The notes beneath the pieces were generated by a model. It worked only from the letters and a program-made list of their open reading frames with translations. It did no database searches and was not told the DNA's origin. This document shows positions 1 to 64,000 of a stretch of 64,000 nucleotides of DNA, piece by piece; positions within the stretch are counted from its first letter, which is position 1; each line of letters begins with the position of its first letter. The position numbers and the translations under genes are program-made. This stretch comes from Candidatus Methanoperedens nitratireducens (GTDB lineage Archaea > Halobacteriota > Methanosarcinia > Methanosarcinales > Methanoperedenaceae), in assembly GCA_020724545.1 (NCBI GenBank), contig DYGR01000008.1, positions 1-64,000 of the forward strand, given 5' to 3'.

Positions 1-319
1 TTGAGATATGACCGGAATAGGGAGGCACTATGAGTATGTTGATACCATCTTCCCCTTTAGAAAAATCCCTCAATTTCAACGTGTTCAGATCTAATATTAC
101 TCTATTATCTGTAATCCATGATGGCCTCTCAATCTGTATTCTTTCAATTGTTTCTAAAAATTTAAGGTTATCACTGAAAGTTTTTCCGTTCTCTCTCATA
201 GTTCCTATAATTTTTTCCATATACTCCATATTAAATGCAGATAGCAAGAGAAATGGATTCCTGACCTCAGAAGATCTTAATAACTCCCTGACTTCCTTTC
301 TTTCGCTTGTATTGATCAT
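1..319 (-). CDS. alpha/beta-hydrolase-type protein, N-terminal part only (possible polyhydroxyalkanoate enzyme)
   Basis: The frame opens with ATG at 319, eleven bases after a purine-rich AGAGGGGG site, and runs off the left edge after 106 codons. The first 85 residues are polar and probably helical. They are followed by a hydrophobic strand ending in ILIVPPYSGH, which resembles the first beta strand and oxyanion loop of alpha/beta hydrolases; a PP.SGH motif there recalls proteins of the PHA synthase/depolymerase group. The nucleophile elbow and the rest of the fold lie outside the window, so the family is a guess. It follows the rubredoxin-like gene by 22 bases on the same strand and is probably cotranscribed with it. 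Confidence 0.5.
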   Translation of the reverse strand, partial: MINTSERKEVRELLRSSEVRNPFLLLSAFNMEYMEKIIGTMRENGKTFSDNLKFLETIERIQIERPSWITDNRVILDLNTLKLRDFSKGEDGINILIVPPYSGHIS

Positions 320-341
320 ACTGATACCCCCTCTATTATTC

Positions 342-485
342 TCACTCTATTTCTACAAATATGTCCCTTCCACAGATACCGCACGAAACACATACCCAGT
401 CCTCTGGTAGAGGTTTAATTTTTTTGGGTTTCACTTTTTCTGTGTCGTATACAAAATTACAGACCGTACATTGATATTTTGTCAT
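342..485 (-). CDS. 47-aa rubredoxin-like protein
   Basis: Reading from ATG at 485 gives 47 residues with two knuckles, CTVC near residue 6 and CVSC near residue 32, preceded by LPEDWVC as in rubredoxin (family usually about 53 aa). Rubredoxins bind one iron through four cysteines and carry single electrons in the cytoplasm. The segment between the knuckles is shortened and lacks the usual GI.PGT.F stretch, and an extra cysteine (C38) follows the second knuckle, so the metal site may differ from the classic form. A GGAG site lies just before the start. It lies between a flavin disulfide reductase gene upstream and the hydrolase-like gene downstream, all on one strand, so it could accept electrons from the reductase. 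Confidence 0.75.
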   Translation of the reverse strand: MTKYQCTVCNFVYDTEKVKPKKIKPLPEDWVCVSCGICGRDIFVEIE

Positions 486-508
486 CTCCTCACCTCGCGA
501 TTGTGCCT

Positions 509-1933
509 TTAAGGAAAGTATTCCTCCAGAACATGATGATAGTGGGCAGGCGGCATAAGTGCGCTGAATGCCCTCTGCACAACCTCGCTCAGGGCAGGGT
601 GGATGTGCATTCCCTCCCTGATTGGATTTGCGCTCTGCTGTGGAGTGTACATCAGGTTTACGATCTCCTGGATAAGGATTGAGGCATGGAGACCGATTAT
701 ATGCGCACCCAGAATCTTATTTGTGCCCTTTTCCACAATCACCTTTACAAAATCATCCTTCGCTTCCATTGACTGTCCCCTGGCGGTATCCTGGTACCTG
801 TAGAAGCCTATCAGTATATTATTTTCTCCATACTTTTCAATGGCCTCCTTCTCTCTCATTCCCACACCTGCTATCTCAGGATGCGAATAGACCGCATGCG
901 GGACTGCATGGTAATTAGCCTTGATCTTTTTATTCTGGAATGCATTATAATAAACAGTACGGGCCTCAAAGTTTGCCACATGCGTGAAAAGGTATTTTCC
1001 ATCCGCATCTCCAAAAGCCCAGACATTCGGCTGTGAAGTCTCAAAGTATTCATTTACAGCAATCCATCCTCTCCTGTCTGTTTCTATCCCGCCCCTCTCC
1101 GGGTGCAGTATATCGGTGTTTGGAGCCCTTCCTGTGGCAACAAGGATCTCATCTACAGTTATATCGGTCTTTTTACCGCTACTCCTGTCCTGTGCAATGA
1201 CTTTTTTCTTTCTATCACCAGAGTCCTGCACCTCAACAACCTCATGATTTGTGAGAATATCCATATGCCCGGACATCTCTCTTCTTGCCAGTTCCGAGAC
1301 CTCCGGTTCCTCATCAGGCAGGAACCTAGGATTTCGCCCGATTATGGTCACCTTTGAGCCCATGGCCGAGAAGAAATGCCCGTACTCTGCTGCAATGAAT
1401 CCGCCTCCCATAATGGCCATGCTCTCTGGAAGCTCGGTTATTCTCAATAGTGTATCGCTTGTTTGATAATCCACATCATCTAGCCCCTTTACAGGCGGTA
1501 TCATTGGCTTTGAACCTGATCCGAGGAATATCATTTTTGAGGTGATGGTCTCATTATCTACCTTCATCGTGTAGGGAGCAACAAACTCTGCAATATCCCG
1601 ATAATAATCTACGTTCGGATTGCTCTCCAGTCCCTTGCGTATCTTATCTATCTCTTCAGAGATTTTGCTCCTCATTCTTTCCATTATCCATTTGAAATCA
1701 ATACTCTTTAATTCCACATCAATGCCAAACTTCTCTACATTTTCTATTAACCTTACCAGGTCTGCAGGATAGATGAGCAGCTTAGAGGGTATGCATGCCC
1801 TTGTAAGGCATATACCTCCAGGCTCGTCTTTATCAATAACCGCGATCTTTACGTTTGGATTGCTTTGCAGTACCGGGCCAACAAAGTTCATTGCAGAGCC
1901 GGTCCCTATTATAATCATATCGTACTCTTTCAT
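509..1933 (-). CDS. dihydrolipoamide dehydrogenase-like FAD-dependent disulfide reductase
   Basis: A full-length (474 aa) class I pyridine nucleotide-disulfide oxidoreductase. The N-terminus has the FAD-binding GTGSA glycine motif, then a redox-active pair C42/C47 in GGICLTRACIPSKLL. A second glycine motif (MGGGFIAAEYG) binds NAD(P)H, ATGRAPNT and FGDADG are the family's FAD contacts, and HPALSE near the end supplies the catalytic His-Glu pair of the partner subunit. The pair is CLTRAC rather than the CVNVGC of true lipoamide dehydrogenases, and no pyruvate or glycine decarboxylase genes are nearby, so the disulfide substrate is unknown; a mycothione- or mercuric-reductase-like role is possible. 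A GGGGG ribosome site precedes the ATG. The rubredoxin-like gene follows 23 bases downstream. Confidence 0.88.
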   Translation of the reverse strand: MKEYDMIIIGTGSAMNFVGPVLQSNPNVKIAVIDKDEPGGICLTRACIPSKLLIYPADLVRLIENVEKFGIDVELKSIDFKWIMERMRSKISEEIDKIRKGLESNPNVDYYRDIAEFVAPYTMKVDNETITSKMIFLGSGSKPMIPPVKGLDDVDYQTSDTLLRITELPESMAIMGGGFIAAEYGHFFSAMGSKVTIIGRNPRFLPDEEPEVSELARREMSGHMDILTNHEVVEVQDSGDRKKKVIAQDRSSGKKTDITVDEILVATGRAPNTDILHPERGGIETDRRGWIAVNEYFETSQPNVWAFGDADGKYLFTHVANFEARTVYYNAFQNKKIKANYHAVPHAVYSHPEIAGVGMREKEAIEKYGENNILIGFYRYQDTARGQSMEAKDDFVKVIVEKGTNKILGAHIIGLHASILIQEIVNLMYTPQQSANPIREGMHIHPALSEVVQRAFSALMPPAHYHHVLEEYFP

Positions 1934-2027
1934 TATATAACCCCCGTTGAAAGATAGGTCTATTATTATGCAGATAGGACTTAAGCTTCACCCCACTGTT
2001 CCACTATAGTTCGGCTACATTTATGTA

Positions 2028-2129
2028 TTAAGATTTTTTTTTGTGCTCTTTCTCTGCATGTTCCTTTAACTCTGGTTCGGAGCCGAATGTAGCACCGCAC
2101 ATCTGACACTTGTATTGCTCAGGAGCCAT
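2028..2129 (-). CDS. 33-aa C2H2 zinc-finger miniprotein
   Basis: A strong GGAGGTGA site precedes an ATG at 2129 that opens 33 codons. The product is one zinc finger: CQMCGATF, then a helix LKEHAEKEH, giving C-x2-C-x12-H-x4-H, followed by a lysine tail. Single-finger proteins of this size are common in archaea and are mostly uncharacterised; DNA or protein binding is assumed from the fold. It stands alone, about 95 bases before the disulfide reductase gene on the same strand, and may be its cotranscribed partner. Confidence 0.72.
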   Translation of the reverse strand: MAPEQYKCQMCGATFGSEPELKEHAEKEHKKKS

Positions 2130-2176
2130 ATCCTCTGTCACCTCCTTTTAGTGGTAGTTGTTCTCTATCTTTATCC

Positions 2177-2605
2177 TTATCTTTGAGCTTTTGATTTTGA
2201 AAGCTCATCGAATAAGTTGTTCATACATACATTACATGACCTTGCATGATCAGCGATATCAGCAGCCGAAACTACTCCCATAAGCCTTTCGCCCTGCACA
2301 ACAGGAACCCTTCTAAATCTATTTTTCCCTATGATCCGTGCAGCATCCTCTACTGTCATATCGGGGCTGGCTGTAACAGGGTTCTTGGTCATGAATTCGC
2401 TCACCTTGATCCGGGCGGGGTCCTTCCCCTCAGCTACTACCTTTGTAGAAATCTGCCTGTCTGTCACTATACCTTCCAGATGTTCCTTTTCTGCAACAAG
2501 TACAGTTCCAAGATTCTCTTTTTTCATAATTTCAGCAGCATCCCTGGCAGTAGCTGATGGTCCTAACGTAACCGGGCTTTTTGTCATTATTTCACTAACT
2601 TTCAT
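2177..2605 (-). CDS. tandem CBS-domain protein
   Basis: A 142-aa protein made of two CBS repeats: MKVSEIMTKSPVTL at the start and VSEFMTKNPVTASPDMTV near residue 65. Each is followed by the typical GTVLV and RRVPVV strands. CBS pairs bind adenosyl nucleotides and act as cytosolic energy or ion sensors; stand-alone versions usually regulate an unidentified partner. An upstream in-frame start would add 22 residues, but the ATG at 2605 has a GGGGTGATGG site immediately before it and matches the usual start of the family. The C-terminus carries a C-x2-C pair (CNVCMNNLFDE) that could make it redox- or metal-sensitive. A TATA-like element lies about 40 bases upstream. Confidence 0.85.
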   Translation of the reverse strand: MKVSEIMTKSPVTLGPSATARDAAEIMKKENLGTVLVAEKEHLEGIVTDRQISTKVVAEGKDPARIKVSEFMTKNPVTASPDMTVEDAARIIGKNRFRRVPVVQGERLMGVVSAADIADHARSCNVCMNNLFDELSKSKAQR

Positions 2606-2639
2606 CCCATCACCCCTGATTAGAAAATTGGATTGATTC

Positions 2640-2663
2640 GAATAAATAGCTTTTGGTATATTC
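2640..2663 (-). promoter_or_regulatory. archaeal promoter (BRE/TATA-like) of the CBS gene
   Basis: On the minus strand this reads ACCAAAAGCTATTTATTC, an A-rich BRE followed by a TATA-like box about 40 bases before the ATG at 2605. That would put the transcript start about 15 bases before the start codon. The 20 bases at 2640-2659 recur exactly at 13149-13168, and a close variant is at 14077-14094. Confidence 0.5.
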
Positions 2664-2696
2664 GAACCCATCCACTAATTCCAACTTCTCAAATTA

Positions 2697-3284
2697 TTAG
2701 ATCAAAGTAAATCTAGCCAAACAATCACATTGACCATCATCTTCAATCCTCCTGGTCTCTATTTCAACTTTACATTCTATGCCTATCTGTTGAGCAATTC
2801 CTTCAAAGAAAGGTACCAGAACAGGCCAGGAAATATGTGACTCAATACCCAATTTCTTGGCAATCCGAAAATATCTGGATGCCCCAAGGATTCTCATTAC
2901 CGTCTCTTCTGGAGTGTACTTTTGGAATTCAAAATTATACTCCGGACTGGCGTTATATAACGCTGCAATAAATACTACAGCAAGTGCTCTGGTATCCCTC
3001 GGGATCTCTATGCCACTTTCATGCAACTCTTTTGTCTTTAATTGACCCAGCTCTCTGAAAACCGATTTTGAGATAGAATCCACCTTATCCCAGCCGCACT
3101 GCTGGCCTACATGTTTTAAAGCAAATCCATAGAATCCTGCTGTTACATTGGAGAGTCCCAGGGTTAACTCCAGAGCGGTCTTAGGAAAAATCTTGTTCAC
3201 CAAGTATTCTTCAAGTTCTTTATCGGGATACCTATCTTTTCCCCTGATGCCTCTTAATTCTTCATAAAGCTCTACACCTGTCAT
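2697..3284 (-). CDS. uncharacterised 195-aa cytoplasmic protein
   Basis: A soluble 195-aa protein with an AAGGAGG site eight bases before its ATG. It has no signal peptide or membrane segment. The N-terminal half is helical (ELTLGLSNVTAGFYGFALKHVG), and the C-terminal half ends with alternating strands (CKVEIETRRIEDDGQCDCLARFTLI). This layout resembles small archaeal ligand-binding proteins of the L-2-amino-thiazoline-carboxylate-hydrolase-like or V4R-like kind, but I do not recognise it with confidence. The CDC near the end could bind metal. It lies upstream of the CBS gene on the same strand but has a separate promoter region. Confidence 0.6.
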   Translation of the reverse strand: MTGVELYEELRGIRGKDRYPDKELEEYLVNKIFPKTALELTLGLSNVTAGFYGFALKHVGQQCGWDKVDSISKSVFRELGQLKTKELHESGIEIPRDTRALAVVFIAALYNASPEYNFEFQKYTPEETVMRILGASRYFRIAKKLGIESHISWPVLVPFFEGIAQQIGIECKVEIETRRIEDDGQCDCLARFTLI

Positions 3285-3461
3285 TATATATTGCCTCCTT
3301 AACCCTTAATTCCCTGGAGATTTGTTAGTATCCAGAGGATATATAATTTCCCCAGAGCTTTGCTGCTTACATTAGAAAAGATAATCGGTAGTGATATATT
3401 TGCTCACTACCCCGCTGGATTTTATTTGGAGTAACCTTAAGTATTGACTGAGGTGAAAATT

Positions 3462-3539
3462 ATGAATAATAAACAACGCGAGTTGAAAAGGTTAGCCAGA
3501 GAAAAAGATTTTATTAAAACAGGAGTGATCTTAGAATGA
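3462..3539 (+). CDS. 25-aa basic leader ORF, overlapping the next gene's start
   Basis: An ATG at 3462 with an AGGTG site six bases upstream opens 25 codons rich in Lys and Arg (MNNKQRELKRLAREKDF). Its TGA overlaps the ATG of the next gene as ATGA, which is typical of translational coupling. It could be a real microprotein or a leader that controls translation of the membrane protein. There is no homologue I recognise. Confidence 0.4.
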   Translation: MNNKQRELKRLAREKDFIKTGVILE

Positions 3540-4057
3540 CAGCATCAGGCAGGAGTATTACAGGTGGAATAATTGGAGGCATCATCGGTGCCACTATAAT
3601 GACGATTATTCTCATAGGCAGTAAGATGATGATGGGAATGCCGGCACTTGCGGATTTCGTTGTCATGGGCACCTTTGTCGGAGGTACAGAAAGCGCAGCT
3701 GTAAGTGCAGGATTTATAGCGCACTACCTTATGGGCATAATACTTGGCGCCGCCCTCGGAGCTATAGTAGCGTCATCCGAGAAGCTGCAACTTACAAGCT
3801 GGGGAAAGGCTGCTGGTATTGGGCTGCTCTACGGCGTTATCGTATGGCTGGTCGTCTTTATTCCCACAGTAATGTATGGATTCGCCCCAATAATGATGAA
3901 TATGATGGGTCAAGACGCTGCCGGTATGCTGCCAATGGTACTTGGCATAGCTTTCATCGAGCATCTGCTGTACGGTATAAGCGTGGGAGCTTTGATCTTC
4001 GTTGCAACAAGAACGGAGCACTCTTCACCTTCTGAATGCAGCGCATGTGCAACCTGA
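3536..4057 (+). CDS. four-helix membrane protein of unknown function (DUF6789-like)
   Basis: A 173-aa integral membrane protein with about four hydrophobic segments: residues 8-27 (GGIIGGIIGATIMTIILIG), about 60-80, 93-115 and 135-155. It is glycine-rich, with many methionines in loops and helices (KMMMGMP, MMNMMGQDAAGMLP), which may hint at copper handling in this metal-related neighbourhood. The tail SECSACAT carries two cysteines. The family resembles archaeal and bacterial DUF6789-type proteins of unknown role. Its start is coupled to the 25-aa leader and a strong terminator follows. Confidence 0.7.
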   Translation: MTASGRSITGGIIGGIIGATIMTIILIGSKMMMGMPALADFVVMGTFVGGTESAAVSAGFIAHYLMGIILGAALGAIVASSEKLQLTSWGKAAGIGLLYGVIVWLVVFIPTVMYGFAPIMMNMMGQDAAGMLPMVLGIAFIEHLLYGISVGALIFVATRTEHSSPSECSACAT

Positions 4058-4066
4058 AATCCAGAA

Positions 4067-4101
4067 TGCTGCCTGCTTTACAGGCAGCACCTGTTCTTTT
4101 T
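4067..4101 (+). terminator. hairpin terminator after the membrane protein gene
   Basis: TGCTGCCTG (4067-4075) pairs perfectly with CAGGCAGCA (4081-4089) across a five-base loop and is followed by a T-rich run (CTGTTCTTTTT). It lies ten bases past the upstream stop codon. Confidence 0.7.
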
Positions 4102-4111
4102 GGAGATATTC

Positions 4112-4555
4112 ATGTTAGATAATATAACCAGCGTTTTAAAAAACAGATCTTATCTTGCCTTGGCAGTGCTTTCTACTGCGGTCATGACTTATATTTATGC
4201 GGTATTCACCAATCTTACCATGGGTGTGGAGATAAGCCCTATCAATGGTTTTTTGACAATAATTATGGCAGTTCTTTCAGGAATTTATCTTACAATGTTC
4301 ATTTATACTCAGAGGGAAATGAAAACTAAAAACACTGGAAAAACTGGATTGGCAGGCATGTTCATAGGCTTTTTCACATCAGCATGTCCTGTATGTACGC
4401 CTCTTCTGGTATCACTGCTGGGAATATCCGCGCCGCTTGCATTTATTTTGAGCAGGAATCTGTTGCTGGAAATAGTCTCCATCATGCTGCTGTTGTTTGC
4501 CTTATATAAACTCTCAGACAGCATGTATAAATGCTCATTGCGGAGGTGTGAGTAA
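4112..4555 (+). CDS. multi-pass membrane protein with a conserved CPVC motif
   Basis: From ATG 4112, with GGAG six bases upstream, the protein is 147 aa with four predicted helices: about residues 13-33, 45-65, 80-105 and 108-130. A TTG four codons earlier is also in frame but is less likely. The third helix carries ACPVCTPLLVSLLG, a dicysteine in a membrane helix as in small thiol-disulfide or metal-handling membrane proteins. The thioredoxin-like gene downstream suggests the two form a membrane redox relay, although this is inference from position. Confidence 0.7.
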   Translation: MLDNITSVLKNRSYLALAVLSTAVMTYIYAVFTNLTMGVEISPINGFLTIIMAVLSGIYLTMFIYTQREMKTKNTGKTGLAGMFIGFFTSACPVCTPLLVSLLGISAPLAFILSRNLLLEIVSIMLLLFALYKLSDSMYKCSLRRCE

Positions 4556-4584
4556 ATCAGTCATAACCGAGTAACCCTTATATG

Positions 4585-4614
4585 AACTATTGAGAATCGT
4601 TATGATCAATAGTT
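4585..4614. promoter_or_regulatory. 9-bp perfect inverted repeat upstream of the thioredoxin gene
   Basis: AACTATTGA (4585-4593) and TCAATAGTT (4606-4614) form a perfect inverted repeat with a 12-base spacer. There is no T tract, so a protein-binding operator is more likely than a terminator. It ends 32 bases before the start codon of the next gene. Confidence 0.4.
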
Positions 4615-4645
4615 AAAATCAGGAGATTCAATCCAGGAGATGCAT

Positions 4646-5116
4646 ATGAGAACAAAAAAACTGATTTCGATCCTTGTGCTGGTATTGATCATAGCCTTTG
4701 CACACATTTCTTACAATATTTCTCTCACAAATTTTAAGCTCAGTGATGCAAATAACAGTTTCCTGGGCAATCTTACATGGTCGAGATCCCTTGATAATGG
4801 ACTGCAGGCTGCGCAGCAGGAAGATAAGCCTGTGATGGTATATTTCTGGGCAGTATGGTGCCAGTTCTGCAAGCAGTTCGAGTCAGAAACCCTGAACAAC
4901 CCTGAGGTAAACAGTATACTGAGAGAGGATTACATTCTCGTGGCTATGGATCTTGATGTTGACAGGGAAGTAGCGCGCAGGTATGGCGTGAGTTTTCCCC
5001 CTTACACGCTCTTTCTCGATGCAAGCGGTAACGTGCTTGAAAGAATTCCAGGAGCAGTGGATGCAGGCTATTTCCTGCCAAGGTTAATGAATGCAAGAGA
5101 TAAGATTAGTGGTTGA
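4646..5116 (+). CDS. membrane-anchored thioredoxin-fold protein
   Basis: A 156-aa protein with an N-terminal signal anchor (KKLISILVLVLIIAFAHIS) and a thioredoxin domain facing outward. The active site is WCQFC within YFWAVWCQFCKQFE, and the cis-proline loop is VSFPPYTLFLD. The domain resembles the DsbD C-terminal or thioredoxin_7 type, which passes electrons to extracytoplasmic proteins such as cytochromes or copper proteins. ATG 4646 is preferred over an ATG two codons earlier because CCAGGAG lies six bases before it. Its last 29 codons are duplicated at 5882-5969, see the fragment there. Confidence 0.85.
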   Translation: MRTKKLISILVLVLIIAFAHISYNISLTNFKLSDANNSFLGNLTWSRSLDNGLQAAQQEDKPVMVYFWAVWCQFCKQFESETLNNPEVNSILREDYILVAMDLDVDREVARRYGVSFPPYTLFLDASGNVLERIPGAVDAGYFLPRLMNARDKISG

Positions 5117-5161
5117 TAATTGCACAAGAAAATGTTTTGGTTTACCTGTGTTTTACCGCCT

Positions 5162-5671
5162 CTATTTAAGATCACTTGTATATATATAATCATTATCTTT
5201 TCTCAAGCCATGGCAGTCGATACAATCCGCCACCTTCCCCTCAGCGTCTATCTTGCCGTCGGGAGAATACTTTAACCAAAACCAGTCGTTGTGTTCAGGA
5301 TCAAAGTCTTTTACCTTGTACATAACAGTAACTGCCTCAAGCTCCATGTCAGGATTATAGTTTTCTTTTATTATTATACTTCCATCGGGCAAACTACCCA
5401 TCTTACCCTCTATCGCAGAAAAGGCGTTATCTGTCACATATGTCGTGAGAAAAACACCATGCGGTTCTGTTCCTGGATATAGCGCACTTTTGCCGGGCCA
5501 CATACTCCAGTTTTTATAGTCATTTTCTTCTGTTATGTAATTATATAGCGCTCTACCATCTGCTCCAGGTCTTTCTGCCCCAGGTTCCTCTGGCACGCTA
5601 ACACAACCCAAAAAAATTGACACGACGAATATTGCCAATATTGTGTATGCAATTTTTTTTATTTCCAGCAT
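5162..5671 (-). CDS. P460-like lipoprotein with one c-type haem motif
   Basis: A 169-aa lipoprotein: the signal sequence ends in the lipobox FLGC (C23), placing it outside the membrane. The body has the layout of the cytochrome P460 family (NYITEENDYKNWSMWPG near residue 45, an SIIIKENY strand, a KYSPDG turn). The C-terminus has CIDCH (C150, C153, H154), one covalent haem site. P460 proteins oxidise hydroxylamine or detoxify NO in nitrogen-cycling bacteria; in archaea the role is unknown. The usual cross-linking lysine cannot be identified by eye. A GGGAG site precedes the ATG. It lies opposite in strand to the thioredoxin gene and separates it from its duplicated tail. Confidence 0.8.
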   Translation of the reverse strand: MLEIKKIAYTILAIFVVSIFLGCVSVPEEPGAERPGADGRALYNYITEENDYKNWSMWPGKSALYPGTEPHGVFLTTYVTDNAFSAIEGKMGSLPDGSIIIKENYNPDMELEAVTVMYKVKDFDPEHNDWFWLKYSPDGKIDAEGKVADCIDCHGLRKDNDYIYTSDLK

Positions 5672-5715
5672 ATTTTCAACTCCCAGTTATTTATTTGTTT
5701 AAATGACATATATAA

Positions 5716-5815
5716 CTATCTATTTTGGATTATTAAATGACTTTCCATCCCCATATCCCTGTGACCTGCCACTTCGCACCACATCTTAAATATCCCTGAT
5801 TTACGAGACTGTAGC
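5716..5815 (-). pseudogene. C-terminal fragment of a cupredoxin
   Basis: The minus strand encodes, without a start codon, a tail ending at the TAG at 5716-5718: SGIFKMWCEVAGHRDMGM and eleven further residues. C-x4-H-x4-M at the end of a beta strand is the classic copper-binding loop of cupredoxins. The barrel that should precede it is missing; upstream the frame dissolves into unrelated sequence. An overlapping frame encodes a hydrophobic tail (YAFLSAMTVALIACLGFATVS) ending at TAA, possibly the end of another lost membrane protein. Confidence 0.55.
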
Positions 5816-5879
5816 AAAGCCTAAACAGGCAATCAGAGCAACAGTCATGGCGCTTAAGAATGCGTAATTTGGACTGCAC

Positions 5880-5990
5880 TTTTTTCTCGATGCAAGTGGT
5901 AACATGCTTGAAAGAATTCCAGGAGCAGTGGATGCAGGCTATTTCCTGCCAAGGTTAATGAATGCAAGAAATCAGGTCAAAAGTAAATAG
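5880..5990 (+). pseudogene. duplicated C-terminal tail of the thioredoxin-fold gene
   Basis: Bases 5882-5969 match 5011-5098 at about 85 of 88 positions. They keep the same reading frame (FLDASGNMLERIPGAVDAG and on to RLMNAR) before diverging to a different end and TAG at 5990. No CxxC domain or start codon precedes it, so this is a leftover of a tandem duplication or recombination. Confidence 0.75.
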
Positions 5991-6003
5991 CATTATCTGA
6001 GGC

Positions 6004-6375
6004 TTAGATTTTTGTCTCCCTATACATAATATCGCACGGTGTGTTTGTCCCTTCAGTGTTCTTTGAATAGACCCATTTCATCATGGGCACTATAGCTTCC
6101 TGCAGAGCTTTTCCATCTTTTGTCAGCGAGTATTCAACCCTGGGCGGTATTTCTGCATAAGCTTCTCTTTTAATCAGCCCTGCCTTTTCAAGCTCCTTCA
6201 ACCTGTCTGAAAGTACTTTGGAATTGATCTCTCCCAGCGTATCTCTTATCTCGCTGTACCTTATCGTATTGGAGTTGCCAATAGTGTTAATGATAAGCAA
6301 CGCCCATTTTTTGCTGATAATGTCCATAACTCCACCCAGAGGGCAGATACAATTACTTTCCTTTTGCAAAGTCAT
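6004..6375 (-). CDS. HxlR-family winged-helix regulator
   Basis: A 123-aa HxlR/MarR-like DNA-binding protein. It starts with NCICPLGGVMDIISKKWALLI, the family signature in which an N-terminal cysteine before a 'GKW'-like turn often senses redox or electrophiles. The recognition helix lies in INSKVLSDRLKELEKAGLI, followed by the wing PPRVEYSLTKDG. It is divergent from the P1B ATPase gene, with 82 bases between them. A direct repeat lies over the ATPase promoter, so it probably controls that pump in response to metal or thiol stress. The ligand is unknown. Confidence 0.88.
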   Translation of the reverse strand: MTLQKESNCICPLGGVMDIISKKWALLIINTIGNSNTIRYSEIRDTLGEINSKVLSDRLKELEKAGLIKREAYAEIPPRVEYSLTKDGKALQEAIVPMMKWVYSKNTEGTNTPCDIMYRETKI

Positions 6376-6415
6376 TTTCCTCTTTGAAAGCTGCTTATGT
6401 TCCTTATACCTGAGC

Positions 6416-6444
6416 CTATAAATACTTTAAGGTACTTACTTTAA
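6416..6444 (+). promoter_or_regulatory. TATA box and direct-repeat operator of the P1B ATPase gene
   Basis: CCTATAAAT (6416-6424) is a good archaeal TATA box. It overlaps the first of two TACTTTAA copies (6423-6430 and 6437-6444, one every 14 bases), with GGTACT between them. A regulator bound here would block the transcript start expected at about 6447. The nearest candidate is the divergent HxlR protein. Confidence 0.5.
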
Positions 6445-6463
6445 ATAACAAACTTAAGTGGCC

Positions 6464-8920
6464 ATGGGGTCAAAGGTGAACTCGTCCAAAAGAGACGCTG
6501 TTAAGGCTAAACAGCTTGAGAAGTACCAGGGTAAGATAGGCGGAATGCAGTGTTCCTTCTGCACAGAGAGCATACAGAAAGCATTACTGCGCCTGGATGG
6601 CGTTGAGAAAGTTAGTGTTAGCTTAGCGCATGAGGAAGCCCTTGTTCAATATGATTCCTCAAAGCTTGAGCAGTGGCAGATAGAGGAAGTATTACGCAAT
6701 CTGGGGTATTCCGTCCGCGATCCAAAGAAAATCCGCACCTTTGAGGAAGAAGATGCAGAGGTAAGAAGAGAGAGGAACAGGCTGCTTGGCTCAGCAGTCC
6801 TGACATTCACAGGACTGGCGTTAATGTCCATGATGTGGCTTGGAATGAGACAGCAATGGTTCATGCCAGTAATGATAATACTGGCATTTGGAAATGTTTT
6901 CGGCTTCGGGTATCCCATACTGAAAATGGCTTTTTACTCGCTAAGGCAGAGAATCTTAAACCAGCATGTCCTCATGGAATTGAGTGCCTTTGGAGGAATT
7001 GCAGGCGGCTTTATAGGACTTTTCTTTTTCAAGGATTTCCCTGTGCCTGATTTCTTTGCGATCTCCATCTTTATAACATCTTACCATCTTCTTGGTGGTT
7101 ATTCTTCACTTAAGGTCAGAACTAGGGCATCCCAATCAGTCCGCAAACTTCTAGCCCTTCAACCTCCTGCTGCCAGAGTAATTAGAGAAGATAAAGAGAT
7201 AGTGGTTCCAATAGAACAGGTAGCTAAGGGGGAGCGAGTACGTGTTAAGCCGGGTGAGAGCATACCTGTAGACGGGACTGTTGTTGATGGCTTCTCAACT
7301 GCTGATGAGAGCCTGGTCACAGGAGAATCGATACCTGTAGAGAAAACAGCTGGAAGCGAAGTCATAGGAGGCTCTGTTAATAAGACGGGGAGTCTGCTGA
7401 TTAAGGTGACACGGATAGGTGAGGAGAGCTTCCTAGCGCAGGTTGCACGATACATAGAGGAGGCACGAGCAATGAAGCCCGGAATATTGCAGTTGCTGGA
7501 TGTTGTGCTGAGATACTTTGTGCCGGGCGTGATTACAGCAGTAGTCACTGGCTTTCTTATATGGAGTATCGGCGCATGGCTGATAACTGGAAAGCCTGAT
7601 CTACCGAGAGCGGCTTTTGCAGCACTCGCTGCACTGGTAATGGGATATCCGTGCGCGCTTGGAATGGCAACGCCTCTTGCAATGATAAGAGGCGGAGGAA
7701 TGGCGGCTGAGAAGGGAATACTCTTCAGGAGCAGTGAAGCCTTTCACATTTTCAAAGATATCGATACCATAGTTCTGGATAAGACCGGAACAATAACTCA
7801 CGGAGAGCCCGGTGTAACAGAAATCTACCCTCTAAATGGTCACTCTGTATTTGAGGTTCTAACCCTGGCAGCAAGTGTGGAGAACCTTTCAGAGCACCCA
7901 CTTGCTGAGGCAATTGTAAAAAAGGCTAAAGAAGAGAAAATTGAGCCAGATCAGGTAAGTAGCTTCAATGCTATACCTGGTAAGGGGGTCAAGGCTTTAT
8001 TCGACGGTAAATTATTGATGGCAGGCAAACCCGAATTTCTTTCTTCTGAGGGTATAGCAATTGATGAGGGGATGAGACTAATCGAATCCATGGAAGAGAA
8101 AGGTCAGACTGTTGTTTCGGTGGGTTATGATGGCAAGCTAACAGGATTAATCGGGCTTGCCGATACTGTAAAGGAGGATGCGGCTGAAACAGTTGCAAGA
8201 CTTAAAGATCTTGGAATTGAGCCCATAATGATAACAGGAGACAATAAGAGAACTGCCAGTGCAGTATCTAAAGTAGTTGGAATAGAGAGAGTTCTTGCAA
8301 GAGTTCTTCCAGATCAAAAGGCTGGTAAAATTCGAGAACTGCAAGAAGAAGGTCATAGAGTAATAATGGTTGGAGATGGGATAAACGATGCACCGGCTCT
8401 TATGCAGGCAGATATTGGAATAGCTATAGGTGCAGGAACAGACATAGCAATAGAATCAGCGGATGTTATTATTGTTGGGGACAAATTGAGTTCCATCCTT
8501 GACGCATACCATATTGGTCGGAGCAGCTACGGTAAGACAAAAGAGAATCTGGCACTTGCCTTCTCGTTCAACGGCGCTGGCGTCCCGGCTGCAATTACTG
8601 GTCTTGTACATCCTGTCTGGGCAATGATTGCAATGGCAGCAAGCGTGACGGTTGTTCTTCTTAATTCATTTGGAGGCAGGGTTGTTCCTAAACCCAGAAA
8701 AAAAATCGAGGCGGTAAGAAGTGTTACTCTCAAGGTGCCTTCTATGCACTGTCAGGGATGCCTGTCGACAGTTATGCAATCTGTATCAGAACTTGAGGAA
8801 GTACTGTCAGTAGAGGGGAACCTCGAGAAGAAGGAGGTTGTTATCAGCTATCGTGGAGAAAAAGATGTAGAAGACCGCATAAAGAAGAGGATCATTGATG
8901 AGGGGCATGTAGTAGGATAA
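6464..8920 (+). CDS. P1B-type heavy-metal ATPase with N- and C-terminal HMA domains and a YPC motif
   Basis: An 818-aa metal pump. An N-terminal HMA domain has MQCSFC (C30, C33). About eight membrane helices follow, with the TGES actuator loop, the phosphorylated aspartate in DKTGT (about D439), SEHPL in the nucleotide domain and [10 protein letters not shown] in the hinge. A second HMA-like domain with MHCQGC forms the C-terminus, which is uncommon. The sixth-helix metal motif is GYPCALG (about residues 394-400) instead of CPC, so one ligand cysteine is replaced by tyrosine and metal choice or geometry may differ from Cu(I). No ribosome site is visible; translation may start at ATG 6464 or GTG 6458 on a nearly leaderless transcript. 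Confidence 0.9.
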   Translation: MGSKVNSSKRDAVKAKQLEKYQGKIGGMQCSFCTESIQKALLRLDGVEKVSVSLAHEEALVQYDSSKLEQWQIEEVLRNLGYSVRDPKKIRTFEEEDAEVRRERNRLLGSAVLTFTGLALMSMMWLGMRQQWFMPVMIILAFGNVFGFGYPILKMAFYSLRQRILNQHVLMELSAFGGIAGGFIGLFFFKDFPVPDFFAISIFITSYHLLGGYSSLKVRTRASQSVRKLLALQPPAARVIREDKEIVVPIEQVAKGERVRVKPGESIPVDGTVVDGFSTADESLVTGESIPVEKTAGSEVIGGSVNKTGSLLIKVTRIGEESFLAQVARYIEEARAMKPGILQLLDVVLRYFVPGVITAVVTGFLIWSIGAWLITGKPDLPRAAFAALAALVMGYPCALGMATPLAMIRGGGMAAEKGILFRSSEAFHIFKDIDTIVLDKTGTITHGEPGVTEIYPLNGHSVFEVLTLAASVENLSEHPLAEAIVKKAKEEKIEPDQVSSFNAIPGKGVKALFDGKLLMAGKPEFLSSEGIAIDEGMRLIESMEEKGQTVVSVGYDGKLTGLIGLADTVKEDAAETVARLKDLGIEPIMITGDNKRTASAVSKVVGIERVLARVLPDQKAGKIRELQEEGHRVIMVGDGINDAPALMQADIGIAIGAGTDIAIESADVIIVGDKLSSILDAYHIGRSSYGKTKENLALAFSFNGAGVPAAITGLVHPVWAMIAMAASVTVVLLNSFGGRVVPKPRKKIEAVRSVTLKVPSMHCQGCLSTVMQSVSELEEVLSVEGNLEKKEVVISYRGEKDVEDRIKKRIIDEGHVVG

Positions 8921-8936
8921 TTTAATACGACCTTAC

Positions 8937-9662
8937 TCATTCTGATAAGCAAGTGCTAGAAATATTTATTCTCTCTCTAATCAGCTTCCCTATCCTCTCT
9001 GCTTCGGCCATTACCGAGGGTTCATCCTTTACCGACCTGTAGCTTTTCAGAAATTTAGCAGAGCCGTGCACGTATGGCCTGTTATCAGTCAGGATTTCAA
9101 GATATTCCCGATATGCCTCACTAACGCCAAAGTCCATTCCGGTCAGTTCTTTTGAATAGGCATTCCAGACAGTATAATTGCATGTCTCTCCCGGGCCGCA
9201 TACAAAGCAGCATGGTGTCCCTTTAGCCGTCATACTTCCAACTATCTCCATGCCTCCGGCGTGAAGGGCATTTCCCATCCACTCAGCTACCATCTTTTCA
9301 GCAGCCACTCCTACAGCCACCGTTGCTGCGATTTTTCCGCGCATCAGGAGTTTTATGTGTCTCTTTGAATAAAGCCTTTCTATGAATGCCTTCATAAAAG
9401 CGCTAGCTGAGCCGTAGTATGTGGGTGATCCTACCACGATTGCGTCAGCCTCCATCACTTTCCTGGAGAGCCACTTGAAATCATCGTTGATGACACATTC
9501 GTTAGTATAAACGCATTTCATGCATGCGATGCAGGGACCCACTTTTATTTCAGAAAGTTTGATAAACTCGGTCTCTGTTCCTGTTGCGCCAAGTACAGCT
9601 TTTATTAACGCATCTGTATTACTGTCTTTTGTCGGACTTCCGCTTATTCCGATTACTTTCAT
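8937..9662 (-). CDS. iron-sulfur flavoprotein (NADPH-dependent FMN reductase fold)
   Basis: A 241-aa flavodoxin-like protein beginning KVIGISGSPTKDSNTD, the FMN phosphate loop. A compact cysteine motif CIACMKCVYTNEC around residue 45 binds a [4Fe-4S] cluster in the Isf family, followed by VVGSPTYYGS, the second FMN contact. Isf proteins of methanogens reduce O2 or H2O2 with electrons from ferredoxin; a general detoxifying reductase is likely. Two adjacent ATG codons compete; GGTGGTG is better placed for the second. Further cysteines (PCCFVCGPGETC) sit in the C-terminal half. The 55-aa cysteine-rich gene lies 48 bases upstream on the same strand. Confidence 0.85.
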   Translation of the reverse strand: MKVIGISGSPTKDSNTDALIKAVLGATGTETEFIKLSEIKVGPCIACMKCVYTNECVINDDFKWLSRKVMEADAIVVGSPTYYGSASAFMKAFIERLYSKRHIKLLMRGKIAATVAVGVAAEKMVAEWMGNALHAGGMEIVGSMTAKGTPCCFVCGPGETCNYTVWNAYSKELTGMDFGVSEAYREYLEILTDNRPYVHGSAKFLKSYRSVKDEPSVMAEAERIGKLIRERINISSTCLSE

Positions 9663-9709
9663 CATTTACACCACCGGAAAATCTATCTTTTATAGGGGTT
9701 TGATTCTTG

Positions 9710-9877
9710 TCATGTTATTTTCATCTCCATCATTGCTTTTATCTCGCCGGCTGTTTTTGATATAGGACAGCCGTTGCTGTGTGTTTCACAGTGGAAGCAT
9801 GCGCTTATTATCGCAGCTAACGATTTTTCGACCTCTTCTTTTGTTACGTTCTTGTTTGTGTATTTCCATACAGGCAT
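9710..9877 (-). CDS. 55-aa cysteine-rich protein
   Basis: An AGGTG site five bases before ATG 9877 opens 55 codons ending at 9710. The product has a charged N-terminal helix (TNKNVTKEEVEKSLAAII), then CFHCETHSNGC and PISKTAGEIKAMMEM. The C-x2-C-x6-C spacing suggests a metal or Fe-S site. It is probably the first gene of an operon with the iron-sulfur flavoprotein and may be its partner. I do not recognise the family. Confidence 0.65.
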   Translation of the reverse strand: MPVWKYTNKNVTKEEVEKSLAAIISACFHCETHSNGCPISKTAGEIKAMMEMKIT

Positions 9878-9932
9878 TTTTCACCTCAAAACCATATAGT
9901 TTAGTTATTCACATATACTTAGCCGTCATAAA

Positions 9933-9962
9933 AATATACAAACTACATTTTAATATACAAAC
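9933..9962. promoter_or_regulatory. paired 11-bp direct repeats in a divergent promoter region
   Basis: AATATACAAAC occurs at 9933-9943 and again at 9952-9962 (19-base period), between the cysteine-rich gene (minus) and the TrmB-like regulator (plus). An AAGGTT...AAACCTT inverted repeat follows at about 9972-9991. Both are plausible regulator sites or overlapping TATA elements. Confidence 0.35.
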
Positions 9963-10101
9963 ATAACCATCAAGGTTGCAATAGAAACCTTTTTAGCATG
10001 ATGCAACAAAACAACTTCTAATATGGCCAATAAGCCTGATAAATCATGGCGAGGCTCATGAAGATGTTATTTTGAAAAAGCAGTACGAATTTGGTGAAGA
10101 T

Positions 10102-10497
10102 ATGGATTCGTTGAATAATGAAAGTAAAGCCGCATTTCAGACGGTAGAAGAGCTTATGATGGCTTCTGCACCTAATTTCAATGATGTCATGCGCTGTGTC
10201 TTTAAGATAAAAGATTATGAAATCGAAGTATATTTTTATCTCCTTGACCACCCTGGCTCTACCATCGCGGAAGTATCAGAATCTCTTAAAAAGGATAGAA
10301 GTTCAATCCAGAGATCTCTACAGACATTAATGGACAAAGGCATGATCAACCGAAAATTCAGGGTTCTTGGATTGGGTGGCTTTGCATATATATATGCCGC
10401 TACACCGCTTGAAGAAACAAAGAAAATCATGGAACGGGAGCTTCAAGTATGGTATAATATGATGAGAAAGCTTGTAATGAAGTTTGAAAAGAGCTAA
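10102..10497 (+). CDS. TrmB-like winged-helix regulator
   Basis: A 131-aa protein whose centre is a winged helix of the TrmB type: EVYFYLLDHPGSTIAEV, then SLKKDRSSIQRSLQTLMDKG as turn and recognition helix, and a short wing. It has no ligand-binding C-terminal domain, only about 35 further residues (ETKKIMERELQVWYNMMRKL) likely to form a dimer helix. ATG 10102 with GGTGA four bases upstream is preferred; a TTG ten codons earlier is in frame. It is followed after 127 bases by the MerA-like reductase gene and probably controls it or the divergent flavoprotein operon. Confidence 0.75.
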   Translation: MDSLNNESKAAFQTVEELMMASAPNFNDVMRCVFKIKDYEIEVYFYLLDHPGSTIAEVSESLKKDRSSIQRSLQTLMDKGMINRKFRVLGLGGFAYIYAATPLEETKKIMERELQVWYNMMRKLVMKFEKS

Positions 10498-10624
10498 TCG
10501 GATGTGCTTATTTTACTCACTACCTCCAGAGGATTATCATCGATAATGTGAAGCTTTAGAACATGGCAAAAACTATATACGGAAATTTTCTAAATAGTAA
10601 TTAGGGAAAAAGTGAGGTATGTAC

Positions 10625-12016
10625 ATGGAAAAATATGATTTAATAATACTCGGCAGCGGCTCTGCTGCTTTCGGGGCTGCAATAAGAGCTATAGATTTAG
10701 GAGCAAAGGTTGCGATGATCGAGAAAGGTACAATCGGCGGAACCTGCGTGAACGTTGGCTGCGTGCCAAGTAAACACCTGCTCAGGGTCGGGGAAATAGG
10801 CTACTATAAGAACCACGGTCATAGAGGGCTGGATATCAGATCCTCTCTTGATTTCGCTGGCGTAATAAGTGACAAGAGAGAGGTAGTAGAGAACATAAGG
10901 AAGAGCAGATATACCGATGTGATCGAACCACTGGGGATAATACTGTTGAGAGGAAAGGTGGCTTTTGTTTCAAAAAACGAAGTTAAGGTGGATGGAAAGA
11001 ATATACAGGCAGATAAATTCGTTATTGCCACTGGTTCCTCGCCACATATCGTTCCTGTAGAGGGCATAGAGAAGGTGGATTATCTCACCAATGTCGAGGC
11101 AATGGAATTATCCGAGCTTCCTGAATCAATGATAGTGATAGGTGGGAGGTCGCTCGGCCTTGAATTTGCCCAGATGTTCTCGCACTTCGGGACGAAAGTA
11201 ACAGTGCTGCAGAGAAGTTCCAGGATCATACCTGAAGAAGAGAGCATAATCTCAGATTATCTCAAAGCCTATCTTGAGGAAGAGGGCATAAATATCCAAA
11301 CAAATACAAGTCTAAAAAGTGTAAGGAAAGAAAAAGGTAATACCATAGTCACCGCGCTGGTCGGAGGAGAAAAAAGAGAATTTGATGCTGAAAAGCTGTT
11401 GTTTGCAACAGGCAGGAGGCCCAATACTGAGAACTTGGGTCTTGAAAAAGCAGGTGTCAGCGTTGATAAGAATGGTGCAGTAATCGTGGATGAGGAAATG
11501 AGAACCACAGCACCTAATATCTGGGCAGCAGGCGATGTCCTTGGTGAACCCATGCTTGAGACTGTAGCAGGCAAAGAAGGCTTCATTGCTGCCCAAAACG
11601 CCTTAACCAATAAAAGGAAAAAGATGGATTTTTCAGCTATACCTCACGCAGTATTCACTATTCCACAGGTAGCAAGCGTGGGTTTGACCGAGAAGAGAGC
11701 AGATGAAAAAGGCATAGCATGCAGGTGCAGCACCATAGCAATGGAACTTGTGCCAAAAGCAGTGCTGACAAAAGATACCAGGGGACTGGTTAAAATGGTT
11801 ATCGATGATAGAACAGAGCGTATACTCGGTGTGAATATACTGGCCTCACTGGCTGCGGATATGATCCATGAAGGAGTGCTTGCTGTAAAATATGGCATGA
11901 CAATTGATGATATTATAGATACTGTCCATGTTTTTCCGACAATGACTGAAGCAGTAAAACTTGCAGCACAGTCCTTCAGAAGAGATATCAGCAAAATGAG
12001 CTGCTGCGCTGAGTAG
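10625..12016 (+). CDS. MerA-like FAD-dependent reductase with C-terminal Cys-Cys
   Basis: A 463-aa class I disulfide reductase: GSGSAAFGAA binds FAD, the redox pair is C41/C46 in GGTCVNVGCVPSKHLL, and GGRSLGLEFAQM binds NADPH. The C-terminus reads ISKMSCCAE. A vicinal pair five to four residues from the end (C460, C461) delivers Hg(II) to the active site in mercuric reductase and is absent from lipoamide dehydrogenases. The N-terminal HMA domain of many MerA proteins is missing, as in some archaeal enzymes. Mercuric reduction is therefore likely but unproved; no merR or mer transporter is visible. ATG 10625 follows GAGGT by seven bases. Glutaredoxin follows downstream. Confidence 0.8.
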   Translation: MEKYDLIILGSGSAAFGAAIRAIDLGAKVAMIEKGTIGGTCVNVGCVPSKHLLRVGEIGYYKNHGHRGLDIRSSLDFAGVISDKREVVENIRKSRYTDVIEPLGIILLRGKVAFVSKNEVKVDGKNIQADKFVIATGSSPHIVPVEGIEKVDYLTNVEAMELSELPESMIVIGGRSLGLEFAQMFSHFGTKVTVLQRSSRIIPEEESIISDYLKAYLEEEGINIQTNTSLKSVRKEKGNTIVTALVGGEKREFDAEKLLFATGRRPNTENLGLEKAGVSVDKNGAVIVDEEMRTTAPNIWAAGDVLGEPMLETVAGKEGFIAAQNALTNKRKKMDFSAIPHAVFTIPQVASVGLTEKRADEKGIACRCSTIAMELVPKAVLTKDTRGLVKMVIDDRTERILGVNILASLAADMIHEGVLAVKYGMTIDDIIDTVHVFPTMTEAVKLAAQSFRRDISKMSCCAE

Positions 12017-12101
12017 TAGCAATAGTTATATTGGAGGCAGTAATAGTAATCATGCCCGAATTCTCTGGGTTTTTGCAATAAATTGAGGAGTGAGACCAAC
12101 A

Positions 12102-12374
12102 ATGGGAGTAGTTATATACGCACTTAGTATATGTCCCTGGTGCCAGAGAGCCAAAAAATTCTTCAGGGACAGGAATATTCAATTTGAATATGTAGAATAT
12201 GACCTTGTGGGAGAAAAAGAACAGGAAAAGATACTGGAGGAGATGTCCAGACACGGTGATGGTACCGCTTTTCCATTCGTAAAAATTGACGGTAAAGTGG
12301 TTATTGGATATAACCCTGAGAAGTACTCAGAGTTATTGGAGCTATCAGAGCTAAGTAAAGGTAAACAAAAATAA
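12102..12374 (+). CDS. glutaredoxin-like protein
   Basis: A 90-aa thioredoxin-fold protein beginning GVVIYALSICPWCQRAKKFF. CPWC is the active-site pair, TAFPFVKIDGKVVIGY the cis-proline and substrate loop. It fits the small archaeal/bacterial glutaredoxin family that reduces disulfides in the cytosol. GTG 12090 is in frame but touches the ribosome site, so ATG 12102 is preferred. It lies 85 bases after the MerA-like gene on the same strand and may recycle thiols for it. Its 3' end overlaps the patatin fragment on the other strand by 24 bases. Confidence 0.85.
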   Translation: MGVVIYALSICPWCQRAKKFFRDRNIQFEYVEYDLVGEKEQEKILEEMSRHGDGTAFPFVKIDGKVVIGYNPEKYSELLELSELSKGKQK

Positions 12375-13124
12375 TTGTATTCTCTCAATTAGCATGTTAC
12401 ATCGCCCGTTCACAGTGCCAAAAATCTTTTTACTTGGAAGATATCCGGCTTTTACCATATCGTTGCACAGTTTGATCATATTCACTTCCTGATGAAGTGA
12501 AAGATTGCCAGAAAGTGTATTGCGCCTATGCCGTATCTCTCCTATAGATATTGGCTCCTTCTGTATCGTATCTGGATTTATATGGATTATCCATATCTGA
12601 TCAGGTTTTACGCTGGCATCCTCACCCTCTAAAAAATCCAGTACAGGAGGATTATGCGAGAACATGCCGTCCCAGTACAGCGTTTCATCGATCTGTACTG
12701 CCGGAAAGATTTCAGGATTTGCAGCCGAAGCAAGAACTACATCAACGCTGATCTCAGTGTTCTTGAAGACCTTGAATTCACCAGAAAGAACATCAACAGC
12801 CCCAACGAAAAAGCCCGGACTTGAGGGCTTTATAAGCTCTTTAATTTTATCAAACTCAACATGCTTCTCCAGAAGGGTCCTCAGATACTCCTGTGCCCAT
12901 GGAGGATAATAGTACGGGCTGATTTCGGGCATTGGAACAAAATCACTCAACCGGGATGTCCAAACAACCCCGTTATTCAAAAGCATATCCCCAAATGAGC
13001 TTGCTGAAATATCCCTCCAGAAAGAGTCCAGAAGCCCAATAGCCTTTTCCCTGTCGTTCGTTAGTAGGCCATACCAGGCAAGTAGAGCGCACATGGCGCC
13101 GCCAGAAGCACCGCTTAATGCCAC
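12351..13124 (-). pseudogene. patatin-like phospholipase lacking its N-terminus
   Basis: The frame encodes the greater part of a patatin acyl hydrolase: nucleophile elbow ALSGASGG at the very start and catalytic dyad aspartate in YWDGMFSHNPP. The family's glycine-rich oxyanion loop (GGG..G), normally about 30 residues before the nucleophile, is absent. Upstream the same frame continues without a stop (ILIDERYEIV) into the 3' end of the hydrolase gene, where homology should continue but does not. So the 5' end was probably cut off by rearrangement. A GTG at 13124 could still start translation, but the product would lack the oxyanion hole. Confidence 0.65.
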
Positions 13125-13144
13125 AATTTCATATCTCTCATCAA

Positions 13145-13987
13145 TCAGAATAAATAGCTTTTGGTATTCTTGTTCAGAAAGGTGATAATGTGCTGGCTAA
13201 CTTCTTTCGGCTTCTCTTCCATCAGCCAGTGGCCAGCCTCCTTGATCCAGACAAGCTGAGCATCCGGGATTATATTCCTGAGTTTTGAGGCATAGGCAGG
13301 TTTTTGGAATTCGTCCTGTTCCGCCCACAAAATCAAAGTTTCGTGAGGGAGATGCTTGAGTTCACCAGCAATAGCCTGTGTATATTCCGGATTTAGACGA
13401 CGGAAATTGCGGAACAGGGCTTTCTTACCATCCTCAGTGGACCAGGGTGCCAGGTAAAGATCGATTACGTCATCAGCCATAGCTGCCTTGTTATAGACGC
13501 CTCGGGGCATAAAATCACGCATCATTTTCAAGAACTCCTGCAAACTCATCTTATCTTCTGCACCTTCTTTCTGTAATGGGAGGAATTCTGGGATCGGCCA
13601 TGAGTCAAAACAGACCGAGTCTATTAGAACCAGCTTTCTAACTCTTTGCGGATAATTGACAGCTACAAGCTGGGCGACACCGCCGCCGATATCATGTCCT
13701 ACTACATCTGCGGAATTCAGCCCGAGTTTGTCCATGAGTTTCACTATCAATCGGCTTTGCGCTTCAATGGAGACATTTGCATCATCCGGTTTGTCAGACT
13801 TACCATAGTTCAGCATATCGGGTGCGAACACGTTATGTGTTCTGGCCAGTTCTGGCATGATCTTACGCCATAAAAGACTGGATGTCGGTATCCCGTGGAT
13901 CAGGATAACCTGGCTACCTTCACCCTGTTCTTGATATGAGATTTTATGATCGTTAATATGAACTAATTTTTCCTGTGGCTTATTCAT
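13145..13987 (-). CDS. alpha/beta hydrolase of the haloalkane dehalogenase/epoxide hydrolase type
   Basis: A 280-aa cytoplasmic hydrolase. HGIPTSSLLW is the oxyanion loop, GHDIGGGVAQ the nucleophile elbow with Asp instead of Ser, WAEQDEFQKP the acid region and EAGHWLMEEKP the catalytic histidine. An aspartate nucleophile is typical of haloalkane dehalogenases, fluoroacetate dehalogenases and epoxide hydrolases; the halide-binding tryptophans cannot be assigned by eye, so the substrate is open. A promoter-like element lies at 14077-14094. The stop codon lies inside an element identical to the CBS promoter, just upstream of the broken patatin gene, which suggests recombination there. Confidence 0.85.
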   Translation of the reverse strand: MNKPQEKLVHINDHKISYQEQGEGSQVILIHGIPTSSLLWRKIMPELARTHNVFAPDMLNYGKSDKPDDANVSIEAQSRLIVKLMDKLGLNSADVVGHDIGGGVAQLVAVNYPQRVRKLVLIDSVCFDSWPIPEFLPLQKEGAEDKMSLQEFLKMMRDFMPRGVYNKAAMADDVIDLYLAPWSTEDGKKALFRNFRRLNPEYTQAIAGELKHLPHETLILWAEQDEFQKPAYASKLRNIIPDAQLVWIKEAGHWLMEEKPKEVSQHIITFLNKNTKSYLF

Positions 13988-14076
13988 AACTTATTGCCTC
14001 CTTTTCTTTAGATTTACCTTTCTTGCTAGCTGTAACTCTCATACCATCACTCCTAACTGGAGGGTTGAATTAGCCG

Positions 14077-14094
14077 GAATAAATAGATTTTGGT
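14077..14094 (-). promoter_or_regulatory. BRE/TATA-like promoter of the alpha/beta hydrolase gene
   Basis: The minus strand reads ACCAAAATCTATTTATTC, differing at one base from the promoter-like elements at 2640 and 13149. It lies about 90 bases before the hydrolase start, implying a leader of about 65 bases. Confidence 0.45.
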
Positions 14095-14218
14095 TAAGGC
14101 GGCTCTGTACCGAATAATCTGAAAATGATTTTCACAGGAAATTATAAGTTCTCTTGATAAAGATGTAATATATACTAGTACAAAGGGGTAACATATAGAA
14201 AAAGTTTAGTAATATAAA

Positions 14219-14239
14219 ATATATCCGAGATGGATATAT
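14219..14239. promoter_or_regulatory. 8-bp perfect inverted repeat upstream of the hydroxyacyl-CoA dehydrogenase gene
   Basis: ATATATCC (14219-14226) and GGATATAT (14232-14239) are separated by five bases in an A/T-rich promoter region. The position, about 50 bases before the start codon, suits an operator overlapping the TATA box. The rest of the 300-base gap (13988-14287) shows only A/T-rich promoter-like sequence. Confidence 0.4.
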
Positions 14240-14287
14240 ACGCAAGCATATTTGAACTATATGAACAAATAAGGGGAGTGAGGAGAA

Positions 14288-15199
14288 ATGGAAACTAAAC
14301 CTATTGAAACTATCTGTATCATGGGGACCGGGTATATGGGAACGCAGATCGGGCTTCAGTGTGCATCTTATGGCTATACAACCTGGATGATTGCCCACTC
14401 TGAGAACTCGTTGAAAGAGGCTTCGCGTGACCAGATGAATGAACTGGATGAGCGGGTGAAAAACAGGCAGATTACAGAGGATGAGAAAAAGAACATACTT
14501 GATCGGATCCATCTTACCCTGGATATGAAGGAGGGTGCATCTGGTGCTGATCTGGTGATAGAGGCCGTTCCTGAGAGATTAGAACTCAAGCGGAAAGTTT
14601 TCGCCAATCTGGATCGCATCTGTCCCGGCCACACGATCATAGGGACGAACACTTCATCAATCCGCGTCTCATATATAGAAGATGCAACCAACCGCCCTGA
14701 TAGGGTGCTCAATACGCATTTCTACCCTCCGGTATGGGAGCGCCCCATGGTGGAGTTGATGGGAGGTACTAAAACATCCGATGAGACGATAGAGCGCGTG
14801 CGCCAGTTTGCTCATAGAATAGGACTAACGCCAATTATAGCACGCAAAGAGATCACAGGTTTTGCCTTCAACCGCGTGTGGCGTGCGATCAAGAGAGAGT
14901 GTCTGCACATTGTGGATAACGGGGTTGCAACATACGAAGATGAGGACAGGGCATGGATGATCTTCACAGGGATGCCAATTGGTCCCTTCGGTATGATGGA
15001 TATGATAGGGCTGGATGTCATCAAGGACATAGAAATGGTGTACTACAACGAGTCGAAAGATGAATCGGATTATCCTCCAAAGTTCCTTCTTGATAAGGTT
15101 GAGAGGGGTGAGCTTGGTGTTAAGACCGGTAAAGGTTTCTACACATACCCCGATCCGGCCTTCAAGCAGCCTTCCTGGTTGAAAGGCAGTAAAGAATGA
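14288..15199 (+). CDS. 3-hydroxyacyl-CoA dehydrogenase
   Basis: A 303-aa NAD-dependent dehydrogenase. IMGTGYMGTQIGLQ is the Rossmann glycine motif, VIEAVPERLELKRKVF the substrate-side helix, and NTHFYPPVWERPMVELMGG includes the catalytic histidine. The C-terminal helical domain (PIGPFGMMDMIGLDV, then KTGKGFYTYPD) is typical of the FadB/HbdA family. It oxidises 3-hydroxyacyl-CoA in beta-oxidation or runs in reverse in butyryl-CoA or polyhydroxybutyrate synthesis. A good AGGAG site precedes the ATG. No thiolase or crotonase gene is adjacent; the only possible link is the PHA-like fragment at the window start. Confidence 0.9.
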   Translation: METKPIETICIMGTGYMGTQIGLQCASYGYTTWMIAHSENSLKEASRDQMNELDERVKNRQITEDEKKNILDRIHLTLDMKEGASGADLVIEAVPERLELKRKVFANLDRICPGHTIIGTNTSSIRVSYIEDATNRPDRVLNTHFYPPVWERPMVELMGGTKTSDETIERVRQFAHRIGLTPIIARKEITGFAFNRVWRAIKRECLHIVDNGVATYEDEDRAWMIFTGMPIGPFGMMDMIGLDVIKDIEMVYYNESKDESDYPPKFLLDKVERGELGVKTGKGFYTYPDPAFKQPSWLKGSKE

Positions 15200-15235
15200 A
15201 TCAAATGACAAGTTAATAAATAGGGGGAATGTAAC

Positions 15236-15595
15236 ATGATAAAAGTAGCGGTCGTAGTGTTAGCAGATACAGAGACATATGGAGATATGGCCAGAGTTCA
15301 TAATGCGCTTGAGGCTGCTAAAGAGTTCAAAGAAGCAAAAGATGACTTCAGGCTCATCTTTGACGGTGCCGGAACCAAGTGGATTAATGAGCTTTCAAAA
15401 CCTGAGCACAAGCTTCACGAGCTGTTCGAGTCTGTAATGGATAAAAAGTTCACCGGGGTCTGCAGCTTCTGCTCGGATTTTTTCGGTGCCACGGAGAGCA
15501 CGCAGGCAGCCGGTATTCCCCTCATGAGTGAATTTGAGGAACATCCGAGCTTCAGGAAACTGATATCACAGGGTTACCAGATAATAACATTCTAG
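15236..15595 (+). CDS. DsrE-family sulfur-relay-like protein
   Basis: A 119-aa DsrE/DsrF-fold protein: IKVAVVVLADTETYGDMARV is the first strand and helix, and FDGAGTKW and VCSFCSDFFGATE form the active-site side. Members carry sulfur on a cysteine or bind small ligands; here C-x2-C (SFCS region, residues about 79-82) is the candidate site. The length matches the family. It follows the hydroxyacyl-CoA dehydrogenase by 36 bases, probably cotranscribed, and ends at a strong terminator. A specific sulfur donor is not evident. Confidence 0.8.
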   Translation: MIKVAVVVLADTETYGDMARVHNALEAAKEFKEAKDDFRLIFDGAGTKWINELSKPEHKLHELFESVMDKKFTGVCSFCSDFFGATESTQAAGIPLMSEFEEHPSFRKLISQGYQIITF

Positions 15596-15620
15596 GCTTT
15601 ACGTATTTTCTTAAAAAAAA

Positions 15621-15660
15621 GGTGCCTTACGCACAGGCAAGGCACCCTGTTTCTTATTTA
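15621..15660. terminator. bidirectional hairpin terminator between convergent genes
   Basis: GGTGCCTT (15621-15628) pairs with AAGGCACC (15639-15646). The right side continues with a T-rich tract on the plus strand, and the left side is preceded by eight A residues, giving eight T residues on the minus strand. It can therefore serve both the DsrE-like gene and the secreted-protein gene. Confidence 0.75.
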
Positions 15661-15690
15661 TTTTCTCCTTGTTCTTTACCTTACTACTGC

Positions 15691-16341
15691 TCAGTTCTCA
15701 TGTACCGAGACCTGTAGATCTTCGCAGGCAAATTGTCCTGGAGTACCTGTACCTGGCGGAGCGTTATTGCAGCCGCCACCAAATGTCAGGAGCTGGTCAG
15801 GCATCGCCTCTGGAACAAGCGGACCATGGTCGCGGACAATAAGATGGATATCCGCTCCCATTGGATTGGTCAATCCTTCGCCGCACGGCAGGCCGGGCTG
15901 GCATCCTTCTGTATCACCCACTGGAAGGTGCGCTCCGAAACTGGCATTACCTCTGGCATTGCTAACAGTGCCAGCCGCAAACATGACCGATGGCTGTGTC
16001 ATGTTATTTTCCAGGTCGCCCTCACCGCAGCGGGACTGATTATCACCGGCGGTGCAGTTCTCAGGCCTGTTGAAGATGACCCACCAGACTGTCATCGCAT
16101 TATTGGCTGGAAGCTCTGATGTGTGCAGTATCATAGCTGCTCCCTCGTCGGTTCTAAAAAGCATAGATCCGGCATCAGGTACAACCGAGCCGTTTGAGAG
16201 CAAGCGAACATCGCTTTTGCTGAGCTTGATAGCGAACGATGAGAGCGCAGCCTGGCTGGAGAACACGACCACTGCCAGCAATGTAAATATGGCGAGCAAT
16301 CCGAACCACCTGGTCAGGTTCTTTCTCTGTATTCTTACCAT
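15691..16341 (-). CDS. secreted protein of unknown function
   Basis: A 216-aa exported protein: a basic start (MVRIQRKNLTRW), a hydrophobic segment (FGLLAIFTLLAVVVFSS) and a likely cleavage site near SQAALS. The mature part is rich in strands and glycine, has six cysteines that may form disulfides (ENCTAGDNQSRC, GCQPGLPC, GGCNN...FAC), and contains a possible metal-binding HLIVRDHG. I do not recognise the family; the layout suggests an extracellular beta-sandwich. A promoter with a palindrome lies at 16395-16430. Confidence 0.65.
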   Translation of the reverse strand: MVRIQRKNLTRWFGLLAIFTLLAVVVFSSQAALSSFAIKLSKSDVRLLSNGSVVPDAGSMLFRTDEGAAMILHTSELPANNAMTVWWVIFNRPENCTAGDNQSRCGEGDLENNMTQPSVMFAAGTVSNARGNASFGAHLPVGDTEGCQPGLPCGEGLTNPMGADIHLIVRDHGPLVPEAMPDQLLTFGGGCNNAPPGTGTPGQFACEDLQVSVHEN

Positions 16342-16394
16342 TCATTCACCCCCTTCTCCTTCTTTAATGTGAGCGCTGTGCCTGGCACAGTGCT

Positions 16395-16430
16395 CTACAT
16401 AATGTAGTATATCAAGGCTCTATATTTAAA
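16395..16430 (-). promoter_or_regulatory. TATA box and palindrome upstream of the secreted-protein gene
   Basis: On the minus strand a TTTAAATATA box lies at about 16421-16430, and the palindrome CTACATAATGTAG spans 16395-16407, near the expected transcript start. The combination looks like a repressor-controlled promoter. Confidence 0.4.
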
Positions 16431-16464
16431 CCTGGCCCCCACTGCATCTGTTAACAAAGGCTAG

Positions 16465-16680
16465 TTATTTAGTTAAAGCCTTTTCTACTATTCCAGGCCA
16501 TATCGATGCCGATACTATCATGGACAGGATGAATACGAATACCATCCCTCCATACACATCCACACTTGTGAATATCACATTCTCCTGCATCTTCTGTAAA
16601 GCTAGTACATAGAACAGGATTACAATGATAAAGGATGTTGCCAGACTTGCGATCATACTGTAGAGCCCTTTTTTATCCAT
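16465..16680 (-). CDS. small two-helix membrane protein next to copA
   Basis: A 71-aa protein with two membrane helices (residues about 7-27 and 43-61). The ATG at 16680 has AGAGGTG six bases upstream; a GTG three codons earlier would overlap that site. It starts five bases past the copper ATPase stop, so it is probably translated from the same transcript. It could be an accessory subunit or regulator of the pump. No homologue is recognised. Confidence 0.65.
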   Translation of the reverse strand: MDKKGLYSMIASLATSFIIVILFYVLALQKMQENVIFTSVDVYGGMVFVFILSMIVSASIWPGIVEKALTK

Positions 16681-16685
16681 GCTAT

Positions 16686-19472
16686 TCACCTCTTTAGCTT
16701 TATCCGCTTCATCAAAAGCGTGTTTGTCGTCACAGAAACAGAACTTGCAGCCATAGCAGCGGCAGCAAGTGCCGGGTTAATCAGGAACGGAGGCTGTGTG
16801 AAAGGATACAGGATACCTGCTGCTATGGGTATTCCTACAGAGTTATAGAAGAAAGCCCAGAAAAGGTTCTGCTTGATCTTATTGAGCGTGAGCTTGCTCA
16901 GCTTTATGGCCTTCGCCACGTCGCCCACATCATTCTTTATAAGGACTATCTGTGCTGATTCAATCGCCACATCGGTACCGCTCCCTATGGCTATGCCAAC
17001 ATCCGACTGCATGAGCGCAGGGGCATCGTTTATGCCGTCGCCAACCATCGCAACCTTTTTGCCTTCGGCCTGGAGCTTCTTGACCTCAGCCGCCTTGTCT
17101 TCTGGAAGCACTTCTGATAGTACCCTGTCAATACCCACCTGTTTTCCTATTGCATCAGCAGTCCTCTTATTATCACCTGTGATCATGGCAACCGTGAATC
17201 CCATCCTGCGCAGGTCCTGGACTGCCTCTTTTGAGTTCTCCTTCAGGGTATCTGCTACTGCTATTATCCCGGCCAACTCATTATCTTTTGATACCAGCAT
17301 GGCTGTTTTTCCCTCGAGCTCAAGCTCTTCCATCTTATTATTTACCTGTGTAATGTCTATGCCGTTCTCGACCATCAGTTTCCTTGTACCAATCAGGATT
17401 CTCTTTCCATCGTATCTCACTTCCACGCCTTTCCCTGGTATGGCCTTGAATTCCTCTGCATCCGGAACATCGATGCTGTGGGCCTTTGCTCCTTTAAGTA
17501 CAGCCTCTCCGAGCGGGTGCTCAGACCCCTTCTCTGCTATAGCTGCAAGCTTAAGCACATCGTTTTCGGTACCTTTTATGGCTACCACATCGGTAAGTGC
17601 GGGTTCCCCTTTTGTTAAGGTACCTGTCTTATCGAACACTATTGTATCAAGCTTCTGTGCTCTCTCAAGTGCATCACCACCTTTTATGAGTATGCCGTTC
17701 TCGGCTCCTTTACCTGTCCCGACCATGATCGCAGTAGGGGTGGCAAGACCTACAGCACACGGGCATGAGATAATCAGCACGGTAATGGATATAAGCAGTG
17801 CGAATAAAAATGGGGAAATGGGCACAGACGTAGAAGCGGACATCTCTCCCATTGCCATGAATGTGGCAGGGACATCAAAGTACTCAAACCCGATAAAGAA
17901 CCAGAAGAAGAACGTCAGGAGTGCGAGCATGTGCACTGCAAGTATGAAATGCCCTGCAACTATGTCTGCAAGTCTCTGGATTGGCGCCTTCTGGGTCTGG
18001 GCGTTCTCAACCAGCCTGATTATCTGGGCAAGAGCAGTATCTGAGCCCACTTTTGTGGCTTTGAACCTTATCATGCCAGTCTTGTTGATAGTAGCGCCTA
18101 TGACCTCATCTCCTGCAGTTTTCTCTACAGGCAGGCTCTCACCTGTTATCATGGATTCATCCACTGCTGTGAGGCCGTCGATCACTTTGCCGTCCACTGG
18201 TATTTTCTCACCCGGGCGTACAACGACTATATCATCAACTGCAACATCCTCAACAGGTATCTCTTTCTCCTCACCATTCACAATAATGCGGGCTGTCTTT
18301 GCCGCAAGCCCCATGAGTTTGCGGATAGCTTCTGATGTCTTTCCTTTGGTGAGCGCCTCAAGGTACCGCCCCAGCACAATGAACATTATAAGCAGTGCAG
18401 CAGTATCGTAGTACGTATGGCTGTATGCTTCACCAAGATCAAGGAAGGTGGCTGCCACGCTGATAGTGTATGCTGCCCCTGTTCCTGTAGCGATCAGGAG
18501 ATTCATATCCGTTACGCCGTGTTTTAACCCTCTGTACGTGCCCTCGAAGAACTGCCGTCCCGGGAACAGCATTACAATTGTGGCAAGAATGAAAAGCAAT
18601 ATATCATTCTGGGGTATCAGGGGTGTATAGGGGGAAAGCCAGGCTATGTTGCGTCCCATGTCACCAAGTGATATCGGGATTGCAAGTGTAAGTGCGATTA
18701 TAAAGTTAATCTTCTGCCTCTTTATCTCGGCTTCTCTTGCCCTCTGCTCCCTGTCAGCCTCTAATTTCTCTAATTTCTCAGATGCTGTGTAACCCACATC
18801 CTCGATTGCTTTTTTGATACCTGATATCGGGATGATCTCAGGGTCGTATGATATCCTTGCCTGCTCAAGAGGAAAGCTTACATTTGCAGATACAATACCC
18901 TCTGTCTTTAGAAGTGCCTTCTCAATATTGATAGCGCACGATGCGCAGTGCATCCCGCCTACTTTGAGCGTGATATCCCGCTTTACCACTCCATAGCCAA
19001 TATCTGTGATAGCTTTTTCTAACGTCTTTGGATTTACAATATCAGGGTCATACTCCACCATCGCTTTTTCTATCGAGAAGTTGACAGAGGCGCTCTTTAC
19101 TCCGTTTATCTTGTTGAGTGCCCTCTCAATGTTCTGGGCGCACGAGGCGCAGCTCATCCCTGTAATATGCAGGGCTGCTTTTCTTAACTTCCCGGCTCCT
19201 TCTTTTATTTCAGGTTGAGTAACAATCTCTTTAACCTGTAAAGGCACAGGGCATGATTCGCTCTCTTCCAGAACCTGATAGTCTGTAGCTGCAATAGCCT
19301 TTTTTATTGACTCAGGATCTGTTACAGAGGTATCGAATGAGACTTTTACCTCACCTTTTTTAAAATCAGCCGATGCTTTTTTTACTCCTTTAACACTCAT
19401 CGCAGCATCATGAATTGTCTTTTCACAATGACCGCACATCATGCCTTTGATTTTTATTGTAATGTTTTCCAA
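16686..19472 (-). CDS. copA: Cu(I)-translocating P1B-type ATPase with three HMA domains
   Basis: A 928-aa copper pump. Three N-terminal HMA domains carry MMCGHC (C13, C16), MSCASC and MHCASC. The membrane part contains SCPCAVG (CPC at 570-572), the family's Cu(I)/Ag(I) site. The actuator loop is TGES, the phosphorylated aspartate is D614 in [13 protein letters not shown] binds ATP, and [12 protein letters not shown] is the hinge. The end has the usual copper-type sequence [16 protein letters not shown]. It exports Cu(I) from the cytoplasm. Unlike the pump at 6464-8920 it has all the standard motifs. A TATA-like AAATATATA lies about 35 bases upstream. Confidence 0.95.
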
Positions 19473-19604
19473 TGGTAAGTCTCCAGATTCTGTTTTGAAT
19501 AGTGTAGTATATATTTATCAGTTATGTGTGTTGTGGTTTAAAAAATGAAAATAAAAAAGACATAAAACTCACATTTCGCACATCTCTAACATAAATATAT
19601 TAAA

Positions 19605-19706
19605 TTAAATCTTCCGGTGTTCCCCGTGGTTTGTAACTTTCACACCTGAGGCATCCATAGCTATTATTACATTCTCTTCTTTTTCAGAAATCTTCTCCTT
19701 GTTGGT
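19605..19706 (-). pseudogene. fragment of an IS5-like DDE transposase
   Basis: The 338-base gap between copA and the FilR1 gene holds a short minus-strand frame, stop to stop, encoding VIIAMDASGVKVTNHGEH. This resembles the segment around the first catalytic Asp of IS5/IS4-type transposases (typically D.SGIKV.NRGEW). Only 34 codons remain, with no terminal repeats, so the element is an old remnant. The rest of the gap is A/T-rich promoter-like sequence. Confidence 0.6.
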
Positions 19707-19810
19707 GATTTAAAGTACCATAAGGTCTAAATAGTTATAAATATTATTCATCCGATAACTAACAAGCCTTTTCCTTTAATCAACACAACAGGCTGAGGAT
19801 AAGTGTAATT

Positions 19811-20593
19811 ATGCCAGATCTTTTAGATATTATCACATCATCGGATAAACGAAAAAAAATTCTTCTTCTGCTGCAGGATGGGCCCATAACATTGGGTGAG
19901 ATCAGACGCACTTTAAATTTTAATGCTACAGGAATACTCCCCCAGATCAGGATACTTGAGGAAAGAAATCTAGTGAGGCAAGAGGGTAAACAGTATGCCC
20001 TTACCGGGATCGGACAGATCGTAGCAAAGCATCTGGAACCTTTAGTAAAAACAGTACAAGTTATTGAGCAACAAGAAGAATTCTGGCGGGAGCATGACCT
20101 TACAGCAATCCCATTCCAGTTGCTCATGAAGATTAGTGAGCTTGGTGATACCCAGATAATAGAGAGCAGTATAGAAGAGCTCTTTGAACCACATAAAGAA
20201 TTTCTGGGGAATATATTGGAATCCAGAAGAGTAATGGGCATATCCCCTATAGTTCATCCAGTTTATCCAGATTTCTTTTTACGATTAGCCGAGATGGGAA
20301 CTGATGTATCCCTTATCTTGACAAGAGGAGCGTTTTACAAAGTAGAAAAGGAATACAGCGACATGCTTGCGCAAGGATTGAGCTTTGAGAATGGAAGCCT
20401 CTATATTTCAGATGAAGATATAAGATTTGCACATGTTGTGACTGATGTCTTTTTCTCTTTTTCCCTTTTCTTTAAAAATGGTGTTTTTGATTCTAGAGCG
20501 GATCTGGTAAGCTTTGATAAATCTGCTCTTTTATGGGGAGAAGAGCTTTTTAATTATTATAAGGAACGCTCTGTGAAGATAGAGAAATTATAG
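19811..20593 (+). CDS. FilR1-domain transcriptional regulator
   Basis: A 260-aa regulator with an N-terminal ArsR-like winged helix (KILLLLQDGPITLGEIRRTL, then GILPQIRILEERNLVRQEG). The long C-terminal domain (LTAIPFQLLMKISELGDTQI, then HPVYPDFFLRLAEMGTDVSLIL) is that described for FilR1, a regulator of methanogenesis genes and filament formation in Methanosaeta. Many paralogues occur in Methanosarcinales. The effector is probably a small molecule. It lies downstream of copA on the other strand, and its target is not evident. Its end overlaps the UbiA gene by 44 bases tail to tail. Confidence 0.85.
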   Translation: MPDLLDIITSSDKRKKILLLLQDGPITLGEIRRTLNFNATGILPQIRILEERNLVRQEGKQYALTGIGQIVAKHLEPLVKTVQVIEQQEEFWREHDLTAIPFQLLMKISELGDTQIIESSIEELFEPHKEFLGNILESRRVMGISPIVHPVYPDFFLRLAEMGTDVSLILTRGAFYKVEKEYSDMLAQGLSFENGSLYISDEDIRFAHVVTDVFFSFSLFFKNGVFDSRADLVSFDKSALLWGEELFNYYKERSVKIEKL

Positions 20594-21431
20594 TCAATCT
20601 AAGGATAAGAGCAATGGTGGACTCGCAATCTATCATGATCTCTCTCGTATATCCTCTTATTCCCGGCTTCTGTACTTCAAAAGCTGATATACACAAAGAG
20701 GTAGAGGTAATCCCGACAAGAAAACTGTAGGACAGAACTACAAATTCGGGTCTTATAAAATCCATCAAAAGCACGATAACCATAACTGAGTGAAGTAGTA
20801 AGCACAGTATCATCAGTATTTTTCTGGTTTTGTCTTTACCGAGGCATACAGGCAGCGTTTTAATTCCCGCGACCGTATCGCCTTTTACGTCTTTGAGATC
20901 ATAAAGTACCGAATTAATAAATAATTTGATTGTGTAAAATAAAAAGATTGAAATTGTAGTAAAGATGCTTTCAGCCCATTTGCTGATGATAATCGCTATG
21001 GTCCCTCCCCATGTCAATGCGATTACTATATTCTTGCCCCCTGTACTGCCCTTTAATTTTAGCTTAATTTTACCTATTTTGATACCTTTTGAGTATAAGT
21101 AGCCTACAATGAAAGGAAAAAACGATGCAAAATATATGTTCTCTTGAGCAAGTATTAAAGTTCCGGCAAGAAACGTAATGATGCAGGCAATAATGGCAAT
21201 GTGTTTCTTTGATCCCGCTAATTCGCTCCTGTTTATAGCGTCTTCTTCGCAATCCAGGGCACGGTCAAGAGTATAGGTTGCATAAATGATCAATCCACCT
21301 GCCAGATAGACCATTATTCTGGGCTCTATACCCGCAAACAGAAAGGCGATATGCAGCCGGAGAGCCCCTGAGATAGCTATAAGAGTTGAAGAATTAAGAA
21401 GTCGTAAGGTGGGCGAGTAAAGGAAATTCAC
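20550..21431 (-). CDS. UbiA-family prenyltransferase homologue
   Basis: A 293-aa membrane protein with eight or nine hydrophobic segments and both Asp-rich motifs of the UbiA superfamily: YTLDRALDCEED after the second helix and YDLKDVKGD in the middle. UbiA enzymes move prenyl chains onto aromatic or lipid acceptors in the membrane; the acceptor is unknown here. The start is GTG 21431 with no ribosome site and a TATA-like ATATAATTTTTA about 25 bases upstream, which suits a leaderless transcript. Confidence 0.82.
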   Translation of the reverse strand: MNFLYSPTLRLLNSSTLIAISGALRLHIAFLFAGIEPRIMVYLAGGLIIYATYTLDRALDCEEDAINRSELAGSKKHIAIIACIITFLAGTLILAQENIYFASFFPFIVGYLYSKGIKIGKIKLKLKGSTGGKNIVIALTWGGTIAIIISKWAESIFTTISIFLFYTIKLFINSVLYDLKDVKGDTVAGIKTLPVCLGKDKTRKILMILCLLLHSVMVIVLLMDFIRPEFVVLSYSFLVGITSTSLCISAFEVQKPGIRGYTREIMIDCESTIALILRLTIISLSSQSVPYNN

Positions 21432-21482
21432 ACCTATAAAAATTATATAGCTGCTTTATATTACAAATGTCTTGAAATTTTT

Positions 21483-21536
21483 AACGGTATTGAAAATTTT
21501 AATGTCATTGTAATTTTCAACGGCATTGTAATTTTA
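21483..21536. repeat. three 18-bp tandem repeats
   Basis: Three consecutive 18-base units at 21483-21500, 21501-21518 and 21519-21536 follow the pattern AAYGKYATTGWAATTTTN. They lie in the 343-base gap upstream of both the UbiA gene (minus) and the protease gene (plus). The period places each copy on a slightly shifted DNA face, so they may be regulator sites. Confidence 0.6.
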
Positions 21537-21622
21537 TAAACAGAAACTAATATATACTTCCTGTCTCATCTAAAAAATTGGGTCTGTAAAGTCTGAGGAT
21601 AAATACCTGGATTTTCAGAGCC

Positions 21623-21778
21623 ATGAAAAACGTGGGGATCAGCCGTTCCGAGAGAGCAACTGAGCCCCAGACGTTGCCCGAAGGCATGGTAGTATCTGCT
21701 TTATGTGTACTTAAAGCCAGCGCCGCGCCTGAGGGCATAGAAGAGAATGAAAATATAATTGGAGGAATAAAAATATGA
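21623..21778 (+). CDS. 51-aa ORF coupled to the protease gene (doubtful)
   Basis: ATG 21623 opens 51 codons without a clear ribosome site; the TGA overlaps the protease ATG as ATGA. The product (GISRSERATEPQTLPEGM and on) is proline- and glutamate-rich with no clear fold. It may be the tail of a degraded transposase, a leader, or chance. The frame is closed by a TGA just upstream. Confidence 0.3.
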   Translation: MKNVGISRSERATEPQTLPEGMVVSALCVLKASAAPEGIEENENIIGGIKI

Positions 21779-22974
21779 AGAAAAGTAAAGGAATGCAATT
21801 AGGCGCTATGCTTGCGGCAATGTTGCTGGCGAGCGTGGCGCTTGTAGTTGTGGTGAATGCACAAGATAGTGGTGGAAAACCTGCATTGAATAATAAGGAC
21901 CCACTGTTGTATGATGCACAAATATATGCGTCAAATAATAATATCAGTACTGAGGAAGCTCTCCACCGATTCCAAATTCAAGATATTGCAGGTAAACTGG
22001 ATGCGGAACTGAGCATGAATGAGACAGGAACCTTTGCTGGACTTTGGGTTGAGCACAAGCCGAAATTCAAGATTGTTGTGCAGTTTACCCGCAGTGGCGA
22101 AGAGACAATCAAACCATACATGAAGCAGCACGCAGAGTTAGCCAACATTGTTGAGGTGCGCACTGCAAAAGAATCGTTGGCTAACCTCCAAAGAGATCAA
22201 GCCAATGCTTTATATCTGGCCCGTGCATCAGGCATACCTGTAGAATCAGACATCAATGTATATAATAACAGTGTTGAGTTGTATATGACTAAATCTGATA
22301 GGAGCAGGTTTGATGATGATTTACTAAGAAGGGAGGGACGATTATCAGATAAAGTTAGAGTGGTAGCGGTTGAAACATTGGGAATAGATGAAGCCAACAT
22401 TTATGGTGGACTCTCATTGAGTTCCTGTACAAGTGGTTTTTCGGTAAAGAAAGGTTGGCTCTTTATCACAAAAGGCATTACAACAGCAGGTCACTGCCCA
22501 AATACCCAGTCATATAATGGTAATAGCCTTACTTTTCAGAGTGAAAAATGGACGGGCAGCTATGATACCCAGTGGCACACTGCGTCAGGCTACACTGTGA
22601 CGAATAAAATACAGTGGGATAGTGATGGTAGTACACGTGATATAACCGCGACGATAAGTCGAAGCAACCAAGTAGTTGGAGGCTATGTTTGTAAGTATGG
22701 TAAGACCACCGCTTATACATGTGGTTACATCAGTAGTAAAGACTTCAATCCACAAACCCAAGAGAATAATGCAGCAACGTTTATTCGGGTTGATAACACA
22801 GCGGGTTACAATGATCTTTCTTCTGCTGGAGATAGTGGCGGTCCCTGGTTCTTATTAGGCAATGCATATGGAACACATAAAGGTGCACCTGGCGATGATC
22901 CCAATGATGCCATCTATATGGCAGTCGACTATGTGGAGTCTGGACTTGGCGTCAGTATAATGACATCCCCGTAA
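21775..22974 (+). CDS. secreted alpha-lytic/streptogrisin-type serine protease
   Basis: A 399-aa exported protease. It has a signal peptide (hydrophobic stretch LGAMLAAMLLASVALVVVV, end near VNAQ), then a prodomain of about 180 residues. The chymotrypsin-fold catalytic domain is most like MEROPS family S1E/S1D: H240 in TTAGHC, D264 in SYDTQW and S354 in GDSGGPW form the triad. SSCTSGF...AGHC and VCKYGKTTAYTCG supply the two typical disulfides. Such proteases are common in actinobacteria and other soil bacteria and unusual in methanogen relatives, so transfer from bacteria is likely. GGAGG precedes the ATG. A lipoprotein gene follows in the same direction. Confidence 0.9.
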   Translation: MKKSKGMQLGAMLAAMLLASVALVVVVNAQDSGGKPALNNKDPLLYDAQIYASNNNISTEEALHRFQIQDIAGKLDAELSMNETGTFAGLWVEHKPKFKIVVQFTRSGEETIKPYMKQHAELANIVEVRTAKESLANLQRDQANALYLARASGIPVESDINVYNNSVELYMTKSDRSRFDDDLLRREGRLSDKVRVVAVETLGIDEANIYGGLSLSSCTSGFSVKKGWLFITKGITTAGHCPNTQSYNGNSLTFQSEKWTGSYDTQWHTASGYTVTNKIQWDSDGSTRDITATISRSNQVVGGYVCKYGKTTAYTCGYISSKDFNPQTQENNAATFIRVDNTAGYNDLSSAGDSGGPWFLLGNAYGTHKGAPGDDPNDAIYMAVDYVESGLGVSIMTSP

Positions 22975-23025
22975 TTTAGTAGAAACAACAAGAGAAACAA
23001 TAATTAAAAAACAGGTAGAGGTAAA

Positions 23026-23466
23026 ATGAATTTAAAATTAAAAGTATTGATGATTGGAGTCATTATATCCACATTGATGAGTGGGTGTGTTGAAGAGACG
23101 CAGCAAAATGATAAATTGGTCAATACTTCAACCTCTACTCCTTTCTTTCCACAGCAAAAAGAGAAACCTACCATTTATATGGATGCGGAATTAGTTGGTG
23201 AATTAGTGCTAAAAGATGGTTGTCTCCGTGTGGATAACTATTTGCTCGTATGGCCTCATGGTTTTTCAGTAAGCACTGAAAATGGAGTAGTCAAGATCAT
23301 TGATAACAACGGTCAACCTATAATGAGTGTTGGAGATAAGGTCAAACTTGGTGGAGGTGGCGGTGAAATGCCCGATGAACGTATAGCACAATATTCAGCA
23401 GAGTTGCCTAGTGCTCGTTGTTCAGGGCCTTATTGGATCGTTGGAGAGGTGTTAACAAATGGTTAA
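23026..23466 (+). CDS. lipoprotein of unknown function
   Basis: A 146-aa protein whose signal sequence ends in the lipobox LMSGC (C21), so it is anchored on the outer face of the membrane. A short Thr/Ser-rich linker leads to a small beta-rich domain (VGELVLKDGCLRVDN, LLVWPHGFSVS, GDKVKLGGGGGEMP) with two further cysteines that may pair. It lies 51 bases after the protease gene with an AGAGGT site. It could be a cell-surface partner or inhibitor of the protease; that is inference from position. Confidence 0.65.
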   Translation: MNLKLKVLMIGVIISTLMSGCVEETQQNDKLVNTSTSTPFFPQQKEKPTIYMDAELVGELVLKDGCLRVDNYLLVWPHGFSVSTENGVVKIIDNNGQPIMSVGDKVKLGGGGGEMPDERIAQYSAELPSARCSGPYWIVGEVLTNG

Positions 23467-23677
23467 AAGCAAGGGAATAAGTATGAGTCAACACTCGATA
23501 ACTTATAATCCATAAAAATGGTTTTTGTACTATATACATTTATCGAATGTCCTGAAATTATTTTACTTTATTACTTGATTTGTATTACCAGTTTCCAACT
23601 AGTTTCATATAACAGAAGGTCGATGCGTACGCGTGCCTAAAGCATTTAACCATGAAAGATAATATTATATCTATAGG

Positions 23678-24625
23678 ATGAGAAGAAGCAGTATTTTACT
23701 TCAAATAATCATTGGTGTATCTATTATTATTTTTATTTTTAAAAGATTTGATATTAACAATGTAATATCTATTCTCAAGCAAACTGATTATTTGTTTTTC
23801 ATTCTGGCCTGTCTGGCATATTTATTTTTAAATCTTGTTCTTGCCGCCCGCCTGAATTATCTATTGACCAGGATAGGATACAGGATCAAATTCTCGACCG
23901 TATTTTTTTCGCATATGGGAGGAATGATGGCCGGGGATATTACACCGGGGAGGAGCGGATATTTTATAACACCGCCCCTCATGAAAAAAAATGCCGGCAG
24001 CCAGATAACCGATGGTATGGCCTGTATCTTTGCACCGCAGGGCATAGAATTTCTTCTAAAAGTTAGCGGAGCTGCTGCGGCTATAATTTATATTTCTACA
24101 CTGCCGGGTATCAGTAATGATCTGCTTATCTCAGCCGGGACAGGGGCTACTATTCTGTTGATCGTGGGAGTCCTGATGCTGACTGTTTCATGGCGGAACG
24201 AGGAAGTGACTTCAAGACTTTTAAGCAGAGTCCCATTTTTTAAGAATTTTACTGATAATCTTTTATCATTCAAAGAAAAAAACATAGGAATAAGAGAGAA
24301 TATCAATGCTATTTTAATATTAAGCATGGTTGGATGGGTCTTTGCAGCCCTGCAATGGTTTTACCTGGGAAGGGCCATTGGAATTGAGCTATCGTTCTTT
24401 GTTTTCTTTTTACTCCATCCGCTATTGAGCATATTGATGTTTGTGCCCATATCGCCAGCAGGTTTTGGGGTAATGGAACTGGGAACAATCGGGGTCTTTT
24501 CATTATTTGGAATATCCCCGGCACTTGCAGTAGCTTTTTCAGTCCTGGTGAGAATCAGTATATTATTGGTTGATCTGACAGGTCTAAAAACTGTACTTGC
24601 TTCTCTTGGGGATATTAAGTTTTGA
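23678..24625 (+). CDS. flippase-like integral membrane protein (LPG synthase TM/UPF0104 type)
   Basis: A 315-aa protein with about eight membrane helices and the signature of the lysylphosphatidylglycerol synthase membrane domain/UPF0104 family: an AARLNYLLTRIGYRIKF turn, GGMMAGDITPGRSGYF, and near the end SPAGFGVMELGTIGVF. Archaeal stand-alone members are thought to move lipid-linked precursors across the membrane. The start has no ribosome site (CTATAGGATG), suggesting a leaderless transcript. The 211-base gap before it shows nothing else. It converges on purC. Confidence 0.82.
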   Translation: MRRSSILLQIIIGVSIIIFIFKRFDINNVISILKQTDYLFFILACLAYLFLNLVLAARLNYLLTRIGYRIKFSTVFFSHMGGMMAGDITPGRSGYFITPPLMKKNAGSQITDGMACIFAPQGIEFLLKVSGAAAAIIYISTLPGISNDLLISAGTGATILLIVGVLMLTVSWRNEEVTSRLLSRVPFFKNFTDNLLSFKEKNIGIRENINAILILSMVGWVFAALQWFYLGRAIGIELSFFVFFLLHPLLSILMFVPISPAGFGVMELGTIGVFSLFGISPALAVAFSVLVRISILLVDLTGLKTVLASLGDIKF

Positions 24626-24636
24626 TCTTTATCCGA

Positions 24637-25353
24637 TCATAAGGATATGCCTGGCACGATCCTTTTGGCCACTTCCCGATATGCTGAAGTGAGGTCTCCT
24701 TTATCATACCTGAACACATCTTTATCAAGCGACTCACCTGTCATCTTATCCCAGAAGCGGCAGGTATCGCAGGATATCTCATCTGCTAAAACTATATCTC
24801 CGTCCCGCCTTCCAAACTCAAGCTTGAAGTCAGGAAGCAGGAGGTCTCTATCATTCAAGTATTCAACCAGTATGGAATTGATCCTGAGGGCAAGTTCTCT
24901 TATCTTTGAGAGTTCCTCCTCAGTAGCAAGCCCGAGTGCAAGTGCTATATCATCATTGATCATTGGATCGCTATACTCATCGCTCTTGTAATCGAAAAGC
25001 AGGATTGGAGGATCGAGTTTCTGACCTGGCTTGAACGGGTATTTCCTTATCAGGGATCCTGCTGCGATATTCCTGACGATTACCTCGATCTTTATGATCT
25101 CCACAGCATCTACTATCATTTCAGTCTCTGATAGCATACTATCAAAATGCGTTTTAATGCCCCTCTCCTCAAGCAATCTGAAGAGCTCCTCCGATATCCG
25201 GGCGTTATAGTACCCTTTTTTTGGTGCAGTGCTCTTCTTCTTGCCATCAAAAGCGGTCAGGCTATCCCTGAATTCCATTATCAGTTTCTGCGGGTTATCT
25301 GTCTTGAATATCGTCTTCGCCTTGCCAGAATAAAGCGCATCAAGCTTGATCAT
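24637..25353 (-). CDS. purC: phosphoribosylaminoimidazole-succinocarboxamide synthase
   Basis: A 238-aa SAICAR synthetase, the normal family length. It joins CAIR and aspartate with ATP in purine synthesis. The N-terminus YSGKAKTIF is the ATP-binding loop; [18 protein letters not shown] and [14 protein letters not shown] are the substrate-binding blocks; DFKLEFGR closes the active site. It is divergent from the cfb operon with about 108 bases between starts. Confidence 0.95.
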
Positions 25354-25461
25354 ATGCCCCTTATAGTAATCTGATGGATATAATGCTATGGATAGTGCGA
25401 AAGTATTATCATGCTAAGTGTATATAGATGAAAACCGCGCTTTTAAATCTGGAGAAAAAGG

Positions 25462-26574
25462 ATGCCTGTAAAAGAGAAAGAACCAATGATAATGCACCCG
25501 CGGCCAAGTTCAATAGTTGCCGCACTGTACACATTAAGAGACCTGGATACCGATGTTGTTATACTGCACGGCCCTCCAGGATGCTGTTTCAAGCATGCTC
25601 GCCTGCTTGAAGAGGACGGCATGAGGGTTGTTACAACATCCCTTGATGAATCGGGGTTTGTTTTTGGAGGACATGATTCGTTAGTTGAAGTGCTTGAAAA
25701 GGTTATCATGCGCTTTAATCCAAAACGCATAGGAATAGTGGGAACATGCGCAAGCATGATAATAGGAGAAGAGCTACATGAGGCGGTCATGGACGTCCAG
25801 CCTGATGTGCCTGTTATTGAAGTTGAAGTGCACGCTGGCTACAGGGATAACACAAAAGGGGTTATCATAGCGCTTGAATCAGCACTCGCTACAGGAATTA
25901 TCAGTGAAGCAGAGTTCGAGAGGCAAAAATCCCTTCTGAAAGAGGCCACCATGGTTGAGAAACGCCACGGCGCAGCCAGCAAGGAATACCTTGAGCCCAA
26001 CCGAGGGGATCTGAAATTCAAGGTGGCTGGAAGATTGCTTGAACTGATGAAGCAGGGAAAACGCGGACTCAACATACTCAATGCAAAAAAAGAAACTGCC
26101 TTCATGTTCGCAGATATCAACCTTGCGGTTAACCAGATAGCAGAAAAACTCGGCTCTCCTATCATAAACATGGCAAACCTTAACGAGGATGTAGGGCTTC
26201 CGAAGAACAGGAGAAACGCCCGTGAAATCAAAGAAGAGCTAAATAACAGGGGAATGGAGATCCACCACATCACAGGAGGACTGGATGAGTATCCTGTGGC
26301 AGGAAATTGCGCCAATCAGATCATCGGTGAGAAGTACTCGGATTATGATTTTGCAGTAATAACAGGCGTACCCCATGCACTCCCCATGGATAACATAAAT
26401 AATATGGAACTATTCTCTATCACAAACGGCCCGCGTCAGGTAATCCCGTTAAAAGAGATGGGGCACAGGCACGTTATGGTTGAGATAGACCTGCACCCCA
26501 AGACCCTGGGGATAAATCATATCGTTGAATCAGAATTCGGGGCGACACTGCGGGAGATGGCAAAGGATGGCTAA
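25462..26574 (+). CDS. cfbD: Ni-sirohydrochlorin a,c-diamide reductive cyclase, NifD-like subunit
   Basis: A 370-aa nitrogenase-like catalytic component. CfbD, with CfbC and ATP, performs the six-electron reduction and lactam closure that yields 15,17(3)-seco-F430-17(3)-acid. [13 protein letters not shown] near residue 35 and [13 protein letters not shown] near residue 98 hold the probable [4Fe-4S] ligands, and the C-terminal half has [15 protein letters not shown] and [12 protein letters not shown]. It is short for NifD but normal for CfbD. Its last eight bases overlap the cfbC start, so the two subunits are translationally coupled. Confidence 0.92.
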
Positions 26575-27358
26575 ACAAATCGCAATCTACGGAAAAGGCG
26601 GCATAGGCAAATCAAGCACTGCATCAAATGTGGCCGCAGCATGCGCTGATGAGGGCTACCGCGTCACGATAATAGGATGCGACCCGAAGAGCGACTCCTC
26701 TATCACGTTGCTGCGCGGAAGGCGCATTCCCACGATTATGGACCTTATGCGGCAGGGCGTGGACATAAGAGAGGAGGATATCGTGTTTGATGGATACAAA
26801 GGTGTTAAGTGCGTCGAGATAGGAGGTCCTGAGCCTGGCATAGGCTGTGCAGGAAGGGGCATCATCGTAGCTATAAGCCTGCTTAAGAAAACATCAAAGG
26901 CGATAGAGGACACAGACCTTGTGATATATGATGTGCCAGGCGACATTGTCTGCGGGGGATTTGTGGCCCCTGTCAAGAAAGGACTGGTCAGCGAGGCATA
27001 CGTGCTGACATCGGGTGAGTATATGCCGCTATACGCAGCCAATAACATCTGCAAAGGGCTTTCCCGGCTTGAGATGCCGCTTAATGGCGTTATCTGCAAC
27101 TCCCGCGGTGCGCCGAACGAGGAGGCTATCGTCAGCGAGTTCGCAAAGGAGATAGGGAGCCAGTTACTGGCATTTATCCCGAAGGATGTTCTGGTGCAGA
27201 CATGCGAGCGGGAGGGCTTTTCTGTTGTTGAAAAAGAGCCTGGTTCTGCAATAGCCGCAGTTTACCGAAAGCTTGCCCGCAGTATAATGACAAAGAGCGA
27301 TGCACGGGTTCCAGAACCGCTTGATGATGCAAGGCTGAGGGAACTTACGAAGATATAA
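26567..27358 (+). CDS. cfbC: Ni-sirohydrochlorin a,c-diamide reductive cyclase, NifH-like reductase
   Basis: A 263-aa homodimeric Fe protein that feeds electrons to CfbD with ATP hydrolysis. [17 protein letters not shown] is the deviant P-loop, GCDPKSDSS switch I, and CAGRG plus GDIVCGGF contain the cysteines that bind the intersubunit [4Fe-4S] cluster. The ATG at 26567 matches the standard NifH start; an upstream frame through cfbD would only add unrelated residues. The next gene of the pathway, cfbB, is 475 bases away, beyond an inserted repeat-bounded gene. Confidence 0.94.
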
Positions 27359-27362
27359 GGAA

Positions 27363-27773
27363 CCGCAGATGAACGCAGATGAACGCAGATGGTTATATGA
27401 AAAAAAATTTCAATTTTTTTTCGATAAAAAAAGTGATGTCCTCGATATCGCAATTGGTAAACCCAAAGAAGCGATTTCCAGAGAGATAGGCAATGATGTT
27501 ATTATTAGAACTGACCCAAAGACAAAGGAGATAGTGGGCTTCACTATTTTAAATTTTGAGAAACGATTTGAACACAAATCCAGGTCGGAAACGCTGCCGA
27601 TAACGGCTACTTTCGGGCAGATTGAGGAGCTGGAGGCTGAAGGATAATAAGGATTGCAAAGATGCTCTTGCACAGTTTAGAATATATTACGGCAGAGGCA
27701 CAAGAAAACAATGAAGAAAAATCAATGGAATAAACTGCACAATAAATCCGCGTTTATCTGCGTTCATCTGCGG
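27363..27773. repeat. 28-bp inverted repeats framing the DUF2283 gene
   Basis: The left arm (27363-27390) is CCGCAGAT followed by two GAACGCAGAT units; the right arm (27746-27773) is its inverted copy with two mismatches. The 411-base unit sits between cfbC and cfbB, otherwise adjacent operon genes. The same arms recur at 31187-31214 and 31537-31564. Confidence 0.75.
27369..27647 (+). CDS. DUF2283-family small protein
   Basis: The conserved part, FFFDKKSDVLDIAIG followed by SREIGNDVIIRTDPKTKEIVGFTIL, fits DUF2283, a small beta-rich family of unknown role that often occurs near toxin-antitoxin or mobile genes. The only in-frame start codon, ATG 27369, lies inside the left inverted repeat, so the first ten residues (MNADERRWLY) are repeat-encoded. 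A second ATG at 27398 just before the conserved part is one base out of frame across an A/T homopolymer run. Either the repeat donated the start or a slip has broken the original N-terminus. A further 23-codon frame at 27661-27732 is too short to judge. Confidence 0.65.
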   Translation: MNADERRWLYEKKFQFFFDKKSDVLDIAIGKPKEAISREIGNDVIIRTDPKTKEIVGFTILNFEKRFEHKSRSETLPITATFGQIEELEAEG

Positions 27774-27832
27774 CTAATTAAATTCAGCAAAATTTTTGGA
27801 TATTATCATATAAAAATAAAGAGTTGCAACTT

Positions 27833-29266
27833 ATGACCGATACTCTAGACATTCCCCGTATCCTCATTGCAGGAGACCGCTCCTCAGCAGGAAAGACCAC
27901 CATATCTACAGGCATAATGTCCGTGCTCAGGGACATGGGATATACGGTGCAGCCCTTCAAGGTCGGGCTTGATTTCATTGACCCGAGCTACCATACAGAA
28001 GTAACAGGCAGGTATTCCCGCAACCTTGATGGTTATCTGATGCCAGAGCGCACGGTCAGTGAGGTATTCTCATACGCAGCAGAAGATGCGGATATCGCTG
28101 TCATAGAGGGCGTGCGCGGGCTTTTTGAAGGGCTTGAGGCTACAAGCGATATCGGAAGCACGGCCCAGATAGCCAAACTCCTGAGATGTCCTGTCATACT
28201 TGTCATCAATGCAAGGAGCATCACACGCAGCGCTGCTGCTGTTGTTTCAGGATACCGATCATTTGACCCTGAGGTGAATATTGCAGGTGTAATCCTGAAT
28301 AATATCGGAAGTCAGCGCCACAGTGAGAAGGCAAGGACTGCAATTGAGACATACACTGATACCCGGGTTATCGGGGAAGTTCCGCGCAACAGTTCAATGA
28401 AGATCTCAATGCGGCACCTGGGGCTTATCCCTGCACTTGAGGGAAGGCGCAGGCTCAGTGATTTTGATGAGAACCTCGGGAAGATTAAGAATATAATAAA
28501 GGAGAACGTGGATATCGACAGGTTCTTATCATTCGCTAAATCCGCAGAACCTCTACCCCGGCCGGAGAAGAGCATCTTTAAAGCTCAGGTCTCTGAGAGT
28601 GCGCCAAGGATAGGGGTAGCATACGATGAGGCATTTAATTTCTACTACAGGGACAACCTTGAGCTGCTTGAGCTTGCAGGGGCAGAGCTTGTTTACTTCA
28701 GCCCTGTGAATGATAGAAGCCTTCCACGGGTTGATGGATTGTACATAGGGGGGGGATACCCTGAACTGTTCGCCCAGGAGCTTGAGGATAATAGCTCCAT
28801 GCGCGAGTCAATCAAACAGGTCTCGTCCGAAGGATTACCTGTTTATGCGGAATGCGGCGGGCTTATGTATCTAACCCGTAAGATCGAGATGGATGTATCA
28901 GGGAGCGGAAATTATCATATGGCACAGATGCAGGGCGGAACTTTCAATATGGTCGGGGCTGTACCTGGCAGGACATTGATGGGGCATAAGCGGGTCGTGA
29001 GTTACAACATCGGACGCTTTATAAATGATAATGTGATAGGCAAAAGCGGGAATTCGTTTATAGGACATGAATTCCACCACTCAGAGGTCTTAGATCTGCC
29101 TGATGATACCACATTCGCTATCAGGCTTGATCGGGGAACAGGGATCAAGGGAGAATATGACGGCATACTTGTCGGGAATACAATGGCAGCATATGCGCAC
29201 CTGCATGCTGCATCATATACAGGTTTTGCAAGATCTTTTGTGGATTCTTGCAGTGATCGGAAATGA
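27833..29266 (+). CDS. cfbB: Ni-sirohydrochlorin (or cobyrinate) a,c-diamide synthase
   Basis: A 477-aa amidotransferase of the CobB/CbiA family: the ATP-binding domain opens with ILIAGDRSSAGKTT, followed by KVGLDFIDPSYH and EGVRGLFEG. The C-terminal glutaminase domain has its nucleophile C341 in YAECGGLMYL and a GHEFHHSE tail. It amidates acetate side chains a and c of Ni-sirohydrochlorin in F430 synthesis. CbiA of the cobalamin pathway is closely related; the neighbouring cfbD and cfbC genes favour CfbB. ATG 27833 is preferred over a TTG three codons earlier. Its stop overlaps the pdxT start. Confidence 0.88.
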   Translation: MTDTLDIPRILIAGDRSSAGKTTISTGIMSVLRDMGYTVQPFKVGLDFIDPSYHTEVTGRYSRNLDGYLMPERTVSEVFSYAAEDADIAVIEGVRGLFEGLEATSDIGSTAQIAKLLRCPVILVINARSITRSAAAVVSGYRSFDPEVNIAGVILNNIGSQRHSEKARTAIETYTDTRVIGEVPRNSSMKISMRHLGLIPALEGRRRLSDFDENLGKIKNIIKENVDIDRFLSFAKSAEPLPRPEKSIFKAQVSESAPRIGVAYDEAFNFYYRDNLELLELAGAELVYFSPVNDRSLPRVDGLYIGGGYPELFAQELEDNSSMRESIKQVSSEGLPVYAECGGLMYLTRKIEMDVSGSGNYHMAQMQGGTFNMVGAVPGRTLMGHKRVVSYNIGRFINDNVIGKSGNSFIGHEFHHSEVLDLPDDTTFAIRLDRGTGIKGEYDGILVGNTMAAYAHLHAASYTGFARSFVDSCSDRK

Positions 29267-29880
29267 CAGATAAACGTATCGGAATTATAGCAATCCAGGG
29301 AAATATCGAGGAGCATGCTAATGCCATGCTGCAGGCACTAAGGCAGGCAAACCGCAGGGCAGAGATTGTGAAGATAAAACACAGAGGAATCGTCCCGACC
29401 TGCGATGCATTAATCCTTCCTGGCGGGGAGAGCACAACGCTGGGAAGACTTATGGAGCGGGAAGGGATCTCTTCTGAGATAAAAGAAGCAGCACATGCCG
29501 GTATCCCGATAATGGGAACATGCGCAGGACTTGTACTGCTTGCAAAAAAGGGTGACAGGCAGGTAGATATGACAGGACAGCCGCTCCTTGGACTGATGGA
29601 TATCCATGTTAACAGGAACGCCTTCGGGCGCCAGAGGGAATCATTCGAGTGCCCGGTGGATTTCAGGGGTCTTGATTCTCCGTTTAATGCCGTGTTTATC
29701 AGGGCGCCGTGTATCACCAGGTGCAAAGAGAATGTTGAGGTACTCTCAAGACACGAGGGCTTCATAGTGGCAGCCAGGCAAAAGAATATACTTGCTCTGG
29801 CATTTCACCCTGAGCTGACGGATGATCTACGAATACATCATTATTTTTTGAGAATGCTTGACCTTACCGGAACAGTATAA
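29263..29880 (+). CDS. pdxT: pyridoxal 5'-phosphate synthase glutaminase subunit
   Basis: A 205-aa class I glutaminase that supplies ammonia to PdxS for pyridoxal phosphate synthesis. IGIIAIQGNIEEH and LILPGGESTTLGRL are PdxT signatures, C87 in GTCAG is the nucleophile, and FHPELTDD near the end contains the His-Glu pair. It overlaps cfbB as ATGA, so it is translated from the cfb transcript. pdxS is not in the window. Confidence 0.95.
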   Translation: MTDKRIGIIAIQGNIEEHANAMLQALRQANRRAEIVKIKHRGIVPTCDALILPGGESTTLGRLMEREGISSEIKEAAHAGIPIMGTCAGLVLLAKKGDRQVDMTGQPLLGLMDIHVNRNAFGRQRESFECPVDFRGLDSPFNAVFIRAPCITRCKENVEVLSRHEGFIVAARQKNILALAFHPELTDDLRIHHYFLRMLDLTGTV

Positions 29881-29972
29881 AATTTAAAAATAATTATGCT
29901 TCGGGCATGAATCAGATCATACGGCCATGATATATTATCTGGTTTAGCAAATTCTCCTGAATCTTATGCTCA

Positions 29973-31142
29973 TTACAACTCCCCCTTAAACGCCCTATCC
30001 AGCACAGCCGGCAGCAGCGCGTCTAATTCAGCCGAGGTCTCTGCCTGGAGGCGCCTGAGTGTGTTCACCTTTGCCTGCAGAGCGTCGAGGTAGGCGACGA
30101 TGCGGCGCTGTTCGGAGAGTGGCGGGAGAGGAACTAATAGCTGCCGAAACCATTTCATATTCGTCCGCGGCATTTTTGTTCCTGCTGAATTTGCAACAGT
30201 CTCCTTGACAACCTGTGGATTCCTCAGAAAAGCTGCAAGATAGTTACGATCAACGATAGTAGCATCTGGTCTGAGGATTACAAGCTCAGTTGTTGCACAT
30301 CCTTCAAATGATGGCGTTACTACTTTATTTAAATAAGGACGAAGCTTTGAATACAAAACATCATTTGTTCTAAATAGGACTGCCGAACCTCGAATCTCAG
30401 CCTCTTGACAAGTACGATATTCTAATATCCTTCCGCTATGTGCCTCTATATTTTCCAAAGATAAATAAGGGTAGTCAAAATATTCTTTCTGACTTGCCTG
30501 AATTTGTTGGCCACCCTCAGTTGTGATTTTATTAAGTGGAAGCTGCTGGCATGATTTGAGATTTTCAAAGATTTTTTTATATGCTGCCTTAATTAGCGCC
30601 TCTCCCTTTTCCCCCGCCTTCCTCCTCAGCCCCCGCGCCTCCTCTATCTTCGCCGCCAGCTCCTGGATGCGCGCCACGATGCGGCGCTGCTCTGAGAGAG
30701 GAGGGAGGGGGATTTGCATAGCGAGAAATTTCTCTTCCTTCAATCGATTTCGGCTTGTTGGCGTTCCACCTGTACTCAAACCAAGCGCTTCTTCCCAGAT
30801 GGGCGCACGACTGAAATAAAGCCATAAATAATGACCATCAATGAGATCAGAGTTTATCTTGAAGCAGGGAAACTCGTTTGATACATAGCAGCCATGATTT
30901 TCATTGGTTGCAACAGCAAAAGAACCTTTCCAAGCAAAAAGCCGATTATATACAAAGTCTCCCTTCTCGACACGATAGACCTTATTTGCTTGAATCTCCG
31001 AACCTAATTTAATATCCTTTATATACAGTCCTTTGGAATACCAGTGTGCTCCGAGGATGCGGTGCTTTTTTTCTGGGTCTACAGATTCAGGTCTACTGAC
31101 GGGCGTTAATATCTTCCCCAGCGCCACCATCGGAAAGCTCAT
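29973..31142 (-). CDS. hsdS: type I restriction-modification specificity subunit
   Basis: A 389-aa HsdS with two target-recognition domains. Each is followed by the conserved helical spacer motif LPPLSEQRRIVA (near residues 150 and 345). The first domain includes KHRILGAHWYSKGLYIKD, the second YPYLSLENIEAHSGRIL. It would set the DNA sequence recognised by the methylase. It is full length and looks intact, unlike hsdR and hsdM upstream. ATG 31142 has GGTG six bases before it; a GTG three codons earlier is also in frame. A 420-base repeat block separates it from the next upstream gene. Confidence 0.92.
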   Translation of the reverse strand: MSFPMVALGKILTPVSRPESVDPEKKHRILGAHWYSKGLYIKDIKLGSEIQANKVYRVEKGDFVYNRLFAWKGSFAVATNENHGCYVSNEFPCFKINSDLIDGHYLWLYFSRAPIWEEALGLSTGGTPTSRNRLKEEKFLAMQIPLPPLSEQRRIVARIQELAAKIEEARGLRRKAGEKGEALIKAAYKKIFENLKSCQQLPLNKITTEGGQQIQASQKEYFDYPYLSLENIEAHSGRILEYRTCQEAEIRGSAVLFRTNDVLYSKLRPYLNKVVTPSFEGCATTELVILRPDATIVDRNYLAAFLRNPQVVKETVANSAGTKMPRTNMKWFRQLLVPLPPLSEQRRIVAYLDALQAKVNTLRRLQAETSAELDALLPAVLDRAFKGEL

Positions 31143-31186
31143 AGTCTGCACCGCCCTGACTTCGACAACTCTATACGATTTATTAA

Positions 31187-31564
31187 CCGCAGATGAACGC
31201 AGATAAACGCAGATACTCGATTGATGCTGTTATTGTAATAGAACACGGATTGCGCGGATGACACGGATGCGCACGGATTAAAATTAAAGTTATCTGTGTA
31301 AATCCGTCTAATCCGTGTCATCCGTGTTCTGAGTTCACTGAGGCTGTGCTTTTTCATATCACGGCGCAGAGAGCACAAAGACTCATGCCGGTTTTCTTTG
31401 CGCTCTGGTATGAAAGATTTTTCATCACCATCTATGGACAACAATCCATAGCCAACTTTGCGGTGTGATGCGCCGAAATTCGTTACGGGAAGTAGTCTCT
31501 TAACAAAGTATCTTCTAAATCCCATGACGGGATTATATCTGCGTTCATCTGCGTTTATCTGCGG
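31187..31564. repeat. nested set of three inverted repeats between the nuclease and hsdS genes
   Basis: This 421-base gene-free gap is mostly repeats. The outer arms (31187-31214 and 31537-31564) are the CCGCAGAT/ACGCAGAT type also found in the cfb operon. Inside them, ACACGGAT-type arms at 31241-31279 and 31301-31329 face each other, as do GCGCAGAGAGCACAAAGA-type arms at 31363-31381 and 31395-31407. A 145-codon minus-strand frame crosses the block, but its product changes character at every repeat and I do not call it a gene. Confidence 0.75.
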
Positions 31565-31572
31565 TTCTTTAC

Positions 31573-32673
31573 TCATCTCCTCGCCCCCAGCCTGCGCTCC
31601 TCCAGCATCCTGCGCGTGCGCTCAAGCTCTGCCGCCAGTATCTTCTCATCAGGCAGCACCATGCGGTATTCCGCTGCCAGTACTTTATTGGTCAGCCCTT
31701 CAAGAGCATATCGGGCAACCGCCTCATCCTTCTGAGCGCAGAGTATCAAACCAACAGGCGGATTTTCATCTGCATGAGTCCAGTGCTCTCTGGCATAGTT
31801 GAGGTAGAGATGCATTTGACCAGCATCAGCATGAGTGAATTTACCGAGCTTCAGGTCGATAACTACAAGACAGCGCAGGCGACGATGGAAAAAAAGGAGG
31901 TCGACACGATACCATTCGTCACCTATGCGAAGACGGCGCTGTCGTCCTATGAAGGCAAAATCTCCTCCAAGTTCCAGCAGGAAACTCTCCAACTTGTGGA
32001 TTAATGCCTCTTCAAGGTCGTTCTCTGAGTACTCATCTTTAAGCCCTAGAAATTCCAGCACAAATGGGTCTTTAATTTCCTCCTCAGGCATAACAGAATC
32101 TTCTGGGAATGGCTCAGCTCCTTTTTTCAGCATGGCAGCTTTGTTTTTAGATAGGAGAGCGCGCTCGTAAAACTTAGTTGAAATCTGGCGCTCCAGTTGG
32201 CGCACCGACCACCCGCCGTGCAGAGCTTCTGCTTCGTAAAATCTGCGGGCTTCCGGTTCTTTAACCCTAAGAAGTTTAACATAATGTGACCAGGGAAGAG
32301 GGAACCTCATAGCAGATGCAATTTGGTCGGATTTCGCAGACAGTGTCTGCGAAATTGGCCATTCAAGGTAAAAAAGCCGCATCTGTTCAAGATTACGCTC
32401 AGAGTATCCCCGCCCAAACCTGGCCGTCAGATCAGCACTCAGCCGTTTCAGCAACTCTATTCCATATTCAGCACGTTTCTCTCCTTCCTGTTCAAACTCA
32501 ACAATTCGCCGTCCTATCTCCCAGTAAGCTGATGTTATAATCGCATTGATTGCCCGCGCAGAGGTTTTGCGCGCCGATTCAAGCAAGCCAATGACATCAG
32601 ACAGGATAGTATCGTAACCAATTATGGAACTGTCTTCTTTCATTATTACTATTTTCCTGGAACTTTTAGCCAT
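31573..32673 (-). CDS. DUF1016/YhcG-type PD-(D/E)XK nuclease
   Basis: A 366-aa protein with the N-terminal helical DUF1016 domain (YWEIGRRIVEFEQ, then RGYSERNLEQMRLFYL). The C-terminal nuclease domain contains FIGRQRRLRIGDEWYRVDLLFFHR and LVVIDLKLGKF, giving the D...D-x-K catalytic pattern. These proteins are common beside type I restriction genes and are predicted to cleave DNA; their exact role is unknown. Here it lies between hsdM and hsdS. A GAGAGG site precedes the ATG. The gene looks intact. Confidence 0.9.
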   Translation of the reverse strand: MAKSSRKIVIMKEDSSIIGYDTILSDVIGLLESARKTSARAINAIITSAYWEIGRRIVEFEQEGEKRAEYGIELLKRLSADLTARFGRGYSERNLEQMRLFYLEWPISQTLSAKSDQIASAMRFPLPWSHYVKLLRVKEPEARRFYEAEALHGGWSVRQLERQISTKFYERALLSKNKAAMLKKGAEPFPEDSVMPEEEIKDPFVLEFLGLKDEYSENDLEEALIHKLESFLLELGGDFAFIGRQRRLRIGDEWYRVDLLFFHRRLRCLVVIDLKLGKFTHADAGQMHLYLNYAREHWTHADENPPVGLILCAQKDEAVARYALEGLTNKVLAAEYRMVLPDEKILAAELERTRRMLEERRLGARR

Positions 32674-32697
32674 TTATCATCCTCTCATAAATGTTTT

Positions 32698-32767
32698 TTT
32701 CAACATTGTAATTTCTCGCACCATTGGTGAGAGAATTTCAAAAACTCACCCTCCAGCAATGTTGAAA
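32698..32767. repeat. double hairpin between hsdM and the nuclease gene
   Basis: TTTCAACATTG (32698-32708) and CAATGTTGAAA (32757-32767) are perfect 11-base inverted arms. Inside them TCTCGCACC and GGTGAGAGA (32714-32734) form a second near-perfect hairpin. It lies in the 186-base space between two genes of the same strand, and could be a processing or termination structure. Confidence 0.55.
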
Positions 32768-32859
32768 TTATCCTGTGTGTTCACTCTATGCGGCAACAAT
32801 TATATCCTCTCCACAATTTCTGCCACCAGTGGTTGCAGTTTTTAATTCTAAGCGTAGAC

Positions 32860-34053
32860 TCATGGTTTTATCCCGTCTGCCAGTACCTGTTTTATCTCTG
32901 TCATGATCTCTGCAATTCTCTGCTCCTTCATCAGAATGCTCTCGGTCAACTGTTCAGGCGGCAGATGTTCCAGATCCCCCTTGCCGTTGGGGTTCTTGAT
33001 ATCAAGGTTATAGCCGCTCTCAACCACCTTAGCCACAGATACTTTCCACGCATGTCCATTCTCCTTTCTGTCCTTCCACCAGGCGATAACAGGCTCAAAC
33101 TCTTCAAATGGCATCGGCTGGGTTTTGGTGTATTGCTTCCTGCCCTCTGGCAGAGGAACCTCATAATACCATATCTCCTTTGTCGGACCGTCGCGCTCAA
33201 AGAACAGCAGGTTTGTGGGAATCCCTGTATAGGGTGCAAAAACACCATTGGGCAGCCGCACTATAGTATGCAGATTGAACTCTTCCAGCAGTTCTTTCTT
33301 GATGCGCGCGCATACACCATCGCCAAATAAAGTACCGTTCGGGACAACTATGCCACATCTGCCGCCTCTCTTCCCACCAGCGCCTCTTCTCAACTTCCTC
33401 ATTATCAGTTGAAGAAAGAGAAGCGCGGTTTCAGCAGTCTGTTTATCCTCCGGGAAATTCGAGAGTATCCCCCGCTCTTCCTCTCCTCCAAACGGCGGGT
33501 TCGTAAGTATGATATCCACCCTGTCCTTATCTCCTATCTCTCTCAGAGGAGAACGAAGAGAATTGCCTGAATCTATCTGAGGGGACTCAAGACCATGAAG
33601 CAAAAGGTTCATCTGGCAAAGTAAATAAGGCAGCGGCTTCGCATCTCCTCCAGTGATCGATCCTTTCTGTAAGACTTCAAAATCCGATGCCTTTTTGCAC
33701 TGCTTCCGCAGATGCTCAAAAGACTCTACAAGAAACCCGCCAGTACCGCAAGCCGGGTCAAGCACTACCTCACCAAGCTTTGGATCAGTTACCTCGACCA
33801 TGAAGCGAATAACAGGACGAGGCGTATAGAACTCACCTGAGTCGCCTGCCGTATCCCTCATTTCTTTCAGCATGCTTTCATACAGGTGCGAAAGTGTATG
33901 GATCTCCTCTGAAGCGGTGAAATGGATGCTGTTCACCTTATTGATAACATCGCGCAGCAGATATCCATTGACCATGCGGTTGATCGTGCCCCTGAATACC
34001 GTTGCGATCACGTCCCGCCTATCACCGCCATTTGCACCATGCAGGCCTCTCAA
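32860..34053 (-). pseudogene. hsdM: type I methylase subunit, 5'-truncated
   Basis: The remaining 397 codons contain the N6-adenine methylase core: DSGEFYTPRPVIRFMVE, the SAM-binding VVLDPACGTGGFLVES and the catalytic NPPFGG. The N-terminal HsdM helical domain (family total usually about 480-520 aa) is mostly absent. The frame stays open a little upstream (GLFAYLRGLHGANGGD), where it overlaps the end of the hsdR fragment; the joint looks like a deletion that took the hsdR 3' end and hsdM 5' end together. A TTG at 34053 could start a product that keeps the catalytic motifs, so residual methylation cannot be excluded. Confidence 0.8.
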
Positions 34054-34715
34054 ATAAGCAAACAGACCCGCTCCCTTCTTGTCCGAAGCGGGGCGTTATA
34101 AGCAATGTGGCATAAAAGGTCGAATGGATCTGCATCGTACTTTTTAGTAGCATTCGCAAGTTGCTCGATAGTTACGCCTCTCTCCTCCAGCAAGGATATA
34201 ATCTGCCTGCGCTGTTCTGCGTCACTCCATTTTGAACGGAGTTCTGCCGCTCCTGTGTACATGCTCTTTAACTGTTTTGCCGTGTAATCTGTATATTTGA
34301 TGACCGAGAGCCTCCTGCCATCAGAATCAAGTTCATAGACTACATCCGCTATTATTTCAACAGAACCACCATTTACATAGTACTTTTTTGGGGCACCCTC
34401 AAAATAATCCGGCGTTTTAGGGGTCTGGCGTAAAGGAGCCTCAACTTCATCTATGAATTCTTTTGTCTCGTTTTTGAACTTCTCCTTGATTGAATTTCCC
34501 TCATTATCGATTTTTTCCTCTATAATGAGCGCCGGCTCACCATCAAATTCAGGGTCAGCGAACAGGCGAGTTGCGCTTCCTGTATAGTCAAGAATAGTGA
34601 AAAAGAGCTTACCATAGTCCTCTCTAACGCGGGTTCCCCTGCCTATGATCTGCTTAAAATCCACCATTGAGTTAATGACCTTGAAAAGAACGATATTCTT
34701 GCATGTCTTTTATCG
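34050..34715 (-). pseudogene. hsdR: 3' fragment of type I restriction subunit
   Basis: The frame carries helicase motif VI and the C-terminal part of an EcoEI-type HsdR: TCKNIVLFKVINSMVDF (before the first ATG at 34667), then KQIIGRGTRVREDYGKLFF. It ends abruptly at APLRTRRERVCLLI, short of the usual C-terminus. It is out of frame with the 5' fragment. Confidence 0.85.
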
Positions 34716-35808
34716 GCCGCCAGCCAGTGGCATCGATACTTGGAACGATTCTGTGAACCCGGTACGGCGCCAGGAAACCATCCTCGATACCCTGTTTCAG
34801 GCTGTAAGTATAAATCGGGTTTCCGAAATACCGATATGTATCCCTGTTATCCTTTCTAAGAGGGGTTGCAGTCATGCCGATCTGATATGCAGGTTCAAAG
34901 TATTCCAGTATTTCACGCCAGTTGCTTTCATCTTTAGCACTTCCCCTGTGGCACTCATCGACAACGATAAGGTCAAAGAAATCTCTGGTATATTGTTTAT
35001 AAAGACCGGGCCTGCGCTCATCTTTTGCAATTGCCTGGTAGGTTGAAAAATATATCTCCCTGCTCTTGATTGCTTCACCCTCTATCTTAATTCTGGCATC
35101 TCCCATAGATGCGAATGTCTTATCTTTCGGATCATCAACAAGGATGTTCCTATCAGCGAGATAAAGCACCTTCGGGCGCCTGTGCTCACATGTCCTGTTC
35201 CAGCGTGTATCCCATAGTTTCCAGATGATCTGGAACGCAATATATGTCTTGCCTGTCCCAGTAGCTAACGTCAGCAAGATCCTCTTTTTGCCCTGCAGAA
35301 CAGCCTTGATCGTGCGGTTGATCGCAATTTCCTGGTAATATCGTGGAGTCTTACCAGGCAAGGTACTGCATGGCGCAAGAAGTGTTTGCGCGATTTTTGG
35401 TGTAATGTCTTCTGATTGGCTAAGCCTCATCCAGAGCTCCTCTGGCGCAGGGAAGCTCTCCAGATCCGTATCCTTGCCAGTGATAAAATCGTGTTCAACG
35501 ATTCCTTTACCATTTGTGGAATATGCAAACTTGAGACCAAGAATTTCAGCATACTCCTTTGCCTGTTGTAATCCATCGGCAGCATTCTTATAAGCAGATT
35601 TTGCCTCAACAACTGCGATGGAAAAGTCTCTTCTATACTTTAATAAGTAATCAGCCCTTTTCTGTTTCTTTCTTATGCCCTTATCTCCTGCAAGGATGAT
35701 CCTTCCATCTGTGAAGATTTTCTGCTCGCTGATCTGATCATCGCTCCAGCCCGCTGAGTAAAGCTTCGGCAAGACATATTTTCTGCAAGTATCAGCTTCA
35801 GTTATCAA
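34672..35808 (-). pseudogene. hsdR: 5' fragment of type I restriction subunit
   Basis: A TTG start with GGAG upstream opens 378 codons. The nuclease domain (KRADYLLKYRRDFSIAVVEAK) is followed by Walker A TLATGTGKTYIA, the DECHRGS box and the MTATP motif III. After IDATGWRPIKDM the frame jumps to KNIVLF sequence in a different frame and stops. About 120-130 residues with helicase motifs IV-V are missing in between. Restriction activity should be lost unless the break is an assembly error. Confidence 0.88.
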
Positions 35809-35937
35809 ACTAATTCTCCATTGTAATCGAGGTTGGATTATCGCAATTTATTTAAGAATACTATTATATTAGCTTGAAAGAGTACTATCTATATATTTTT
35901 TTCTACCTAATGAATATTTAAACAAACCGGAGAAGAG

Positions 35938-36197
35938 ATGGAATCGCAAAAAGTGATGAGAGAAGAACAAACTGCTGGACGTGGTACTTTAGCAACACCG
36001 TCCTCATGGTGGGTAGAGAGATTGAGGATAGAACGACCGAGACCCGAAGATCAGGAACCACTGCAGAGGAATCAAGAAAGCTCTTCCAACCATGGGCTGC
36101 CATGCTGGAGGAGAATTCCCGCAAGACGCGGGAATTGCTTCAGGGTACGCCTGATCCTGAGAAATACAGGGAATTCTACGATACCGCTCTCCAATAA
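35938..36197 (+). pseudogene. possible frameshifted small gene upstream of acnB
   Basis: In the 540-base gap between hsdR and acnB, ATG 35938 has a clear GGAGAAGAG site, but its frame soon turns into low-quality sequence. A second frame, open from 35922 to TAA 36197, looks coding (FSNTVLMVGREIEDRTTETR to LLQGTPDPEKYREFYDTALQ) yet has only ATG 36006, without a ribosome site. One shift between them would give a helical protein of about 85 residues, faintly like phasins or PhaE. Flanking sequence (35820-35935, 36200-36350) shows A/T-rich promoter-like DNA only. Confidence 0.35.
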
Positions 36198-36351
36198 AAG
36201 ATCTGACTATCCAGATAAAAGAGTTATCTGAGAAACAGTAGGGTCTTTGTTGGTAATTCCGCTTCTTAAACAGACAAATCCCGTACTGGATGTAATCCAA
36301 TAGTTAAATTAATAGAATATTATCTCCTTTTATGAAAGCGTGATCACATTA

Positions 36352-38829
36352 ATGCTTGAATCTTATCATGAACACATAACAGAAAGGCAGAAACATGGAA
36401 TCCCTCCCCTTCCCCTGAATGCAGAGCAGGTAAAAGCGCTATCTGAACTTGTACTCAATCCGCCAGCAGGCAGAGAAGGATTCATCCTGAAACTGCTAAA
36501 AGAACACATTCCATCGGGTGTGGACCCTGCTGCGCTTGAGAAGTCAAAGCTTCTAAGAAGCATCGCACTTCGCGAGAGATCATCAGAGATACTCTCTCCC
36601 TCTGATGCTGTCAGGATGCTGGGGAAGATGAGAGGGGGGTACAATATCGAGACTCTAATAGAGTTGCTTGAAGATGATGAGCTCGGGGACGCTGCCGCTT
36701 GTGCGCTTTCCAGTACAATCCTCATATTCGGCTTCTTTGACAGGATAAAGGAACTTGCTGTGATAAATCCGCGGGCTAAGAGGGTTCTTAAGAGCTGGGC
36801 ACAGGCAGAGTGGTTCACAGGAAGTCCCGGATTTCCAGATTCCTTAAAAGTGGCGGTCTTTAAGGTCCCGGGTGAGGTAAATACAGATGACCTCTCTCCC
36901 GCATCCCGCGCAGGAACCCGGGCTGATATTCCACTTCATGCACTTTCTATGCTTGAATCACGCTATCCAGGAGCGCTTCTTGAGATCGGGGAACTTAAAA
37001 AGAGAGGATATCCGGTTGCTTTTGCTGCGGACGTAGTCGGGACAGGGAGCAGCAGGAAATCGGCCATGAATTCTCTCATGTGGTGGATAGGTGAAGATAT
37101 CACGGGAGTCCCGAATAAACGCAGAGGTGGTGTTATTCTGGGAAGCCAGATCGCACCTATTTTCTTTAATACAGCACGCGACAGCGGCGCCATACCCATC
37201 AGGTGCGATATATCAGGCATAAAAAGCAGTATGGTAATCACGATAGATTTCGCTCATGGAAAGATACTTGATGAGAACGGGCATGAAGTAACAGCATTTA
37301 GCCTCGAACCTGAGACGCTTCCTGATGAGTACAGGGCAGGGGGCAGGCTTCTTCTCATAATCGGAAGAGAGCTTACAGGGAGAGCACAGGATGCGCTGGG
37401 TCTGACCATAAATAACGAGGTGTTCCTGAAACACAGAGAACCTGCTACCTCAAGCAGAGGATACACCCTTGCACAGAAGATTGTCGGAGGAGCGTGCGGT
37501 CTTCCCGGGGTGAGGCCGGGGCAGTCATGTACTCCCAGAATCACCACAGCAGGGTCCCAGGATACAACAGGCCCGATGACCGCGGATGAGATTAAAGAAC
37601 TTGTCTGCCTTGAATTCCAGGCACCTCTGGTCATGCAGTCCTTCTGCCATACGGCAGCCTATCCCACACCTGATGATCGAAAGATGCACAAAGAACTCGC
37701 ACAGTTTTTCAAGGACAGGGGCGGTGTGGTACTCAAGCCTGGAGACGGTATAATCCATTCATGGTTAAACCGCATGATCCTGCCCGATACCGTCGGGACA
37801 GGGGGCGACAGTCATACACGTTTCCCTATCGGGATCTCTTTCCCTGCAGGAAGCGGGCTTGTGGCATTTGCTGCATCCCTTGGCATAATGCCGCTTGATA
37901 TGCCAGAGAGCGTACTTGTTAGATTCAGGGGAGAACTCAAAAAAGGTATCTTTTTACGCGATGTTATCAACGCCATCCCTTATTTTGCACTAAAATCTGG
38001 AAAACTTACACTTGATAAGAAGAACAAGAAGAATATCTTCAACGGAAAAATCCTGGAGATTGAGGGTCTTGATCTTACGGTAGAGCAGGCTTTTGAGCTT
38101 ACTAATGCCTCAGCCGAGCGTTCAGCCGAGGCTGCGGTCATAGCCCTGTCAGAGGAGCGGGTTGCACAGTATCTCAGAGACAGTATATCCATTCTAAGCT
38201 CACTGGTAGATGAGGGGTACGCATCAAGAGCACTTAAGAACAGGATCAGGGCAATGGAAGAATGGCTTTCAAATCCAGGTCTGCTCGGAGCAGATGAGGA
38301 TGCGGAATATGCAGATATCATAGAGATCGATCTATCAGAGATAACACAACCTCTGCTTGCGTGTCCGAATGACCCTGATTATATAAGACCGCTATCAGAA
38401 GTAGAAGGGGAGAAAATAAATGAGGTCTTCATAGGTTCATGCATGACAGAGATTGATCATTTCCAATCGGCTGCCAGGATACTCGGTAAAGAAGGGAAGA
38501 TCATATCAAAACTGTGGATAGCTCCGCCAACCAGACTTGCTCAAAGGCGGCTTGGTGAGAGCGGGGATTACTCTATATTCAGGGCTCTTGGAGCCAGAAT
38601 CGAGATCCCGGGGTGCAGCCTCTGCATGGGAAATCAGGCAAGGGTGGCTGATAATGCAGTCGTGTTCTCAACATCCACACGCAACTTTGATAACCGTCTG
38701 GGAAAAAATACGAAAGTCTATCTCGGCTCTTCTGTACTTGCCGCAGTTACAGCAGCGCTCGGGAGGATCCCTGCAGTTGAGGAATATTTCCTGCGGATCG
38801 AACCGGATACTATGCTGGTGCAGCAATGA
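36352..38829 (+). CDS. acnB: AcnB-type aconitate hydratase
   Basis: An 825-aa aconitase of the B family, which starts with a HEAT-like domain (MLESYHEHITERQKHGIPPLPL matches the family's first residues) followed by the swivel domain. TGGDSHTRFPIG, IGSCMTEIDHF and GCSLCMGNQARV provide the [4Fe-4S] ligands and substrate contacts. It isomerises citrate and isocitrate, giving 2-oxoglutarate for glutamate synthesis in an incomplete TCA pathway; 2-methylisocitrate is an alternative substrate for the family. ATG 36352 matches the conserved start better than GTG 36340. Its stop overlaps the following gene. Confidence 0.93.
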   Translation: MLESYHEHITERQKHGIPPLPLNAEQVKALSELVLNPPAGREGFILKLLKEHIPSGVDPAALEKSKLLRSIALRERSSEILSPSDAVRMLGKMRGGYNIETLIELLEDDELGDAAACALSSTILIFGFFDRIKELAVINPRAKRVLKSWAQAEWFTGSPGFPDSLKVAVFKVPGEVNTDDLSPASRAGTRADIPLHALSMLESRYPGALLEIGELKKRGYPVAFAADVVGTGSSRKSAMNSLMWWIGEDITGVPNKRRGGVILGSQIAPIFFNTARDSGAIPIRCDISGIKSSMVITIDFAHGKILDENGHEVTAFSLEPETLPDEYRAGGRLLLIIGRELTGRAQDALGLTINNEVFLKHREPATSSRGYTLAQKIVGGACGLPGVRPGQSCTPRITTAGSQDTTGPMTADEIKELVCLEFQAPLVMQSFCHTAAYPTPDDRKMHKELAQFFKDRGGVVLKPGDGIIHSWLNRMILPDTVGTGGDSHTRFPIGISFPAGSGLVAFAASLGIMPLDMPESVLVRFRGELKKGIFLRDVINAIPYFALKSGKLTLDKKNKKNIFNGKILEIEGLDLTVEQAFELTNASAERSAEAAVIALSEERVAQYLRDSISILSSLVDEGYASRALKNRIRAMEEWLSNPGLLGADEDAEYADIIEIDLSEITQPLLACPNDPDYIRPLSEVEGEKINEVFIGSCMTEIDHFQSAARILGKEGKIISKLWIAPPTRLAQRRLGESGDYSIFRALGARIEIPGCSLCMGNQARVADNAVVFSTSTRNFDNRLGKNTKVYLGSSVLAAVTAALGRIPAVEEYFLRIEPDTMLVQQ

Positions 38830-39527
38830 GATCAGATCGGATTCTTATTCTGGTTATCCTGCTCTCAGTTCTTGCGGCAGGATGTGTTTCTTCTGAGATC
38901 AAACCAGGGAACCCGGAGGAGTACGAACTTCCCGGTCTTGATAATACCACTATCTTTTATCTCAACGGCTCAGCCATACAGGTTGTAGATAGTGTTAACA
39001 ATGCAACTGAAGTAAAAATCCCTATCGGCGATAGCGGGGAGATGAATTTCAAGAATCCAGTTGTAGTAGATAGTTCAGGAAATGATATTACGTTCAATGT
39101 TTCAAAAGAAACAAGCTTTGGAAGAAGCTATGCACGCTTTGATTTTGGCTCACCTTTTTCCGGGTTTATAGCATTCACCCAATCAGATGGTCAGGACTTT
39201 AGCCGTGAGCTGACAAAGAACGGGAGTGTCAGGGTAGTTTTACCAGTAGATCACACAACAGGTACCAGGTTCCTGGGTATCACGCAGCCCGAACCTGATA
39301 ATATCATCACTGATGACTGGGGCAGGGAAGTGCTTATCTGGGAAAACCCGTATCCCGAACACGAAAAGATTTCAGTAAAGTATTACCATAAGGGTGCTCC
39401 AGCGGCATTGCTCTATTTCCTGGTATTCCTTCTTATCGCCGCTCTTATAATTTATAGCTATTATAAGCTCAGCATGATGGCATTGAGGAAAAAACGCGAA
39501 ATGATGGAAAAGGGTGTGAAAGAGTAG
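38826..39527 (+). CDS. DUF5803-like lipoprotein with a C-terminal membrane helix
   Basis: A 233-aa exported protein with lipobox LAAGC (C20). A beta-rich extracellular part follows (LDNTTIFYLNGSAIQVVDS to EKISVKYYHKG), then a C-terminal helix (ALLYFLVFLLIAALIIYSYY) and a basic cytoplasmic tail. This matches the DUF5803 type seen in haloarchaea and relatives; the function is unknown. The ATG overlaps the acnB stop, so the two are coupled even though their functions seem unrelated. A strong hairpin follows. Confidence 0.75.
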   Translation: MRSDRILILVILLSVLAAGCVSSEIKPGNPEEYELPGLDNTTIFYLNGSAIQVVDSVNNATEVKIPIGDSGEMNFKNPVVVDSSGNDITFNVSKETSFGRSYARFDFGSPFSGFIAFTQSDGQDFSRELTKNGSVRVVLPVDHTTGTRFLGITQPEPDNIITDDWGREVLIWENPYPEHEKISVKYYHKGAPAALLYFLVFLLIAALIIYSYYKLSMMALRKKREMMEKGVKE

Positions 39528-39578
39528 ATATTTTTGCTTCTCGTTTTACTGGCGCAAGAAATATAATTTAAATTATAA

Positions 39579-39610
39579 AAATCATTCTCTGCCTCAGCAG
39601 AGAATGATTT
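39579..39610. terminator. 14-bp perfect hairpin between convergent genes
   Basis: AAATCATTCTCTGC (39579-39592) pairs with GCAGAGAATGATTT (39597-39610) around a four-base loop. A third partial copy (GCAGAGGATGATTTT) follows at about 39612-39626. It separates the plus-strand lipoprotein gene from the minus-strand glutamate-synthase-like gene and probably serves both. Confidence 0.7.
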
Positions 39611-39628
39611 AGCAGAGGATGATTTTAT

Positions 39629-41218
39629 TCACTCATCCAGTATCGCTTCTGCTGTTTCCCTGTATGCATTCATCACATAGGGTATGCCAGAGATCTTTGA
39701 GGCCTCTTCTGTCAGTGCCATGATATCCTGGCGCCCGATCGCTGAGATCCTGAACCTGCGTGAACCAGCCATCAGTTGCTGCAGCCCTGTCCTGAACTTC
39801 TGGGCATACGTGTATATGCCAAGTGCCCCGAGCGGTATGTTCTTCATCTCATCACCGAAGCGCTGGGCAAGTTCCTCATAGCACACGAAGATCTCCTCTG
39901 GCCTTCTTCCATACTCTGAGACCGTCTTTGGCAGATCGTTCTCCTGTATCCATCTACCAATATTCTTGCCAACGAATCCGGGTATCATCAATGCCCTTCC
40001 CATGCATACTGCCTTAACATATGGCGCGCCCATAGCCAGTGCCTTATACACGCCGTCTTCACTTGAGAAGCCGCCTGCCATGGCAAGATCAGGTACTCTC
40101 ATGCCCTTTCTGCTCAATTTCTCAGCAAACTCATAGACCAGTGATTGCAAATAGAACGTCGGGATACCCCATTCCTCCATCATGGGCCAGGGACTCATGC
40201 CTGTTCCGCCAGGTGCACCGTCGAATGTGAGCAAATCTATTTTCGCCTCAGAGCAGTATTTCAATGCCATTGCAGCCTCAACCATAGAATAAGCTCCTGT
40301 CTTCAGGGTAACGCGCTTGAATCCAAGATCGTGCAGCCGATCAACTTCTTCTAAGAATCCTTCTTTTGTGACAAAGCCAAGTCTTGAGTGCCGCTCAAAC
40401 TCCTTTATCGCCCCGTCTCTGTATGCAGCCTTTATTGCCGGGTTCTCAGGATCTGGTGTGACGATGTACCCGCGTCTTTTGAGTTCAATTGCACGTTCTA
40501 TGCTGTTGACCTTTATTTCGCCGCCGATGCATTTTGCGCCCTGTCCCCATTTAAGCTCGATTGTATCGAGATTGTGCTTTGATGATACATACTCAGCCAC
40601 GCCGAGTCTTGTGTCCTCCACATTCATCTGGACCAGTATCTCACCATAGCCCTGGTGGTACTTCTTGTACGTCTCTATCCTGCGGTCCATCTCAGGGGAC
40701 ATCTTGATCTTCCCATTGCTGTCAAGTACAAGTCCTGGATCTATACCGCATACGTTCTCTCCACATACAAGCGTGATCCCTGAGATTGCAGCTCCTGCTG
40801 CGAAGTGCTCCCAGTTTTTCCTTGCGATCTCCGTTGAACCGAGCGCACCCGTGAAGATAGGCACTTTCATGCGGATTTTCTTCTCCCAGCCGTACTCGGT
40901 CTGTGTATCAACCCTCGGGAAGATAGCCGTATCAGGGTTTGGATCTTCCCCTTCAGGAAGTCCCCAGGCGCCGACTGCATAGCCCTGTATGTTCAGATGT
41001 GAGTAATCTACAGGATAGTTCTTATCTGCGCCAGCGGTTATGGTTCCAAAAGGCCCGGGATAGATCACTTCACGTCCCCTGAATGAGGACTTGAAGATCT
41101 CACAGTTTCCACGGCATCCGTCTACACACCGAGTGCATAATCCTGACATCGGAGATACACTCTTTGAGCGATTAAAGGTCTGCGTCGCTTCATTCGCATT
41201 TGGTTGTCTTAGATTCAT
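39629..41218 (-). CDS. FMN-binding glutamate-synthase-like protein A
   Basis: A 529-aa protein related to the FMN/2-oxoglutarate domain of glutamate synthase (TIM barrel). DTIELKWGQGAKCIGGEI, LLTFDGAPGGTGMSPW and LAMAGGFSSEDGVYKALAMGA correspond to the FMN phosphate and active-site region. It lacks the N-terminal glutaminase domain and the CxxxxC-P cluster site of true GltB. Instead it begins with four cysteines (C28, C31, C35, C39 in GLCTRCVDGCRGNCEI), likely an Fe-S site, and has another conserved cysteine in CGENVCGID. The substrate of this family is not established. It is divergent from a NuoE/F/HoxU-like operon that ends with its paralogue. Confidence 0.85.
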   Translation of the reverse strand: MNLRQPNANEATQTFNRSKSVSPMSGLCTRCVDGCRGNCEIFKSSFRGREVIYPGPFGTITAGADKNYPVDYSHLNIQGYAVGAWGLPEGEDPNPDTAIFPRVDTQTEYGWEKKIRMKVPIFTGALGSTEIARKNWEHFAAGAAISGITLVCGENVCGIDPGLVLDSNGKIKMSPEMDRRIETYKKYHQGYGEILVQMNVEDTRLGVAEYVSSKHNLDTIELKWGQGAKCIGGEIKVNSIERAIELKRRGYIVTPDPENPAIKAAYRDGAIKEFERHSRLGFVTKEGFLEEVDRLHDLGFKRVTLKTGAYSMVEAAMALKYCSEAKIDLLTFDGAPGGTGMSPWPMMEEWGIPTFYLQSLVYEFAEKLSRKGMRVPDLAMAGGFSSEDGVYKALAMGAPYVKAVCMGRALMIPGFVGKNIGRWIQENDLPKTVSEYGRRPEEIFVCYEELAQRFGDEMKNIPLGALGIYTYAQKFRTGLQQLMAGSRRFRISAIGRQDIMALTEEASKISGIPYVMNAYRETAEAILDE

Positions 41219-41313
41219 TTTTCCTCCAGGTGAGTATTTTTAAAGAAGTTTCTGTTGTTGCTCTTCTTCTACATTGTAAACAAGTTGGTTTAGCGTGGTC
41301 TCACGCCCGGAAA

Positions 41314-41383
41314 CGGAAGGTAGTTTCCTTTATATAAATATTGCGCTTAGGAAGCGGAAGGTAGTTTCCTTTGCATAAATATC
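41314..41383. promoter_or_regulatory. two 29-bp direct repeats in the divergent promoter region
   Basis: Bases 41314-41342 and 41355-41383 share CGGAAGGTAGTTTCCTTT, then two variable bases and ATAAATAT; the period is 41 bases, nearly four helical turns. Each copy holds the imperfect palindrome GGAAGGTAGTTTCC next to a TATA-like box (TTTATATAAATA in the first). They probably are operator-promoter units controlling the oxidoreductase genes on either side. Confidence 0.6.
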
Positions 41384-41504
41384 ATGATTAATTGATTCAA
41401 AAGTTCCGTCTTTATATAGTATATAGTAGGTGAGTGGGTGAACATAATCTGGCTGATCAACGGCGGAAGACCGCAAAATAAACGCCCCGCATCAGGAGAA
41501 AAAC

Positions 41505-41978
41505 ATGAGAAAAAAGAATCAGACGAACTTCGAGGAATCCAGAGTGGATCCAATAATCGATAAATATAATGCTGAACAGGGTTCGCTTATCTCTATATTA
41601 CAGGATATCCAGGCAGAGTACAGATATCTCCCCAGGGAGGCACTGGAGCATGTAGCCCGGCGGTTGAACATCCCCGGGGTACAGGTCTTCGGCGTGGCTA
41701 CCTTTTTTCGGGCCTTCACCCTGGAACCCAGGGGCAGACAACTGATACACGTATGCATGGGCACAGCCTGCCATGTAAGGGGTTCACAGAACGTGCTTGA
41801 AGAGGTGGAGCGCAAACTTGAGATCAAAGCTGGTGGTACAACACCAGATGGGGAATATACACTTGAGACTGTTAACTGCGTGGGAGCATGTGCTCTGGGT
41901 CCTGTTGTTATCAGGAACGAGGAATATCTCAGCCATATGACTCCCACCAAGGTCTCGGGTATTTTAAAAAAGGTGTGA
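41505..41978 (+). CDS. NuoE-like [2Fe-2S] subunit
   Basis: A 157-aa thioredoxin-like ferredoxin subunit as in complex I 24-kDa, HoxE and HydC proteins. The N-terminal helical bundle (LISILQDIQAEYRYLPREAL) is followed by the cluster ligands CMGTAC and CVGAC, C-x4-C and C-x3-C. It passes electrons between the NuoF flavin/Fe-S subunit and its partner. An AGGAG site precedes the ATG. The NuoF-like gene starts three bases past its stop codon. Confidence 0.92.
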   Translation: MRKKNQTNFEESRVDPIIDKYNAEQGSLISILQDIQAEYRYLPREALEHVARRLNIPGVQVFGVATFFRAFTLEPRGRQLIHVCMGTACHVRGSQNVLEEVERKLEIKAGGTTPDGEYTLETVNCVGACALGPVVIRNEEYLSHMTPTKVSGILKKV

Positions 41979-41980
41979 AG

Positions 41981-43840
41981 GTGAATCAGTTGAGGATATC
42001 ATCTGTAAAGGAACTTGATGAGCTGCGGCGTGAGATACAGGCCAGCAGGGATCCAGATAGACCCCGAATAACCGTATGTGGAGGCACAGGCTGCAATGCA
42101 ACCGGGTGCAAAGGCGTGGCAGGTATGCTCAGGGAGGGTCTGAGATCCAGGGAATTAGAGGGCAGGGTTGACCTGAGTGTAACAGGATGTCATGGGTTCT
42201 GCGAATGCGGTCCGATAGTGATAGTGTATCCACAGGGCATCTTCTACCAGAGGGTAACTCCAGAAGATGTGGATGAGATCATAACTGAGACCGTAGAAAA
42301 GGGCAAACCTGTGGAGAGGCTGCTGTACAGGGATCCGGTAACTGGCGAAAAAAAGATGCATGAGACCGATATACCCTTTTACCAGAAACAGATGCGCCTG
42401 ACAATCGGGAACAATACGGCTATAGATCCTGCCAGTATCAGTGACTATCTGGCAACAGGAGGGTACAGTGCGCTGGCAAAGGCCCTCTACGGGATGGCGC
42501 CAGAGGCCGTAATCGAGGAGATCAAAAGATCAGGGCTTCGCGGCCGGGGCGGCGGCGGTTTCCCGACCGGAGTCAAATGGGAGTCCACCCGTAATGCGCC
42601 TGGAGATATAAAATATGTCATATGCAACGCTGATGAAGGCGATCCAGGGGCCTACATGGACAGGAGTATACTTGAAGGCAACCCGCACAGCGTTCTTGAA
42701 GGTATGATTATCGGCGCTTATGCCATAGGCTCGCATGAAGGTTATGTTTATGTAAGGAACGAATATCCCCTTGCGGTTGTAAATACAGCCACTGCCATCC
42801 AGCAGGCACGTGAACTGGGTCTGCTTGGCGAAGACATCCTTGGCTCAGGCTTCAGTTTCGATATCAGGATTAACAGGGGCGGAGGGGCATTCGTTTGCGG
42901 TGAATCCACAGCGCTCATGGCATCGCTTGAAGGAAAGCCTGGAGAGCCCAGGGCAAAATACATCCACACCTCTGAGAAAGGACTGTGGGACATGCCCTCC
43001 AACCTGAACAACGTGGAGACATGGGCGAATGTGCCCCTCATAATAAACAGAGGTTCACAGTGGTATTCACGCATAGGCACAGAATCAAGCAAAGGTACCA
43101 AGGTGTTCAGCCTTGTTGGAAAGATCAATAATACCGGTCTTGTGGAAGTACCAATGGGCATTACCCTGCGCGAGATCATCTTTGATATAGGGGGCGGTAT
43201 CCCCGGCGACAGGAGATTCAAGGCAGTACAGACCGGGGGTCCCAGCGGAGGCTGCATACCTGAAGCCCTTATAGATCTTCCTGTGGACTATGAACGATTG
43301 GCGGAAGTAGGTTCTATGATGGGATCAGGCGGGATGATCGTGATGGATGAGGGAACCTGTATGGTCGATATTGCAAGGTACTTCACCAGTTTCCTGCAGG
43401 AAGAATCATGCGGCAAGTGCGTGCCATGCCGTGAAGGACTGTTCCGATTGGGTGAGATCCTTACTGATATCACTCAGGGCAGGGGAAGGATGGAAGACCT
43501 GCCTCTCATCGAGGACCTCTCTGAGATGCTAAAGGATGCATCCCTGTGCGGTCTGGGTACGACCGCGGCAAACCCTGTAATATCGACGCTGAACTATTTC
43601 AGGGATGAGTATGTAGCGCACATAAGGGATGGAAAATGCCCGGCAGGCGTATGCAGGGAGCTTATAGCGTTCAGAATCGACCCTGAGAAGTGTACAGGCT
43701 GCGGTGTCTGCATGAAGAACTGCCCATCAGGCGCCATCACAGGAGAGAGAAAACAGATCCATGTGCTGAGTACTGAGAGATGCACGAGATGCGGAATCTG
43801 CTATGATTCATGCAGATTTGATGCCGTTAAAAAGGAGTGA
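41981..43840 (+). CDS. NuoF-like NAD(P)H- and FMN-binding subunit with extra ferredoxin domains
   Basis: About 619 aa from GTG 41981. An N-terminal [2Fe-2S] domain (VCGGTGCNATGC, then GCHGFCECGP) is followed by the NuoF core: RGRGGGGFPTGVKW binds NADH and ICNADEGDPGAYMDR FMN. ESCGKCVPCREG with a later C (about DASLCGLG) holds the [4Fe-4S] N3 cluster. The C-terminus adds two ferredoxin clusters (CTGCGVCMKNCPSGAI and CTRCGICYDSC). This domain order is that of the HydB/NfnB-type subunits of bifurcating hydrogenases and formate dehydrogenases. No hydrogenase or formate dehydrogenase gene is adjacent, so its electron acceptor must lie elsewhere, possibly the glutamate-synthase-like proteins. Confidence 0.93.
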   Translation: MNQLRISSVKELDELRREIQASRDPDRPRITVCGGTGCNATGCKGVAGMLREGLRSRELEGRVDLSVTGCHGFCECGPIVIVYPQGIFYQRVTPEDVDEIITETVEKGKPVERLLYRDPVTGEKKMHETDIPFYQKQMRLTIGNNTAIDPASISDYLATGGYSALAKALYGMAPEAVIEEIKRSGLRGRGGGGFPTGVKWESTRNAPGDIKYVICNADEGDPGAYMDRSILEGNPHSVLEGMIIGAYAIGSHEGYVYVRNEYPLAVVNTATAIQQARELGLLGEDILGSGFSFDIRINRGGGAFVCGESTALMASLEGKPGEPRAKYIHTSEKGLWDMPSNLNNVETWANVPLIINRGSQWYSRIGTESSKGTKVFSLVGKINNTGLVEVPMGITLREIIFDIGGGIPGDRRFKAVQTGGPSGGCIPEALIDLPVDYERLAEVGSMMGSGGMIVMDEGTCMVDIARYFTSFLQEESCGKCVPCREGLFRLGEILTDITQGRGRMEDLPLIEDLSEMLKDASLCGLGTTAANPVISTLNYFRDEYVAHIRDGKCPAGVCRELIAFRIDPEKCTGCGVCMKNCPSGAITGERKQIHVLSTERCTRCGICYDSCRFDAVKKE

Positions 43841-43845
43841 TTATA

Positions 43846-44556
43846 ATGTCAGAAAAAAACAAAACGGGAGGAGAAATGGTCACATTCATGTTAAACGGAG
43901 CCCAGGTACAGGCCGACCCCGGATTGAGCCTCCTGGAAGCGATAAGATTCTATGGTCTTGATATCCCGACCCTGTGCTTTGATGAGGGGCTTACGCCCTA
44001 CGGCGCATGCAGGCTGTGCGTGGTAGAGGTGGGTAGCGGTAAGAGAGCGAAGCTTGTGGCATCATGCGTGCATCCTGTCAGGGAAGGGCTGGAGGTTCGT
44101 ACCCACAGCAACCGCGTATTAAAGACAAGGAAAATGATACTGGAACTGCTCATTGCACGGTGTCCTGGTTCAAAGAAACTGCAGGATATGGCTTCTGAGC
44201 TTGAGCTTAAGGAGATCAGGTTCAGACCGCTCAATGATGACTGTATCCTGTGCGGGCTATGCGTGCGTATGTGCGAGGAGCAGATGGCAGCAAAAGCCAT
44301 CGGTTTCGCCGGAAGGGGCAGGGACAGGTACATTACCACGCCCTTTGACATGACCTCAGAGGAGTGCCGCAAGTGCGGTGCATGTATGTATATCTGTCCT
44401 GCCTGTGAGCTGCGATGCCAGGGCACGGGGGCAGAAACCGTGCTGTGCAGCGGATGTATCAATACCGAACCCGTCTGCGCCAGCAGGTACGATGATGCCA
44501 TGTGTTTTATGGTACCGTGCCTGTCCTGCGTAAGAACACCAGAGGATGTGAAATAG
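43846..44556 (+). CDS. HoxU/NuoG N-terminal-like Fe-S subunit
   Basis: A 236-aa iron-sulfur protein. The first 80 residues form a plant-type [2Fe-2S] domain (TLCFDEGLTPYGACRLCVVE, with a later C in ASCVHP). A C-x2-C-x2-C-x3-C site (CILCGLCVRMCEE) follows, then further clusters at CRKCGACMYICPAC and in a cysteine-rich tail. It matches the N-terminal part of NuoG as in HoxU or the small subunits of bifurcating enzymes, and lacks the molybdopterin or hydrogenase domain. ATG 43846, nine bases after GGAG, is preferred over a GTG three codons earlier. The extra cysteines at the end may bind one more cluster. Confidence 0.85.
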   Translation: MSEKNKTGGEMVTFMLNGAQVQADPGLSLLEAIRFYGLDIPTLCFDEGLTPYGACRLCVVEVGSGKRAKLVASCVHPVREGLEVRTHSNRVLKTRKMILELLIARCPGSKKLQDMASELELKEIRFRPLNDDCILCGLCVRMCEEQMAAKAIGFAGRGRDRYITTPFDMTSEECRKCGACMYICPACELRCQGTGAETVLCSGCINTEPVCASRYDDAMCFMVPCLSCVRTPEDVK

Positions 44557-44608
44557 CAATTATTTCGGATAGGTTATAAGTAAAATTAAAATGTTTGGAG
44601 GATCAAAA

Positions 44609-46186
44609 ATGTCATTAACAAGAGTAAATGCAACGGCGGCAACGCTGACAAAGAACCGGACAGAGGGCTCCATAAGCCCGTTAAGCGGTATGTGCGTCAC
44701 ATGTGTGGACGGATGTATCGGTATGTGCGAGATAGGGAAGTCTGCTTATCGGGGCACAGAGGTTATCTATCCCCAGCCTTTTGGAATTACCACCTCGGCT
44801 TCTGAGAAAAACTATCCCCTTGACCTGAGCCATTTCAATATCCTGGGTACTGCTGTGGGAGCGCAGGGAATTGAAGCAGATAGCAACATGGCTATATTCC
44901 CGAATGCAGACCTTGAGGTAAGGATAGGCAAGGAGAAGGATATCAAACTTAAGCTTCCTTTCATTATCCCCGGGCTCGGGAGCACCGCTGTTGCCAAAAG
45001 CAACTGGGACGGGCTTGCAATAGGCGCCTCAATGGCTGGCGTCCCTCTTACAATAGGCGAGAATGTATGCGGTATGGACCCTCTATCCACAATCGAGGAC
45101 GGCAGGATAATTGATTCGCCCGATCTTGCCAGCAGGGTGAGGATGTACCGCGACTGGCAGATCGATGGATACGGCGACATCATAGTGCAGGCAAACGTGG
45201 AGGATACAGCACTGGGAGTGCAGGAATATGCGCTGGAGAAACTGGGCGTTGAGACTGTTGAGCTTAAATGGGGGCAGGGAGCAAAGAACATAGGCGGCGA
45301 GGTCAAGCTTAACAGCCTTGAGCGGGCAAAGCTGCTTAAAAGCCGCGGATACGTTGTCCTGCCTGATCCAGCAGACCCGGATGTTGAAGAAGCATATAGA
45401 GCAGGCAGTTTTCATGAGTTCGAGAGGCACAGCCGCGTGGGTATGGTCACAGAAGAAGGGTTCATGGATCGTGTGGAAGAATTGAGGGACGCGGGTGCAA
45501 AACATGTGTTCCTGAAGACAGGTGCATACAGACCAGCAGACCTTGCAAGAGCTGTTAAATATGCAAGCAAGGCAGAACTTGACCTGCTGACCGTTGATGG
45601 TGCAGGCGGAGGCACGGGAATGAGCCCCTGGAGAATGATGAACGAATGGGGCATCCCGCAGGTTGAGATCTACTCGCTTCTTTACAGGTATCTTAAGAGA
45701 CTGGATGAGCGCGGCGAGTTCGTACCTGATGTTGCAGTGGCAGGCGGAATTACCATGGAGGATCATGTCTATAAGGCACTGGCACTGGGCGCTCCGTATT
45801 TCAAGATAGCTGGAATGGCACGCGGTCCTCTTGCGGCTGCCATGGTGGGCAAGACTATAGGCAGGAGGATAAATGAAGGGAAGGTGCCTGTATACATCAG
45901 CAGGTTCGGAGGTACTGTTGAGGAGATCTTTATCACAGCGCCGCATCTTAAGAAGATATACAACAGCAGGTTCGCAGAGATCCCTCCAGGAGCTATCGGA
46001 GTATATACCTATTTCCAGCGCCTGAGGCAGGGTATGCAGCAGTTGATGACCGGGAACAGGAAGTTCGCTTTGAAGTATATAGAGAGGGGCGATATAGCTG
46101 CCATTACTAAGGAAGCGGCTTCAGTCTCAGGAATCCCGTATATAATGGATGTGGATCAGGAAGAGGTAGAGAGGATACTGAGTTAG
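44609..46186 (+). CDS. FMN-binding glutamate-synthase-like protein B
   Basis: A 525-aa paralogue of the protein encoded at 39629-41218, about half identical by eye. It keeps the N-terminal cysteines (C29, C32, C36, C40 in GMCVTCVDGCIGMCEI), ENVCGMD, VELKWGQGAKNIGGEV and LLTVDGAGGGTGMSPW, and also lacks glutaminase and the GltB cluster loop. GGAGG eight bases before ATG 44609 sets the start. It is the last gene of the NuoE/F/HoxU-like operon, 52 bases after the Fe-S subunit gene, which supports a joint complex or electron-transfer chain. Whether it makes glutamate is unknown. Confidence 0.85.
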   Translation: MSLTRVNATAATLTKNRTEGSISPLSGMCVTCVDGCIGMCEIGKSAYRGTEVIYPQPFGITTSASEKNYPLDLSHFNILGTAVGAQGIEADSNMAIFPNADLEVRIGKEKDIKLKLPFIIPGLGSTAVAKSNWDGLAIGASMAGVPLTIGENVCGMDPLSTIEDGRIIDSPDLASRVRMYRDWQIDGYGDIIVQANVEDTALGVQEYALEKLGVETVELKWGQGAKNIGGEVKLNSLERAKLLKSRGYVVLPDPADPDVEEAYRAGSFHEFERHSRVGMVTEEGFMDRVEELRDAGAKHVFLKTGAYRPADLARAVKYASKAELDLLTVDGAGGGTGMSPWRMMNEWGIPQVEIYSLLYRYLKRLDERGEFVPDVAVAGGITMEDHVYKALALGAPYFKIAGMARGPLAAAMVGKTIGRRINEGKVPVYISRFGGTVEEIFITAPHLKKIYNSRFAEIPPGAIGVYTYFQRLRQGMQQLMTGNRKFALKYIERGDIAAITKEAASVSGIPYIMDVDQEEVERILS

Positions 46187-46216
46187 AGGTAATCTGACAA
46201 AATAACTATCTTCTCT

Positions 46217-46583
46217 TTATCCGTATCCCGTCCTCCAGCCATCCCTGCTAGATTCCTCTATCAGCTTCAGGAACACCCGCTGCAGATCCATTCTCTCCTC
46301 CTCGAACATGGATATTGTCCCGCCCATGGACTTCACTGCCTTCGCAATTTCCATGCGCGCACCCATATCCGTCAGCAGTTAGATATGGCCGTTCACTGGC
46401 TCTACCGAGCGTATGCCTTTCAGTCCCTTCAATCCCTCAATAACCCTCTGCACCGGCAAATCCTGTACCTCAAGTGCATATCTTACTCCTTCTTTTTCCC
46501 TCACCTTATCCCTGAGTTCCTCCACCGTACCTACAGCAAGAAGCCTGCCCCTTGCTATAACGCCTATCCTGTCGCATATCTCC
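46217..46583 (-). pseudogene. C-terminal remnant of an ABC-transporter ATPase
   Basis: Minus-strand sequence encodes CDRIGVIARGRLLAVGTVEELR and on, the region after the H-loop of ABC ATPases with its C-terminal extension. A TAA interrupts the frame in the middle (after SVEPVNGHI) and the ATP-binding half is missing. The final piece (EIAKAVKSMGGTISMFEEER) belongs to the same protein tail. No translation start is present. Confidence 0.75.
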
Positions 46584-46809
46584 TAATGTCAAAGCCCGCA
46601 ACTTTTCCTGAGCCTGATGCAGATACTATCTGTTTTGTAGTTTCACTGTCAATATCAAAAACATAAAGCTCATCAAAGTATCTTCCATCAGTCTCTCTAT
46701 GAATTATTTTTTTCCTATCCGGGTGCCATGAGACGAACACTAAATATTTACCTGAATCCGAAGCAGGTGATATTAGTTTTAAGTTCGTTGTTTCGTTTTC
46801 TATAAACAC
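46564..46809 (-). pseudogene. beta-propeller (TolB/WD40-like) fragment fused to the ABC remnant
   Basis: An 81-codon frame encodes LVFVSWHPDRKKIIHRETDG and LYVFDIDSETTKQIVSASGSG, typical blades of a TolB-like propeller. It then ends a few codons into the neighbouring ABC-ATPase sequence in another frame. It has no ribosome site. This is a fragment left by rearrangement. Confidence 0.6.
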
Positions 46810-47032
46810 CAGACTTTTTTACAATCCCGTTATATAATACTACGTCTTACCCCATTTTTCGACATTAGAACAACACGGCTTGCCTCTTCTTGAAAGTCCA
46901 AGATGTATGTAGGCTTTTAGCTCAACATTTAGAATCCCTCATGATCGAGGAATTAGGACTTCACCTTCGGTGCACCCGTTGTAATGTGATAAAAGAGGGC
47001 AGGGCTGAAAAGTAAAAAGCTGAAATGCCTGT
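46810..47032. other. gap without a recognisable feature
   Basis: About 220 bases between the propeller fragment and the methyltransferase gene. I see no conserved reading frame, hairpin or repeat. Sequence character is similar to the neighbouring debris. Confidence 0.5.
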
Positions 47033-48049
47033 CTATTTCTCTGCCACTATCAGCGGTGATGGGCCGGGCGCATCGATCGTGGTTATATCATGGAAGCCTG
47101 CATCCTGAAGCCATTCTCTGTACTCTGTCATTGTAAAGGTATTCCCCTCTGTGGTATGAACGAGCATGTTCACGGCAAACAGGAGGGGAAATACAGCAGA
47201 GCAGCGTTCATCATCAGGTATCATATCAGCAATAAGCACTCTCCCGCCGTGTTTAAGAGCGTCATATGCACGCGATAGTAGTATGCGGCTTTTTTCCGCA
47301 CCCTCTGAGTGGCATATGTGCCCAAGTATTATTAGATCATAGATATCCTGCCCGAGGTCTACTTCACGAAGGTCTCCAGGAAGGTAGCTAAACCTGTCGT
47401 TTAGGTTGAATCTATCCACGAACCTTTTTGTTATCTTAAGTATGCCTGGCCAGTCCTGGGCTGTGACCCTTGTACCAGGGTCGCGCTCTGTAAAAGCAAT
47501 TCCCCATGCGCCTGAACCTGCCGCGACATCGAGTATATTGATGTTTTTCCATGTGTCACCAGCTCCGAGCGTCTCGGCTGCAGCCTTTGCAGCAGGGTAG
47601 CTCATCGGGAACAGTTGCGGAACAAGCTTCTCGAAGAACTTTTCGCCCTCCTCCCGCTCAATAGCCGAGAAGGGCTTACCGCTTCTGACTACCTCTGTCA
47701 GGTTCCTCCACGGCTCCCAGAGCAGGTCAACATGCGGCACGAAATCCCCGTAGTATGCCGGGGTGCCTTTTACCAGGAACTTCTCAGCAAGCGGCGTCAG
47801 GCCGTATGTGCCGTTGGATTTTGTAAGAAAGTTCAAAGCAACAAGGCTGTTTAAGAGAACCTCCATACTGCGGGGACTGGCACAGGCAGCATCCGCTATA
47901 TCGGCTGCTGTGCGGTGTCCGCTGGCGATATGGGTGAAGACCTCAAGATCAACCCCGGCTACGAGCACACGGCTGGGCGTAAAGGCAAAGCATATCTCAA
48001 ATATCTTTCCTGGATTCAGATCTTCGCTGTCTATATCTGTTTTTTCCAT
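47033..48049 (-). CDS. SAM-dependent O-methyltransferase-like protein
   Basis: A 338-aa methyltransferase of the acetylserotonin/hydroxyneurosporene O-methyltransferase type. The N-terminal winged-helix dimerisation domain (TAADIADAACASPRSMEVLLNSL) precedes a Rossmann domain with the SAM loop ILDVAAGSGAWGIAF and the later LIILGHICHSEG and GGRVLIADMIPDD. Substrates in archaea are unknown; small hydroxylated or thiolated compounds are likely. ATG 48049 is preferred over one eight codons earlier because AAGGAG lies just before it. It is alone on its strand next to the gene debris. Confidence 0.87.
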   Translation of the reverse strand: MEKTDIDSEDLNPGKIFEICFAFTPSRVLVAGVDLEVFTHIASGHRTAADIADAACASPRSMEVLLNSLVALNFLTKSNGTYGLTPLAEKFLVKGTPAYYGDFVPHVDLLWEPWRNLTEVVRSGKPFSAIEREEGEKFFEKLVPQLFPMSYPAAKAAAETLGAGDTWKNINILDVAAGSGAWGIAFTERDPGTRVTAQDWPGILKITKRFVDRFNLNDRFSYLPGDLREVDLGQDIYDLIILGHICHSEGAEKSRILLSRAYDALKHGGRVLIADMIPDDERCSAVFPLLFAVNMLVHTTEGNTFTMTEYREWLQDAGFHDITTIDAPGPSPLIVAEK

Positions 48050-48186
48050 ATTATTTCTCCTTAAAAAATCCACCGTTTTTCATAATTATCCTCCACGCCA
48101 CTGGCGCACAGACGCCTGGCTGGAGCGTCGATATTTTTAATAGTATATTAAGTTATGCAGAGTTAAAAATTTGTGATTGTATAATA

Positions 48187-48696
48187 TTACTTCTTTAATA
48201 TCTTGATAATTTCCCTCCCGAAAGCAGGAAGATCATCCGGGCCCCTTGAGGTGATGAGGTTGCCATCCACTACAACTTCTTTATCCTCGTAATGCGCCCC
48301 TGCGGATATAAGGTCATCCCTGATGCCGATATAGCATGTGGCTCTCCGCCCCTCTATCACTCCTGCCGAAATGAGCGTCTGCACGCCGTGGCATATTGCC
48401 CCAACTGGTTTATTCTGGCGGAAAAAAAATCTTGCAATCTCAAGCGCATTTTTATCAAGTCTTACTTTCTCTGGCGCTCTTCCGCCTGGAAGAACAAGCA
48501 TATCGAACTCCTCAGGCTTTGCTTCATCCAGGGTCAGATCCACATCGATCGGATACCCATGTTTTCCTGTAATTTTTCCTCCTCTCATGGATGCTACTTT
48601 AACCGTGACCCCCTCTTCTTTTAATCGGTACAACGGATAGAAGAGCTCCAGATCCTCAAAATTATCCGCACTTATCATTAGTGCTCTCAAGTACAT
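48187..48696 (-). CDS. DJ-1/PfpI-family protein
   Basis: A 169-aa PfpI-type protein, normal length. AICHGVQTL carries the nucleophilic cysteine and FEDLELFYPLYRL the conserved glutamate; LVLPGGRAPEKVR and ITSRGPDDLPAF are family blocks. Members act as glyoxalases, deglycases or intracellular proteases; stress protection is the likely role. GGGGG lies just before the ATG. It is divergent from the phosphodiesterase gene. Confidence 0.9.
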   Translation of the reverse strand: MYLRALMISADNFEDLELFYPLYRLKEEGVTVKVASMRGGKITGKHGYPIDVDLTLDEAKPEEFDMLVLPGGRAPEKVRLDKNALEIARFFFRQNKPVGAICHGVQTLISAGVIEGRRATCYIGIRDDLISAGAHYEDKEVVVDGNLITSRGPDDLPAFGREIIKILKK

Positions 48697-48837
48697 TACC
48701 CCCTAATAGTAGTTTATGTTCACGTTGTATTAATCCCTTTTGTATAACCGCAATTTTCATACAACTTAAAAACACACCTAAGAGTATAATGCATTTGTTT
48801 ATCACAGACAAAGAGAGTACAGGGATGGAGAAATAAA

Positions 48838-50142
48838 ATGGTTGAAAAGGCTGTAGTTTTTTTGCTAATGGATGGTGCAAGGGGCGATATTATCAATAGA
48901 CTTTTAGCACAAAGACAACTGCCTAATCTAGAAAAGATCATACAGAACGGTACATACAGCACAATAACCTCCACGTTCCCTACAGCCACAGGTCCTGCCC
49001 ATATCCCATTTTTTCTTGGTAGATATCCAGGCGACTGCAATATCCCTGGTATAAGATGGATGGAAAGAGCGAGAAAGACCAGGACACAATCATATACCTC
49101 GCCATACGGCTATCTTAAAGGAGATGGATTAAATGAAGACATGGGACGGTTCTCAAAGACCATATATGAAAAATTTATTTCAGCAAGTATTTTTGAGCCT
49201 ATAAGTAGAGGCGCTACAAAAAAAATATTCTCATATGGACATTTTATTTCCCATATCTTTAATACCTGGACCAATTTTGATAGGTTAGGACTGGATTACA
49301 CAATTCATCTTCTAAGAAAAAAGAAATTCCAATTGATAGTAACGCTTTTTGCCTCTATTGATGAGCTGAGTCACAGAAACGGTTGTATGCATCCTAAGGT
49401 ATTGAGAGCGTATGGGTTATTTGATAATAATATTGGGAAAATACAACGTTTATTAGAAGACCAGTATGAAGATTACCTGTTTATAATAACAAGTGATCAC
49501 GGGCTGACTGATACACACACTCATATAGGCCTGGTAAAAGTACTAAAACTCATGGGTTTCTCAGTAAGAAGCTATCCTCTCAACATCAAAAATGGACACG
49601 ATTTATTTGTTGCAGAGAGCGGTAATTCTATGGCTCACATTTATTTCGAAAAAGGACATACAGATAACAATAAAGAAATAATAAAGAAAAAATTGTCCAA
49701 TATAAAAGGAATTGATCTGATCCTCTCTAAGAATGGAGGAATCAGGATCAATAAAGGAAATCAGGAAGCAATAGTACAGCAGAATGGGAATAAATATAAG
49801 TATGAGATGATCAGAGGTGATCCACTGGGCTTAGGATCATTCTCTGGTGAGTGGCTTGAGGAAAATCAGTGGCATGAGATCACATTCGCCAGTGATTATC
49901 CTGATTCCATTGTTCAGATATCCCAGATCTTCAGAAGTGCACGAAGCGGTGATATCATTGTTACTGCCGGTAATGGGTATGATCTGCGCACTTTTGAGAT
50001 CCCGGAGCACAGGGCTTCCCATGGATCTCTTCTAAAGGAGCATATGAATGTGCCTGTAATTTTAAATAAAAAAATTGAAACAGGACTCCTTAGAACTACT
50101 GATATATACACACTTATGAATGATTATCTTGAGGGAGTCTAA
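48838..50142 (+). CDS. type I phosphodiesterase/nucleotide pyrophosphatase-like protein
   Basis: A 434-aa alkaline-phosphatase-superfamily enzyme. FLLMDGARGDIIN binds one metal, TATGPAHIPFFLG holds the probable nucleophilic Thr, and ITSDHGLTDTHTH supplies more metal ligands. It would hydrolyse phosphodiester or pyrophosphate bonds. There is no signal peptide, so it is cytoplasmic. TGGAG precedes the ATG. The VTT-type membrane protein gene follows four bases downstream, suggesting a joint role in lipid or lipid-linked phosphate metabolism. Confidence 0.85.
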   Translation: MVEKAVVFLLMDGARGDIINRLLAQRQLPNLEKIIQNGTYSTITSTFPTATGPAHIPFFLGRYPGDCNIPGIRWMERARKTRTQSYTSPYGYLKGDGLNEDMGRFSKTIYEKFISASIFEPISRGATKKIFSYGHFISHIFNTWTNFDRLGLDYTIHLLRKKKFQLIVTLFASIDELSHRNGCMHPKVLRAYGLFDNNIGKIQRLLEDQYEDYLFIITSDHGLTDTHTHIGLVKVLKLMGFSVRSYPLNIKNGHDLFVAESGNSMAHIYFEKGHTDNNKEIIKKKLSNIKGIDLILSKNGGIRINKGNQEAIVQQNGNKYKYEMIRGDPLGLGSFSGEWLEENQWHEITFASDYPDSIVQISQIFRSARSGDIIVTAGNGYDLRTFEIPEHRASHGSLLKEHMNVPVILNKKIETGLLRTTDIYTLMNDYLEGV

Positions 50143-50146
50143 TAGC

Positions 50147-51031
50147 ATGATAGGTGGAAATATTTTTATTACACTCTTGATTGCCTTATTTTTTGAGCCA
50201 GGTCTAAAAATTGCCTTTTTATCCCTCCTGTTTCTTTCCATACCTGTCAGTCTGAGTATTTCTCTTGGAAAAAGCAGTAAAAATATTTTTTTCACTCCCT
50301 TTTTTGCTGCACTTATCACTACTATGGTGCTGATTATGCAGCTAATCTTTTCTTTTGAACAGCCCTATTTTGAAATCTCATTTCTTATCTTAACATCAAG
50401 TACAGTGATAAGACTGGCCTCTGACCGCGGTGTGCCGATACTGTATCCATTCTCAAATAGAATCTATTCCCTCAATATATACAGAGACATCAATGAATTA
50501 AATGTTCGGGGAATTTCTGCTTATTTCAGCCAGAAGAAAGTTATTTTTATTGAACTCTCTTTGCTTTTCACTTTCCTCTACTATGCCAAGGTGAATATCC
50601 TGCTGAATTATTTTATATTCATGACAGTATCCAGCACGCTTATTCCGCTTCCTAGCGACACTGCCGTTGTTGCCGCTGGAGCATCACAGATCGCAGATCT
50701 GGCTGTGATTGCTATCCTTGGTGGAGTGGGCAATGCTATGGGGTCAACAGTAGATTATTACATCGGGATGAACTTAACTAAAAACACAAAATTTTATAAA
50801 AAGATCGAACCTTACCTGGACAGGTTTAAGAAACGTGCATTCTTCTGGATAATCTTTGGTGGATTAACCCCTTTCCCATTTGAGCCCTTCAGACTTATAG
50901 CAGGATATGTTAACTACGATATTAAAAAATACTGGCTTGCAGTTTTCCTATCAAGGGCACCGAGATTCTATCTACTGGCCTGGCTTGGTTATGATATCCT
51001 GAATCAGATAGTCTACTACTTTATATCATAG
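50147..51031 (+). CDS. DedA/VTT-domain membrane protein
   Basis: A 294-aa membrane protein with six to eight helices. The C-terminal half has the VTT (DedA) signature: a re-entrant segment PLPSDTAVVAAGASQI, then GGVGNAMGSTVDYYIGMNL, and FGGLTPFPFEPFRLIAGYVN. VTT proteins flip or scramble phospholipids or lipid carriers. The N-terminal half holds extra helices not typical of DedA. GAGGGAG upstream selects ATG 50147. It probably works with the phosphodiesterase encoded just before it. Confidence 0.82.
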   Translation: MIGGNIFITLLIALFFEPGLKIAFLSLLFLSIPVSLSISLGKSSKNIFFTPFFAALITTMVLIMQLIFSFEQPYFEISFLILTSSTVIRLASDRGVPILYPFSNRIYSLNIYRDINELNVRGISAYFSQKKVIFIELSLLFTFLYYAKVNILLNYFIFMTVSSTLIPLPSDTAVVAAGASQIADLAVIAILGGVGNAMGSTVDYYIGMNLTKNTKFYKKIEPYLDRFKKRAFFWIIFGGLTPFPFEPFRLIAGYVNYDIKKYWLAVFLSRAPRFYLLAWLGYDILNQIVYYFIS

Positions 51032-51075
51032 ATAAGGCCGGGTCATAATCTAACCCATGCCTATCCAGAACAAGT

Positions 51076-51387
51076 TTAGCTTGTCAAAACAATCTCTATG
51101 CTGATATCCTTGGGCACCTGTATGCGCATTAACTGGCGCAGCGCCCGCTCATCGGCATCAAGGTCGATGAGCCTCTTATGAACCCTCATCTCCCAGTGAT
51201 CCCATGTTGCACTCCCTTCACCATCCGGTGATTTCCTGCACGGTACCACCAGTTTCTTGGTGGGTAGAGGAACAGGGCCTGAGATATTCACGCCTGTTCT
51301 CTGTGCTATTTCTTTTACCTGGGAACATATCCCATCAAGGGTAGACGGACTAGTACCTGATAAACGTATCCTCGCTTTCTGAGCCAT
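51076..51387 (-). CDS. rps10: 30S ribosomal protein S10
   Basis: A 103-aa uS10 with the full archaeal pattern: [44 protein letters not shown], and [24 protein letters not shown]. It is part of the small-subunit head. It follows EF-1alpha by 26 bases on the same strand, the usual archaeal str-operon end. Confidence 0.97.
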
Positions 51388-51413
51388 ATAAGCACCGTTT
51401 TAAAAATAAAAAA

Positions 51414-52682
51414 TTACAGGCGAGGTTTAATATCCTGGACCATGCCAGCCGCGATTGTCATTCCCATATCTCTTATTGCGAAGCGGCCGAGCTGAGGGAT
51501 CTCTTTTACTTTTTCGATGCACATGGGCTTGGTTGGTTTTATGGTTATAACAGCAGCGTCACCGGCCTTGATGAAATCCGGGTTCTCAGCGACTACCTGA
51601 CCGCTCTTGGGATCAAGCTTCTTGAGTATGGCTGTAACTGTGCCTGCAACCTGAGCTGTATGGCAGTGTATTACTGGTGTATACCCTGCTGCAATTGCTG
51701 ATGGGTGCTGCAGGACAACAATCTGCGCTGTGAACTCCTCTGCAACTGTGGGCGGTTTATCGGTGTGACCGCAGACATCGCCGCGTCTTATATCCTTTTT
51801 ATCAACGCCTCTTACGTTCCATCCGATATTATCTCCCGGAAGTGCCTCTTTGACCTCCTGGTGATGCATCTCTATGGATTTGACCTCACCGACTGCCTTT
51901 GCAGGCATAAATATGATCTTATCGCCTGCCTTCATCTTTCCGGTCTCGATACGCCCTACTGGCACTGTGCCGATACCTGAGATGGTGTACGAGTCCTGAA
52001 CAGGGATGCGCAGCGGTAAATTAATAGGTTTCTCTGGCACTTTGAGCATATCCAGTGCAGCTAAGAGTGTTGGCCCTGTATACCATTTTGTATTCTCACT
52101 CGGCTTGGAGAGGTTGTCTCCCTTAAAAGCCGATGTGGGGATGAAAGAAATAGTATCCGGTTTGTAGCCCACTATCTTGAGAAGTGCGCTAAGATCAGCT
52201 TTTACCTGGTCATACCTTGCCTGGTCATAGTTGATCTCATCCATTTTATTTAATGCGATTATGAGCTGGTTAATACCAAGAGTCCTTGCAAGGAACACAT
52301 GCTCTTTGGTCTGTGACTGTACGCCTTCTTTGCCTGCACAGACAAGTATGGCTGCATCAGCCTGGGATGCACCTGTAATCATGTTCTTTACAAAGTCCCT
52401 GTGGCCCGGGCAGTCTACAATCGTAAAATAATACTTTGCAGTATCGAATCTCTGATGTGCAACATCGATTGTTATACCCCTGTCCCTTTCTTCCTTGAGA
52501 GAGTCCATCACCCATGCGAATACGAATGATTCTTTGCCTTTCGCTTTTGCTTCTTCTTTATACTTTTCGATTATGTGCGGTGGTACTGCACCTGTCTCAA
52601 ACATTAATCGTCCTACGAGAGTTGATTTCCCATGATCGATATGTCCAATAACAGCTAAGTTTAAATGTGGTTTCTCTGCCAT
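51414..52682 (-). CDS. tuf: translation elongation factor 1-alpha
   Basis: A 422-aa EF-1alpha, the archaeal length. GHIDHGKST is the P-loop, DCPGHRDF the G3 box and NKMD the G4 box; domains II and III follow ([30 protein letters not shown]). It brings aminoacyl-tRNA to the ribosome. A TATA-like region and a 226-base gap upstream separate it from the DUF1858 gene on the other strand; I see no other feature in that gap. Confidence 0.98.
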
Positions 52683-52908
52683 ATTGCTTCTCCTTTAATT
52701 ATTTTGTAATAATGTTTTTTGACCCTATAGTTGTTTTTGTTTTTAAACCTTGCGTTAAGTTCGGGCTCATATAGAACAGAGCTTTTAAGTATATATAACA
52801 CAGTAATACATTCCTTTCATTACGAGCAGTGCATGCCTGTAGGACGCATAAGATCGTTCTAGAAAGCTTTATTAATGTTCGTATACATACGAATAATCGG
52901 AGGTTATT

Positions 52909-53121
52909 ATGACTATAACAAAAGAAATGACAATAGAGGAAGTAGTTAACCAGTACCCTGAGACCATGATTGTATTCATGAGACACGGACTCCACTGTGT
53001 TGGATGCCATGTATCAGCATTTGAGAGCATAGAAGAAGGTGCAATGGCCCATGGGATCGATGTAGATACGCTGGTATCAGATCTGAATAAAGCCGTAGCC
53101 GGAAAAGAGATAAAAGCCTGA
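52909..53121 (+). CDS. DUF1858 redox-disulfide-type protein
   Basis: A 70-aa DUF1858 domain protein. TIEEVVNQYPETMIVFMRHG is the family start, and CVGCHVSAFESIEEGAMAHG carries the CxxC pair. Such proteins are predicted to form redox disulfides and are linked with hybrid-cluster proteins in anaerobes. GGAGG precedes the ATG. It stands alone, facing away from EF-1alpha. Confidence 0.9.
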   Translation: MTITKEMTIEEVVNQYPETMIVFMRHGLHCVGCHVSAFESIEEGAMAHGIDVDTLVSDLNKAVAGKEIKA

Positions 53122-53144
53122 GCCTCACTGAGCCGGAATGCAAT

Positions 53145-54092
53145 TTATGGGATAATTCTTGTGCCTGCCATGCATTCAATCGCAGGCACAGCCTTATCCA
53201 GACTTGAGATGATCGCAATCTTCCCGCCAGATCTTATAAATCCTATTGCAGAGAGCACCTTTGGTTCCATGCTACCTTTTCCAAAATGGCCTTCTTCGAC
53301 ATACCTCTGTGCATCTGAAGCCGTTATTTCATCAAGATCGATCTGGTTTTCTTTCCCATAGTTCAATGCTGCTTTTTCAACATCGGTAAGTATAAGAAAA
53401 GTCCCCGCTCCGATAGTGGAGGCCATCAGGCTGCCTGTCAGGTCTTTATCAATTACTGCCTCGATCCCTGCCAGCAAACCGTTTTTCTGTATAACAGGAA
53501 TCCCGCCGCCGCCTGCTGCTATGACTATTATGCCTTCCCTGATGAGATCTTTGATGATATCTTCTTCTATAATTTTTTTTGGTACTGGTGAGGGCACAAC
53601 CCTCCTGTAACCTTTTTTGTCCTTTATCATCTTTATTCCCTGCTCTATCATTTTCTGCGCCCTGTATTTCGAATAATAAAGACCTATGGGCTTTGTTGGG
53701 ATATCAAAAGAAGGATCGGATTCATCCACAATCACCTGTGTCAGCACTGCTGCAACCTGCTTATTTATTCCACTCTCCCTTAATCTGTTATCAAGTGATT
53801 GCTTGAGTAAATAGCCAAGCATTCCCTGGGTCTGCGCCCCGCAGACATCCAGAGGCTGCGCCTGAACAGAGCCGCATTCTTCCTGCATCGCAAGGATATT
53901 CCCTATCTGGGGACCGTTGCCATGGGTCAAAACCACATCATACCCTCTCTGGATGATCTGCGCAATTTCAAGACATGTCTTGTCGATCATCCTTCTCTGC
54001 TCACACGGATTACCCATTGCCGGGTTCAAAATTGCGTTCCCGCCTATAGCGATTACTATAACCAGGGCGGGCTCGTTTAGCAGCGGGTTCAT
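53145..54092 (-). CDS. arcC: carbamate kinase
   Basis: A 315-aa amino-acid-kinase-fold enzyme, normal length. IAIGGNAILNPAMG is the phosphate loop, VLTHGNGPQIGN the carbamoyl-phosphate site, VIAAGGGGIPV and AVIDKDLTGSLMAS the nucleotide region. It interconverts carbamoyl phosphate and ADP with carbamate and ATP. It overlaps the RPA-associated gene as TAATG, so the three genes up to the RPA gene form one operon. That link between nitrogen metabolism and replication is odd but also reported for other archaea. Confidence 0.93.
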   Translation of the reverse strand: MNPLLNEPALVIVIAIGGNAILNPAMGNPCEQRRMIDKTCLEIAQIIQRGYDVVLTHGNGPQIGNILAMQEECGSVQAQPLDVCGAQTQGMLGYLLKQSLDNRLRESGINKQVAAVLTQVIVDESDPSFDIPTKPIGLYYSKYRAQKMIEQGIKMIKDKKGYRRVVPSPVPKKIIEEDIIKDLIREGIIVIAAGGGGIPVIQKNGLLAGIEAVIDKDLTGSLMASTIGAGTFLILTDVEKAALNYGKENQIDLDEITASDAQRYVEEGHFGKGSMEPKVLSAIGFIRSGGKIAIISSLDKAVPAIECMAGTRIIP

Positions 54093-55069
54093 TATACTTT
54101 CCGCAGCACCCCTATCTTCGGCTCATAGCATCTTCCTTCTGCCATAAGCTCTTTAATACCTGCCTCTATTGATTCAGCATCAATACCAGCCGCTGTTGCA
54201 GCTTCAACTACCCCTGAGAAGGATGTGCCCCTGCCTGTATCCAGTTTATCGATTATATCAGCAAGCACTTCCTTTGGCTCTTTCTCGATCTCAGCCTCAG
54301 ATTCTTCGATCTGCGGTATTTGCGATTCTTGAGTGCTCTCTTCATCTGCATCTGCTACATCAGTCTTTTTTATCTCTTCGGTTCTTTGCTCCTCAGGTGC
54401 ATGCTGGACATCTTCGGTTCTATGAACATCATCTGATGAAACCATCTCTACTGCATGGATTAATGCATCTTTAAGCTCGGTTATGATGATATCCAGGTTT
54501 TTATAATGTTCAATTGATCTCGCCGCACCATCGGCGAGTACTGTGTTTGCTCCCTTCCCCAGTAAATACTCCCTAAGATCATTTCCTGATAATCCCGATC
54601 TCAGTGCATCTTCGATGATTCTTATGCGTTCCAGTGTTCGCTCAGCAGTATCAAGCACCCATCTGTCCCTTAACTTCTCATCAGCATTATTTATATCTTC
54701 AGGCCTGATCGATGTGTACACGTTTCCGCCCTCAGGTTCGTATGTTCTTGCCTTGCCTACTACTGCAACATATGCAGGCACTTTCAATTCAGATAAGAAA
54801 ATAGCCGCTTCAGGCTGGTACTGCCCTGCGTACACGGTAGTTACGCCGGTAGGATCTGCTATGCGCGCCTTCCACAGGCTATTACCTGCACCGATGTTTT
54901 CGACCTCTGTGACAACACCAACAATAAAGAGGCGGTTGCATTTTACACCAGTCGGGGTGATGATATAATTCGTGGCTCTCTCATCATCTTCGCTCAGGCA
55001 TAGATCCGATCTGTTAAACTCATAAGCAAAAATGCGCCATGCAACTTCCCTATCAATTATATTATCCAT
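54092..55069 (-). CDS. RPA-associated OB-fold protein
   Basis: A 325-aa partner of archaeal RPA (COG3390 type). The N-terminal OB fold has NRLFIVGVVTEVENIGAGN and WKARIADPTGVTTVYAG. A helical middle (ERIRIIEDALRSG) follows, then an acidic linker rich in Glu (about residues 215-265) and a C-terminal winged-helix-like end (GVVEAATAAGIDAESIEAGI). It binds single-stranded DNA with RPA during replication and repair. ATG 55069 is preferred over one six codons earlier. It overlaps the RPA gene end by eight bases. Confidence 0.9.
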   Translation of the reverse strand: MDNIIDREVAWRIFAYEFNRSDLCLSEDDERATNYIITPTGVKCNRLFIVGVVTEVENIGAGNSLWKARIADPTGVTTVYAGQYQPEAAIFLSELKVPAYVAVVGKARTYEPEGGNVYTSIRPEDINNADEKLRDRWVLDTAERTLERIRIIEDALRSGLSGNDLREYLLGKGANTVLADGAARSIEHYKNLDIIITELKDALIHAVEMVSSDDVHRTEDVQHAPEEQRTEEIKKTDVADADEESTQESQIPQIEESEAEIEKEPKEVLADIIDKLDTGRGTSFSGVVEAATAAGIDAESIEAGIKELMAEGRCYEPKIGVLRKV

Positions 55070-56333
55070 GGTACCCCAGCCTTCCAAGCAGTTCTATTGC
55101 CCTCTCTTTAGTTATGTCCTGAGATTCCCATACGTTGCTTGCTACAAACATGGTACCGAAGTCACCTTTTGACATATTGCCTCTTGATGTCAGCATTTTT
55201 CCGAATAGTTTCTTCCTGATCTCATCTTCAACCGCTTTATGGGATATTGCTGCTTTTGCGATCTGCTGTGCCTCTTCAATTGTTAAGCCACATATCTTCT
55301 GTGTGAGTCCGGCATCAAGAACAAGCGTTAATGCGCCTGTTCCGTCATCGATTATGGCTTTAGTGCGCATATCCATTTTCTCATTCACCCTGCCATGTAC
55401 ACGGCATACGCTCCTCTGAATAACACGGGAGCACTCAGAGCAGCGGCTTATCAGCCCTGAACCCGGTCTGATAGAGAGAATATTCCCTTCGATTATCGTA
55501 TCAAAGGCCCCCTCTTTCTTAACTATATCCCCGATCATTACTCTGCGCGGCTCTTTGTACTCTATATTCTTATCAATCTTTGTTACCGTACTGTTTTCAT
55601 TTATATTCAGAGAAGGAATCCCCCGGAATGATCTTATGAATGCGTTCTTTACCTCAACTGTACTGCCAGCCATGAGCTGCGGTAGTATCACCCACGAGGT
55701 GAGCGGCAGTTTTGTATCCTCATCTGCAGCAATACCTGTTAGAATATTCTTACTCCCGCTTCTTGTGCTAACCTCCCGAAGTCCGATGCTCAAAATGGTG
55801 AACACGGTATGTATACTCACATCCCCGTCCCTTAATTCCGATAATTTTTTCTGTACATCCTCCTGATTGATCTGGATAGTGGAGGTAAGTTTTGTTATTC
55901 TTGACTTTTTTCCAAAGTTTATCTCAGGCCCTTCCTGCCAGTTCCTCACATACGCATTCGTGATATTGATTACGTCTCCCACATTTAAGCCAAAATCATC
56001 CCATGCTGTAAAACGCCTTGCAGCAGTCTCATCCCTCATAATCCCTGAAAAAATTGTGTTATCGATATTCTTTATATTGATAGTCTTTTTAGCGAGTTCA
56101 ATAACCTGTCCTGTCACTTCGATATTATGCTCACCGATCTTTATATCCTTGAGCTTAAGTACTGTGCTTCTTTCTGTCCCGCCGTATTTCTTAATCAGGC
56201 TTCGCTTTGCTTCACTCAGGGGTACCCTGTACTCAAGCAGCTTTTTCAGGTCAGTTATTATGCTATTATCGTCTATTTCATTACCAAGCGCCCTTTTTAT
56301 TTCTTCGACATGGGGCGCAAATTCAGTTTCCAT
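55062..56333 (-). CDS. rpa: replication factor A (RPA-type single-stranded DNA-binding protein)
   Basis: A 423-aa RPA with several OB folds: ITGQV-like strand IEVTGQVIELAKKTINIK, then VSIHTVFTILSIGLREVST, and a third beginning GAFDTIIEGNILSIRPG. A zinc ribbon (CSECSRVIQRSVCRVHG) lies near residue 290, as in euryarchaeal RPA41-like proteins. It coats single-stranded DNA. GGAGG precedes the ATG. The RPA-associated protein and carbamate kinase follow in the same transcript. Confidence 0.94.
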   Translation of the reverse strand: METEFAPHVEEIKRALGNEIDDNSIITDLKKLLEYRVPLSEAKRSLIKKYGGTERSTVLKLKDIKIGEHNIEVTGQVIELAKKTINIKNIDNTIFSGIMRDETAARRFTAWDDFGLNVGDVINITNAYVRNWQEGPEINFGKKSRITKLTSTIQINQEDVQKKLSELRDGDVSIHTVFTILSIGLREVSTRSGSKNILTGIAADEDTKLPLTSWVILPQLMAGSTVEVKNAFIRSFRGIPSLNINENSTVTKIDKNIEYKEPRRVMIGDIVKKEGAFDTIIEGNILSIRPGSGLISRCSECSRVIQRSVCRVHGRVNEKMDMRTKAIIDDGTGALTLVLDAGLTQKICGLTIEEAQQIAKAAISHKAVEDEIRKKLFGKMLTSRGNMSKGDFGTMFVASNVWESQDITKERAIELLGRLGYHG

Positions 56334-56402
56334 AAGGCCTCCTTGCCAGTACTGGAACGAGATATACTATATACTGATAATTAAAGAATAAAAATCCATC
56401 GA

Positions 56403-57179
56403 TTATTTGCTCAGATCTATAACCTCATAGCTCAATCCCTCAGATTCAAGCCTGTTAAGGAGAGATGGGACTTCCTCATCCACAGAGACCACAAGTGAGG
56501 AGAGGCCATGAAATGCAGCCTCCACAACTGATTCCCTGGCGCCAAAGAGAATATCTGGTTCAATATCTATTTTTCGAAGGGAGATCAGCGCCTCAACACC
56601 GAGTGCTGCGATATAAGGCATATTTTGAGAATGTTTTCTTAGCATCTCATAATCTACACCACGGGACCCTCCTCTTTCTACCCTGGGTACTTTACATATT
56701 GTTATATTAACCTCAGGCAGATTTATCATCCCTTTTAAATCTGTCACCCCTACATCCTCCCCTTCCCTGGCATCTGATATTGTGGTACCGGTGACATCAC
56801 CATCTCCTGAGCCTGCATACAGCAGGCCGTTGTCCATAATAAGTGAGACCATCTGCCCTTTATTAAATCCCTCTCTGGCGATTGCAGTAGCGACCGAGAC
56901 ATGGCTGACAATATCCTCCATGACAAAGCGTGCATATTTTTTAAGTTCCACCGCCCGCTCAAGAACCCATTCCACTCCTTTTTTTGTTACACGATAGCGC
57001 ACGCGGCCATCTGAGCATAAAAACCCATCTGAAACAAGCTCCTTGATATATTCTGATATTGCCTGCGGGGTTATACCAATCTTATCTGCGATCTCTTTCT
57101 GCCTGACATCAGGCTGATGTGCGGCTATTTCAACGAGTATCTGGAATTTAGTGCTCTCCTTTTTACTCCGCAGTATCAT
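56403..57179 (-). CDS. predicted winged-helix regulator (COG1497 type)
   Basis: A 258-aa protein with an N-terminal MarR-like winged helix (FQILVEIAAHQPDVRQKEIA, then GITPQAISEYIKELVSDGF, wing VRYRVTKKG). The C-terminal ligand-binding-like domain is conserved in euryarchaea (VSLIMDNGLLYAGSGDGDVTG, ALGVEALISLRKIDIEPDILFG). This fits COG1497 predicted transcriptional regulators; the effector is unknown. Its ATG overlaps the stop of the preceding ArsR-like gene, forming a two-regulator operon. Confidence 0.85.
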   Translation of the reverse strand: MILRSKKESTKFQILVEIAAHQPDVRQKEIADKIGITPQAISEYIKELVSDGFLCSDGRVRYRVTKKGVEWVLERAVELKKYARFVMEDIVSHVSVATAIAREGFNKGQMVSLIMDNGLLYAGSGDGDVTGTTISDAREGEDVGVTDLKGMINLPEVNITICKVPRVERGGSRGVDYEMLRKHSQNMPYIAALGVEALISLRKIDIEPDILFGARESVVEAAFHGLSSLVVSVDEEVPSLLNRLESEGLSYEVIDLSK

Positions 57180-57694
57180 TCACCTTCTCCGATCAGCTCA
57201 ATCCTCTGCCCTTTCACGGTCAGGACTGGTGATCGTTTTGCCATTCCCCTTATGAACATAGCGCTCTTATCTACTACACGCTGGAGGCCGTTCATCGACT
57301 GGTTGCCCTCCATTACCTCTTTCTCGATTACGTCAAGGTATGGTCTTATTTCGCTGTCGCTCTTGAAAGTGATCATAATCAGATCACTTAGATCCTCAAC
57401 CGAGCACTGAAAATTAATATGCACCCTGGAATATGATGAGTGATATTCTTTTTCAGGTTTTTTGCCTGGTTGCGGCATTCGCCATTTACTCTCGACCAAT
57501 CCACTCTTTTTCAAAACATCAAGGCTTTCTCCGATTCTGAACCCTACCTCTTTCTCTATCTCTTCTTCGGTTCTCCAATCTTTCTGCAAAGTATCGAAAA
57601 CTTTTTTATGACGCTCAGAGCCAAAAGCACGGAGAAGCGGGACTATATCTGAAGGCTCATTAATGATACGAATTCTTTTACCCATGGATGACAT
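57176..57694 (-). CDS. ArsR-like winged-helix regulator
   Basis: A 172-aa protein with an N-terminal winged helix (IVPLLRAFGSERHKKVFDTL, RTEEEIEKEVGFRIGESLDVLKKSG) and a C-terminal domain of about 90 residues (SRVHINFQCSVEDLSDLIMIT) found in archaeal ArsR-like proteins of COG1777 type. The sensed ligand is unknown. Two ATG codons four residues apart are possible. It is cotranscribed with the COG1497-type regulator. Confidence 0.82.
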   Translation of the reverse strand: MSSMGKRIRIINEPSDIVPLLRAFGSERHKKVFDTLQKDWRTEEEIEKEVGFRIGESLDVLKKSGLVESKWRMPQPGKKPEKEYHSSYSRVHINFQCSVEDLSDLIMITFKSDSEIRPYLDVIEKEVMEGNQSMNGLQRVVDKSAMFIRGMAKRSPVLTVKGQRIELIGEGE

Positions 57695-57796
57695 CTCTTA
57701 ATTAACACTCTCTGATTTCTGATTTCTGAATCCAAGCCCATATATTGTGTTCTAAATGGATAAACGTTTTGAAGAAAACACTAATAAGGATAGGAT

Positions 57797-58303
57797 TTAT
57801 TTGAAAATATAATTAAATAAGCCATCTCCGAATATCGTAAATGTAGTTACTGCCAATCCAGCCGCTATAATACCTGCAAATATTGCAATAAGGGCGTTCT
57901 TGAATTTAAAACCAAAAACAAAAGCGGCTGCACAACCAGTCCATGCGCCTGTAACAGGCAGGGGCATACCTACAAATATAGCAAGACCGACTGACCCGTA
58001 TTTTTCAAACCTGACACTATGCCTGCGATGAGTTCTGTCAAACAGCCATGTGAAAAAAGTATCCCATAATCTCCACCGCCGCAAAAAATTTGATACGGGC
58101 TCAAGAAAGAGGAGCAGTGGTATGACAGGTATCATATTACCTATGACCGATAGCGAGAAAGCGGTAAGAGGATCGAGCCCGAATCCCACTATCGCTATTG
58201 GAATGGAGAGCCGAAGTTCTGCAACTGGCAGCATGGCAATCATAATAACCGCAAGCCATGATGGGATGGAACTGAAAATATGTATGAGTACTTCAGTGTT
58301 CAT
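57797..58303 (-). CDS. small multidrug-export-type membrane protein (COG2426)
   Basis: A 168-aa membrane protein with four to five helices and the family blocks [35 protein letters not shown], and [24 protein letters not shown]2426 members were annotated as small multidrug exporters, but transport has rarely been tested. Its ATG overlaps the rfcS stop, so it is coupled to the clamp-loader gene, an arrangement of unknown meaning. Confidence 0.88.
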
Positions 58304-59265
58304 TTGTTATTGGCACCATATCGTATAAAATAAGCAATCAGGGCTTCAAGCTGGATCCGCTCATTTGCACCCTCAGCCATCCTGAAATCTATCTCTCCGA
58401 TGCGGTCAATAAGATCAACTTTTAGCCTGTCCGGAATCGTCATGTCACGAATAGCGCGGAATATCTGCCCTGTGATGTCTTCACCCGAAAGCCCCTGTTC
58501 TATCAACAGGTAATCCAGTTTTTCCCTGGCTTTCATGAAGTTACCTTCAAGACCGAGTTTTACAAGCTCAGCAACTTCTTCAGGTCTGGCAGTAGCTGTG
58601 GTCTTGTAGATAGCATCCATAGTTACGGTCTTATCAAGCATAGCAGCCGCCTGAAGAGCATTGATGGCACGTCTCATATCCCCTTCGGCGACGTATCTTA
58701 TAGCCTCCAGGCCATCATCGGTAAGTGTAATACCTTCTTTTATGGCTATATGTCCCATCCTTTCCTCGATGGCTTTACTTGATATGGGTTTGAACCTGTA
58801 AACCGCGCATCTTGACTGGATAGGTTCGATTATTTTAGAGGAATAATTACATGAGAGTATAAAACGGCATGAGCCTGTATATTTTTCCATTGTCCTTCGC
58901 AGTGCTGACTGTGCATCGTGGGTAAGCGCATCAGCCTCATCAAGGAATATTATCTTGAACCAGGCGTCACCCAGGGGCGATGTCCTGGCAAAGTTCTTTA
59001 TCTTGTTCCTGACCACATCGATTCCGCGCTCATCACTGGCATTTAGTTCGGTGAAATTGTTGACCCATGTTTCACCGAAAAGTTCACGGGCTACAGAGAT
59101 AGCGGCTGCAGTCTTTCCCACGCCAGGGGGTCCTGAGAACAGAAGATGCGGCAGGTTTCTTGATTGGACATAGGACTTAAGACGTTTTATTACCTCAGTC
59201 TGCCCCACAATAGCATCAAGTTTTTTTGGCCTGTACTTCTCGATCCAGATTTCTTCTTTTAGCAT
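58300..59265 (-). CDS. rfcS: replication factor C small subunit
   Basis: A 321-aa clamp-loader AAA+ ATPase. [15 protein letters not shown] is the RFC box, [12 protein letters not shown] Walker A, FLDEADAL Walker B, and LSCNYSSKI sensor 1 (RFC box VI region). It loads PCNA onto DNA together with the large subunit, which is outside the window. ATG 59265 matches the conserved start; no ribosome site precedes it, and a TATA-like AACTTAAATAATAC about 30 bases upstream suggests a leaderless transcript. Confidence 0.96.
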
Positions 59266-59390
59266 GTAAATCTTAATAAGAGGCAAGTATTATTTAAGTT
59301 TCCCTGATTTTTAACCATCACAAAACCAACAGGTTTAATAAGCATATTGGGCATTTTATACCTGTTTTAATGATTTAAATAGGGATTTTG

Positions 59391-60647
59391 ATGAGAGACT
59401 ATATAATAAAAGACATAGGCCTTGCCGAGGCTGGAGAACAGAGGATCGAATGGTCGCGAAGACACATGCCTGTTCTTCAAAAGATCAGGGAACAGTTTGA
59501 GAAAGAGAGACCGCTTGAGGGGATTAACGTAGTCGCATGCCTCCATGTGACAGTTGAAACAGCCAATCTTATCCACACGCTAAAAGCAGGGGGTGCGGGT
59601 ATCGCGCTCACAGCTTCAAACCCGCTGAGCACTCAGGACGATGTTGCTGCTGCGCTTGCCTCAGAGGGGATAAAAGTCTTTGCGATAAGAGGCGAGAATG
59701 AGGAGCAGTACTATGAGTGTATCGAAGAGGCGCTCAAGATAAAACCCCATGTTACACTTGATGACGGCGCAGATACCATAGCGCTTATTCACTCAAAGCA
59801 CCAGGACCTGATAAGAGATATCAAAGGCGGATGCGAGGAGACAACCACAGGCGTGATACGGCTGCGGGCAATGGCGGCAGACGGTGCCCTGAGGTATCCT
59901 GTTATTGCTGTAAACGATGCCGAGACCAAGATGATGTTCGATAACCGCTACGGCACAGGGCAGAGCACTGTACATGGTATAATGAACGCCACCAACATCC
60001 TGTTTGCAGGAAAGACCATAGTAGTTGCAGGGTATGGCTGGTGCGGCAGGGGCATAGCGTCACGGTCACGGGGATTTGGAGGCAATGTTGTTATCGTAGA
60101 GGTTGAGCCGAGAAAAGCACTTGAAGCTGTGATGGACGGGTTCAGGGTCATGCCCATGACTGAAGCTGCTAAAATCGGAGATCTGTTTATTACAGTAACA
60201 GGCGATATCTCTGTCATCCGCAAAGAGCATTTCCAGGTCATGAAAGACCAGGCAATAGTATGCAATTCAGGGCATTTCAACGTGGAAATAGATATCCCCG
60301 CACTTGCTGAGCTTTCAAATCAGGTCAATCAGATAAAGAATGATGTGCAGGAATATGTTTTAAAAGATAATCGGAGAATCTACCTGCTTGCCGAGGGCAG
60401 GCTTGTGAACCTTGCAAGTGCATTCGGGCATCCGCCCGAGGTCATGGACATGAGCTTTGCAAACCAGGCGCTTGCTGTAAGATATATCAATGAGAAAGGT
60501 AAGAGCCTTGAGAACCAGGTCTACAGAGTGCCTGTTGAAATCGATAACAGAGTAGCTAAACTCAAGCTTGAGGCCATGGGCATTGAGATAGAGACCCTGA
60601 CAGAGGAGCAGGATAGATACCTCCATTCATGGACTCTGGGAACGTAA
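59391..60647 (+). CDS. ahcY: adenosylhomocysteinase (or S-inosylhomocysteine hydrolase)
   Basis: A 418-aa NAD-containing hydrolase. [15 protein letters not shown] begins the substrate domain, [11 protein letters not shown] and [17 protein letters not shown] are active-site blocks, and [13 protein letters not shown] binds NAD. It removes S-adenosylhomocysteine formed by methyl transfers. In some methanogens the homologue prefers S-inosylhomocysteine, so the exact substrate is open. ATG 59391 is used rather than the TTG just before it. A tnpB insertion lies directly after its stop. Confidence 0.95.
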
Positions 60648-60648
60648 C

Positions 60649-61818
60649 CTACCCCGCACTTAAGTGCGGAGCATTATAACTATGTTCAGCATCAATTCCC
60701 TTACAGGCTTCAGCGTCATCACACGTCATGTTTGGCAGGGTTACAGTCTGCCTACCAAGATTAGATTTACCAATCTCGGCAATATTCCGAGCAGCATTGA
60801 GGTCAGCATGTATCTGAAAACCGCATTTAACACAGTGGAAAGAATTGCCTTTCCTGTTGCCTTTATAGATATGTCCGCAGTTAGAACATTTCTGACTGGT
60901 ATATCGTGGGTCGATGGTTATCACGGATTTTCCAGCAGCTTCAGCCTTATATCTGAGAAACTGCTCAAGCTGATAGAAACTCCAGTTGTTAAGTTTTCTG
61001 GTAAACTCAACTCCTTTAGTTCTGCTCTGAACTCTTATACTGGTAAGGTCTTCAATAGCGAATACATCGAAAGGCATAGCCACAATTTCCTTAGAGATGT
61101 TATGATTTACCCAGGTAACAAACCGTTCTTCCTTTCCACTGATCTTCCGAAGAAGCTTCTTAGCGGAACGAGTGCCTTTGCCTTGGAGTTTCGCTCTAAG
61201 GTATGCGTACTTAGCCCTTACATTTTTGATAGGCTTGCTATTGAAAAATCTATTATTGGAAGTTACTGTAATATTAACTATCCCCCTATCAATTCCAAGA
61301 ACCTCATTACCGGAAGGTTCGGGAGATTGTTTTCTGATAGTTACATGCAGATAAAAAGTATCCTGTTGTTTGTTATATTTAAGTGTGGAAGTTCTCAGTT
61401 CCCAATCAAGATACTGCCTGTAGTATTCAGGAATCGGGAAAGAAGCTTTTACTCTGCCTTTAGTGGATGCAAGAGTAACAATCTGTTTAGAGAGGTTGAC
61501 GTTGCAAACTCTTTTGTTATATCTGACACCAGAGAACTCTTTGACTCTGGGAAGTTTTTTAAGCTCGACACCTTTAAGAGCTTCACAGGCAGCATCTCTA
61601 ACCCCTTGAAGAATAGAGCAGGGAAGCTCTGGATATTTACCTCTGATGTCATAGTAAGTAGCATGATGGATAGATACTTTACTGCAAGTATGGTTCTCAA
61701 AACCATATTTAGCAATCTCATTAAAGACACGGTTGCTAAGGTTCATGGTCTGTCTGAGAGTTTCCTTATCCTCCTCAGACAATTCCAGTTTAAGTTTAAT
61801 CGTTCTATCCACATTCAT
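60649..61818 (-). CDS. tnpB: TnpB-type RNA-guided nuclease of an IS200/IS605-like element
   Basis: A 389-aa TnpB with all key residues: RuvC-like D177 (GIDRGI), E256 (IEDL) and D339 (HADLNAARNI), and the zinc finger C311/C314/C329/C332 (CSNCG and CVKCG). TnpB proteins are guided by an RNA from the element's 3' end and cut DNA next to a short target-adjacent motif, which keeps the transposon in place. No tnpA is present, so movement would need a transposase from elsewhere. The last codons lie inside a perfect palindrome. A 422-codon frame on the opposite strand is a shadow. Confidence 0.93.
   Translation of the reverse strand: MNVDRTIKLKLELSEEDKETLRQTMNLSNRVFNEIAKYGFENHTCSKVSIHHATYYDIRGKYPELPCSILQGVRDAACEALKGVELKKLPRVKEFSGVRYNKRVCNVNLSKQIVTLASTKGRVKASFPIPEYYRQYLDWELRTSTLKYNKQQDTFYLHVTIRKQSPEPSGNEVLGIDRGIVNITVTSNNRFFNSKPIKNVRAKYAYLRAKLQGKGTRSAKKLLRKISGKEERFVTWVNHNISKEIVAMPFDVFAIEDLTSIRVQSRTKGVEFTRKLNNWSFYQLEQFLRYKAEAAGKSVITIDPRYTSQKCSNCGHIYKGNRKGNSFHCVKCGFQIHADLNAARNIAEIGKSNLGRQTVTLPNMTCDDAEACKGIDAEHSYNAPHLSAG
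60654..60669. repeat. 16-bp perfect palindrome at the tnpB 3' end
   Basis: CCGCACTTAAGTGCGG overlaps the final tnpB codons. In IS200/IS605 elements a hairpin here marks the right end and the guide-RNA region, so this probably is the right-end recognition structure. Confidence 0.6.
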
Positions 61819-61928
61819 ATATTACCACTCATAAACGTAAATGGTTTATGGTATTTGGGAGGCGGGGTACATTTCCTCTCTGCAATAAATTGCAGGGTAT
61901 CCGCTACCCCTGCGCCCCGGAGGACACA

Positions 61929-63014
61929 ATGATATTAAGAAGACAGGAAGTTGAGAGATACTTATCAGAATTATACGGCAGTGCAAGGATCATCAGTATA
62001 GGTGAACTTGGCGGGATACCGACTGAGGTAGATGAAGGTATAAAGGGATTCGGCTACGGGAAGCCTTATCTTATAGAATTTGAGGCCAACGGCAGCATCA
62101 ATTCTGTTGTGCTGTCAACGATGCGCGTGCAGAAAGGGTTCGGGCACGATCATTTCTCAGATCGGGCACAGATATTGATCTGGCAGAACTCGGCTTTTAA
62201 TAAGCTTCCAGGGCATGTCCGCTCCCTTGATGTCGGATACTTCACGCATAAGGGCGAGCTTTGCTCAGCAGGAGATGCAGAGGAATATTTTATTTTAATG
62301 GAAAAGATCGAGGGAAAGGAGTATTTCCTTGACCTTGAGAGGATAAAGAGGGATGGAGAACTCACCTCCCTTGATAGGGATAGGGCAAGGGCATTGTCCT
62401 CCTGTCTTGCCCGGATCCATACAATAAAGCATGATGACCGCGAGCTATACTTAAGGAAGATCAGGGATACTGTCGGCCATGGGGAATGTATAATGGGACT
62501 GACGGACAGTTACCCTGATAACCTTGATTTTGTGAGCCGGGATGATCTGTGCGAGATAGAGAAGAAGTGTGTTGACTGGCGCTATAAGATCAAGGGAAAG
62601 ACATATCGATTATGCATGACCCACGGCGATTTCCATCCATGGAATATCATGTTCCGCGAGGGAGTCGATTTCACTCTGCTTGACCGGAGCCGTGGTGAGT
62701 GGGGCGAGGCTGCTGATGATATCTCATCCATAACAATGAACTATATCTTCTATTCCCTGCAGAAATACGGAGAGCTTGCAGGTCCGTTCCGTGAATTATA
62801 TGAACTTTTCTTTAATAACTACCTTGAAAAAACAGGCGACTATGAGGTATTGAGGGTCATCCAGCCTTTCTACGTGTTCAGGGGCCTTGTAGTGGCAAGC
62901 CCGATATGGTATCCCACTCTCGAACCTGGTGTGAGGACAAAACTCTTCAATTTTATTAATAATGTTCTTGAGAGCGAAGAATTTGAGTACAAGAACGTGA
63001 ACTCATATCTATAG
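61929..63014 (+). CDS. APH-fold phosphotransferase
   Basis: A 361-aa kinase of the aminoglycoside phosphotransferase/choline kinase fold. CMTHGDFHPWNIMF is the catalytic loop with the base Asp, and FTLLDRSRGEWGEAADDISS the metal-binding loop in which the usual 'D.' is followed by Arg-Ser. The N-lobe (YGSARIISIGELGG to GYGKPYLIEFE) replaces a standard P-loop. The small-molecule substrate is unknown. GGAGG sets ATG 61929; in-frame codons further upstream belong to the transposon end. It is followed by the APS-kinase-like gene after seven bases. Confidence 0.82.
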   Translation: MILRRQEVERYLSELYGSARIISIGELGGIPTEVDEGIKGFGYGKPYLIEFEANGSINSVVLSTMRVQKGFGHDHFSDRAQILIWQNSAFNKLPGHVRSLDVGYFTHKGELCSAGDAEEYFILMEKIEGKEYFLDLERIKRDGELTSLDRDRARALSSCLARIHTIKHDDRELYLRKIRDTVGHGECIMGLTDSYPDNLDFVSRDDLCEIEKKCVDWRYKIKGKTYRLCMTHGDFHPWNIMFREGVDFTLLDRSRGEWGEAADDISSITMNYIFYSLQKYGELAGPFRELYELFFNNYLEKTGDYEVLRVIQPFYVFRGLVVASPIWYPTLEPGVRTKLFNFINNVLESEEFEYKNVNSYL

Positions 63015-63021
63015 GGGAAAA

Positions 63022-63585
63022 ATGGCTTTTGCAGTCTGGTTCACAGGTATTCCCGGCAGCGGGAAAACAGTTATTGCATCCCGCACATCAACCTTACTCA
63101 AGCAAAAAGGTATCGATGTCAGGACCCTTCAGCTTGATGAAATACGCCGCATCCTTACCCCGCATCCCAGATATACGGATGAGGAGAGGGATATTGTCTA
63201 TGCATCCCTTGGCTATATGGCAAAACTCCTGACCGAGTGTGATATGAATGTCTTTATCGATGCCACTGCGAACAGGAGAAAATACCGCGATACAGCGCGC
63301 AAGATCATCCCGAAGTTCGCAGAGGTGTATATCCGCTGCCCTATCCAGGTATGCATGGAGCGCGAGGCCAGAAGGAAGGCTGTTTTTTCACCAAAGGATA
63401 TATACAAAAAATCAGCGCGGCCAGGCGCCACTGTCCCGGGTGTTAACATCCCATATGAGGAACCCCTCAGACCTGAGGTAGTAATCGACAGTGATAAAAT
63501 GACGCCTGATGAGGCTGCAAAAAAAGTGGCAGATGCTATTATTGCTCTTTTTGGAGAGATAAATGAACATGAACATGGAAATTGA
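63022..63585 (+). CDS. adenylylsulfate kinase-like P-loop kinase
   Basis: A 187-aa kinase similar to CysC: WFTGIPGSGKTVIA is Walker A, QLDEIRRILTPHPRYTDEER the substrate-binding region, DATANRRKYRDTARKIIP and RCPIQVCMEREARRK follow as in APS kinases. The tail PGVNIPYEEPLRPEVVIDSD also matches. It would make PAPS from APS; related archaeal proteins phosphorylate other adenylylated or small substrates, so a different target is possible. It overlaps the next gene by 23 bases and forms an operon with the APH-fold kinase. Confidence 0.85.
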   Translation: MAFAVWFTGIPGSGKTVIASRTSTLLKQKGIDVRTLQLDEIRRILTPHPRYTDEERDIVYASLGYMAKLLTECDMNVFIDATANRRKYRDTARKIIPKFAEVYIRCPIQVCMEREARRKAVFSPKDIYKKSARPGATVPGVNIPYEEPLRPEVVIDSDKMTPDEAAKKVADAIIALFGEINEHEHGN

Positions 63586-64000
63586 GACCCTCATCGAGAT
63601 AGGAATCGAGATCAGGGATGAAGTAAGATCCTTCATCCACGAGAACGTGGATTATGGAGAGATGGTCGTGCGGCGGCCAAAGGATATCACTCGCAGGATC
63701 GATATGACTGCTGAGCGGGCTCTTGATGATGCGCTTTTAAATCGAGGGCTGTCAGCGAGGATAATATCAGAGGAGCTTGGCGACCGTATTATCGGGAAAA
63801 AACCTGATTTCATGCTGGTTTTCGATCCTATCGATGGCTCCACGAATGCCACATGCGGTATCCCTTTTTTCTGCACATCGCTTGCATACACTGAAAAAAC
63901 GGATGTAGCCACATTCGAGGATATAAGCATGGCCGTGATATGCGATATACAGGGGAATATATACCATGCTGTACATGGAAAAGGTGCATTTTTAAACGGT
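63563..64000 (+). CDS. inositol monophosphatase/FBPase-family phosphatase, 5' part
   Basis: The gene starts at ATG 63563, six bases after GGAG and inside the end of the kinase gene, and runs off the window after 146 codons. SEELGD (first metal site) and LVFDPIDGSTNATCGIPFF (second metal site) are the Mg-dependent phosphatase signature of the IMPase/FBPase/CysQ superfamily. In euryarchaea such enzymes act on inositol-1-phosphate and fructose-1,6-bisphosphate. Next to an APS-kinase-like gene, hydrolysis of 3'-phosphoadenosine phosphate is another option. Confidence 0.9.
   Translation, partial: MNMNMEIETLIEIGIEIRDEVRSFIHENVDYGEMVVRRPKDITRRIDMTAERALDDALLNRGLSARIISEELGDRIIGKKPDFMLVFDPIDGSTNATCGIPFFCTSLAYTEKTDVATFEDISMAVICDIQGNIYHAVHGKGAFLNG

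What the first reader, a model, noticed from the sequence alone, without database searches (positions are those of the whole stretch)
27363..27773. DUF2283 gene carried by an inverted-repeat unit inside the F430 operon
The same 28-base arms as at 31187/31537 frame a DUF2283 gene and split cfbC from cfbB. The only in-frame start codon of the gene is part of the repeat. This suggests a small gene-carrying mobile unit using the repeats as ends.
Basis: partly seen in the sequence, partly recalled or inferred. Interest (0 to 1): 0.5.

Follow-up and report, generated by a model that had tools for sequence, protein, structure and literature searches.

The report
Decayed defence remnant between repeat arms
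A small gene that splits a coenzyme-making operon in an archaeon is the leftover of a decayed toxin/defence cluster, and the repeats beside it belong to a widespread family of inverted-repeat units that normally carry a small nuclease gene, which looks like an overlooked kind of mobile element.

Summary
In detail: two inverted 30-nt arms (27361-27390, 27746-27775) enclose a DUF2283 gene and part cfbC from cfbB. Its only start codon near the 5' end lies in the left arm.

In relative G022 the same junction holds PBECR2-like gene, DUF2283, mcrC, mcrB and a right arm. The window keeps a left arm, DUF2283 without its native start codon, the last codons of mcrB and a right arm. So DUF2283 is the residue of a decayed defence/toxin-like island. 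Of 25 resolved congener junctions, 5 are uninterrupted, 3 hold DUF2283 and 2 have both arms. The insert is far more alike between species than the flanking cfb genes, so it has moved horizontally.

The arms are a dispersed family (84 in this genome), mostly gene-free 67-73-nt palindromes. Their gene-bearing form carries a GxxExxY PD-(D/E)XK nuclease. Six arm families track GxxExxY clades in this genus. Across many phyla, GxxExxY genes lie between 10-bp-phased inverted repeats (60 of 74 loci; 1 of 187 control windows). I found no description in the papers searched. Mobility itself is not shown: no clean target duplication was seen, and arms are not always the ends.

The parts
25462..26574 (+). 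cfbD-like gene (Oxidored_nitro)
   Evidence: Pfam E 3.9e-19; operon context
26567..27358 (+). cfbC-like gene (Fer4_NifH); its stop TAA is followed after 2 nt by the left arm
   Evidence: Pfam E 1.1e-84; sequence
27361..27390 (+). left arm, repeat family F1, three 10-bp units, no mismatch to the consensus; holds the ATG at 27369
27369..27647 (+). DUF2283 reading frame (92 aa); first 8 codons (MNADERRW) come from the arm and its junction
27391..27647 (+). stretch homologous to the 3' end of the PBECR2-like gene and to DUF2283 of G022 and G025; native ATGGAA reads ATGAA here (1-nt deletion), so the native start is out of frame
   Evidence: alignment; protein alignment A2
27671..27733 (+). last 20 codons and stop of an mcrB gene (HSLEYITAEAQENNEEKSME*), remnant
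   Evidence: aligned with intact mcrB 3' ends of G022 and G024
27746..27775 (-). right arm, repeat family F1, one mismatch to the consensus
   Evidence: the same right arm and flank occur in G001 and G022
27833..29266 (+). cfbB-like gene (CbiA + GATase_3)
   Evidence: Pfam E 3.8e-42
31185..31214 (+). left arm of a second F1 unit, no protein-coding cargo recognised
31240..31330 (.). palindrome of another family (F2, ACACGGAT units) nested inside the second F1 unit
   Evidence: no Rfam family fits
31537..31566 (-). right arm of the second F1 unit

Best explanation
The arms are copies of a dispersed palindromic repeat family (F1) whose gene-bearing form encodes a GxxExxY PD-(D/E)XK nuclease. F1 arms lie in the cfbC-cfbB junction of many congeners. 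In some lineages that junction also took up a defence island (PBECR2-like gene, DUF2283, mcrC, mcrB), which spread between species. In the window the island has been deleted down to DUF2283 and the tail of mcrB. The left arm is now fused to the last codons of the upstream partner gene, and the arm's ATG replaces the lost native start codon. Shown: the homologies, the loss of the partner and of mcrBC, the frameshifted native start, the closer similarity of the insert than of the flanks, and the association of F1 arms with F1-type GxxExxY genes. Inferred: the order of events, that recombination or illegitimate deletion at the arms did the trimming, that DUF2283 is an antitoxin, and that DUF2283 here is expressed poorly if at all.
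For: G022 junction: 100-aa PBECR2-like gene (E 3.4e-4, below the Pfam cut-off), DUF2283, mcrC (PF10117, E 6.2e-71), mcrB (AAA_5), right F1 arm, cfbB. G025: partial left arm, PBECR2-like gene, DUF2283, first codons of mcrC; G024: mcrC, mcrB, right arm. Window: homology resumes directly after the left arm, one G of ATGGAA is missing, and the mcrB tail aligns. The other 8 DUF2283 proteins aligned all start MEK/MGK at the lost position. Of the 11 congener DUF2283 loci examined, the partner lies upstream over at least 95 of its 100 aa in L115, L116, L118, L121 and L124 and as a remnant in L117 and L120. Horizontal movement: four-fold sites of the junction DUF2283 copies are identical at 58 of 74, against 155 of 346 (cfbC) and 240 of 561 (cfbB) for the same three genome pairs, Fisher p about 1e-7 and 5e-9; mcrC G022-G024 83 of 120 against 45 of 113 and 61 of 179. 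F1 family and GxxExxY: and the internal-deletion derivative in this genome.
Against: Both arms together are found in only 2 of 25 junctions, so framing by arms is not a stable feature. The left arm here has three full units while G022 and G025 have one and about two, so the arm was not simply inherited from such an ancestor. The DUF2283 frame is still open over 82 codons, and the excess of amino-acid changes is marginal (Fisher p 0.036 with one way of counting, 0.24 with another), so decay of the gene itself is not proven. The pooled pairs in the four-fold test share genomes and are not independent.
Confidence: 0.72

Rival explanations
1. One reading: arm-DUF2283-arm is a small mobile cassette that uses the arms as ends and carries DUF2283 as its own cargo.
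For: Arms on both sides; DUF2283 absent from the closest relative G001, which keeps the right arm and flank; insert closer between species than its flanks; other genes also lie between F1 arms in L242, L243, L246, L102.
Against: Only one copy of this unit in the genome. The DUF2283 copies elsewhere in the genus are not framed by an arm pair. Partner gene missing, native start frameshifted, mcrB tail left inside. Both arms in 2 of 25 junctions.
Confidence: 0.1
2. The arms serve as homology for exchange: many near-identical F1 arms let the contents of the junction be swapped by homologous recombination between species or loci, without any dedicated enzyme. (This can hold together with the best explanation.)
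For: Same junction with different contents in different species: PIN gene in G017, HepT-like/nucleotidyltransferase in G010, PBECR2-like/DUF2283/mcrBC in G022. Flanks of two F1 elements in L094 map to different places in G001.
Against: Most junctions have one arm or none (11 of 25 have no F1 arm), and the conserved cfb genes on both sides give ample homology by themselves. The order of the rearranged contigs was not checked for misassembly.
Confidence: 0.35
3. The arms are ordinary hairpin repeats that happen to sit in an operon spacer, a place tolerant of insertions; neither the arms nor the GxxExxY link has to do with movement.
For: The spacer also collects palindromes of other families: any of six families in 16 of 25 junctions. 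The RNA of 27330-27800 folds with the arms as a long stem (z -5.3).
Against: Arms match the ends of GxxExxY units with clade-specific pairing: 7 label changes, minimum 6, shuffled mean 16.5, none of 200 shuffles as low. An F1 GxxExxY deletion derivative is in this very genome. Two elements present here are absent in G001.
Confidence: 0.2

Closest known systems
GxxExxY protein family (TIGR04256; Pfam PF13366 PDDEXK_3)
   Same: F1-type GxxExxY genes of congeners have the window's arms on both sides; a deletion derivative of such a unit is in this genome
   Different: The window unit holds DUF2283 and an mcrB remnant, not GxxExxY; the genome's only GxxExxY match is a fragment
REP sequences with RAYT transposases, and MITEs (recalled as kinds, not from a call)
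   Same: Many short palindromic non-coding copies plus rarer gene-bearing copies with the same arms; a short form arisen by internal deletion is present
   Different: The gene-bearing form has a PD-(D/E)XK nuclease of Cas4/lambda-exonuclease type fold, no known transposase; arms are built of 10-bp units; no clean target duplication seen
McrBC restriction plus PBECR2-like/DUF2283 gene pair
   Same: The junction of G022 holds the full set; the window keeps DUF2283 and the mcrB tail
   Different: The window lacks the PBECR2-like gene, mcrC and nearly all of mcrB
Cas4 SSO0001 (4ic1) and lambda-type exonucleases
   Same: Best structural matches of the GxxExxY model: Foldseek E 1.7e-4; VIA Z 9.9, rmsd 3.3, 98 aligned; conserved D75, E85, K87
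   Different: GxxExxY is about 122-155 aa here; no solved structure matches its profile at E below 0.01 by sequence

Membership tests
Pfam DUF2283 (PF10049) | profile score over the curated cut-off | tested here: met
   27.1 bits, cut-off 23
type II toxin-antitoxin module | two adjacent small genes, toxin plus antitoxin | tested here: not met
   two adjacent genes are met in relatives, but the window has lost the upstream gene; the toxin call for the partner is weak (PBECR2 E 3.4e-4, 21.2 bits, cut-off 27.1)
type II toxin-antitoxin module | neutralisation of a toxin by DUF2283 | not testable with these tools
   needs expression assays
MITE / palindromic repeat of F1 type | many dispersed copies with inverted arms | tested here: met
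   84 arms in this genome, present in 31 of 31 genomes of the genus, reversed control 0; 24 of 32 arm pairs are hairpins with 7-50 nt inside
MITE / palindromic repeat of F1 type | gene-bearing element with the same arms | tested here: met
   F1 arms on both sides of six F1-clade GxxExxY genes; internal-deletion derivative
MITE / palindromic repeat of F1 type | target-site duplication at insertion | tested here: inconclusive
   two presence/absence sites against G001; neither shows a clear duplication, and the F1 site is not clean
REP with RAYT transposase | Y1 (HUH) transposase and GTAG-type motif | not tested
   family PF01797 was not searched
GxxExxY element (proposed here) | GxxExxY gene between clade-specific inverted arms | tested here: not met
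   the window unit has the F1 arms but no GxxExxY gene inside

The most novel reading that the evidence does not exclude
GxxExxY nucleases and their family-specific, 10-bp-phased inverted arms form a so far undescribed class of chromosomal mobile element found in archaea and many bacterial phyla. The nuclease recognises its own arms, possibly as hairpins or cruciforms; the abundant 67-73-nt palindromes are its gene-less offspring; and arm pairs can pick up and move passenger genes such as toxin-antitoxin and restriction genes, of which the window's DUF2283 unit is a decayed case.
Probability: 0.4. Interest if true: 0.85.

Novelty: new variant of a known kind. Interest (0 to 1): 0.62.

Why it matters
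GxxExxY is a nuclease family with no reported role in the papers I could search. Its genes lie between inverted arms in organisms from archaea to many bacterial phyla, and the arms change together with the protein. That gives the family a testable job (acting on its own arms). It would also explain a large set of short palindromes in intergenic regions, and the odd N-termini such as MNADERR that arise when repeat arms supply start codons. For the window itself it shows how a start codon inside a repeat can arise secondarily and how a defence island decays inside a biosynthetic operon.

Tried and rejected
Rfam: no family at the gathering score over 26000-33000; only weak microRNA-like chance matches to the nested F2 palindrome. 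Synteny of the window with G001 for clean insertions near the operon: only 24631-36320 aligned, and the indels that I printed downstream of the hsd genes' start were coding-sequence losses or gains, not repeat insertions. The 211-bp F1-arm unit of G003, G017 and G022 was expected to end at the arms, but similarity runs about 100 nt beyond them, so arms are not always ends. Phages: GxxExxY in 0 of 50,697 records; plasmids: 8 of 72,556; in those 8, 3 had an inverted-repeat score of 13 or more against 1 of 16 shifted windows, a weaker result than in the chromosomal set. DUF2283 model: pLDDT 76, no Foldseek match at E 0.001. The PBECR2-like gene, McrC and DUF2283 gave no PADLOC match. I first read the 405-aa gene of L246 as a nuclease; Pfam has no match, so I dropped that. 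The contents of the G015 and G016 junctions (small minus-strand genes) were read by eye only. The genus name is not established; the closest named GxxExxY loci are from Methanosarcinales MAGs.

Full report
WHAT IS THERE. The arms at 27361-27390 and 27746-27775 are real and far beyond chance. They enclose a 92-aa frame with a DUF2283 match and separate a Fer4_NifH gene from a CbiA/GATase_3 gene (cfbC and cfbB by family and order). The only ATG, GTG or TTG in the frame besides an internal GTG is ATG 27369 in the left arm.

THE ARMS ARE A LARGE FAMILY. The genome has 84 thirty-nt arms (43 forward, 41 reverse, up to 2 mismatches), the highest count of 31 genomes of the genus, all of which have the family; the reversed control gives 0. 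In the stretches that I fetched, 103 arm clusters gave 32 inward-facing pairs. Twenty-one are tight palindromes with 7-13 nt between the arms, three have 47-50 nt, and eight have more than 130 nt. The eight hold nested palindromes of other families (L094, L105, window 31185-31566), a group II intron fragment inside an arm (L077; read by eye, not by a family search), another short element (L091), a nucleotidyltransferase gene with a truncated neighbour (L102), an internal-deletion derivative of a GxxExxY unit (L113) and the DUF2283 unit.

THE JUNCTION IN RELATIVES. Of 30 genomes with a cfbB orthologue, the window's own included, 25 gave a resolved cfbC-cfbB junction. Of the other five, G008 has only a cfbC fragment at a contig edge, G006 and G028 have cfbB away from cfbC or at an edge, and G020 and G026 end at contig edges. 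Five of 25 are uninterrupted (4-7 nt). F1 arms occur on the left in 9, on the right in 7, on either side in 14 and on both sides in 2 (G000 and G003). Some arm of six families occurs in 16. DUF2283 occurs in 3 (G000, G022, G025). G022 has the fullest version: PBECR2-like gene, DUF2283, mcrC, mcrB, right arm. G024 has mcrC, mcrB and right arm. G025 has a partial left arm, the gene pair and the first codons of mcrC. The closest relative, G001 (cfbB 95% identical), has no DUF2283; it has the same right arm and flank and two other palindromes. On the cfbB tree the DUF2283 or mcrBC states are spread over four separate places.

WHAT HAPPENED TO DUF2283. The alignment shows the left arm fused to the last codons of the PBECR2-like gene, a missing G in the native ATGGAA, and an mcrB tail of 20 codons before the right arm. 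The missing G puts the native ATG out of frame, and the frame then runs back into the arm, where ATG 27369 happens to fit. An AAGGA stretch lies 7 nt upstream of it (read directly). If transcribed, the two arms fold into a long stem that contains this ATG. So translation from it is possible but unproven.

DID THE INSERT MOVE. Four-fold degenerate sites of the three junction DUF2283 copies agree at 58 of 74, while cfbC and cfbB of the same genomes agree at 155 of 346 and 240 of 561. mcrC of G022 and G024 behaves likewise. The DUF2283 part used a wrong frame for G000 and was replaced. The insert has been exchanged between species, but the agent is unknown: recombination through the cfb genes alone could do it. 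DUF2283 copies outside the junction (L117-L125) are not framed by an arm pair; L119 has two arms of other families on one strand and L122 a single F1 arm.

THE WIDER FINDING. Searching the genus for GxxExxY (PF13366) gave matches in 22 of 31 genomes. In the 30 loci fetched (of 50 matches listed), an automatic rule found a matching arm in 25 and the same family on both sides in 19; most of the rest are fragments or contig edges. I defined the six arm families after looking at these loci, so the labelling is not blind. The match between arm label and protein tree is a separate test: on 25 proteins of at least 90 aa (5 fragments dropped) the labels need 7 changes, the minimum being 6, against a shuffled mean of 16.5, with 0 of 200 shuffles as low. 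F2, F3 and F4 are each one side of a branch; F1 shares its clade with two unlabelled rows that lie at contig edges; F5 is spread over two places beside F3; F6 is a single protein.

OTHER PHYLA. A scan of named genomes with these proteins returned 80 loci from many phyla by their titles. The scan favours relatives of the F1 protein. Six loci with incomplete flanks were set aside. Of the 74 others, 60 had an inverted-repeat score of at least 13 between the flanks, against 1 of 187 windows shifted by 600-1400 nt in the same loci; at 16 or more it is 53 of 74 against 0 of 187. So 14 of 74 lack a strong repeat. Over the 58 loci with score 15 or more (incomplete loci allowed), arm similarity follows protein similarity (Mantel r 0.44, 0 of 2000 permutations), and arms repeat at a 10-nt period (self-match 0.54 at lag 10, 0.17-0.31 at other lags from 5 to 15). 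Eight plasmid copies gave 3 of 8. One of those, in Sphingomonas, sits between fabD and fabG, an operon spacer like cfbC-cfbB.

MECHANISM. The GxxExxY model (pLDDT 91.5) is closest to Cas4 SSO0001 and lambda-type exonucleases, with archaeal Holliday-junction resolvases further down; D75, E85 and K87 are invariant in 18 proteins. A nuclease of this fold between clade-specific inverted arms suggests that it acts on the arms; this is inference. That L113 in this genome is an F1 GxxExxY unit with its middle deleted (31 of 31 nt at the start and 120 of 131 nt at the right end match L153) fits an origin of short palindromes by internal deletion. Against simple transposition: no clean target duplication, near absence from plasmids and absence from phages, and a unit whose similarity runs beyond the arms.

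LITERATURE. Searches: GxxExxY, DUF2283, the repeat string, palindromic repeat with Methanoperedens, PDDEXK_3 or inverted repeat, inverted repeat with toxin-antitoxin, mobile and Methanoperedens, TIGR04256/PF13366/PDDEXK_3, DUF4258/COG5428. GxxExxY is named in two papers, of which I saw passages: PMC8934634, a gene beside a reverse transcriptase, and PMC12085832, a virus gene table. Neither passage links it to repeats. All others were seen only as search listings with abstract starts. The library holds open-licence papers only, so a description elsewhere is possible.

VERDICT. The window unit is a decay product and of modest interest by itself. The repeat family that it exposes, with its matched GxxExxY nucleases, is the part worth following.

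Noticed in passing
L158-L237 and L128-L157: GxxExxY nuclease genes lie between inverted arms made of 10-bp units, and the arm sequence changes with the protein clade.
   Followed up: partly
L265, L267, L271 (plasmid copies; L271 between fabD and fabG of Sphingomonas): GxxExxY copies sit in spacers between annotated genes read in the same direction, with the gene in operon direction, as DUF2283 does here.
   Followed up: no
window 34067-34077, 34707, 36059-36192: The type I restriction region and the gene after it lack several hundred bases in each of several places compared with G001, so this stretch of the window seems to be eroding.
   Followed up: partly
L094 10183-10248 and 13262-13289: Flanks of these F1 arms map to different places in G001, so F1 elements lie at synteny breakpoints; misassembly not excluded.
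   Followed up: no
L244, L255, L256, L257, L259, L260: A repeated unit of about 211 bp with F1 arms and a conserved interior in G003, G017 and G022; similarity continues about 100 nt beyond both arms.
   Followed up: partly
L094 11255-11328 against G001:C1 524680/524681: A CACAGAG-type palindrome nested in a TATCCGAAAA palindrome is present in G000 and absent from G001.
   Followed up: partly
cfbC-cfbB junctions of G010, G015, G016, G017 (L070, L072, L071, L069): Different small gene sets sit in the same operon spacer in different species: HepT-like plus nucleotidyltransferase in G010, PIN-domain gene in G017, other small genes in G015 and G016 (by eye).
   Followed up: partly
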